From: Shackletoniella antarctica
Lineage (GTDB): Bacteria; Cyanobacteriota; Cyanobacteriia; Phormidesmidales; Phormidesmidaceae
Direction of reading: 5' to 3'
Length of the DNA: 36,922 bases
Assembly (NCBI GenBank): GCA_003241845.1
Contig: QBMN01000022.1
Coordinates: 1-36,922, forward strand
In this document: positions 1-36,922 of the stretch, piece by piece
Layout: each line of letters opens with the position of its first letter
How positions within the stretch are numbered: the stretch's first letter is position 1
Notes under the pieces: generated by a model
The model's database searches: none
What the model was told of the DNA's origin: nothing
The model's input: the letters and a program-made list of their open reading frames with translations, nothing else
Translations under genes and position numbers: made by a program

Positions 1-31
1 CCACGTCCCGCTCGGAACCGTCCCTTGGTCT

Positions 32-259
32 CTACGCCCTACCTTTTAGATATCGATTGAACGACCCCTTGGCCGAAACGATGATAGAGGCCGGATTCAG
101 ATCAATATTACCTTTGTTTAGCTGATTCACAATCGTGCCTGTTGTCCAGTCTGTTCCCCAGATGACAGCCTGATGGAAGTCAGCTAATTGAACAATTACA
201 TCATCTTCGTTTTCTTGGCCAACATTTTCTGCTTCGTCAAAAATACTCATTTGGTTCAT
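32..259 (-). pseudogene. DUF262 (GmrSD-like) N-terminal fragment
   Basis: The reading frame gives 75 residues. An acidic start (MSIFDEAENVGQENEDD) is followed by LADFHQAVIWGTDWTT and NKGNIDLNP. This resembles my recollection of the N-terminal end of DUF262/GmrSD-type proteins, where IDL-NP is normally followed by a conserved FQRR-type motif. Here the frame instead runs into unrelated residues and stops. A GRRDQG-like stretch appears in another frame around 12-40, which suggests an insertion or indel soon after the NP residues. In restriction systems DUF262 is the nucleotide-hydrolysing part; nothing of that activity can survive in this fragment. The rest of the gene would lie beyond the left edge. 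Family assignment is from motif memory; the disruption is seen directly. Confidence 0.5.
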
Positions 260-514
260 TTGTGTCTTATTGTTAGATCGTCAGTCGCGTATCCATGATA
301 TTTGATTGTCTTTGAAGACGCGATAACCAAGCTGTATACGTTTTTGATTTTAATCCATATGATTCTTGGTTTTATTGTTGTGATTCTAAAGAAATATGCG
401 AATAAAGTATTCAGTCCTTAAGTTTAGAAAACTTATGTTCTTGATCGTATAGCCTCAGGCCAATTTTACAGTAAGCGATATTGTAAGAGGATGAGTAATT
501 CCAGAGAACCTTTT

Positions 515-621
515 ATATAGCGGTTCTCACTTGGATGAGGTGCAGGTTAGCTACCCCAGTCTACGAGTTTCTAGGCTTCTCTCAGTCGAGGTGTATCTCA
601 TGTGTCCAGGAACCGCTATAT
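515..621. mobile_element. MITE-like element with 12-bp terminal inverted repeats
   Basis: ATATAGCGGTTC (515-526) is exactly inverted as GAACCGCTATAT (610-621), enclosing 83 nt with no reading frame. The next bases inside both ends also resemble each other (about TGGATGAGGTGCA on the left against the complement of TGTATCTCATG on the right), so the original repeats may have been about 30 bp. The outer bases are TA-rich, as expected for elements mobilised by IS630/Tc1-type transposases, but a target duplication cannot be proven. No transposase is encoded, so it would depend on one elsewhere. Confidence 0.6.
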
Positions 622-804
622 TCTGTTGGACTATATGGTTGACGAGAAGTGATCGCACGACTATGCTCTTACATTAAGCCGTTCATCAGAACGGTGGCCA
701 CACAGAACTCGAAAATCTTGGCGCTGTCCGCAGGTGTTGACTCCACCTACGAACAGCTAACCCCGCAAATCTAACAGGCAGATTGCGAGGCTAGGCTCAT
801 CGTA

Positions 805-847
805 CCCTAGCCCCCTCAGTTTGCACTTCAACTGCGGGTGGCTAGGG
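805..847 (+). terminator. Hairpin upstream of the 896 gene
   Basis: CCCTAGCC (805-812) pairs with GGCTAGGG (840-847), with an inner CAGT/ACTG pairing, and is followed by TTTT. It has terminator form, but no gene ends upstream on this strand, so it may be a leader hairpin or attenuator for the gene starting at 896. Confidence 0.4.
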
Positions 848-895
848 TTTTCGCGTTCTGTTTTCTTCCCCCAACCACAAAAGGAAACAGAACCG

Positions 896-1216
896 ATGTT
901 TGAATATCTCGAACCCGACCCCAGCGACAACCCAGGGGCCAACGAAGGGACCGGGTCCCTACCGCTACCATCAGGGATTGGCGGTCAAGACAAAGGAACC
1001 CGGTCCCTAAAGCCCCTAACCCCCGAAAAAGTGCGCCACATGCTCTACGGCAGCCTGGCCGGGATTGACCGCACCATCAAAATTCTCCATGCGATCGGCT
1101 ACGCCGACCCCAACGATTGGAGCGACCCCATCCCCGTGCCCCCCAGCGCCGAGGGTGCGATCGCCACCGCCGCCCAGTGGATGGTGATCATGACCAAAAC
1201 CGTGCTGCTAGAGTAG
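896..1216 (+). CDS. Conserved cyanobacterial small protein
   Basis: 106 residues from ATG 896 (MFEYLEPDPSD), preceded by AAAGGAAACAG as a plausible ribosome site; a start further upstream at 821 is unlikely because that part reads through the 805-847 hairpin. Residues 1-40 are an acidic, Gly/Ser-rich linker. The compact C-terminal part (about 45-106) contains KVRHMLYGSLAGIDRTIKIL, then GYADPNDWS and a hydrophobic end. I recall similar short proteins in other cyanobacteria but no function. The DNA of the linker carries two palindromic 15-mers (946-960 and 994-1008) of the type found between genes elsewhere in the window, so the linker may have grown by repeat insertion. No membrane segment is evident. 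Confidence 0.7.
   Translation: MFEYLEPDPSDNPGANEGTGSLPLPSGIGGQDKGTRSLKPLTPEKVRHMLYGSLAGIDRTIKILHAIGYADPNDWSDPIPVPPSAEGAIATAAQWMVIMTKTVLLE
946..1008. repeat. Paired 15-nt palindromes inside a coding region
   Basis: AGGGACCGGGTCCCT (946-960) and AGGAACCCGGTCCCT (994-1008) are each near-perfect palindromes, and are reverse complements of each other except for one base. They lie in frame in the linker of the 896 gene, each encoding a Gly-Thr-x-Ser-Leu stretch. The layout matches the pairs at 1228-1293 and 5026-5089. Confidence 0.7.
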
Positions 1217-1227
1217 CGACAGAGCCA

Positions 1228-1293
1228 AGATCCCAGGGTTCTGGTGCAAAACTTGCTGTCTTGGCCATAGCCCCCGCTAGAACCCTGGGATCT
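1228..1293. repeat. 15-nt inverted pair after the 896 gene
   Basis: AGATCCCAGGGTTCT (1228-1242) is exactly inverted as AGAACCCTGGGATCT (1279-1293), with 36 nt between; CTGGTGC (1241-1247) and GCACCAG (1304-1310) also pair. It begins 11 nt after the stop codon at 1216, so the transcript could fold into a 3' end structure, though no T-run follows. Same layout as the pairs at 946 and 5026. Confidence 0.7.
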
Positions 1294-1417
1294 CCCTTCT
1301 ACAGCACCAGTGCTGACTAACCACCTCATTGTCGCTGAGACGATCGATAGGCGTCAGATTTGCAATACTTTAGAAATACCCTTGTTGCTAAAGTCCTGTT
1401 GCTGACCCCATTGATCT

Positions 1418-2860
1418 ATGACTGCCGCCAACCCCCTGCTCGCCCTCGACTACCTACCCGCCCTAGAGTCCCTGGGAGATGACTACTACGACATCGTTGC
1501 CGCCGCCGAGTTTTCGCAGCATATCCTGCGGTTTCGCAACGACGATTTGGTGCGATCGCTCGGCCCCGACCCCGCCACCGTCAGCGATGACGACTTTATT
1601 GAGGCCTTTGGCAAGTTTCAGGGGCGCGAACCCTTTTTGGCCCTGCGCTACCACGGCTACCAGTTTGGCGAATACAACCCCTTTTTAGGCGACGGGCGCG
1701 GCTTTCTCTACGGCCAGGTGCGCGGCACCGACGGCACCCTCTACGACTTTGGCACCAAAGGCTCTGGCACTACGCCCTACTCGCGCGGCGGCGACGGCAT
1801 GCTCACCCTCAAGGGCGGCGTCCGCGAGGTGCTGGCCTCCGAAGCGCTCCACGCATTGGGGGTCAACACCTCCCGCGCCTTCAGCCTAGTCGAAACCGGG
1901 GAAGCCCTCTGGCGCGGCGATGAGCCTTCGCCCACGCGATCGGCGGTGCTGGTGCGCTTTAGCCAGTCGCACATTCGCTTTGGCACCTTTGAGCGGCTGG
2001 ACTATCTCAACCGCCCCGATCTAATCGCCAAACTGCTAGAGCATGTGATCGATATCTACTACCCCGAGGCGCGGCTGTTTACCGATGCCCAAGAGCGGTA
2101 TTTGCACTTCTATAGAGAATTGTGCGATCGCGTTGCCCGCCTCGCCGCCCAGTGGATGTCGGTGGGCTTTTGCCACGCCGTGCTCAACACCGACAATATG
2201 TCGATCACCGGCGAAAGCTTCGACTACGGCCCCTACGCTTTTATGGATGGCTACGACCCCCGCTTTACCGCCGCCTACTTTGACTACGCCGGGCGCTACA
2301 GCTACGGCAACCAGCCGATCATCTGCCAGATGAATCTCAAGGCGCTGCAAAAGCCCCTCAAGCTGATCATGCCCGAGGCAGAGCTAGAAGCCGCCCTAGA
2401 ACCCTTCAAAGATCGCTACGCCGCCTACTACCAGCAGCGCATGCTCCGCAAATTGGGCTTTGAAGCCCTCTCAGACGACCTGGCCAGCACCCTGGTCAGC
2501 CAAACCATTGAGCTGTTGAGCGCTGTAGAAGTGGGCTACCACGATTTCTTTTTGGGCCTCACCCAGCAGTTCTCGCCAGATTGGCGCGACGATGCCAGCC
2601 AAATTTTTAGCACCACCCTGCAAGCTTCAGACCCAGCCGCCGCCGCCCCGCTCAAAACCTGGCGACAGACCTATCACCGCTGTTTGCAAAGCCTGGCTCC
2701 AGAGGCGATGGCAGGCATGGCGTCTTTGCTGAAAGGCACCAACCCTCAAACCGTGCTGCTGCGCCCCGAAATTGAAGCTATCTGGGAACCCGTCACCACC
2801 ACCGACAACTGGCAACCGTTCTACGACCTGCTGCACAAAATCCAGCATCCGTTTGGTTAA
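1418..2860 (+). CDS. selO: Protein adenylyltransferase SelO (YdiU family)
   Basis: 480 residues, the normal length of this pseudokinase-fold family, which transfers AMP from ATP to Ser, Thr or Tyr of target proteins and is linked to redox stress responses. The phosphate-binding region [14 protein letters not shown] starts at K114 and is followed by [14 protein letters not shown]. The metal and catalytic segment [16 protein letters not shown] starts at N257; N260 and D269 align with the Mg ligand and catalytic Asp of the E. coli enzyme (N247 and D256). The ATG at 1418 ([20 protein letters not shown]) fits the family. No selenocysteine TGA is seen near the C-terminus, as in many bacterial members. 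It appears monocistronic, followed by a chain of hairpins. Confidence 0.93.
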
Positions 2861-2879
2861 TCGACTCTGGCCACAATCA

Positions 2880-2996
2880 CCAGGGAGTGAACTCCCTGGC
2901 TCACAGCGAAAGTCTGCTAAAGCAGACTGGGATAGTCAGCCTCTAATCCTCTTCAGAGGATTTCGGCTTTGAGCCTTGGACTTCTAGTCCTAGGCT
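2880..2996. repeat. Chain of four consecutive hairpins
   Basis: Four perfect or near-perfect hairpins follow each other: CCAGGGAGT/ACTCCCTGG (2880-2899, 2-nt loop), AGTCTGCT/AGCAGACT (2911-2928, 2-nt loop), AATCCTCT/AGAGGATT (2945-2962, 2-nt loop) and AGCCTTGGACT/AGTCCTAGGCT (2972-2996, 3-nt loop, one mismatch). Stem sequences differ while spacing (11-17 nt) and tiny loops are kept. The chain starts 20 nt after the selO stop, so the first may also act as a 3' end. Similar chains occur between genes in filamentous cyanobacteria, from memory. Confidence 0.75.
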
Positions 2997-3141
2997 TAGC
3001 GGCCAATCCAAGCGATCGCCCCCTAAATCTGCCCCACCTTGGCAGGGCTGGCAATGCCCACCTACAGATCTTTTGGCAGGGGTGAGCATGACACCCCTAG
3101 GTAAACTGAGATACATAACCTCTTTTAGATGATCTAAACCC

Positions 3142-3462
3142 ATGGCCGACGACCCCACCTCCAGCGCCCCTACTCCCACCGCCAAGATTCTTCAGTGCTT
3201 TAGCGGTTCTTTTGTGGCGGGCACCATCGCCATGCTGGCCTACCGCCTGATGCTCTCCATCGCCGCCAACTTCGCGGCTCGGCCTGTGCTATCAGACAAC
3301 CCAGCCGTAGCGAATATTTCATCCGCCGTGCGCACCCTGGTGGTGGGTATGGCCGCTTTAGGGGCCGGGATCTTTGGTCTAGCCGCCGTGGGGATATTCT
3401 TGCTGGGGGTGCAGCTATTGTTTCAGCGCCTCACCGGGCGACCCTCCACCCTGCAAGATTAG
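3142..3462 (+). CDS. DUF3082 family membrane protein
   Basis: 106 residues with two hydrophobic segments: about residues 22-48 (GSFVAGTIAMLAYRLMLSIAANFA) and 65-94 (LVVGMAALGAGIFGLAAVGIFLLGVQLLF). Between them is SDNPAVANISSAVRTLVVG, which is typical of DUF3082 proteins of cyanobacteria and plastids. No enzymatic motif; the role is unknown and presumably in the thylakoid or plasma membrane. It lies 45 nt before the photolyase gene on the same strand and could be co-transcribed with it. Confidence 0.8.
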   Translation: MADDPTSSAPTPTAKILQCFSGSFVAGTIAMLAYRLMLSIAANFAARPVLSDNPAVANISSAVRTLVVGMAALGAGIFGLAAVGIFLLGVQLLFQRLTGRPSTLQD

Positions 3463-3507
3463 CAACCTGCGTAACAATGAAGCAGGCGATTTTAAGGATG
3501 CAGCGCA

Positions 3508-5007
3508 ATGGCGATCGGGGTTTGGGTACTGGGCAATCAGCTGTGGCAAGACCAGGCGGCTCTGGCCAGTTGCGAGGGCCAAGCTGCCCCGGTTCTCCTT
3601 ATAGAATCCACTGAGTTTGCTAGAGAACGCTCCTACCACCGGCAAAAGCTGGTGCTGGTGTGGTCGGCCATGCGCCACTTTGCCGACGAGCTGAAGAATG
3701 CCGGGTGGGCGGTTACCTACAGCATGGCCGACAACACCGAAACCGCTCTGCGCGACTGGCTCAAAGCCAAAAACATTACCGAACTGCGAATTATGGATGC
3801 GGTGGATCATCCCTTTACCGCCTGGCTAAAGAGGCTGGATCTGCCCTGCAAGCTGACGATTCTCGACAACAACCTGTTTCTCTGGAGCATCGCCAACTTC
3901 AACACCTGGGCCGACCAGCGCAAGGGCCTGCTGATGGAGAGCTTTTATCGCGAAGGCCGCAAGCGCTTCGACGTGCTGATGGCGGGCAAAGACCCCATCG
4001 GCGGCCAGTGGAACTTTGACAAAGACAACCGCAAGCCCCCCAAGGGCAAGCTCAACACCCCCACCCCCCGCTGGTTTGAGCCAGACGCCACCACCCAGGC
4101 GGTGATCGACAGGGTTGAAAAGCTAGAGATGCCCACCTTTGGCGACGCGACCCCCTTCAACTGGGCCATCACCCGTGACCAGGCGCTGCAAGTGCTAGAT
4201 GTATTCATTGCCGAGCGGCTGGAGACCTTTGGCCCCTACCAAGATGCGATGGTCACAGGCGAAGACACCATGTGGCACGCGCTGCTGTCGCCCTACTTGA
4301 ACCTGGGTTTACTGCATCCTTTGGAGGTGATCGAGCGGGCAGAAGAGGCCTTTGCCGAACGCGACCTGCCGCTCAACAGCGTGGAGGGCTTCATTCGCCA
4401 GGTGATGGGCTGGCGCGAATACATGCGCGGTCTCTACAGCCACTTTGACGCCGACTACGCCCAGCGCAACTGGTTTGACCACCAGCAGCCCCTGCCCGAG
4501 TTTTTTTGGACGGGCGAAGTAGAAATGAACTGCCTGCATCAGGCGATCGCCCAAATCCACCGCACTGGCTACGCCCATCACATTCAGCGGCTGATGATTC
4601 TCAGCAACTTTTCGCTAATCGCCGGGTTTACGCCTCAGGCGGTCGAAAACTGGTTTCACGCGGTGTTTATCGACGCCTACGACTGGGTGATGCAGACCAA
4701 CGTGATTGGCATGGGGCTGTTTGCCGATGGCGGGCTGCTGGCCTCTAAGCCCTACGCCTCGTCGGCCAACTATGTGAACAAAATGAGCGACTACTGCAAA
4801 GGCTGTCGCTACAACCACAAAGCGCGCACCGGGGAAGACGCCTGCCCGTTTAACTTCTTTTATTGGGACTTTCTCCACCGCCACCGCGACAAGCTGCAAG
4901 CCCAGGGCCGCATGAGCTTTATTCTCAAGAACCTAGACAGGATGGATCAGGAAGAACTAGACGCCATTCACCAGCAGGCGCAGGACTGGCACGCAGCTCA
5001 CTCATGA
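3508..5007 (+). CDS. FeS-type photolyase/cryptochrome (DPRP family)
   Basis: 499 residues, typical of the deoxyribodipyrimidine photolyase-related family (FeS-BCP, CryPro), whose Agrobacterium member PhrB repairs (6-4) photoproducts using FAD, a lumazine antenna and a 4Fe-4S cluster. The N-terminal antenna domain begins GVWVLGNQLW. The C-terminal FAD domain has MGWREYMRGLY. The four cluster ligands are C342, C430, C433 and C446, with spacings (88, 3, 13) identical to PhrB C350, C438, C441 and C454. The ASKPYASSANYVNKMSDYC segment is also characteristic. ATG 3508 follows TAAGGA with good spacing. Repair of UV damage is the likely role; a purely sensory role is possible. Confidence 0.93.
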   Translation: MAIGVWVLGNQLWQDQAALASCEGQAAPVLLIESTEFARERSYHRQKLVLVWSAMRHFADELKNAGWAVTYSMADNTETALRDWLKAKNITELRIMDAVDHPFTAWLKRLDLPCKLTILDNNLFLWSIANFNTWADQRKGLLMESFYREGRKRFDVLMAGKDPIGGQWNFDKDNRKPPKGKLNTPTPRWFEPDATTQAVIDRVEKLEMPTFGDATPFNWAITRDQALQVLDVFIAERLETFGPYQDAMVTGEDTMWHALLSPYLNLGLLHPLEVIERAEEAFAERDLPLNSVEGFIRQVMGWREYMRGLYSHFDADYAQRNWFDHQQPLPEFFWTGEVEMNCLHQAIAQIHRTGYAHHIQRLMILSNFSLIAGFTPQAVENWFHAVFIDAYDWVMQTNVIGMGLFADGGLLASKPYASSANYVNKMSDYCKGCRYNHKARTGEDACPFNFFYWDFLHRHRDKLQAQGRMSFILKNLDRMDQEELDAIHQQAQDWHAAHS

Positions 5008-5025
5008 TCGCCGCCCCAGCAATCG

Positions 5026-5089
5026 AGAAACCGGGTTTCTGTGCTTGTAGCTGTAGATCTTAGAAACTCCCCAAAGAAACCCGGTTTCT
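5026..5089. repeat. Paired 15-nt palindromes after the photolyase gene
   Basis: AGAAACCGGGTTTCT (5026-5040) and AGAAACCCGGTTTCT (5075-5089) are each palindromic around one central base and are exact reverse complements of each other, 34 nt apart. Either each folds alone or the two pair in one long stem. They start 18 nt after the photolyase stop and may form the 3' end of that transcript. Confidence 0.8.
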
Positions 5090-5230
5090 GCCGCGAACAA
5101 GTTGTGTTTTGTGACGGTTTGGGAGCGCGATCGCAGCCTCCCCAACCCAGAAAGTTAGAATTCAAGGGTGAATTCCTCTGGGAGATCCCCCCAGCCCCCT
5201 TGTGAAGGGGGTGCTTGAACAGCTCTCTAT

Positions 5231-5300
5231 AGCGAGAGTTGGGGAGCGATAGTTGGGGAGCGAGAGTTGGGGAGCGAGAGTTGGGGAGCGATAGTTGGGG
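5231..5300. repeat. Five 14-nt tandem repeats
   Basis: Five direct copies of AGCGAGAGTTGGGG or AGCGATAGTTGGGG at 5231, 5245, 5259, 5273 and 5287; the only variable base is the sixth (G or T). The run ends about 65 nt before ATG 5365, so copy number could alter promoter spacing. Confidence 0.9.
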
Positions 5301-5364
5301 GGATCGATGCTGACCAAGGCTCGTCTCAACGCAGCGAGCAACGCCGTAATCTTGACTAAATACT

Positions 5365-5820
5365 ATGGTTCAAACTGCACCTCAGATCCCAGCCAGCACC
5401 CTGCCCGCCGATAGCTACGTGGTGGTGGGTCTAGCCACCTGCTACCTGCGCCAAGAGGGCGAAACCCTGGAAATTCAGGTGCTAGAGCCAATTCCCTCGG
5501 CCTACCTGCAATCGGTGCTCCAGGGCATTCCCACCTCCTACACCGCCATCTGCGGTGCCACCCTCGCCCAGGCTCAGGCTCTCGACCTTTCCGAAATTGC
5601 CGCCGCCCCGGCCCAGCCCTGCGCCGACTTTGAAGAGCGCCTTCAGGCCGCTGCCCGCACCTACCAGTCTCAGCCCGAAGCGGTCAACCTGGTGCCCGTG
5701 GGTACCGTCAAGCGCGACCTCAACCACTCCACCGAGCGCAAGCGGGTGCTCAACAGCCAGCGCAAAATCTCCAAAAACGACAACGTGAAGCAGCACAAGT
5801 ACACCCACGAAGTGCTGTAG
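5365..5820 (+). CDS. Conserved cyanobacterial hypothetical protein
   Basis: 151 residues. The N-terminal half is a mixed domain (SYVVVGLATCYLRQEGETLEIQVLEPIPSAYLQ) and the C-terminal tail is strongly basic and conserved-looking (VKRDLNHSTERKRVLNSQRKISKNDNVKQHKYTHEVL). I recall proteins with this tail across cyanobacteria but no function; the basic tail suggests RNA, DNA or membrane contact (inference). No signal peptide or membrane segment. The stop codon lies inside the 34-nt palindrome shared with the convergent fur gene, so the two transcripts probably end at the same structure. Confidence 0.75.
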   Translation: MVQTAPQIPASTLPADSYVVVGLATCYLRQEGETLEIQVLEPIPSAYLQSVLQGIPTSYTAICGATLAQAQALDLSEIAAAPAQPCADFEERLQAAARTYQSQPEAVNLVPVGTVKRDLNHSTERKRVLNSQRKISKNDNVKQHKYTHEVL

Positions 5821-5847
5821 GGGCGCACGGCCGTGCGCCCCTACAGC
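5814..5847. terminator. 34-nt perfect palindrome between convergent genes
   Basis: A perfect palindrome with arm GCTGTAGGGGCGCACGG and no spacer. It contains the stop codon of the 5365 gene (5818-5820) and ends one base before the fur stop codon (5849 on the minus strand). It has no strong T-run. It is best read as a two-way transcript end built from a dispersed GTAGGGGCG-type repeat. Confidence 0.65.
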
Positions 5848-5848
5848 C

Positions 5849-6304
5849 TTAGAGCGGCAAAATTGATCGCTGGCAGGTGGGGCAGATGCCGTGGATCAGC
5901 AGCTGGCAGTCGAGAATGTGATAGCCCGAGCGATCGGCGGTTTTGGCCCCCACCTTGAGCACCGAGTCATTTTTAAACTCGATGGTTTTGTTGCAGCGCA
6001 CGCAGATCAGGTGGTGGTGGTGGTGGGGAGCGGGCTGGTTGATTTCGTAGCGTTTTTGGCCTTCGGCTAGCTCTAGCTCGCGCAAGATGCCCATGCGCGC
6101 CATCAGCTTGAGGTTGCGGTAGATGGTAGAGAGGCTGATCGGTTCGCCTTCTTTCTCCAGCCGTTCGCAGAGATCTTCGGCGCTCAGGTGGGTGCTCTCA
6201 GGCAGGTTCTGAAAGGTTTTGAGCATGGTCTCTCGCTGGGGAGTCATGCGCCAGCCGCGCTCGTTGAGCTCGGCCTTTAGGGCTGATGGAGTGTAAGCCG
6301 CCAC
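5849..6304 (-). CDS. fur: Ferric uptake regulator (Fur/FurA)
   Basis: 151 residues. An N-terminal winged-helix DNA-binding domain (ELNERGWRMTPQRETML; ISLSTIYRNLKLMARMGILREL) is followed by the dimerisation domain with HHHHH at 94-98. Cysteines 101, 104, 133, 141 and 144 sit at the same positions as the five cysteines described for Anabaena FurA, including both CXXC pairs, so this is the FurA branch rather than Zur or PerR. With Fe(II) bound it represses iron acquisition genes; in cyanobacteria it also binds heme and responds to redox. The His-rich run and CXXC form the metal sites. Two TTATTGAGAAT elements upstream suggest autoregulation. The gene converges with the 5365 gene. Confidence 0.92.
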   Translation of the reverse strand: MAAYTPSALKAELNERGWRMTPQRETMLKTFQNLPESTHLSAEDLCERLEKEGEPISLSTIYRNLKLMARMGILRELELAEGQKRYEINQPAPHHHHHLICVRCNKTIEFKNDSVLKVGAKTADRSGYHILDCQLLIHGICPTCQRSILPL

Positions 6305-6342
6305 AGCGTGGTTCCTCCCCGCTAAATTTCAATAACTTGCTC

Positions 6343-6402
6343 TTATTGAGAATAGTAGCGAATTTGTCGGGGCACTTGCAATAGATTCCGGTTATTGAGA
6401 AT
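6343..6402 (-). promoter_or_regulatory. Two Fur-box-like elements upstream of fur
   Basis: TTATTGAGAAT occurs exactly at 6343-6353 and 6392-6402 (49 nt apart); on the fur strand they read ATTCTCAATAA. This resembles half of the TGAGAAT/ATTCTCA type Fur operator. They lie 39 and 88 nt upstream of the fur start, the right place for autoregulation, which is known for Anabaena furA. Function here is inferred. Confidence 0.5.
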
Positions 6403-6428
6403 GACTCCGAAGACTGCTTTAGATCTCT

Positions 6429-7160
6429 TCAGGTTTCAGCTTTAGATTGAGCCAGGGCGCGGGCGGCGGTAACCAGGGTGAGGGCAGCCAGGGGCGCGGT
6501 AACGGCCCTGAGAATGCAGGAACCGAGGGAAACAGGCTGGAAACCTGCCGCGATCGCCCCTTCTACCTCGTTCTCAGTCCAGCCGCCCTCTGGCCCAATG
6601 GCAACCACAGCGGGGATGGTCAGATCGCTAGCCTGGGCCACCGCCAGCAGGTGGGGCGCATCGCCCCGCGCTACGCAGATCCACTGATTGCCGTCCCCGG
6701 CCTGCTTGAGATAGTCGCGCCAGGGTAGCGGCGACAGAATCTCAGGCAGCAGCAGCCGTTCCGATTGTTCGGTGGCTTCGGCGGCAATGCGCTGCCAGCG
6801 CTCCAGCTTTTTGGGGTTGGGCTGGTGCAGAGTGCGATCGCTGATCACCGGCTGTAGGGTGCTCACCCCCAGCTCGGTGGTCTGGCGCACCACCTCGTCA
6901 AAGCCGCTGCCCTTGGGCAGGGCGATCACTAGGGCGATCGGGGCCTGGTTCGCCTCAGTAGACGGTGGGGCTGCAACCAGCGTTGCTAGGTCAGAGTCTG
7001 CCGTCAGCGTGGCGATCCACTGCTGCCCGTGGCCATCGAGGGCGACAAACTGCTGCCCCGCCCCCAGGCGCAGCACCCGGTATAGATAGTGCTGCTGGGC
7101 GCTAGTCAAGCGCAGATGGTCAGCCACCGCCTGGCTCGGCTCAACCATTAATCGCTGCAC
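6429..7160 (-). CDS. rsmE: 16S rRNA m3U1498 methyltransferase RsmE
   Basis: 243 residues, normal family length. RsmE methylates N3 of U1498 in 16S rRNA with S-adenosylmethionine in the assembled 30S subunit. An N-terminal PUA-like RNA-binding domain (MQRLMVEPSQA; HYLYRVLRLGAGQ) is followed by a SPOUT knot domain: ALPKGSGFDEVVRQTTELGV, then VAIGPEGGWTENEVEGAIAAGFQPVSLGSCILRAVTAPLAAL. The start is GTG 7160, four bases after AGGAGG on the minus strand; ATG 7148 is in frame but 16 nt from that site and would lose the conserved MQRL start. Confidence 0.95.
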   Translation of the reverse strand: MQRLMVEPSQAVADHLRLTSAQQHYLYRVLRLGAGQQFVALDGHGQQWIATLTADSDLATLVAAPPSTEANQAPIALVIALPKGSGFDEVVRQTTELGVSTLQPVISDRTLHQPNPKKLERWQRIAAEATEQSERLLLPEILSPLPWRDYLKQAGDGNQWICVARGDAPHLLAVAQASDLTIPAVVAIGPEGGWTENEVEGAIAAGFQPVSLGSCILRAVTAPLAALTLVTAARALAQSKAET

Positions 7161-7575
7161 AGTTCCTCCTGCCCGAGCTCCATTGGCTGCTTAAACCTTA
7201 TACCTAAACCCCGAGCCACGGCTGAAATCTGGCCCCAATACAAGAACCCCCAGCCCGAAAGCTGGAGGCCCTTGTTTTTAAAGATTTCAGTATAGTACGT
7301 GCCTTATAAGAACCTCGCGGCTCATGACTAATGTAGGCGAATCTATGTAAAGAAGAAATAAGTGCTGTGTAAAGCTTCTTTTAAGTTTCCTGTGTATTTG
7401 CCTAGTCCTCTGCCAAACCAAAGATGACAAGTAAGTGGGTATACGGCTCACGGTTTCAGGTTCAAGGCCGTCTGTAAACCGTATACCTAAAACATTGAAC
7501 CCTAAGCTGCTGGCCCTTATCACAATCGGCTTAGTCAACGCCCTGCACCCAACACCCTGCACCCGATGCCTTTGG
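7161..7575. other. Gap between comB and rsmE with repeats
   Basis: No coding region; the 99-residue reading frame here lacks any recognisable domain and spans the repeats. Seen: an orphan hairpin with a T-run (7247-7279), an inverted pair GGTATACGG/CCGTATACC (7438-7446 and 7479-7487) and a direct repeat CCCTGCACCC (7541-7550 and 7555-7564) just beyond the comB stop. The rsmE promoter must be here but no clear boxes are visible. Confidence 0.6.
7247..7279 (+). terminator. Orphan hairpin with T-run
   Basis: CCCCCAGC (7247-7254) pairs with GCTGGAGG (7261-7268, one mismatch) across CCGAAA, followed 6 nt later by TTTTT on the plus strand. No plus-strand gene lies upstream, so it would end an unannotated RNA or is a relic repeat. 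Confidence 0.35.
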
Positions 7576-8307
7576 TCAAAGCCCAAGCACCCCTACCTGG
7601 TGCTGGCGGGGGACGATGTCGAGCACGTCGAGCTGGGCGCAGTATTTGAGATCGGCCTCGTTGTTGAGGCGCAACAGGCGCTGGCCGTGGCTGGCGTAGT
7701 GCATCAGGTCGAGCAATTGGTCTTGCCATTGCAGGTAGAGGCTGACGGCGGCGATCGCCGCGTCATTCCCCGCCAGCGTTTTAAAGGTCTGCCCAGTCGC
7801 GGCAATGATGCCATGGATGATGGCCCCAGCGCAGACCGTGTCTTCGAGGGAGTAAGTGCCCTCCCAGCCCGAGCCAACAATCCAAACCGTTTCAGGCGTT
7901 TGGCTGAGCAAAAAGTTGACCACCGCCTGGCGGGTGGTGAGGGCGGCGGTGATCACCGTGGGGGCGTGCTCAATGCGCTTGAGGCAGCGGGTGCCGTTGG
8001 TGGTGCTCATAAACAGCCGCTTGCCCCCGGAGCGATCGGGGGAATGGTCGAGGGGCGAGTTGCCTAGGTCACAGCCTTCGACCTTGCCGCCGCCCCGTTC
8101 TCCCGCCCGCAGGCGCTGGTCAGCGGGCCAGGCTTCGCTGGTGGTCAGCAGACTGTCGATGTCGCTAAACACCTGAATCGCCTCGGCCCCCGCCGCCAGG
8201 GCCGCCGCCATGGTAGTAGTGGCCCGCAGCACATCAATGGCGATCGCGCAGTCGGGCATGCCCTGCTCAGGCACTTCTTCGGGGGTGTGGAATAGGAATA
8301 ACTTCAC
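7576..8307 (-). CDS. comB: 2-phosphosulfolactate phosphatase family protein
   Basis: 243 residues from GTG 8307. ComB releases sulfolactate from 2-phosphosulfolactate in coenzyme M biosynthesis in archaea; cyanobacteria carry close relatives although they do not make coenzyme M, so the substrate here is uncertain. Near the N-terminus are [23 protein letters not shown] and, further on, [11 protein letters not shown] and [21 protein letters not shown], all typical of the family. An ATG further upstream (8370) would add 21 residues not expected in the family; GTG gives the usual [13 protein letters not shown] start, though no strong ribosome site is visible. A Gly-rich insert ([14 protein letters not shown]) in the middle is ordinary for cyanobacterial members. 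Confidence 0.88.
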
Positions 8308-8538
8308 GGCGGGGGAGTTTGCGTAGGGTATATGACCAGAACCTGAGTCGCCAACCAGAGGCGACAACACCTCATTCTATGCGGGGAGTGTAAAGGTGCA
8401 TTCCCCCAGGCTGCCATTGGGCCGATAAATTTCAATTTTTTTAAGCCCTATAGAGGTTGCAGCTGGGCCACACTAGCGTCTCTTGGTGATCACCTGGCCA
8501 AGCTAGGCCAAGCTGCCCTAGCCTCTTGGCCTTACTTA
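8308..8538. other. Gap between comB and the insertion sequence
   Basis: 231 nt without a gene. It must hold the comB promoter on the minus strand, but no boxes stand out. A repeated GGCCAAGCT occurs near 8500-8515. The stretch ends at the inverted repeat of the insertion sequence at 8539. Confidence 0.5.
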
Positions 8539-8555
8539 GGATCGAGGATTAAATA
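8539..8555. repeat. IS right inverted repeat
   Basis: 17 bp, perfect inverse of 9845-9861. It overlaps the transposase stop codon (TAA, 8549-8551). Confidence 0.9.
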
Positions 8556-9783
8556 GTTGAGCCAATTTGGGCTAGATTTGCCAGGGCAGTGTAATTCCAT
8601 TTGGGCAAGACATCATCGAAGACGATTTGGATGCTGGCTTTGAGTTCATCGGTCGCCTTCTTACCAGTCTCGTAGACCTTATCCAGGACGGTGGTAACGA
8701 CCGCTAACCCTTTGGCCGTTGTAGCCGTTGCCATCAGGTCTTTAACGACGTCGACGGATTCGAAGATGACGCCTTGCGTGGCCCGGGTTAGATGAGGAAA
8801 CAAGCGATGCTCGATAGGATTGTACTTAGAGGTGTAAGGGGGATAATGGGCGACGCGAATATTAATGCCCAGCTCAATGGCTAAGGCTTGCAGCGCGGCT
8901 TTGAAAAGATAGGAACGAGAGCTGTTGCTGCCGCCGCCATCGCAGAGTAGCCATAGCGAGGTGGCCGTTCTATACCGGCCTCGCCCATGGTTTTGCCACC
9001 AATAGCGTAGCGAATCAATGGCAAATTCATGGGTATCGCGAGAGGTGCCAATCTGGACGTAGCCGATGTTCTCGCTCAGGTCATAGAGCCCGTGCGGAAT
9101 CGCCCTGCCCGTTGCCAGCGACGCCCAGTCATGGTCATAGACCTCTATGGGCGCTTGAGTGTAGGTGTGGCCAACTCGATACAGTGAGCCTATCAACTCT
9201 TTTTTTTGGTGTCCATGCTGATCACCGGTTCACCCGTCGATTGATAGCGCTCTACCAGCTCATGAATCTTTTCAAACTGCTCATTGCGGGCAGGATTGCT
9301 GCCCGTTGCCTTGCGCTTCAGCGCTTGCCGTCGCCGAAACTGATGGTTATCGAGCAATTGGTCGACCACCGTGACGCTGATGCTAATCGCTTCTTCGTCA
9401 GCTAAGCGGTCGGCTATTTGCTGTCGGGTTAAGTGCGTCCACTTGATTGAATCATCCATCGGTGACCCTGCAGTATGACGCTCGATTACCCGCAGAAAGG
9501 CTGCATCGAGGCCCTCAATCGTTTCGAAAGCGCTTTTCCGTCCACCCCCAGCAGCTCGCTGACGGTCTTCACTCATCGCCTCAGTATCCGATAGCTCCGC
9601 TATTCCCAGCCGTATACTCTGCCGCACACAGCCCAAGACTCGATGGATATAGCTGATTCCCCCGTGGCCTATCTTCACCGCTTCGATGGCCGCGTAGCGG
9701 CGGCGGTCTTTCTCGCTCAAGGACTGATAGTAGCGCTGCATCTGCGCTTCTATCGCTGGCGAGTAGGTGCGGACTGTCTTCAT
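8549..9783 (-). CDS. ISAzo13-family transposase (two frames, -1 shift)
   Basis: Encoded in two overlapping frames: 9193-9783 (196 residues, N-terminal) and 8549 to about 9207 (C-terminal). Slipping back one base in the A8 run (9200-9207) joins them as DTKKKELIGS and gives one protein of 411 residues, in phase with the whole length. The N-terminal half has helix-turn-helix-like text (IEAVKIGHGGISYIHRVLG; LTRQQIADRLADEEAISISVTVVDQLL). Catalytic residues: Asp in ISMDTKKKE, Asp in LLCDGGGSNSSR, Glu in TSKYNPIEHRLFPHL. It cuts and rejoins the element ends. Frame shifting may be programmed or the result of a one-base loss; both halves otherwise look undamaged. Confidence 0.85.
9200..9207 (-). promoter_or_regulatory. 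A8 slippery site for -1 frameshift
   Basis: Eight A on the coding strand. Frame 0 reads Lys-Lys-Lys-Ser then stops within four bases; one step back reads Lys-Lys-Lys-Glu-Leu-Ile and continues to the C-terminal half, restoring the DTKKKEL sequence usual in this family. Confidence 0.7.
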
Positions 9784-9844
9784 TTTCTGGGCTACCTAGG
9801 GCGATATTACTGGATTCCCTTATTGTCAGGCATAGTGACTCTTT

Positions 9845-9861
9845 TATTTAATCCTCGATCC
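9845..9861. repeat. IS left inverted repeat
   Basis: 17 bp, perfect inverse of 8539-8555. It lies 62 nt upstream of the transposase ATG, so the element promoter is expected between them. Confidence 0.9.
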
Positions 9862-10411
9862 ATAGGGAAGTTCGCGACCGGTAACATCCCCTATGCCAGG
9901 TTCAGGGCAGGCACGTGGGTCTGCCCCTACGCGATGTCCCCCCGGTAGGGGCGAACCTGTGTGTTCGCTCAAATCCCCACATAGGGAAGTTCGCGACCGG
10001 TAACATCCCCCATGCCAGGTTCAGGGCAGACACGTGGGTCTGCCCCTACGCCATGCCCCCCGTTAGGGGCGAACCTGTGTGTTCGCCCAAATCCCCACAT
10101 AGGGAAGTAACATCCTCCATGCCAGGTTCAGGGCAGACACGTGGGTCTGCCCCTACGCCATGCCCCCCCGTTAGGGGCGAACCTGTGTGTTCGCCCAAAT
10201 CCCCACATAGGGAAGTAACATCCTCCATGCCAGGTTCAGGGCAGACACGTGGGTCTGCCCCTACGCCATGCCCCCCCGTTAGGGGCGAACCTGTGTGTTC
10301 GCCCAAATCCCCACATAGGGAAGTAACATCCTCCATGCCAGGTTCAGGGCAGACACGTGGGTCTGCCCCTACGCTATGCCCACCGGTAGGGGCGAAACTG
10401 TGTGTTCGCTC
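9862..10411. repeat. Tandem array of five 108-119-bp double-hairpin units
   Basis: Units start with ATAGGGAAG at 9862, 9981, 10099, 10207 and 10315; lengths are 119, 118, 108 and 108 nt, and the last is cut at about 10411. The first two carry an extra TTCGCGACCGG near their start that the last three lack. Each unit holds two hairpins: GGGCAGAC/GTCTGCCC around ACGTGG (GGGCAGGC in the first unit), and GGGCGAAC/GTTCGCCC around CTGTGT. Open frames across the array are artefacts of the repeat. The second hairpin carries the TAGGGGCG start seen in the palindrome at 5814. It is not a CRISPR: units are near-identical with no unique spacers. Confidence 0.93.
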
Positions 10412-10415
10412 CCGC

Positions 10416-10421
10416 TACAAT
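10416..10421 (+). promoter_or_regulatory. Possible -10 box for the helicase gene
   Basis: TACAAT, 24 nt before ATG 10445 and right at the end of the tandem array. No clear -35 box is seen at the proper distance; if one exists it lies in the last repeat unit. Confidence 0.3.
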
Positions 10422-10444
10422 ACCCCCAGTAACCATCGACTACC

Positions 10445-11938
10445 ATGGGGCGCACTCCCACTCTCACCTACGATCGCGGCACCCTGATTCTGCACCCGCC
10501 CCCGCGCGGCAAAAGCTGGGTAGAGTTTGCCCACTGGGACGATCGCATCGAGAAATTTCGCATCCCCGCCCAGCAGTATCGCTCCCTGGTCGAAACCCTG
10601 CGGGCTGAGCAGGTGCCCTTCACCGATCAGGCCCAGACCTTCGCGTCCCTAGAGCTTGATCCCCAGCTGGCGCTGGAACCCTACCCCCACCAAAAAGAAG
10701 CCCTCCAGGCCTGGGTCGACCAGCGCTGGCGCGGCGTCGTAGTGCTGCCCACCGCCAGCGGCAAAACCTACCTGGCCCAAATGGCCATGCAGGTCACTCC
10801 CCGCCCTACCCTGATCACAGTGCCCACCCTCGATCTCATGCACCAGTGGTACGCCCATCTCAAGCAAGCCTTCCCCGATATAGACGTCGGGCTTTTGGGC
10901 GGCGGATCAAAGGATCGCACCCCGATTTTGGTGGCTACCTACGACAGCGCCGCTATCCATGCCGAGAGCTTAGGCAACCAGTATGCTCTGCTGATCTGCG
11001 ACGAGTGCCACCATCTGCCCAGCGACTTTAACCGGGTGATTGCTGAATACTCCATTGCTCCCTACCGCCTGGGGTTGACCGCCACCCCCGATCGCGCCGA
11101 CGGTCGCCACGACGACCTCAACCATCTGCTGGGGCCAGTGGTCTACGCCAAATCAGCAGCAGACCTGTCGGGAGATGCCCTGGCCCCGTTTCAGATTGTG
11201 CCAATCAAGGTCAAGCTGTCTCACGAAGAAAGAATTCGCTACGACCAGCTGCTGGCCCAGCGCAACCGCTTTTTACAGGAGGCCAACATTTGGCTTAGCT
11301 CGGCCCAGGGGTGGCAGCGGTTTGTGCGGGCCAGCGCCCAGTCTGCCGGGGGGCGGCGGGCCATGCTAGCCCACCGAGAGGCGCGGGCGATCGCCCTGGG
11401 CACCGGGGGCAAACTGCGGGTGCTAGCCGATCTGTTGGCCCAGCACCATCCCGACCGGTGCATCATCTTCACCAACGACAACGCCACCGTCTACCAGATC
11501 TCTGAAACCTTCTTGATCCCCGCCATCACGCACCAGACCCCGGTCAAAGAGCGCCACGCTATTCTCCAGCGCTTTCGCAGCGGCGAGTATCCCATCCTGG
11601 TCGTCAGCCACGTGCTCAACGAAGGGGTCGATGTGCCCGAGGCGCGGGTGGCCATTTTGCTCTCGGGCAGTGGCTCCACCCGCGAGTACGTACAGCGGCT
11701 GGGGCGCATTTTGCGCAAGGGCAGCGGCAACAAGCAGGCGGTGCTCTACGAAGTAGTGGCCGAATCAACTACCGAAGAAGGCATCTCCAGCCGCCGCCGC
11801 CAGGGGGTGCAGCCTCAGCCTAATCGCCCTCGCCAGCTTGAGCTGGTGCCCGTCAAGCCAGTTTATAGCGCCGATCCCCTACCCTCTGTACCCCGCGCCG
11901 CCGAAGCCCCACCCCAAGACCATGACCTGCCCTACTAG
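10445..11938 (+). CDS. XPB/Ssl2-like superfamily 2 DNA helicase
   Basis: 497 residues. An N-terminal damage-recognition-like domain of about 75 residues is followed by two RecA-like domains. Seen: Walker A PTASGKT (102-108), DECHH (from D186), TATP (from T212), VVSHVLNEGVDVPEARVAILL, and QRLGRILRKG (from Q417). The layout fits bacterial and archaeal XPB-type ATP-dependent 3'-5' helicases. A thumb-like insert between the RecA domains is rich in Arg and Ala. The C-terminal 60 residues are Pro-rich and disordered-looking. In many genomes XPB sits beside a Bax1/DUF790 nuclease; none is next to it here. A role in DNA repair is inferred from the family. Confidence 0.88.
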   Translation: MGRTPTLTYDRGTLILHPPPRGKSWVEFAHWDDRIEKFRIPAQQYRSLVETLRAEQVPFTDQAQTFASLELDPQLALEPYPHQKEALQAWVDQRWRGVVVLPTASGKTYLAQMAMQVTPRPTLITVPTLDLMHQWYAHLKQAFPDIDVGLLGGGSKDRTPILVATYDSAAIHAESLGNQYALLICDECHHLPSDFNRVIAEYSIAPYRLGLTATPDRADGRHDDLNHLLGPVVYAKSAADLSGDALAPFQIVPIKVKLSHEERIRYDQLLAQRNRFLQEANIWLSSAQGWQRFVRASAQSAGGRRAMLAHREARAIALGTGGKLRVLADLLAQHHPDRCIIFTNDNATVYQISETFLIPAITHQTPVKERHAILQRFRSGEYPILVVSHVLNEGVDVPEARVAILLSGSGSTREYVQRLGRILRKGSGNKQAVLYEVVAESTTEEGISSRRRQGVQPQPNRPRQLELVPVKPVYSADPLPSVPRAAEAPPQDHDLPY

Positions 11939-12318
11939 GACAGTTAAATCGATCCCAAAGAAGTGGCTAGAATAGCGTTTGCGAGGATGCTCAACCGCTA
12001 TCTTATTAGTAGGCTAAAGTCTTGCCAAAACTGGTTAACGGCCCTAGGGTCGAAACCCAAATACTGCGGTTAAGAGTAGGTCAATCTCCCCTAGGCTTTC
12101 CCTCCACAGCCCCTTTGTAGCGCCTCAATCGTTCTCGTTTTCCCTTGGGCTGAGGGTTTCCCCTAGTCTCTGAGTCAGTGAATCAAGTAGGTGGCTTGGG
12201 TTGGGTCTTCCCCCGGTGACCCGGTGTATTGCCCGATGTATTGCCCGATGTATTGACTGTGTAGTTTTGGCGATCGCCCCCGCCGGTCTCACTTCGTTTT
12301 TGTTCCCCTCTCTTCTCC
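11939..12318. other. Gap without genes, short tandem repeat
   Basis: 380 nt with no convincing gene. GTATTGCCCGAT occurs twice in tandem (12226-12237 and 12238-12249), followed by GTATTG. A small GGGTCGAAACCC hairpin near 12050 resembles a tRNA T-arm, but no tRNA can be folded around it. The promoter of the 12319 gene is presumed here. Confidence 0.6.
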
Positions 12319-13008
12319 ATGAGTCAATTGATTGCCACAGCCCTGCTAATTTCCTTCGGTGCTGGTTCAGTAGGTTTGGTGACAGCCTTAAACCAGCCAG
12401 CTCAGTCCTTCACCCCCAGCCCCATACATGGCACCCTCGTGAGTGCTGATGCGGCAGGCTCAGCCCTGGGCCAGCTTATGGCTCAGGGGCATGCAGAAAT
12501 GTGGTCAGCACCCGGCGGCTCTGTCTCAGCTGATATTTGCCTCAGTCTGCCTGACTGGCAGCGCCCCCCAGAGCTGGCTCAAATCAAGCAGTTAGAAGCT
12601 ATGCCTAGCTACGGCGTCGCGCTCCAGGCCGATCCCCTGGCTGACATGGCCAAGACCTGGTGGAGTCACGAAATTTTTTCATTCACCACCTATGGCCTCA
12701 GCGCCCGCACCGACCCTCTCTACCTCTCAGGCATCTGGACGGCTATTGATGACACCTGGAGCTGCTACAGCGGCGATCAGCCCGAGCAGATCAACCGGGG
12801 AGACCTAGCAGAGCTGTGGCTGCTGCACCATCGGCTAGTGGGCCTAGAATGGCAAGACAATCAGTACGTGGCCACGGTAGAACCGGCGAGTACAGGGCTT
12901 CAGCTAGTGCAGTTTTTGCGCCAAGAAAGCGCACTAGAGCTACCCCTCAGCATTGTTACCACCACCGGCCAGGCTCTGGCGGTTATGTCGGGCGATTGGC
13001 AAGAGTAG
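12319..13008 (+). CDS. Hypothetical secreted protein
   Basis: 229 residues, no family recognised. The N-terminus (MSQLIATALLISFGAGSVGLVTALNQPAQS) looks like a signal peptide or membrane anchor, so the protein is probably exported. The rest is soluble, with many Trp residues (about eleven) and no evident catalytic motif; two cysteines (about 75 and 154) could pair outside the cytoplasm. No good ribosome site precedes ATG 12319, so the start is uncertain, but it gives the signal-like segment. A strong hairpin ends the transcript at 13035. Confidence 0.65.
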   Translation: MSQLIATALLISFGAGSVGLVTALNQPAQSFTPSPIHGTLVSADAAGSALGQLMAQGHAEMWSAPGGSVSADICLSLPDWQRPPELAQIKQLEAMPSYGVALQADPLADMAKTWWSHEIFSFTTYGLSARTDPLYLSGIWTAIDDTWSCYSGDQPEQINRGDLAELWLLHHRLVGLEWQDNQYVATVEPASTGLQLVQFLRQESALELPLSIVTTTGQALAVMSGDWQE

Positions 13009-13034
13009 ACCCTTCTCAACCCTGCTCGCCGACG

Positions 13035-13072
13035 CAAGAGGCCCCTGGTTTGGTAAAACCAGGGGCCTCTTG
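13035..13072 (+). terminator. 17-bp perfect hairpin terminator
   Basis: CAAGAGGCCCCTGGTTT (13035-13051) pairs perfectly with 13056-13072 across GGTA. It lies 26 nt after the stop of the 12319 gene. The T-run after it is weak (TTG then GGAAA), but the stem is very stable. It could also serve the minus strand. Confidence 0.7.
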
Positions 13073-13077
13073 GGAAA

Positions 13078-13222
13078 TGAGGCAATGTGAGCTAAGGGAT
13101 TCGCAAGAAAATAACGTACCTATTGCCATCTTTCCCATGGTGCATTGCTTCGCGAATGCACCCTACAGCGATCAACTCTTGGGATTTGACTCTTAGGGAA
13201 AAACTGAGGCAATGTGAGCTAA
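13078..13222. repeat. 18-nt direct repeat with hairpin between
   Basis: TGAGGCAATGTGAGCTAA occurs exactly at 13078-13095 and 13205-13222. Between them is a hairpin GGTGCATT/AATGCACC (13139-13146 and 13155-13162) around GCTTCGCG, a type common between genes in cyanobacteria. The layout suggests an inserted repeat element with a duplication around it. It sits just before the secG stop on the minus strand. Confidence 0.6.
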
Positions 13223-13232
13223 ATGGAAAGCC

Positions 13233-13487
13233 TTACAGTGCTGGGGGTGCTGCTGCCACATCAAGCCAGCCCGCGCTCAGCACCACGGTAAGACCCATAA
13301 ACAGGACGGTGAGGGTCCAGGTTACGCGGTTAAGGGTGGTTTCAGCGCTCTTGGTGCTGGTAAAAAGCTGCGCCTGGCCGCCCAGCCCGCCGAGACCGTC
13401 ACCCTTGGGGCTGTGCAGCAGCACCATAGCCGTTAGGCCAACGGCGGCAACCATCCAGATAACCTTCAAAACTGTGGTGACTAGCAT
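13233..13487 (-). CDS. secG: Protein translocase subunit SecG
   Basis: 84 residues, normal for SecG, a small part of the SecYEG channel that aids protein export across plasma and thylakoid membranes. Two hydrophobic segments (about 4-24 and 55-76) flank the conserved cytoplasmic loop LLHSPKGDGLGGLGGQAQLF. The gene starts 84 nt after the gpmI stop on the same strand, and the pair is probably one transcript. The C-terminal end (VAAAPPAL) is short, as usual in cyanobacteria. Confidence 0.92.
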   Translation of the reverse strand: MLVTTVLKVIWMVAAVGLTAMVLLHSPKGDGLGGLGGQAQLFTSTKSAETTLNRVTWTLTVLFMGLTVVLSAGWLDVAAAPPAL

Positions 13488-13571
13488 CGCGTACCTAAAC
13501 TAACCTGCTTAAACCTACTCTTCACTATACCCCAAGCCCCAGAGCCATTTCAGAACTGCCCTGGGATAACG

Positions 13572-15170
13572 CTAGATAGACAGCTTCACCGGGGTACGGT
13601 TGTGGCGAATCTCTACGTTGACGGGAAGAAACATGGATCGCCCGGTCATTTCCTCAGGCTGGGGCAGGCCCAGAATTTGCAGAATGGTGGGGGCAATGTC
13701 AGACAGCCGCCCGTCTTCTCGTAGGTTAACCTCGCCACCGTAGGCGGGTACCTTGAGCTTCTCGCCTTCGACCAGAATAAACGGCACTGGGTTGGTGGTA
13801 TGAGCTGTCCAGGGCTTGTGGTTTTCATCCCACATCAGCTCGGCGTTGCCGTGGTCAGCAATGATAATGGCGGTGCCGCCAGCCTTGCCAATGCCGTCGA
13901 TCAAGCGACCCAGCTCATGGTCAACGGCCTGAAGGGCAGTAACCGTAGACTCCATCTTGCCCGTGTGGCCCACCATGTCTGGGTTGGCGTAGTTGATCAC
14001 CACGAAAGCATAGATGCCCTGATTGATCGCTGCAATGGCAGTGTCGGTAACCGCCGCCGCCGACATTGCAGGAGCTTTGTCGTAGGTGGCCACCATGGGG
14101 CTAGACACCAGCTCCCGGTCTTCTCCCTCCAGCGGGTCTTCTAGCCCACCGTTAAAGAAGTAGGTGACGTGGGCATATTTTTCGGTTTCGGCGGTACGAA
14201 ACTGCTTTAGCCCGTGGTTGGCCACCACTTCGCCCAGGATGTTGCTCAGGTTTTGGGGATGAAAGGCCACCTTTACCGGCATATCTGGGTCGTACTGGGT
14301 CATGGTGACAAAGTTGGGCGGGGCAATTAACTGGCGCTCAAAGCCCTTAAAGTTGGGATCGACCAGGGCTTGGGTAAGCTGGCGTGACCGGTCGGGGCGA
14401 AAGTTGAAGAAAATTACGCCGTCTTCAGGGGCGATCGCCCCCAAAGCCAAACGCACCGGCTCCACAAACTCGTCGTTAATATCTTGATCGTAGGAGGCCA
14501 GCAGCGCTTCCATCGCCGTTTGACCGCTGCCCTCGCCGGGGTCAGTCATCACCCGATAGGCCTTTTCAACGCGATCCCAGCGGTTGTCGCGATCCATGGC
14601 GTAGTAGCGGCCGCTGAGGGTAACTAGCCGCCCTAGACCCAGTTGGTCAACGTAGTCTTGAATTTTTTGCACCACCACCTTACCCTCGGTGGGCTTGGTG
14701 TCGCGGCCATCGGTAATCACGTGAATGCAAACGTCATCGATATCTTGGGCCTTGGCCATCTCAAGCAGGCCAAATAGGTGAGATAGGTGCGAATGCACCC
14801 CCCCCTCTGAGCACAGCCCAATCAGGTGCAGTTTGCTGTTGCGGTAGCGCACCCCCTGGCAAACCCCCAGCAGGGCTTCGTTTTCTTGCAGGCTGCCGTC
14901 TTCTACCGCATCTGAGATGCGCACTAGTTCTTGGGGCACAATGCGCCCGGCCCCAATGTTGAGGTGACCCACCTCTGAGTTGCCCATCTGACCCTCGGGC
15001 AAACCCACGTCTTTGCCCGAGGTGCGAATCAGAGTGCGGGGGTAGGCCGCCCACAGACTGTCCATGACCGGGGTCTTGGCGGCGGCAATGGCATTACCCT
15101 CGGCACTTTCCCGATAGCCCCAGCCGTCGAGAATAACTAACACCATCGGCGGGATTGACGTCTGACTCAT
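13572..15170 (-). CDS. gpmI: Cofactor-independent phosphoglycerate mutase
   Basis: 532 residues, typical length. It interconverts 3- and 2-phosphoglycerate in glycolysis with two Mn ions. Metal ligands at the start (VLVILDGWGYRES), the phosphoserine site at Ser65 in GQMGNSEVGHLNIGAGR, then HVITDGRDTKP, LSGRYYAMDRDNRWDR and, in the C-terminal phosphatase-like domain, NYANPDMVGHTG and IIADHGNAELMWD with the second metal site. All key motifs are intact. ATG 15170 follows AAGGA. It probably leads the gpmI-secG unit. Confidence 0.97.
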   Translation of the reverse strand: MSQTSIPPMVLVILDGWGYRESAEGNAIAAAKTPVMDSLWAAYPRTLIRTSGKDVGLPEGQMGNSEVGHLNIGAGRIVPQELVRISDAVEDGSLQENEALLGVCQGVRYRNSKLHLIGLCSEGGVHSHLSHLFGLLEMAKAQDIDDVCIHVITDGRDTKPTEGKVVVQKIQDYVDQLGLGRLVTLSGRYYAMDRDNRWDRVEKAYRVMTDPGEGSGQTAMEALLASYDQDINDEFVEPVRLALGAIAPEDGVIFFNFRPDRSRQLTQALVDPNFKGFERQLIAPPNFVTMTQYDPDMPVKVAFHPQNLSNILGEVVANHGLKQFRTAETEKYAHVTYFFNGGLEDPLEGEDRELVSSPMVATYDKAPAMSAAAVTDTAIAAINQGIYAFVVINYANPDMVGHTGKMESTVTALQAVDHELGRLIDGIGKAGGTAIIIADHGNAELMWDENHKPWTAHTTNPVPFILVEGEKLKVPAYGGEVNLREDGRLSDIAPTILQILGLPQPEEMTGRSMFLPVNVEIRHNRTPVKLSI

Positions 15171-15551
15171 GGGTAAGAATCCTTGGGACTTGGACTAACG
15201 TCTTAGCAGCAATCATACCATTCAGAAATTTGGCCCCAGCGGTGAACCAGGGCGCCACCGGAGTGGCTAATAAATGTCGCTATTAAATAAATATCGCCAT
15301 TGAGCAGCGATCGCGTCGGTAGAAGCCCAAGCCTGCGCCAGAGAAGAAAACACCACCCTGCAAGCACAGTGACCCCTATCCAAGTGCATGCGTGGATTTT
15401 GCCAGTGGAAAGACTACCGGCCCCGAGCTGGACTTGGTGTATCTGACGTCGACTTTGGCCTAGCCTAGACCAGAGATTGAGGCGTAGGGCAGGGTTAAGT
15501 CAGTAATTTAAAAGAGAATTTTTATAAGACGCATATTACTCTACATTTGCA
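15171..15551. other. Gap between the ABC-F gene and gpmI
   Basis: 381 nt with no coding region, no tRNA and no obvious repeat. It must hold the end of the ABC-F transcript and the gpmI promoter, both on the minus strand. The part at 15500-15551 is AT-rich. No clear terminator hairpin is visible. Confidence 0.6.
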
Positions 15552-17261
<1,710 letters not shown>

Positions 17262-17392
17262 GGGCGGCTCCAAAGGCGGGGAGTAAACGAATCTTTACCA
17301 AAGGTAACGAAAAATGGGTACAGGGTGTTTACTTTTGCGCTATCTAGCTAATTCATCCTTGAGAGAAAAATTCTAGCCATTCCGGCTTCCAT

Positions 17393-17419
17393 AAAAAAGG
17401 ACGCGGCTTAGCCACGTCC
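17393..17419 (-). terminator. Rho-independent terminator of the 17464-17868 gene
   Basis: On the minus strand GGACGTGGC and GCCGCGTCC pair around TAA (one G-T pair) and are followed by six T. It lies about 45 nt past the stop of the gene at 17464-17868. Confidence 0.88.
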
Positions 17420-17463
17420 TCATTGATTCATTGGCAGGGCTTTAGCCCCGAAATAACGACTGA

Positions 17464-17868
17464 CTACTTCTTGATGTCTTTCGCCATTTTGCGGAACATG
17501 TCGAGGTTGGTATCTACCTTGCGGCGATCAGAATTGGCGTCCTGCTTCGCGGCGGGTTGGATCGAAGTCTCGGACGAGGCGATCTTTTGCACGGGCAGCC
17601 CCTGTTCTTGCAGGCGTTTGGCTTCCATAGCAGAAATCTGCCGAATGCTCTCTTTTTCGCCGGTTTCGCCCCGCTTTTTGGCGAAGGTGCGCCGTACGGT
17701 TTTAGAGGAGCGCATGTACTCGATGTTGCCGTAGCTCTTGGCGTCGTCTTCGTTCAAAAAATAAGCCCCCCCGACCTGTTTGATAGTGGGCTGCTGCTGC
17801 CCGGAACGATCTGCTTCTCCAGGGTTCTTAGCTTTGCCGCCAAACAGCCCGCGAATAAATCCAGTCAT
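17464..17868 (-). CDS. Conserved cyanobacterial hypothetical protein
   Basis: 134 residues from ATG 17868, which has GGAGA eight bases upstream; the frame is open for another 70 codons but that part lacks coding character. Begins MTGFIRGLFGGKAKNPGE, a short amphipathic start, then YFLNEDDAKSYGNIEYMRSSKTVRRTFAKKRGE and a charged C-terminal half (RKVDTNLDMFRKMAKDIKK). I recall proteins with the AYFL..DDAK.YGNI.YMR motif in cyanobacteria, with no known role. Soluble and basic overall. It ends in a good terminator and its start faces the Uma2 gene. Confidence 0.75.
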   Translation of the reverse strand: MTGFIRGLFGGKAKNPGEADRSGQQQPTIKQVGGAYFLNEDDAKSYGNIEYMRSSKTVRRTFAKKRGETGEKESIRQISAMEAKRLQEQGLPVQKIASSETSIQPAAKQDANSDRRKVDTNLDMFRKMAKDIKK

Positions 17869-18160
17869 GAAATTCTCCTGCGTCTGGGATAGTAGGGTCG
17901 AATGAGCCCAGCCTGCGGGCAAAGCGCCCTGAGCAGGGCAGATGGCCAGACTGGACTTAGCTGAAGGTTTGTTAATTACTATGTTAACTTTTGTTGGCAG
18001 AAAAATCGGGGGAATTGGCCTAATCCTGGTTTTGCCTGAGGTTGACCGTTTATGAGAGGCATTCCAGAGCGCCCGCACGGGTACTCAGCCTGGTTTGACT
18101 AAAATAGAGATTGTTCTGATGGCCAGACGCTTTAGTCTGGGAGAGGTCTGAGGCAGATTC

Positions 18161-18797
18161 ATGGCCCTGGCAACTAACAATTCCCAACCACACCTGGGTA
18201 CCCGCCTCATGGCAGGTCTACCTAGAGGTGGTGGCCGATCCAGCCTTGCCTGAGGCCAAAAGCTATTACCACAATGGCCGCATGAGGTTTGAGATGTCGC
18301 CTCTAGGAAACCCCCATCCTCGGGATCACGCCCTTGTCATCAGCGCTATTATGCTGGCCGCTGGCCTGCGAAACTTAGATTTAGACGCCCACGACAACTG
18401 CACCTACCGTAGGGAAGGCTGCGACGAGGCCCAGCCCGATGCCTCGTTTTACCTTGGTGACAATGCCAATGTGGTGCCCTGGGATGTCACGATTATCGAC
18501 TTGAACCAATACCCAGCCCCCGATCTGGCAGTTGAAGTGGCCTATTCTTCCTTAGCTGATGACAAGGGTGACAAGCGGCTTTTGTACGAAGTGCTGGGCG
18601 TTAAAGAATATTGGATTGTCGATGTCGCCAATGCGAGGTTAATCACCTTTGCGGTCGAGAATGTAGGCAGTCGTCAAATTCGGCAGTCTCAGGTCTTACC
18701 GGAGCTTTTCCTAGAGCTTCTCGGTGAGGCGCTCCAGCGGAGTCGACACATGAACCATGGGCGAGTCATCACCTGGCTGATCGATCAGCTCGCTTAA
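18161..18797 (+). pseudogene. Uma2-family nuclease-like gene, N-terminus frameshifted
   Basis: The Uma2 (DUF820) family has a PD-(D/E)XK nuclease-like fold and is greatly expanded in cyanobacteria. ATG 18161 has GAGG seven bases upstream and starts MALATNNSQPH, but WVPASWQVYLEVVADPALPEAKSYY, clearly the continuation, lies one frame over from 18195. One extra base (about 18194) or a two-base loss explains it. If GTG 18228 were used, 189 residues would remain, including the core: AQPDASFYLG, PAPDLAVEVAYSSLADDKGDKRLLYEVLGVKEYWIVDV. The catalytic-type Asp, Glu and Lys are present. It may be a recent pseudogene, a sequencing error, or still active from the GTG. Confidence 0.7.
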
Positions 18798-18859
18798 AGC
18801 CTGCCTTGGAACAAGGATTGATCAATGGACAGTAAGTAGCTAAACCGGGGAAAGAAGCC

Positions 18860-19438
18860 ATGACAGCTTTAGGATCGGGCATTCTCACCGCCGCAGATTA
18901 TTTAGTCTATGACGATGGCACCGATACCAGGTATGAGTTGGAAGACGGAGTTTTAATGGCAATGCCGCCTGAGTCGACTGAAAATTGTGACATTGCTCAC
19001 TATCTATTCGCTCAGCTGCTGCGATTCTTTCCAGTTGCTCTGGTTGCCTATAAGGATCTTGAAATCGAAGGGGCCGGGCGTCGGGCCAAATATCGTCTGC
19101 CAGATCTAGCGGTGCATACTGCAGTCTCAAAGGCAGCTCTGTTAGGTCAAGCTCGAAATACCCTGACTCGTGACATGCCGCCGTCAGCTCTGGTGATTGA
19201 GGTAGTTTCCCCTGGCGAAATCAACCGATCACGCGATTACCGCCACAAGCGCACAGAATACGCCGCCAGGGGCATTGCCGAGTATTGGATTGTCGATCCT
19301 GAGCTGCGGCAAATTACGATATGCCAGTGGGTCGATGGTCAGTACGAAGACCGAGTGTTTGGGGGCGATCAGCGGGTCGAGTCGCCTCTCATTCCGACCT
19401 GGCTGCTGACGGCTAAGGGGATTTTTGCCCTGGGGTAA
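18860..19438 (+). CDS. Uma2-family nuclease-like protein
   Basis: 192 residues, usual length. Starts with LTAADYLVYDDGTDTRYELEDGVLMAMPPES; then YRLPDLAVHT, ALVIEVVSPGEINRSRDYRHKRTEYAARGIAEYWIVDPELRQITI, the Asp...Glu-Val...Lys pattern of the PD-(D/E)XK-like core. It belongs to a different branch from the Uma2 gene just upstream (62 nt away), so the two are not a recent duplication. ATG 18860 has GGGGAAAG upstream. The biological role of this family is unsettled. Confidence 0.88.
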   Translation: MTALGSGILTAADYLVYDDGTDTRYELEDGVLMAMPPESTENCDIAHYLFAQLLRFFPVALVAYKDLEIEGAGRRAKYRLPDLAVHTAVSKAALLGQARNTLTRDMPPSALVIEVVSPGEINRSRDYRHKRTEYAARGIAEYWIVDPELRQITICQWVDGQYEDRVFGGDQRVESPLIPTWLLTAKGIFALG

Positions 19439-19495
19439 CCCGTCCAACGGCGGCAAAGTAATAGAGTGGAAGGGAACGTTTCGCCGCCCGATACC

Positions 19496-20146
19496 ATGGC
19501 TACCTCTCCGTCTGCGCCCTTTGCCGCCGCTGTGCCCGCTGATCGCATTCGCTACAACGACCAGGGCCTGGTGCCCGCTATCGTGCAAGATCACCTCGAC
19601 GGCACCGTGCTAATGATGGCCTGGATGAACGCCGAATCGCTGCAAAAAACCCTAAATACGGGCGAAACCTGGTTCTGGAGCCGATCGCGCCAGGAATTTT
19701 GGCATAAAGGGGCAACCTCCGGCCACGTGCAGCGGGTCAAGGCCATTCGCTACGACTGCGACAGCGACGCCCTGCTGGTGACGGTAGAACAACTGGGCGA
19801 TATCGCCTGTCACACGGGCGAGCGCAGCTGCTTTCACCAGGTGGATGACCACAAGGTTGCGCCCCCAGCAGATACGCTATCCCAGGTGTTTGGGGTGATT
19901 TGCGATCGCCGTGACCACCCCAACCCCGACTCCTACACCTGCAAACTGCTGGCTGGGGGAGACAACAAAATTCTCAAAAAAATTGGCGAAGAAGCCGCCG
20001 AAGTGGTGATGGCCTGCAAAGACGATGATGTCGATGCGATCGCCGGCGAAGTCGCCGATCTGCTGTATCACAGCCTAGTCGCCATGGCCCACCATGGGGT
20101 CGATATTAAGGACGTTTACCGGAAGCTTCAGGAAAGGAGAAGGTGA
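19496..20146 (+). CDS. hisIE: Bifunctional HisI/HisE histidine biosynthesis enzyme
   Basis: 216 residues from ATG 19496; a GTG at 19466 in frame would add ten non-conserved residues. The N-terminal cyclohydrolase domain (steps 3 of histidine synthesis) has [48 protein letters not shown] and CHTGERSCF with the zinc ligands. The C-terminal pyrophosphohydrolase domain (step 2) has [29 protein letters not shown] and [12 protein letters not shown]. Fusion of the two is normal in cyanobacteria. The gene converges with rsmG across a short G/C-rich repeat region. Confidence 0.95.
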
Positions 20147-20266
20147 GTGGGCGGGTGGATGGGTTAGTAGGGCAATCCAGCATGCAAGCTGCTCCCGTTA
20201 CCTACTTCACCCACTCACCTACTTCACCCACTCACCTACTTCACCCACTCACCCACCCGCCTACAC
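20143..20266. repeat. Inverted and tandem GGGTGGATG-type repeats between convergent genes
   Basis: Three exact copies of ACCTACTTCACCCACTC at 20200, 20217 and 20234, followed by CACCCACCCGCC. The upstream stretch 20143-20171 (GTGAGTGGGCGGGTGG...) is roughly complementary, so the two could pair in one imperfect stem and end transcripts from both hisIE and rsmG. The repeat runs a few bases into the rsmG stop region. Confidence 0.7.
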
Positions 20267-21010
20267 CAGCGGCGTCTTCGCCGGTATGCCCGGCAATCGG
20301 GGAAACTTGTCGGGGGTGCGCTCTGCTTTGGTCAAAATCACGTTGTGGCGAGTGCCCTGGGTGAGGGGGGTGGTCTGCGATCGCACTTCCACCAGCTGCC
20401 CCCCCAATCGCGGCAAAATGGCCAATAGCCCAGCTTCTTCCGCCGCTGTCCACTGGCCTCGGTAGAGCACGGCTTGCCCACCCAGGCTCAACAGGGGCAG
20501 GGCGTATTCGGCGCAGGTGTTGGCGGGGCCAACGGCGCGCAGCAGAGCCAGGTCGTAGGCTTCCCGATGCAGCGGTTGGTGAGCCACCTGCTCAGCTCGC
20601 TGGGGCAAAAAGCTGACGTTGGCGATCGCCAGCGTTTCGCAGACGGTTTCTAGGAGGGCAATTTTTTTGCGGGTGGCATCTATCAGGGCGATCGCCCAGT
20701 GGGGGAAAACCAGTGCCACGGGCAGACCTGGGAATCCGCCCCCGGTGCCAATATCCACCACCTTAAGGGCCTTGGCAGTGGCGTCTGAATTGCTGAGCCA
20801 GGGTTCTATCCCCTGGAGCGAGTCCCACAGGTGCTTTTCCCAAAAACCTTCTGGGGTGGTGATGCGGGTCAGGTTTACCTGCTGGTTGGCCGCTAAGATC
20901 GCCTCGTACAGCTGCTGAAAGGCCTGCTGCTGGGGGGCGCTGGGCTGCCAGTGCAGGCTGCTCTGCCAGCGATCGCCATAGGTTGACAACACATTCATAT
21001 TGCTCATCAT
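20261..21010 (-). CDS. rsmG: 16S rRNA m7G527 methyltransferase RsmG
   Basis: 249 residues, normal length. RsmG methylates N7 of G527 in 16S rRNA with S-adenosylmethionine; loss gives low-level streptomycin resistance in several bacteria. Motifs: NQQVNLTRITTPEGFWEKHLWDSL, the cofactor loop VVDIGTGGGFPGLPVALVFP, IDATRKKIALLETV and LLRAVGP. Its ATG (21010) overlaps the stop of the upstream ABC ATPase gene by four bases (ATGA), so the two are translated in a coupled way. Confidence 0.96.
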   Translation of the reverse strand: MMSNMNVLSTYGDRWQSSLHWQPSAPQQQAFQQLYEAILAANQQVNLTRITTPEGFWEKHLWDSLQGIEPWLSNSDATAKALKVVDIGTGGGFPGLPVALVFPHWAIALIDATRKKIALLETVCETLAIANVSFLPQRAEQVAHQPLHREAYDLALLRAVGPANTCAEYALPLLSLGGQAVLYRGQWTAAEEAGLLAILPRLGGQLVEVRSQTTPLTQGTRHNVILTKAERTPDKFPRLPGIPAKTPLV

Positions 21011-21663
21011 CCGACCGCCGATGAAAGAGTGGCTCTAGGCACTTGGGTCAGCCTGCCGTGGTCAATTTGCCAGCAGCGATCGGCCAGATCGGCCAACTCG
21101 TCGGCATCATGGGAGACCACCAGCAGGGTCCAGTTTTGCTTGAGCTGTTTCAGCAGGGCAATAATCTGCTGGCGCATTGACCAGTCTAGGCCTGCCGTGG
21201 GCTCATCTAGCAGCAGCAGGTAGGGCTTGCGAATCAGCTGCACCGCCAGGGCCAACCGCCGCTGCTGCCCGCCACTCAGGGCATGGGGAGCTGTTTTTAG
21301 CGGCAGCTGGTCTAGTCCTACGGCCTTCAACGCCTGCTCGATCTGGACGCGGGCCAGCTCTGGGTGCCCCAGGCGCAGTTCTTCGAGCAGACTATGGCCG
21401 CAAAAGTGGCGTTCTGGAAACTGAAACACCAGCCCCGCCAACTGCTGCAATGCCTCTGAGTCTAGGGTTTGCTCTCGCCACTGAATGCTGCCCGATGAGG
21501 GCTGGGCAAACCCTGCCATGAGCTCTAGCAGGGTGCTTTTGCCCGAACCACTGGGGCCATAGATCAAGCCCAGCTGCTGGGGGGCCAATTCCAGAGAGAT
21601 ATCCCTCAAAATAGCCTTTTGGCTCGCAGGCGGATGGTAAGTAAGCTGGCGAAGATAGAGCAT
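21007..21663 (-). CDS. ABC transporter ATP-binding protein
   Basis: 218 residues from ATG 21663 (MLYLRQLTYHPP); an in-frame start at 21696 would add eleven residues of no clear kind. A single ATPase domain with GPSGSGKST, FQFPERHFCG (Q-loop), LSGGQQRRLALAVQLI, LLLLDEPTAGLD and VVSHDADEL. The FPE Q-loop is typical of ECF-type and cobalt/nickel ATPases, and plant ABCI relatives in plastids are similar. No membrane partner gene is adjacent, so the substrate is unknown. It is directly coupled to rsmG, an arrangement that may be chance. Confidence 0.88.
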   Translation of the reverse strand: MLYLRQLTYHPPASQKAILRDISLELAPQQLGLIYGPSGSGKSTLLELMAGFAQPSSGSIQWREQTLDSEALQQLAGLVFQFPERHFCGHSLLEELRLGHPELARVQIEQALKAVGLDQLPLKTAPHALSGGQQRRLALAVQLIRKPYLLLLDEPTAGLDWSMRQQIIALLKQLKQNWTLLVVSHDADELADLADRCWQIDHGRLTQVPRATLSSAVG

Positions 21664-21891
21664 TCCACCCCAGAAATAAGACAGCAAATCATGCATTCGA
21701 GTTCACTCGGTGCCGTTCAACCCTGGCCCTTTCTCCAGTGTGCCCCACGGAATTACCATTGGTAGACCGCGCAGCCTTTTTGCCTAGGGCTAGGCCAGTG
21801 TAGCTTCTGTAACATTACTGCCGCAAACCCCGATTGCATCGGCCACAATTGGGCCATTAGACATCCCACCAGTTGTCATGAGTAACACGCT

Positions 21892-22827
21892 ATGGTCTTT
21901 TATCCTCACCCCACCCCGGCTCGGCTCGGCTCGCGGCTTAAAGCTGTCCTGGCCGGTGCCCTAACAACAGCTTTCCTCGGGCTGGCTCCCATGGCAGCCC
22001 AGGCTGGAGATCCGTTTCGGTCTAACAATCCCCACGACATTGGCGACAAAACTGAGGCGGTATTTAATGCGCTGTTCTATGAAGGCAACTATACTGCTGC
22101 CCAGTCTCTGGTAGGTGAGGCGATCGCCGCCGAACCTGGTGAACCGATGAACTATGCCATTGCCGCCGCGCTGGGTTATCTCAACCAAGATCTCGATAAG
22201 CTGTCTCAGCAGGCGAGTATGACCCAGCAAACCGCCGTTGCCCTCAAGGCCTCTGACCCTCTGCGTGGGCACATGTACAACGCCGTGGGCATCTTCATGG
22301 AGGGTGCCCATGTGCTGCAAACCCAGGGCATCGCTCGGGGCACCCCCACGGCTCTGCGCCTCTTGCAGCGAGTCTTCAGCGAGCTAGACGCGGCGGAGAA
22401 AATTGATCGCAATGACCCAGAGCTGAGCCTACTCAAGGGCTTTATGGATTTGCTGCTGGCGGTTAACCTGCCCTTTGCCAACCCCGATAACGCCATCGCC
22501 CGCCTGCAAAATGGCAGCCCAGACTACCTCTCCTACCGGGGTATTGCCATCGGTATGCGCGATCTAGGGCGCTACAGCGAGGCCCAAAACCAGGTTGATA
22601 AGGCACTGGCCGCCGCTCCCAACAACCCCGACTTGCTCTACCTCAAGGCTCAGATTCTCTTTTTGCAGCAGCAGTATGAAGCCAGCCTGCCTTTTTATCG
22701 GTCGGCGCTGAGCTACGCCGATCAGCTGCCAGCGTCTACGGTGCGGCAGATTGCCTTTGAGGCTTGCCAAGCTGCGGGCACAGCTGGAGAAGTGTGCGCT
22801 GAGCGATCGCGCATCAACGAGCGCTAG
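21892..22827 (+). CDS. Sll0314/Alr1548 family TPR protein
   Basis: 311 residues. Signal peptide (basic start, then VLAGALTTAFLGLAPMAAQA, probable cleavage before GDPFR), so it is exported. The rest is helical with TPR-like repeats: AVFNALFYEGNYTAAQSLVGEAIAAEPGEP, then about 205-285 with AIARLQNGSPDYLSYRGIAIGMRDLGRYSEAQNQVDKALAAAPNNPDLLYLKAQILFLQQQYEASLPFYRSAL split over repeats. The family is cyanobacterial with no known function; TPR folds usually bind proteins. Two cysteines near the C-terminus may form a disulfide. Confidence 0.82.
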   Translation: MVFYPHPTPARLGSRLKAVLAGALTTAFLGLAPMAAQAGDPFRSNNPHDIGDKTEAVFNALFYEGNYTAAQSLVGEAIAAEPGEPMNYAIAAALGYLNQDLDKLSQQASMTQQTAVALKASDPLRGHMYNAVGIFMEGAHVLQTQGIARGTPTALRLLQRVFSELDAAEKIDRNDPELSLLKGFMDLLLAVNLPFANPDNAIARLQNGSPDYLSYRGIAIGMRDLGRYSEAQNQVDKALAAAPNNPDLLYLKAQILFLQQQYEASLPFYRSALSYADQLPASTVRQIAFEACQAAGTAGEVCAERSRINER

Positions 22828-22886
22828 CCGCCGAACCTGCGTGCGGGTTAAGCCCTATGCTGAGTAGTGCAGTGTAGGGCTTTGCT

Positions 22887-23339
22887 ATGCAGATCGAATT
22901 TCGCGAGTGCGATTTCTTTAATCTTTGGATCTGGCTCAAGTTTGAAACCGTGCCCTCATCAAGGGAGCGGCAGTACATTGACGAAGTGTTTTCGTCGTGG
23001 TTTTTCTTGGGCAAACTGGGTGGCTTCAACGCCGAAAATCTTCAGGTGCAAGACACGGGGCTAGATATTAGCTACCTGCCCTACGACCAAAATCAGCTGG
23101 GTGACACCATGCTGTCGGTCATGCACAACATGGGCGAGGTGCAGTACGAAGGACTATGGGCGCGCTGCTGGTTTGACCTGGGCACCAGCGATGCCCTGGC
23201 CCTTGACGTGTTAGTTAATGCCCTAGAGCAGTTTAGCCGCGAGTATGTGGTGGTTGAAACCTGCTACATCGGCGGCGAAAACCCCGACTGGCCGATTCCG
23301 GGCAGCGGTCTCCCCGAGTTCGTCGACGAAGACGCCTAG
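22887..23339 (+). CDS. DUF3531 family protein
   Basis: 150 residues, acidic, no membrane part. Begins MQIEFRECDFFNLWIWLKFE and contains YIDEVFSSWFFLGKLGGFNAENLQVQ, the signature stretch of DUF3531, found in cyanobacteria and plastids. Function unknown. The stop codon overlaps the prs stop codon of the opposite strand (23336-23339). Confidence 0.85.
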   Translation: MQIEFRECDFFNLWIWLKFETVPSSRERQYIDEVFSSWFFLGKLGGFNAENLQVQDTGLDISYLPYDQNQLGDTMLSVMHNMGEVQYEGLWARCWFDLGTSDALALDVLVNALEQFSREYVVVETCYIGGENPDWPIPGSGLPEFVDEDA

Positions 23340-24355
23340 CGAAACATACTGCTGACGGAGCTTTCTTCGTGAATGCGCCAGATGGCTTCGCCCAGCAGGT
23401 TGGCCATAGACAGCACCGTCAGCTGCTCAAACTGTCGGGCCGCCGTCATCGGAATAGTGTTGGTGACAATCACCTCTTCAAACAGACCCGCCGATAGACG
23501 CTCAACCGCCGGGGGCGAGAAAACCGCGTGGGTGGCGCAGGCATAAACCTGGCGGGCACCTTCTTGCTTGAGCAAACGGGCGCCCTCACAAATAGTGCCA
23601 GCGGTATCGATCATGTCGTCTACCAGCACGGCTGTTTTGCCCCGCACGTCACCCACCACGTTCATTACCTCTGCGACATTGTGGGCCTGGCGGCGCTTAT
23701 CAATAATGGCCAGGGGCGCGTCGTTGAGTTTTTTAGCAAAGGCGCGGGCGCGGGCCACGCCGCCCACGTCGGGTGAGACTACCACCAGATCTTCTAGGTT
23801 CTTGCTGGCGATATAGTCAATCAGTACCGGGGTGCCGTAGACATGATCGCAGGGAATATCAAAATAGCCCTGAATCTGGGCTGAGTGCAGGTCGATGGCC
23901 AGCACCCGACTGGCCCCGGCCTTGGTCATCAGGTTGGCCACCAGCTTGGCGGTGATTGACTCGCGCCCGGCGGTTTTGCGATCGGCCCGAGCGTAGCCAT
24001 AGTAGGGAATCACGGCGGTGATTTGTCTCGCTGAAGCCCGGCGGCAGGCGTCGATCATGATCAGCAGCTCCATCAGGTGGTCATTCACCGGATAGCAGGT
24101 GGGCTGAATTAAGTAGACATCGCAGCCGCGAATCGACTCTTGAATTTGGATATAGACCTCGCCGTCGGCGAAGCGCTTGCGCACCATGGGGCCGAGGTCT
24201 AGACCCAGATAGCGGGCTACCTCCCTCGCCAGGTCAACATTGGCTGAGCCCGAGAAGAGCTTGAGGCGACTACTTTCCCCGAACTGTGACAGCGGCGGCG
24301 GTTGAATTGGCAAAGTGGCAGAACGGATCACAGCAAGCCCCCTGAGCATGTTCAC
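23336..24355 (-). CDS. prs: Ribose-phosphate pyrophosphokinase
   Basis: 339 residues. It makes PRPP from ribose 5-phosphate and ATP for nucleotides, histidine and tryptophan. Motifs: LKLFSGSANVDLAREVARYLG, RFADGEVYIQIQESIRGCDVY, YYGYARADRKTAGRESITAKLVA, LHSAQIQGYFDIPCDH, VVSPDVGGVARARAFAKKL and the PRPP loop VLVDDMIDTAGTI. The first 25 residues are an N-terminal extension seen in cyanobacterial versions. The C-terminal end overlaps DUF3531 by four bases on the opposite strand. Confidence 0.97.
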   Translation of the reverse strand: MNMLRGLAVIRSATLPIQPPPLSQFGESSRLKLFSGSANVDLAREVARYLGLDLGPMVRKRFADGEVYIQIQESIRGCDVYLIQPTCYPVNDHLMELLIMIDACRRASARQITAVIPYYGYARADRKTAGRESITAKLVANLMTKAGASRVLAIDLHSAQIQGYFDIPCDHVYGTPVLIDYIASKNLEDLVVVSPDVGGVARARAFAKKLNDAPLAIIDKRRQAHNVAEVMNVVGDVRGKTAVLVDDMIDTAGTICEGARLLKQEGARQVYACATHAVFSPPAVERLSAGLFEEVIVTNTIPMTAARQFEQLTVLSMANLLGEAIWRIHEESSVSSMFR

Positions 24356-24417
24356 CTAGGAAATCCTAGCATTCCAGATTGAAAAGCTTTTGAGCATTTA
24401 TCCTTAAAAGAACGGAA

Positions 24418-24531
24418 ATGTCTGAACAATACTTGGTTCAGTGCGGTTATGACGACGTGACTGGCCAGCGGCTAGTCTTTTCCCAAGATCCAGATCGGCT
24501 TCCCGTTGAGCTTTATGAGCAAGTGAGATAG
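24418..24531 (+). CDS. Possible micro-ORF of 37 residues
   Basis: ATG 24418 follows AACGGAA and gives a 37-residue frame, starting MSEQYLVQCGYDDVTGQRLV and ending PVELYEQVR. It lies between the divergent prs gene and the convergent DUF3067 gene. The text looks like real protein (charged, balanced), but no family is recognised and the length is marginal. It is followed by a 15-nt tandem repeat (24534-24570). It might be the start of a lost longer gene. Confidence 0.3.
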   Translation: MSEQYLVQCGYDDVTGQRLVFSQDPDRLPVELYEQVR

Positions 24532-24533
24532 AT

Positions 24534-24570
24534 CGCTGTGGAGTAGGGCGCTGTGGAGTAGGGCGCTGTG
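24534..24570. repeat. 15-nt tandem repeat, 2.5 copies
   Basis: CGCTGTGGAGTAGGG at 24534-24548 and 24549-24563, followed by CGCTGTG (24564-24570). It begins 3 nt after the micro-ORF stop. Confidence 0.85.
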
Positions 24571-24607
24571 GAACAGCTCTCATCCCTGAACTGGGGTGGG
24601 AAGATAG

Positions 24608-24925
24608 CTAAAATTCGTCGGTTAGCCACTCTAGGGCGCGATCGCCCAGGGGCAGCGCAATACTGACGGCTTTGCCCAGTCGGGGTCGATCGCGGGTTTC
24701 GTTGATGCATTGTTTTATGTAGTCAACCTGCCCCCACTCGTTGAGGTACAGCAATACCTGGTCGAGGTGGGCCAGATACTCGGCTTCACTAAGCGGGAAC
24801 GACACCTGCTCTAGGTAACGCCACATCACCTGGAGAAAAATTTTGCCCTGGGCGCGGCGCAGCTGAATATCAAAGGAGTAGCCCCATTTGTCTATCAATA
24901 AGCTCTGTAAATCTGCCCCGGTCAT
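24608..24925 (-). CDS. DUF3067 family protein
   Basis: 105 residues from ATG 24925, preceded on the minus strand by GAGAGG at good spacing; the frame extends upstream to 25045 but that part has no family match and looks non-coding. Signature: LLIDKWGYSFDIQLRRAQGKIFLQVMWRYLEQVSFPLSEAEYLAHLD, then RPRLGKAVSIALPLG. DUF3067 is widespread in cyanobacteria and plastids, with no known role; soluble, helical. Confidence 0.88.
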   Translation of the reverse strand: MTGADLQSLLIDKWGYSFDIQLRRAQGKIFLQVMWRYLEQVSFPLSEAEYLAHLDQVLLYLNEWGQVDYIKQCINETRDRPRLGKAVSIALPLGDRALEWLTDEF

Positions 24926-25422
24926 GGCTTTACCTCTCACCCTGCGATCGCCGTTATTCAAGTCCAACTCGGGATCTGGATTTGAATAAGGCTGCACACA
25001 CATTTCTTTACCATATGCCCTATCACCCCAGTCCAGCTTGGCCATGGTTACAGGGGTTAAAAATCAGGAAAATGAGCCAAAATACCCTAAAAATTTGGGA
25101 ATAAATTTCTTTTTAGCCCCTGATTCTCCGCTAAAGCTTCCCTATATCCGCTATGTTCCGCTTTCGAGTGACTGGAGTGGGCCTGTCCGCAGGCATCTAT
25201 GCTCGTTAATCTTTGGTAACAATCCCCAGAGAACAGCAGGTGCAATAATACGATTGATAAAGCTAAAAAGCGTGGTTGGCGACATTGGAGTTGATCTAGT
25301 GGGTTCCTCGCTGAGGGTTTGCCTAGTCAATGGAAGGGCTGTATGCCACATTCTCCACGACCAGGTCGATCTGCCGCCGTTGATAGCTACTACTCGTTCG
25401 AACAGGTATACCAGTCTGGATT
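24926..25422. other. Long upstream region of petC
   Basis: 497 nt, more AT-rich than the neighbouring genes. A 139-residue frame (25038-25457) runs through it into petC but has no family likeness. It must hold the petC promoter and the DUF3067 promoter (divergent). I cannot point to firm -35 and -10 boxes. Confidence 0.5.
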
Positions 25423-25965
25423 ATGACTCAAGCTTCTGGAACCTCCGATGTCCCTGATTTAGGGCGCCGCCAATTTATGAACCTGCTGCTTCTGGGGGCC
25501 GCCTCTGGGGCTGTCGGGGGCATGCTCTATCCCGTGATCAAGTACTTCATTCCTCCTTCTAGCGGCAGCGCAGGCGGTGGGGTGACCGCCAAGAACGAAC
25601 TGGGCAACGACGTGATTGCCAGCCAGTTTGTGGCTGCTCATAATCCGGGCGATCGTGTCCTAGTGCAGGGGCTCAAGGGCGACCCCACCTACCTAGTAAT
25701 TCAGGAAAGCGGCTCCCTAGAGAGCTACGGCATTAGCTCCATCTGCACCCACCTGGGCTGTGTTGTGCCCTGGAATGCCAGCGAAAATAAGTTCATGTGT
25801 CCTTGCCACGGGTCTCAGTACGACGCCGCTGGTAAGGTCGTGCGCGGCCCAGCTCCCCTGTCCTTGGCTCTGGCCCATGCCGATGTCACCGAAGACGACA
25901 AGGTCACACTCACCAATTGGACTGAAACCGACTTCCGCACTGGCGACTCTCCTTGGTGGGCTTAG
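25423..25965 (+). CDS. petC: Cytochrome b6f Rieske iron-sulfur subunit PetC
   Basis: 180 residues, full length. It carries the 2Fe-2S cluster that passes electrons from plastoquinol to cytochrome f. After a Tat-like twin-Arg ([29 protein letters not shown]) anchor come CTHLGC (C108, H110) and CPCHGS (C126, C128, H129), which give the two Cys and two His cluster ligands plus the disulfide pair. The C-terminal end has [18 protein letters not shown]. It leads the petC-petA unit, 59 nt before petA. Confidence 0.98.
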
Positions 25966-26024
25966 GCTCGGTCTACGCTCCGAATGCGCTCTAGAAAACT
26001 GCGACAAAACACACCCCAGCTGAC

Positions 26025-27005
26025 ATGATTTTTGAACGCATGAATAAATTCGTATCTTTGATCAACGGCCTGCGTCCCCTCGCCATTGCCTGTGTGGCTG
26101 TTCTAACGATATTGGCTGGCTGGCTGGCGGTTCCCCAATCGGCCGCTGCCTACCCCTTCTGGGCCCAAGAAAACTACGCTGCTCCCCGTGAGGCCACGGG
26201 TCGCATTGTGTGCGCCAACTGCCACCTAGCCGCCAAGCCCACCAAGGTAGAAGTGCCCCAGGCGGTGCTGCCCGACTCCGTGTTTAAGCTCAAGGTCGAA
26301 ATTCCCTACGACCTTGACGCTCAGCAGGTGCTGGGCGACGGCAGCCGGGGTGCCCTCAACGTGGGTGCCGTAGTGATTCTCCCTGAGGGCTTTAAAATTG
26401 CGCCCCCCGAGCGAATGTCTGAAGAACTCAAAGAAGAAGTGGGCAGCACCTACTTCTTGCCCTACAGCGACACCCAAGAAAATATTGTTTTAGTCGGCCC
26501 CCTGCCCGGTGAGCAGTACCAAGAAATTATCTTTCCGGTGCTGGCTCCCGATCCTGGTCAAGACAAGTCAGTTTCCTTCGGCAAGTACCAAATTCACGTG
26601 GGCGGCAACCGTGGCCGTGGCCAGGTATATCCCACTGGACAAGCCAGCAACAACACGATCTACAACGCCACCGTGAGCGGTACTGTCACCGAGATCGCCC
26701 CCCAGCCCGCTGGTGGCTACCTGATTACAATCCAGCCTGAGGCTGGTAGCGATGTCACCGAAACGATCCCCGCTGGCCCTGAGCTGCTGGTGGCTGAGGG
26801 TGATGTGGTAGAAGCGGGCAAGCCTCTGACCACTAACCCCAACGTGGGCGGGTTTGGCCAAATGGACGCTGAGATTGTGCTGCAAAGCCCCAACCGGATT
26901 AAGGGTTTGGTGGCCTTCATTGCTGCTGTTATGCTGACCCAGATTATGCTGGTGCTGAAGAAAAAGCAGGTGGAGAAAGTGCAGGCTGCGGGCCTAACTT
27001 TCTAG
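26025..27005 (+). CDS. petA: Cytochrome f (PetA)
   Basis: 326 residues. Signal peptide to AAA42; mature protein starts Y43-P-F-W, whose amino group is the axial haem ligand. The haem site CANCH (C63, C66, H67) equals mature C21, C24 and H25, as in known cytochrome f. Then the large lumenal domain ([33 protein letters not shown]) and one C-terminal membrane helix ([22 protein letters not shown]). ATG 26025 is used, but ATG 26040 (MNKF) is equally possible. A clear terminator follows at 27078. Confidence 0.98.
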
Positions 27006-27077
27006 GCCTGTCGCTCTAGAACCGCTGACATCTTGCTGCCTGGACGACTGAGTTAAGACTGGCGTTCAGAGACCTCT

Positions 27078-27107
27078 AAAGGAGATGCTGCTAGGCGTCT
27101 CCTTTTT
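27078..27107 (+). terminator. Terminator of petC-petA
   Basis: AAAGGAGATGC (27078-27088) pairs with GCGTCTCCTTT (27095-27105, one G-T) across TGCTAG, ending in TTTTT. Confidence 0.9.
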
Positions 27108-27268
27108 GTTGACCCAGATTCAGCCGTCTGCTTCTGTCAGGGGTCTGTTAATTGAGCTACAATTGTTAAGTATTTTTGCATATTCGAAACTTGTCTTGAG
27201 CATCCTTTGGTTTGGCGCTCTGGGGTAGTTTCGTTGCCCGCTTATTATCGCCCAGGTTTTACACAGTT

Positions 27269-29059
27269 ATGACGATCCCTATTCGCAACGTTGCAATTAT
27301 TGCCCACGTTGACCACGGCAAAACCACTCTGGTAGATGCCCTGCTGAGGCAGTCGGGCATTTTTCGCGAAGGGGAAGACGTGCCTGACTGCGTGATGGAC
27401 TCTAACGACCTGGAGCGGGAGCGGGGCATCACCATTCTGTCGAAGAACACCGCCGTGCACTATGGCGAAACCCTGATCAACATTGTTGACACCCCTGGTC
27501 ACGCCGACTTTGGCGGCGAAGTAGAGCGGGTGCTGGGTATGGTAGACGGCTGCATCCTGATTGTGGATGCCAACGAAGGCCCAATGCCCCAGACCCGGTT
27601 TGTGCTCAAAAAAGCCTTGGAGAAGGGGCTGCGCCCTATCGTGGTGGTGAACAAAATTGACCGTGCCCAGGCTGACCCCCACGTCGCGGTCGATAAGGTG
27701 CTCGATCTGTTCATCGAACTAGGGGCCGACGACGACCAGTGCGATTTTCCCTACCTGTTTGCCTCGGGGCTGTCGGGCTACGCCAAAATCAAGCTCGAAG
27801 ATGAGGGCCTCGACATGAAGCCCATGTTTGAGTCAATTCTCGACCACGTACCAGCCCCGGTGGGTGATGCTGAAAAGCCGCTGCAAATTCAGGTCACTAC
27901 CCTCGACTATTCTGACTACCTGGGCCGCATTATCATTGGCAAGATCCATAACGGGGTGATCAATGCTGGCCAGCAGGCGGCCCTAGTCAAAGAAGACGGC
28001 AGCCTGGTGAAGTCTAAAATTTCTAAGCTGCTGGGCTTTGACGGCCTCCGCCGCATCGAGATCGAGTCGGCTTCGGCGGGCAACATTGTGGCGCTGGCGG
28101 GCTTTGCCGATGCCAACATTGGCGAGACTATCACCTGCCCCACGAACCCCCAGGCCCTGCCGCTGATCAAGGTCGATGAGCCTACCCTACAGATGACCTT
28201 TGTGGTCAACGATTCGCCCTTTGCGGGCCAGGAAGGCACCTTTGTCACCTCGCGGCAGCTGCGCGATCGCCTCATGCGTGAGCTTGAGACCAACGTGGCG
28301 CTGCGGGTTGAGCCGACCGACTCCCCCGATCGCTTCTCGGTGTCGGGGCGCGGTGAGCTGCACCTGGGCATTTTGATCGAAACCATGCGTCGTGAGGGCT
28401 ATGAGTTTCAGGTGTCTCAGCCCCAGGTGATCTACCGCGAAGTGAACGGTCAGCCCTGCGAGCCCTACGAGCTGCTGCTGCTAGACGTACCCGAAGAGGG
28501 CGTGGGCGGCTCCATGGAGCGCATTGGCCAGCGCCGGGGTGAGCTGCAAGACATGCGGATCATGGGCGATGGCCGCGCCACCCTAGAGTTTGTGATTCCG
28601 GCTCGGGGGCTAATTGGTTTTCGCGGTGAGTTTATGCGCCTAACTCGGGGCGCAGGCATCATGAACCACAGTTTCTTAGACTATCGTGCCCTCTGCGGCG
28701 AAATTGAAGCCCGCCGCAACGGGGTGCTGATTGCCTTTGAGGAAGGGGTGTCCACTTTCTATGCGCTGAAAAACGCTGAAGACCGAGGGACATTTTTCAT
28801 CACCCCTGGCACTAAGGTCTACAAGGGCATGATTGTCGGTGAGCACAACCGCAACCAGGATCTTGACCTCAACATTTGCAAGGCTAAGCAGCTCACTAAT
28901 CACCGCGCCGCTGGCGGCGACGAGCTGGTGCAGCTGCAAACTCCTGTGGATATGAGCCTTGAGCGGGCGCTGGAATATATTGGCTCGGACGAGCTGGTGG
29001 AAATTACCCCGGAGTCAATTCGCCTGCGGAAGCTGTCTAAAAAGCTGGTTAGGCGTTAA
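27269..29059 (+). CDS. typA: Ribosome-associated GTPase TypA/BipA
   Basis: 596 residues from ATG 27269, which gives the family start [26 protein letters not shown]; the frame opens at 27212 but that part is not conserved. GTPase motifs: [45 protein letters not shown] and FASG. Then the EF-G-like domains and the TypA-specific C-terminal end (GPG-like loop [44 protein letters not shown]). It helps ribosome assembly and stress adaptation. A strong hairpin follows. Confidence 0.97.
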
Positions 29060-29102
29060 TTATAGCGCTGGCTATAGCCAATATCTCTAAGCGGCTGTAT
29101 TC

Positions 29103-29133
29103 TCGGGCAGAGGTGCGACGCGCCTCTGCCCGA
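29103..29133 (+). terminator. Terminator of typA
   Basis: TCGGGCAGAGG (29103-29113) pairs exactly with CCTCTGCCCGA (29123-29133), then TTTGCCTTT. About 45 nt after the typA stop. Confidence 0.85.
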
Positions 29134-29214
29134 TTTGCCTTTGGCCCTGATTGCAGCGGGCTATTGCTTCTTGCTGCGGCTAGTGCAGCGTCAAAACTAA
29201 AAATTAGGGTTCGC

Positions 29215-29290
29215 GTAGGTTGGGTGAAGCGCTAGCAGAACCCAACAAAGCTTACTGCTGTTGGGTTTCACTTCGTTTCACCCAACCTAC
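29215..29290. repeat. Nested inverted repeat, 76 nt
   Basis: GTAGGTTGGGTGAA (29215-29228) pairs with TTCACCCAACCTAC (29277-29290), and AACCCAACA (29239-29247) pairs with TGTTGGGTT (29259-29267) inside. It looks like a dispersed repeat common in cyanobacteria (from memory) and may form one long cruciform. It lies between typA and the DUF58 gene. Confidence 0.8.
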
Positions 29291-29352
29291 AAATTGAGGC
29301 TTGACCGACCACTGGTTGGTTATGCTCAAGGGATTAAAGTAAGGCGATTTTA

Positions 29353-30480
29353 ATGGACGTTTTGAAGCGTTTTACCGGCTGGTTAGAGCACCGATGGGTT
29401 AACCCGGCCTACGTAGGGTGGGTGTTGTTGGGGCTGGCGCTGTTCTTTTTTGCGGCGGCGACCAATACCCTGGCGGGCTGGCTGTATGTGATGAGCGGGG
29501 TAATGCTGGCGCTGCTGCTGGTAGCGGCGGTGCTGCCCCCCCGTAATTTGGAGGGGCTGGTGGTAACGCGATCGCCAATTCAACCCGTTACTGCCGGTGT
29601 GCCCCTAGAGGTGGAGCTGCGGGTGCAAAACCCGCAGCGGCAGACCAAGAGCCTGTTCCAAATTATTGACTTACTGCCCGCTGACCTCGGTGCGGTGCAG
29701 ACCACTGCCGTGGATATCCTGGCTCCGGGGCAAACCCATCGGTGGCACTACCAGGTGCCCACCCCCCGCAGAGGCATCTATCGCTGGCAGACCGCAGACC
29801 TGCGCACGGCTGCCCCTCTGGGGCTATTTTGGTGTCGGCGCTCTACCGAGGTGCCGGCTACAGCGGTGGTATATCCCCCGGTGCTGCCCCTCCGGCGCTG
29901 CCCGATTTTAGACACCGTTGGCCCTCAGGGGGGCCAGCACTGGCGCTATAGCCCCCAGGCCCAGGCCGATACCCAGGGGGTAACGCGATCGCTGCGGCCA
30001 TACCGCTGGGGCGACCCCACCCGGTTGATTCACTGGCGCACGAGCGCCCGCTACGGCGAACTGCGGGTGCGCGAGCTAGAAACCATGACCGCCAGTCGCG
30101 ACATTATCATTGCTTTGAATACGGCGGCCCGCTGGCCTGGAGAGAGTTTTGAGCAGGCGGTGATCGGTGCGGCCTCCCTATACAGCTATGCCCTTAAGCA
30201 GGGGTTTTCTGCTGCCCTGTGGCTACCCCAAGAAGAGGTGCTGAGAGAGTCTAGTCAGGTCATGTATGCTTTGGCGGCAGTAAACCCGGCGGCAACGAGC
30301 GATCGCACCAGTCTCCCACCCCAGACAACTATAGTTTGGCTCACTGCCGCTGGTGCTCAACCCCCAGTGCTGGCCGCCAACAGTCGCCAGCTGGTATGGG
30401 GAGGCGGTGACGCAGCGGGCACCCTTTACATTGACTCCGAGCGATCGCTAGAGCTACAGCTTCAAACGAGCATGCCTTAG
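29353..30480 (+). CDS. DUF58 domain protein
   Basis: 375 residues. Two membrane segments at about 18-38 and 42-60 (VGWVLLGLALFFFAAATNTLAGWLYVMSGVMLALLLVAAVL split over them), then a beta-rich stretch (ITRSP-like; PTPRRGIYRW) and the DUF58 core with YRWGDPTRLIHWRTSARYGELRVRELE. DUF58 proteins resemble von Willebrand A-like folds and often occur with MoxR ATPases and transglutaminase-like genes; none is adjacent here. Role unknown, probably at the membrane. Confidence 0.85.
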   Translation: MDVLKRFTGWLEHRWVNPAYVGWVLLGLALFFFAAATNTLAGWLYVMSGVMLALLLVAAVLPPRNLEGLVVTRSPIQPVTAGVPLEVELRVQNPQRQTKSLFQIIDLLPADLGAVQTTAVDILAPGQTHRWHYQVPTPRRGIYRWQTADLRTAAPLGLFWCRRSTEVPATAVVYPPVLPLRRCPILDTVGPQGGQHWRYSPQAQADTQGVTRSLRPYRWGDPTRLIHWRTSARYGELRVRELETMTASRDIIIALNTAARWPGESFEQAVIGAASLYSYALKQGFSAALWLPQEEVLRESSQVMYALAAVNPAATSDRTSLPPQTTIVWLTAAGAQPPVLAANSRQLVWGGGDAAGTLYIDSERSLELQLQTSMP

Positions 30481-30520
30481 GGACGCAGATCTCCTAAAAG
30501 CAGAATGCTTAAAAATAGAC

Positions 30521-30550
30521 AAAAAAAAGGAGAGCTCAAAACGGCTCTCC
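30521..30550 (-). terminator. Terminator of gatB
   Basis: On the minus strand GGAGAGC and GCTCTCC pair around CGTTTTGA, followed by eight T. It lies about 96 nt past the gatB stop. Confidence 0.9.
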
Positions 30551-30645
30551 CTACCATCAGGGTGCATCTGAATACCATATTAACTCAATTTTTGCATAGA
30601 GGGGCGAGACCCCTTATTGAGTTTTGTCAATGGACTTTGCTGGTA

Positions 30646-32133
30646 TCATGTATTGAGCTTCTGGCTTAGCAGTTGATTGCTCAGTTTTGGATCCACTCGG
30701 CCGCCACTACGCTTCATCAGCTGGCCAACAAAGAAGCCCTGGAGCTTTTTCTTGCCGCCGCGATAGGCTTCGAGCTCTTCGGGGTGGGCCACCAGCACCT
30801 CGTCGATCATGGCCTCGATTTTGGCTGGGTCAGAAATCTGGCTTAGCCCCCGCTCTTCGACTAGAGCTTTGGGTGAGCCGCCCTGGGTGAGCAGCTCGGG
30901 CAGCAGATCTTTGCCGATTTTATTGCTGATGGTGCCCGCTGCAATCAGCTGCACCAGCTCGGCCAGGGCGATCGGGGTAAGCGGTAGAGCCTCAACCGAG
31001 AGCTTCTCGGCGTTGAGATAGGCGGCGATGTCCTGGGTAATCCAATTAGAGGTGAGTTTGGGGTCGGCCCCAGCCGCCATGGTGGCCTCGAAGTATTCGG
31101 TGATGGCGCGCTCGTCGCTGAGCACGCGGGCATCGTAGGGCGAAAGGCCAAACTCCGCTTCGTAGCGGGTGCGCTTTTGGGCGGGTAGCTCGGGTAGCTC
31201 GGCCCGCCAGCCCTCTTTTTGCTCCACCGACACCACAATCGGGGGCAGGTCGGGTTCGGGGAAGTAGCGGTAGTCGCTGGAGCCTTCCTTGATGCGCATG
31301 CTCTTGGTGCGCTGGCTGCTTTCATCCCACAGGCGGGTTTCTTGAACGATGGCTTCACCCGCTTCGTTGGCTTTGCTCTGCCGCTCGATTTCGTACTCGA
31401 TCGCCTTTTGAATGGCGCTGAAGGAGTTCATATTTTTGATCTCCACCTTGGTGCCAAATTCTGCCTGGCCCACGGGGCGCACGGAAATATTGACGTCGCA
31501 GCGCAGGGAACCCTCCTGCATGTTGCCATCGCTGACCCCCAGGTAGCGCACGATGCGGCGCACCTCCTGGGCGTACTCGGCGGCCTCTTGACCGGTGCGA
31601 ATATCGGGTTCAGAGACGATTTCGATCAGCGGTACCCCGGCACGGTTGTAGTCGACCAGGGAGTGGGTGGAGCCAGCCAGCCTGTCACTGCCGCCGTGCA
31701 CCAGCTTGCCCGCGTCTTCTTCCATGTGCAGGCGGGTGATGCCAATGCGCTTGCGGGTGGCCTCTTTGGTCTTTTTATCGATCAGCTCGATTTCTAGCCA
31801 GCCGTGCTCGGCGATGGGCAGGTCGTACTGGGAGATTTGGTAGTTTTTGGGCAGGTCAGGGTAGAAGTACTGCTTGCGGTCAAACTTAGAGTAGGGCGCA
31901 ATTTGGCAGTTGAGCGCTAGCCCTGCTTTCACCGCGTACTCTAGCACCCGCTGGTTGAGCACCGGCAGTACCCCAGGCATGCCCAGCACGATGGGGTCAA
32001 TGTAGGTGTTAGGGGCGGCTCCAAAGGCGGTGGAGGCCGGAGAGAAAATTTTGGTTTCGGTGCACAACTGGCAGTGAGTTTCGAGGCCGATAACGGCTTC
32101 GTACTTGGTTTTGGCGGGGGCCGCAGTGGTCAT
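30646..32133 (-). CDS. gatB: Asp/Glu-tRNA amidotransferase subunit B
   Basis: 495 residues from ATG 32133, six bases after GGAG on the minus strand; TTG 32145 upstream is less likely. GatB is the kinase part of GatCAB, which turns Glu-tRNA(Gln) and Asp-tRNA(Asn) into the amidated forms. Motifs: YEAVIGLETHCQL, LPKNYQISQYDLPIAEHGWLEI, HMEEDAGKLVHGG, DYNRAGVPLIEIVSEPDIR, EGSLRCDVNISVRP, KVEIKNMNSFSAIQKAI and SDYRYFPEPDLPP. The C-terminal YqeY-like tRNA-binding domain (YRGGKKKLQGFFVGQLMKRSGGRVDPKLSNQLL) is complete. It lies 99 nt after ubiA on the same strand. Confidence 0.97.
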   Translation of the reverse strand: MTTAAPAKTKYEAVIGLETHCQLCTETKIFSPASTAFGAAPNTYIDPIVLGMPGVLPVLNQRVLEYAVKAGLALNCQIAPYSKFDRKQYFYPDLPKNYQISQYDLPIAEHGWLEIELIDKKTKEATRKRIGITRLHMEEDAGKLVHGGSDRLAGSTHSLVDYNRAGVPLIEIVSEPDIRTGQEAAEYAQEVRRIVRYLGVSDGNMQEGSLRCDVNISVRPVGQAEFGTKVEIKNMNSFSAIQKAIEYEIERQSKANEAGEAIVQETRLWDESSQRTKSMRIKEGSSDYRYFPEPDLPPIVVSVEQKEGWRAELPELPAQKRTRYEAEFGLSPYDARVLSDERAITEYFEATMAAGADPKLTSNWITQDIAAYLNAEKLSVEALPLTPIALAELVQLIAAGTISNKIGKDLLPELLTQGGSPKALVEERGLSQISDPAKIEAMIDEVLVAHPEELEAYRGGKKKLQGFFVGQLMKRSGGRVDPKLSNQLLSQKLNT

Positions 32134-32181
32134 AGACCGCTCCAATGGACAATCACAGTAGCTTGCCTATTGTAGCCCTGT

Positions 32182-32231
32182 ATGGATGAGGGGGTGGATG
32201 GGTAAGTGGATGGGTGAAGGGGTGGATGGGG
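32182..32231. repeat. GGGTGGATG-type repeat between ubiA and gatB
   Basis: Imperfect repeats of GGTGGATGGGTAAGTGGATG kind, ending just at the ubiA stop. The same simple motif occurs at 20143-20266 and near 35120-35140. Confidence 0.6.
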
Positions 32232-33131
32232 CTACAGCAGAGATCCCAGGATCATGCCAACTAGGAGCACGAAGCCGAGCTGGACGTTTTGCTTAAAGAT
32301 TTGGCCATAGAGGGCGAGGGCAGGCTTGTAGCGACTGAGCAGATAGAACTGGCGTGACCAAACTATCAGGGCTGCGGCTAGACCCAGCCAGTAGGGCAGC
32401 GCTAGCAGCAGCAGTAGCCCCAGCCAGATCAGCATGAGCCAGGTGCCCAGGTAGCAAAAGCCGATGAACTGAGGGGTATAATCGCCAAGAAAGAGGGCCG
32501 CAGAGTTTACCCCTAGGCGGCGATCATCGTTGCGATCGGGGATGGCGTAGACGGTGTCAAAGCCGAGGGTCCACAGCACTACAGCGATCCACAGAATCCA
32601 TCCGGGCAAATCGAGGTTGTTGGTGACCGCCGCCCAGGGAATCAGCACGGCGAAGCCCCAGGCGCAGGACAACACCAGCTGCGGCACTGGAAACACCCGT
32701 TTGGCCAAGGGGTAGAACAGAATGAATGGTACCGCCAGCACGCACAGCCAAAAGGTCAGCGTGTTGAAGTAAAGCGATAGGCCATAGGCGCAGAGCAGCG
32801 ACACCACCAATACCCCCAGCCCCACCTGCACCGAAAGATCGCGGGCGGCTAGGGGGCGGGTGCGGGTGCGGGCCACGTGGGGGTCAATGTTGCGATCCCA
32901 CAGGTCGTTGACGACGCAGCCAGCGGCACTAGTGGCCAGGGTGCCCAGAATAATCACGCCCACTAGGGGCAGCGGCGGGCGACCTGCGGTGGCCAGCACC
33001 ACCGACCACAGAGCCGGAATCATCAAAATGAGTCGCCCGGTGGGCTTATCCCAGCGCAACAGGCGAATCACGGCATCTAGGGTAGAGGGCTTGGGGGTAG
33101 AAGGTTCGGGACGGCTAGAAGGACTCGCCAT
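32232..33131 (-). CDS. ubiA: 4-hydroxybenzoate polyprenyltransferase
   Basis: 299 residues, with about eight to nine membrane helices. It attaches a polyprenyl chain to 4-hydroxybenzoate, the early step of plastoquinone synthesis in cyanobacteria. Two Asp-rich motifs bind Mg-diphosphate: NDLWDRNID (N75 to D83) and YAIPDRNDD (D199 to D203). RWDKPTGRLILMIPALW near residue 26 is typical of the family. The first 17 residues are Pro/Ser-rich and variable. All conserved parts are intact. Confidence 0.93.
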   Translation of the reverse strand: MASPSSRPEPSTPKPSTLDAVIRLLRWDKPTGRLILMIPALWSVVLATAGRPPLPLVGVIILGTLATSAAGCVVNDLWDRNIDPHVARTRTRPLAARDLSVQVGLGVLVVSLLCAYGLSLYFNTLTFWLCVLAVPFILFYPLAKRVFPVPQLVLSCAWGFAVLIPWAAVTNNLDLPGWILWIAVVLWTLGFDTVYAIPDRNDDRRLGVNSAALFLGDYTPQFIGFCYLGTWLMLIWLGLLLLLALPYWLGLAAALIVWSRQFYLLSRYKPALALYGQIFKQNVQLGFVLLVGMILGSLL

Positions 33132-33646
33132 AGTCGCCAGGAATCAATGCGATGGGTACAGTCTTCAGCATAGCGGCCCCAGGGCCAGGCTAGAGAGATG
33201 GCTAATGTGAAAATTGCCTAGGGCTACTTGAGACCTGAGTTTTTGACTATAAAATTTGACAATAAAAAATATGCATCTCTCAAAAGAAGTATGTAATTTC
33301 AACAACAATCTATGTTGTGATTCAGGTTTGACTTCAAGCCAGCTTCAGTAGTCATCTATACAAAGATTGATTATGCGCATTCTGCACTGTCTAACTTAGT
33401 AAATGGGTATATCAGCCTTGTTTTAACTGATCCCCAGTGGGTTTACATTGAGCAAAGCTTTTTGCAGTGGCTATTTATCAAATTATGACTATGGATAAAG
33501 CAAATATAAAGAAAAAATGAAGCTGGTTTATTTGCCCTGGTGGCCAAGGCCCAGCAAGGCTCAGGCGTTTGGGTGTTAGGGTCGAGCGATGCTCATTCTT
33601 TCTAAGGATCAAAATGTGGGGGTATGTGCAGCTTTAGGAAGCCACT
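33132..33646. other. AT-rich gap between ubiA and the Cys-rich gene
   Basis: 515 nt, divergent gene starts at both ends. 33230-33530 is strikingly AT-rich compared with the window. TTGAC occurs twice (33243-33262), but no full promoter can be set. No gene or RNA recognised; a large regulatory region or a remnant of foreign DNA is possible. Confidence 0.5.
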
Positions 33647-33958
33647 ATGAAATCAACGCATTGCCGGGTGTCATTTTGCAGTCGCTGCCGTTTTTATGAT
33701 TCCGAGGGTCGCCGAGGGGGGGTATGTGGCCAGTTGGGGGTACCGGTAAAGGGCGGTTGGGCATCCTGCTCGTTGGCTTTACCAGTGTTTTCAGATCTTC
33801 CGGTAGACCTTCAGCCTTGCGGCTTTTTGCCCCAGCCCATAGAACTCGATTTTGCTGAGGTAATGCTTGACGCTGCGCTGCTAGAAGCGGTTTTGGATGT
33901 GCCCTCTGTATATGGTTATCAAGCTGCCGATGCCAAGCCCGCTCTCGCCCGCACCTAG
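33647..33958 (+). CDS. Cys-rich conserved small protein
   Basis: 103 residues. The N-terminal part has six Cys, with the conserved-looking core CSRCRFYDSEGRRGGVCGQL and, 14 residues on, CSLALPVF; the CxxC...C...C layout suggests a zinc or Fe-S site. The C-terminal half is acidic and helical (ELDFAEVMLDAALLEAVLD) with no motif. I recall this Cys core in other cyanobacteria but no function. ATG 33647 has AGGAAG upstream. Confidence 0.7.
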   Translation: MKSTHCRVSFCSRCRFYDSEGRRGGVCGQLGVPVKGGWASCSLALPVFSDLPVDLQPCGFLPQPIELDFAEVMLDAALLEAVLDVPSVYGYQAADAKPALART

Positions 33959-33963
33959 GTAAG

Positions 33964-34152
33964 GTGCACAATCAGGCTCTAAAATACTATGGCAAGAGTG
34001 TTAATGCGATTCGCTCAATGGCGACCCAAGCAATAGTGATCCAATCAATGGTGCTCCAATCAATGGTGACCCGAGCTATTCAGGCTGCCCGCTGCCTATT
34101 TGTGGGGGCAGCCTTAGCCATGGCTATCTCTAGTGCGGCTGAGATGGCCTGA
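33964..34152 (+). CDS. Possible leader ORF coupled to panE
   Basis: 62 residues from GTG 33964, ending with TGA that shares a base with the panE start (TGATG). The middle comes from an in-frame 15-nt tandem repeat (GTGATCCAATCAATG, 34036-34065), giving IQSM-LQSM; the end is hydrophobic (CLFVGAALAMAISSAAEMA), like a single membrane span. The exact stop/start overlap argues for translation; the repeated, simple text argues against a conserved protein. Confidence 0.3.
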   Translation: MHNQALKYYGKSVNAIRSMATQAIVIQSMVLQSMVTRAIQAARCLFVGAALAMAISSAAEMA

Positions 34153-35129
34153 TGGTGGCGACAGCGACGCGGCGCTACGCCATTATTGGTACCGGAGCCA
34201 TTGGGGGGTATTACGGGGCCTGTCTACAACGGGGCGGGGCCGATGTACATTTTTTGCTGCACAGTGATTATGATCATGTGGCCCGACAGGGTTTGGTGGT
34301 TGAGTCTGTTGCCGGAGATTTTGCCTTACCCCAGGTGCAGGCCCATCGCAGCACCGCCACTATGCCCCCGGTGGATGTGGTGGTGATTGGCCTGAAGACG
34401 ACCCAAAATTTTCTGCTGTCAGATTTGCTGCGGCCAATTTTGGGGCCGCAGACTGCGATTTTAACCCTGCAAAACGGGTTTGCCATTGAAGATGAGTTAG
34501 CTGAGTGGGTGGGCGATCGCCCGATTTTAGGCGGGCTGTGTTTTATTTGCTCTAACAAAGCTGGCCCAGGCGTCATTCGCCATATTGACTACGGCAGTCT
34601 ACTGCTGGGGCAATATAGCCGCGATCGCCAGCCCGCCGGGGTTTCTCCCCTGGTGAAGGCGATCGCCCAAGATTTTTATGACGGGCAGGTGAGCGTTGAC
34701 CTGGCTGACGATCTGCGCCTGGCCCGCTGGCGCAAACTGGTGTGGAATATTCCCTTTAACGGCCTGTCGGTGGCGATGAACGCCACCACCGCCGAGATGA
34801 TGGCTGACCCCGATATTCGCCAACTGGCTGAAGATCTAATGGGGGAAGTGGTCGAGGCGGCTCAGCAGGATGGCGAAAAGCTGTCTCCGGGGCAAGGACG
34901 GCACCTGCCAGCAGATTTGATCGCTCAAATGCTGACCCACACGGAGCAGATGAACCCCTACCGCACCAGCATGAAGATTGACTTTGATCAGGGTCGCCCC
35001 CTGGAGGTGGAGGCTATCTTTGGCAATTCTTTGCGGGCGGCCCAGGCGGCAGGGGCGGGAATTCCTAGGGTTGAGATGCTGTACCACCAGCTGAAAGCGA
35101 TAGATCGTCGGTTGCGGGTGGATGGATGA
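34152..35129 (+). CDS. panE: 2-dehydropantoate 2-reductase family protein
   Basis: 325 residues. Rossmann start YAIIGTGAIGGYYGACLQRGGADVHFL binds NADP; then DVVVIGLKTTQ, ILTLQNGFAIEDEL and, in the C-terminal helical domain, RWRKLVWNIPFNGLSVAMNATTAEMM with the catalytic Lys, and YRTSMKIDFDQGRPLEVEAIFG with the substrate Ser/Asp region. It reduces ketopantoate to pantoate for coenzyme A; several paralogues of unclear substrate exist in bacteria. Possibly coupled to the small ORF in front of it. Confidence 0.9.
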   Translation: MVATATRRYAIIGTGAIGGYYGACLQRGGADVHFLLHSDYDHVARQGLVVESVAGDFALPQVQAHRSTATMPPVDVVVIGLKTTQNFLLSDLLRPILGPQTAILTLQNGFAIEDELAEWVGDRPILGGLCFICSNKAGPGVIRHIDYGSLLLGQYSRDRQPAGVSPLVKAIAQDFYDGQVSVDLADDLRLARWRKLVWNIPFNGLSVAMNATTAEMMADPDIRQLAEDLMGEVVEAAQQDGEKLSPGQGRHLPADLIAQMLTHTEQMNPYRTSMKIDFDQGRPLEVEAIFGNSLRAAQAAGAGIPRVEMLYHQLKAIDRRLRVDG

Positions 35130-35273
35130 GTGGGCGGATAGCTGAGGCGATCGCCTGCCCGCGCCAGCAATCCTGGTGAGCAGCCTAACCTGGCGGCGGT
35201 AGCTCCCATTGAGGCTATAGCCATCGGGTCAGGACATGCCAAAGTTTTTGGAGCGGTGGCCAGTTCGCCCCCC

Positions 35274-35301
35274 GAGTTTTCGCCATTGAGTTTTCGCCAT
35301 T
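35274..35301. repeat. 14-nt tandem repeat
   Basis: GAGTTTTCGCCATT at 35274-35287 and 35288-35301, just past the DUF29 stop on the minus strand. Confidence 0.85.
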
Positions 35302-35318
35302 GACGGTTAACCGATGTC

Positions 35319-35801
35319 CTAATCAAACTGGCCATCGCTACAATCCGGTAGCCAGTCTAGGTTGACCACATCTGCTTGAGTAAAGGGGCATTGCTTAGGA
35401 AATGTGTCCATCGGCAAGCCAGTTTCAATGGCTGCTTGTTTACGGGCTTTTTGATAGGCCTTGGGGACGTTTCCCCGCAGATATGCCTTGAGGCTGGGGC
35501 TGGCGTCTAAATCATCCTCAATCCGAAGTCGATGCTCAACTATGGTGCTAAGCCAGCTTTGGGAGCGCTTGTCAGCCTGATATTTGTACTTGAGTAGGTG
35601 CAGCAGTAGCACCCGCAGGTTGCTGAACACCGCTCGCTTTTGGCTGCCGCTCATATCCTCAATTTCTTCGATTAGATGCGCCAAATCTAAAGCCGAAAAC
35701 CGACCATCCTTGAGCAACAAGGCCGTTGCTTCTGCCCATAGGCAAAAGTCTTGCTCATACAGCTCAGCCAGCCCATCAGGTACGGTTGGTGAGGATGTCA
35801 T
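35319..35801 (-). CDS. DUF29 family protein
   Basis: 160 residues from ATG 35801, with GAGGAAG upstream on the minus strand; the frame opens at 35864 but the added part is not conserved. Signature LYEQDFCLWAEATALLLKDGRFSALDLAHLIEEIEDMSGSQKRAVFSNLRVLLLHLLKYKYQ split over the core, then SWLSTIVEHRLRIEDDLDASPSLKAYL. DUF29 is highly expanded in cyanobacteria; role unknown, soluble and helical. Confidence 0.88.
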   Translation of the reverse strand: MTSSPTVPDGLAELYEQDFCLWAEATALLLKDGRFSALDLAHLIEEIEDMSGSQKRAVFSNLRVLLLHLLKYKYQADKRSQSWLSTIVEHRLRIEDDLDASPSLKAYLRGNVPKAYQKARKQAAIETGLPMDTFPKQCPFTQADVVNLDWLPDCSDGQFD

Positions 35802-35880
35802 GCTGATCGTGCCTTCCTCAGCGGGTAAAACTATCCCCAGTTTAACCCTGGGTTCTCTCCCCAAGCTACTCCCCCCAAAT

Positions 35881-36630
35881 CTACTCTGGCGATTCTCCCG
35901 ATTCGCTGGTTTCGGCGGCAGCCACTGGCTCGACGATGGCTTCGGCCTCGGCTTCAGCCGCTTTTTTGCGGTCTTCGCGCTTTTTGCGATCGGCGGCCAC
36001 CATGTCTTTCATGACTTCCTGGGCCTGGGCAAATTTCTCGAGGTTGCTGCGGTAGAGTTCTACATCTTTTGGCAGCTTATCGGTAGACATGTTGAGCTTT
36101 TCGCCCAGGGTATTGAAGAGGGCTTCGACGGTCTCTTTGTCTTTGAGGTCGTCACCCGTGGCCACGGCTTCTACCAGGGTGTAGAGGCCGATGCCAAAGG
36201 GGCGGCTGTACTTAAATTTTTCTTTGCCAGCCACCGAGGCCAGGGTGCCGCGCAGGCCGTCGCCGCCGTCGCCCAGGTTTTCAAACAGGCCTTTGAGATC
36301 GCCTAAAGACATACCGTTGACGGAGGCTTTGATCGCTTCGGCATCGCCACGATAGTGCTCTGGGGTGCTGTTGATCGAGCGGCACAGGCCGTTGAAGATG
36401 GAGTCTTTATCTCTCTCAGGCTCGTAACCGACCATGAAGCGATCAAAGGTGGTGACGATGCCCAGGGCGTAGATGGGGTCGTAGGCAAAGTCGACGTTGA
36501 CCGACAACAGGTGCATTTCGACCATGAGTTCATCTACCACCCGTCGGTAGATGGAGTTGATGGGGCGAGTGTGGTGGGCGTAAAAGTCGCGCTTGGCGTC
36601 AGATACGGTGCGTACGGGTGCGTTGTTCAC
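35881..36630 (-). CDS. thf1: Photosystem II biogenesis protein Thf1/Psb29
   Basis: 249 residues from GTG 36630. Thf1 (Psb29) helps photosystem II assembly and repair by stabilising FtsH proteases in the thylakoid. Signature VSDAKRDFYAHHTRPINSIYRRVVDELMVEMHLLSVNVDFAYDPIYALGIVTTFDRFM (given here in part) and YSRPFGIGLYTLVEAVA. The C-terminal end is a charged helix (AQAQEVMKDMVAADRKKREDRKK) and an Ala/Glu-rich tail, normal for the family. The GTG is chosen since it starts MNN.VRTVSDAKR as in relatives. Confidence 0.96.
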   Translation of the reverse strand: MNNAPVRTVSDAKRDFYAHHTRPINSIYRRVVDELMVEMHLLSVNVDFAYDPIYALGIVTTFDRFMVGYEPERDKDSIFNGLCRSINSTPEHYRGDAEAIKASVNGMSLGDLKGLFENLGDGGDGLRGTLASVAGKEKFKYSRPFGIGLYTLVEAVATGDDLKDKETVEALFNTLGEKLNMSTDKLPKDVELYRSNLEKFAQAQEVMKDMVAADRKKREDRKKAAEAEAEAIVEPVAAAETSESGESPE

Positions 36631-36712
36631 AGCCTAGGGTTCAAAATATTACAGTTCTTACATTGTCTCGCGTGACTGTGCCTTTGCCAACCTACTAGTC
36701 CAAAGCTGGGGA

Positions 36713-36913
36713 TCAGCGACGGTGGAGTTTTTTCACCACCTTAGCAGCGGTGCGCTGAAGCCACAGGCGGGCCAGGCGGGGCTTGGTGAGGTGGGGGATG
36801 TCGGCGGGATGCTTGGCCTGGTGGTCAAAGAAGTGGTTAATCTCAGCCAAGATCTCCTCCAAACGAGGGATCAGGGCAGCGGCGCGGTAGGGGGCCAGAT
36901 CGGCGGCGGTCAT
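36713..36913 (-). CDS. Hypothetical small protein near the window edge
   Basis: 66 residues from ATG 36913, basic C-terminus (RLARLWLQRTAAKVVKKLHRR), no family recognised. The ATG is nine bases from the window end, so this could be the end of a longer gene. Helical and soluble-looking. Confidence 0.45.
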   Translation of the reverse strand: MTAADLAPYRAAALIPRLEEILAEINHFFDHQAKHPADIPHLTKPRLARLWLQRTAAKVVKKLHRR

Positions 36914-36922
36914 GGCTAGGGG

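Follow-up and report, generated by a model that had tools for sequence, protein, structure and literature searches.

The window, a stretch of 36,922 nucleotides from Shackletoniella antarctica (contig QBMN01000022.1), contains between positions 9862 and 10411 a tandem array of five head-to-tail, near-identical units. The array is located between genes, with an ISAzo13-family insertion sequence on its left (8539-9861, minus strand) and the gene for an XPB-like DNA-repair helicase of 497 aa on its right (10445-11938, plus strand; PF18458, PF04851, PF16203). The units start at 9861/9862, 9980, 10098, 10206 and 10314; the first four are 119, 118, 108 and 108 nt long and the fifth is truncated at about 10411, a copy number that comes from one genome and that a short-read assembly could misstate. 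Tandem Repeats Finder reported a period of 108, 97% matches and a score of 767. Each unit carries two palindromes, ten in the whole array, along which plus-strand GTAGGGGCGAACC alternates with minus-strand GTAGGGGCAGACC. Exact GTAGGGGC heads seven of the ten, and the remaining three, at the left ends of inner copies, show TTAGGGGC. Thus, the original prediction of five near-identical units of 108-119 nt, each with two hairpins and ordered as two units with an 11-nt block followed by three without it, described the layout of the array correctly.

When the array was used to search congeners, the dispersed matches were about 109 nt long and covered positions 9942-10050 of the window. These dispersed doublets measure 104-106 bp, have conserved ends and a conserved spacer, and are 75-89% identical to the first full copy in the window. 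Since they end at GTAGGGGC and GCCCCTAC, the travelling unit is, judged by these ends, the doublet at 9945-10049 and differs from the unit of the original prediction. Within the array the natural doublet runs from GTAGGGGCGAACC to GGTCTGCCCCTAC over 105-106 bp. Divided in this way, the array is therefore composed of a half, four full and another half REPIN. The right half of a truncated REPIN comes first (9862-9930), which is cut by the end of the insertion sequence, has the 11-nt block at about 9870-9880 and ends in a minus-strand GTAGGGGCAGACC REP. It is followed by copy 1 (9945-10049, 105 bp), which represents the ancestral form and has both the 11-nt block and a GTAG at either end, and by copy 2 (10063-10156, 94 bp), in which 11 nt are deleted and the left head is TTAG instead of GTAG. 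Copies 3 (10171-10264) and 4 (10279-10372), also 94 bp each, are identical to copy 2, and the last REP, the left half of a REPIN with the sequence GTAGGGGCGAAAC (10386-10411, plus strand), lies beside the helicase promoter region.

The architecture is that of a REPIN: two GTAG-headed REPs of opposite orientation, GTAGGGGCGAACC and GTAGGGGCAGACC, flank a conserved spacer. The palindromes are short and GTAG-headed and occur in many genomic copies, with 51 exact GTAGGGGCAGACC in the own genome, whereas the reversed control gave 0, and the 104-106-bp doublets in congeners show that the inverted REP pair with its spacer of fixed length is dispersed as a unit. The family is in addition linked to a cognate transposase, which is intact in one congener (G186) and of which relics adjoin REPINs in G000, G001 and G002. 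Altogether, these data let us conclude with high confidence that a single GTAG-type REP doublet family (REPIN/BIME-like) makes up this tandem cluster, a family that was probably spread by a REP-associated tyrosine transposase (RAYT) before the cluster grew locally. The array is thus real but mostly ordinary, a member of the already known REP/REPIN class of small mobile repeats; both this nature and the transposase had gone unrecognised in the original prediction. Two other classes were considered and rejected: a CRISPR array, since whole units repeat without unique spacers, and a known structured RNA family, as no Rfam match was obtained up to E = 1 in 8300-10600.

Close counterparts are on record. 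The REPINs of Pseudomonas fluorescens SBW25 (PMC3116915) are likewise inverted REP doublets of about 100 bp, dispersed and RAYT-adjacent, and some of them were described as forming ordered clusters, in which nearly identical REPINs recur together with the sequence that flanks them; the cyanobacterial host, the REP GTAGGGGC, the array of five units and the decayed transposase of the own genome set the present case apart. The GTAG REP superfamily (PMC3733652) shares the GTAG-headed palindromes and dimers with GTAG outside and a spacer of 20-100 bp, is known from Cyanobacteria and includes clusters that are repeated in tandem along with the adjacent DNA, whereas the family of the array is without assignment to any of its numbered families. 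Finally, the BIME arrays of Escherichia coli (PMC8266576) are likewise runs of tandem copies in which each REP is followed by an inverted one; our family differs from them in REP sequence and RAYT group.

Outside the window, GTAGGGGCAGACC was counted about 45 times in G001, 59 times in G003 and 79 times in G005, and 0-3 times in the other searched congeners; together with the own genome, these three are where the REPIN family is most abundant. Within the genus, 6 of 28 genomes, among them the own genome, have the exact doublet pattern, and looser doublets of the same type were detected across many phyla, on at least 119 contigs. Doublets of the type GTAGGGGCRRACC (L086-L204) span Nitrospirota, Acidobacteria, Bacteroidetes, the Planctomycetes-like Jettenia and others, with a RAYT nearby at 14 of 119 loci.

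Tandem REPs were also detected elsewhere in the own genome, namely 13 at 51 nt (C6, L055) and 6 at 69 nt (C53, L056), and REP pairs are additionally spaced 38, 45, 56 and 108 nt apart. Each of these other arrays has its own local flank, and the period differs from locus to locus. An arrangement special to the helicase locus, as had been implied, was consequently not supported: palindromes and doublet are dispersed and arrays occur at other loci. Single units at many sites with no array elsewhere had been named as the outcome that would reduce the unit to a plain repeat; the many sites were indeed found, but so were further arrays. In both the C6 and the C53 array the variants alternate, so that the most recent duplications probably involved two units at a time. 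The window's REPIN family forms another tandem array, with a period of 118, in a congener (G001:C164, 823-1164; L018) beside a RAYT relic of 23 residues.

The transposase was traced through G186, in which an uninterrupted frame of some 200 codons encodes a REP-associated tyrosine transposase (NF047646, E 7e-16; its score of 58.4 is below the curated cut-off of 80). A 106-bp REPIN lies within this coding sequence and is 81% identical to copy 1 of the window, compared with a mean of 58.5% and a maximum of 65.1% in 300 shuffles, and two more REPINs (77% and 75%) follow past the 3' end of the gene. Used as query in a translated search, the G186 protein matches the array itself, since the REPIN encodes the in-gene peptide. 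Contig C240 of the own genome contains a C-terminal relic of this same RAYT, 83% identical over 76 residues and with one stop, which adjoins two REPINs that are 89% and 80% identical to copy 1; further relics beside this REPIN family were found in G002 (85%) and G001 (78% over 23 residues). An intact cognate RAYT was not found in the own genome, G001, G003 or G005, of which the assemblies of G003 and G005 are about 85% complete. Two other RAYTs of the own genome, on C45 and C239, were rejected as cognates because the flanking REPs are of other types (GCACC; ATTGC and AAACG). The array is thereby a clear cyanobacterial example of a REPIN family with relatives that lead back to a copy within the gene of a transposase.

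The G186 protein contains the motifs MPNHFH, VWQRNYY and YIRNNP. According to PMC6006769, TnpAREP subclass 2.4 (RAYT group 4) is characterized by NH[IFV]H, WQ and YIxNNP together with a REP inserted in the gene, and the G186 protein shows all of these as NHFH, WQ, YIRNNP and a REPIN in its coding sequence, a placement that is based on motifs and in-gene REP and not on a tree with the published set. The hosts given there, Cyanobacteria, Bacteroidetes and scattered phyla, agree with the cyanobacterial host found here. In-gene REPs as such were discarded as a new feature, because that paper already reports them for subclass 2.4. Among the cyanobacterial RAYT loci (L211-L240, L022 and L036), an GTAGGGGC REP or REPIN is located between the HUH and tyrosine motifs in 22 of 31, and in-gene GTAGGGGC REPs occur in RAYTs of other phyla, too (L135, L176, L164, L162, L111, L187, L165, L189, L110 and L143). 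At 13 of 18 loci, the 5 nt that follow the in-gene GTAGGGGC agree with those of the REPs on its flanks (shuffle mean 2.3, 0 of 10000 as high, with a shuffle that ignores relatedness). Such matching of in-gene and flanking REP types was not found in the text on in-gene REPs covered from PMC6006769.

The copies of the array differ in a pattern that bears on its growth. By their left halves, the units form two classes (1-2, which have the 11-nt block, and 3-5, which lack it), and by their right halves three (1, 2-4 and 5). Units 3 and 4, both in the interior, do not differ from each other, and the TTAG head is limited to the multiplied interior copies, from which the outer copies differ. The idea that the order of the units reveals how the array grew therefore holds for internal duplication; a simple history of two units followed by three does not fit the mosaic of right-half classes. 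Furthermore, the 11 nt had been taken for an insert. As the dispersed copies of the relatives have the block, it is ancestral, and the 94-bp copies carry a deletion. In those TnpAREP systems that were tested, cleavage is impaired or lost when GTAG is altered (PMC8266576). Because the inner copies have lost the GTAG head, the local growth probably reflects unequal recombination or slippage rather than transposition.

Repeated RAYT-mediated insertion or rolling replication would be the other route to such an array, and as REPINs are RAYT-linked and models with single-strand circles exist for arrays (PMC3733652), this deserves consideration. We regard it as unlikely: it is the inner copies with the changed head, TTAG, that were multiplied, no intact cognate RAYT was found in the own genome, and the other arrays consist of a single REP plus local flank with a locus-specific period, as local duplication predicts. 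According to the preferred scenario of transposase-driven spread and local growth, a RAYT (TnpAREP) with an in-gene REPIN would have spread the family as a single-stranded hairpin substrate, as suggested by the linkage, and one or two REPINs would have landed upstream of the helicase. Unequal recombination or replication slippage would then have enlarged the cluster at this site, as the copy pattern indicates. Tandem growth after loss of the GTAG head would hence separate dispersal, due to the transposase, from local amplification, due to recombination or slippage.

The left edge of the array coincides with the exact right end of the ISAzo13-family element, which was identified by matches to PF07592 and NF033519 and by perfect 17-bp inverted ends (8539-8555 and 9845-9861). 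The element is multicopy, and its other copies in the own genome terminate at the same bases. This boundary lies inside the leftmost REPIN, which the element may have cut as the last step of the scenario. No remnant of the array or of a REPIN was detected in 8371-8538, beyond the far side of the element; therefore, either insertion of the IS or a neighbouring deletion would have truncated the array. The IS transposase is split into two frames (9193-9783 and 8549-9196) that overlap by 4 nt, which may reflect either decay or a programmed frameshift.

At the right edge, 33 nt (34 nt in the original prediction) separate the array from the ATG of the helicase at 10445. Orthologues of the XPB-like helicase were found in 12 of 12 congeners. 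A putative -10-like box, TACAAT (10416-10421, plus strand), is located 4 nt from the array and occurs at the same place upstream of the helicase in 8 of the 11 congeners with a readable start; its function is suggested by this conservation. The last unit had been placed in the promoter, and it does touch the promoter region, adjoining the conserved TACAAT. In the window the array stands in place of the sequence that congeners have upstream of the box. A consensus scan of the region yielded no promoter- or terminator-like site. From its position, an effect of the array on helicase transcription is possible, and with its place at the helicase promoter it offers a natural test of whether REPIN clusters affect expression.

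A selected regulatory element, in which REPs upstream of the -10 box tune the helicase, perhaps by their copy number, would fit the 4-nt distance and the displaced upstream sequence, and REP arrays beside other genes have been proposed as expression modulators (PMC3733652). Nevertheless, this appears improbable, since none of the 11 congeners with a readable start has an GTAGGGGC REP within 1.5 kb upstream of the helicase, so that the feature is not conserved, similar arrays occur at other loci and the region is without a consensus promoter. Even less probable seems a combined version in which an orphan REPIN cluster with a dead transposase still expands by recombination and, through co-option, now serves the helicase as upstream promoter region, with copy number tuning expression.

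Transcribed RNA had been expected to form ten hairpins in a row, whereas two units are predicted to fold as RNA into a single long nested stem (MFE -90.8 kcal/mol, z -3.4 versus shuffles). That the array serves as a source of structured, ten-hairpin RNA with a function of its own is scarcely credible, as the folding above shuffles is a consequence of the palindromes, the units are dispersed elsewhere, and neither an Rfam match nor a consensus promoter or terminator was found. The consensus fold of the REPIN alignment pairs both ends (33 pairs), but with nearly invariant arms and a slightly unfavourable covariation term of +0.72 the alignment is no proof of one long REPIN hairpin, and in the predicted single-stranded DNA fold copy 1 prefers two separate hairpins.

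Some further observations concern REPs outside the array. Eleven of the 13 occurrences of GGATGGGTGGATGG in the own genome are within about 60 nt of an GTAGGGGCAGACC-type REP (C17, C53, C66, C93, C148, C221, C232 and C282). Single REPs in the own genome adjoin GGATG-rich tracts, for which target choice and later expansion are both possible explanations. The window itself contains a perfect palindrome, GTAGGGGCGCACGGCCGTGCGCCCCTAC, at 5817-5844, whose GTAG provides the TAG stop of the ORF 5365-5820; stop codons supplied in this way were described for other GTAG REPs (PMC3733652).
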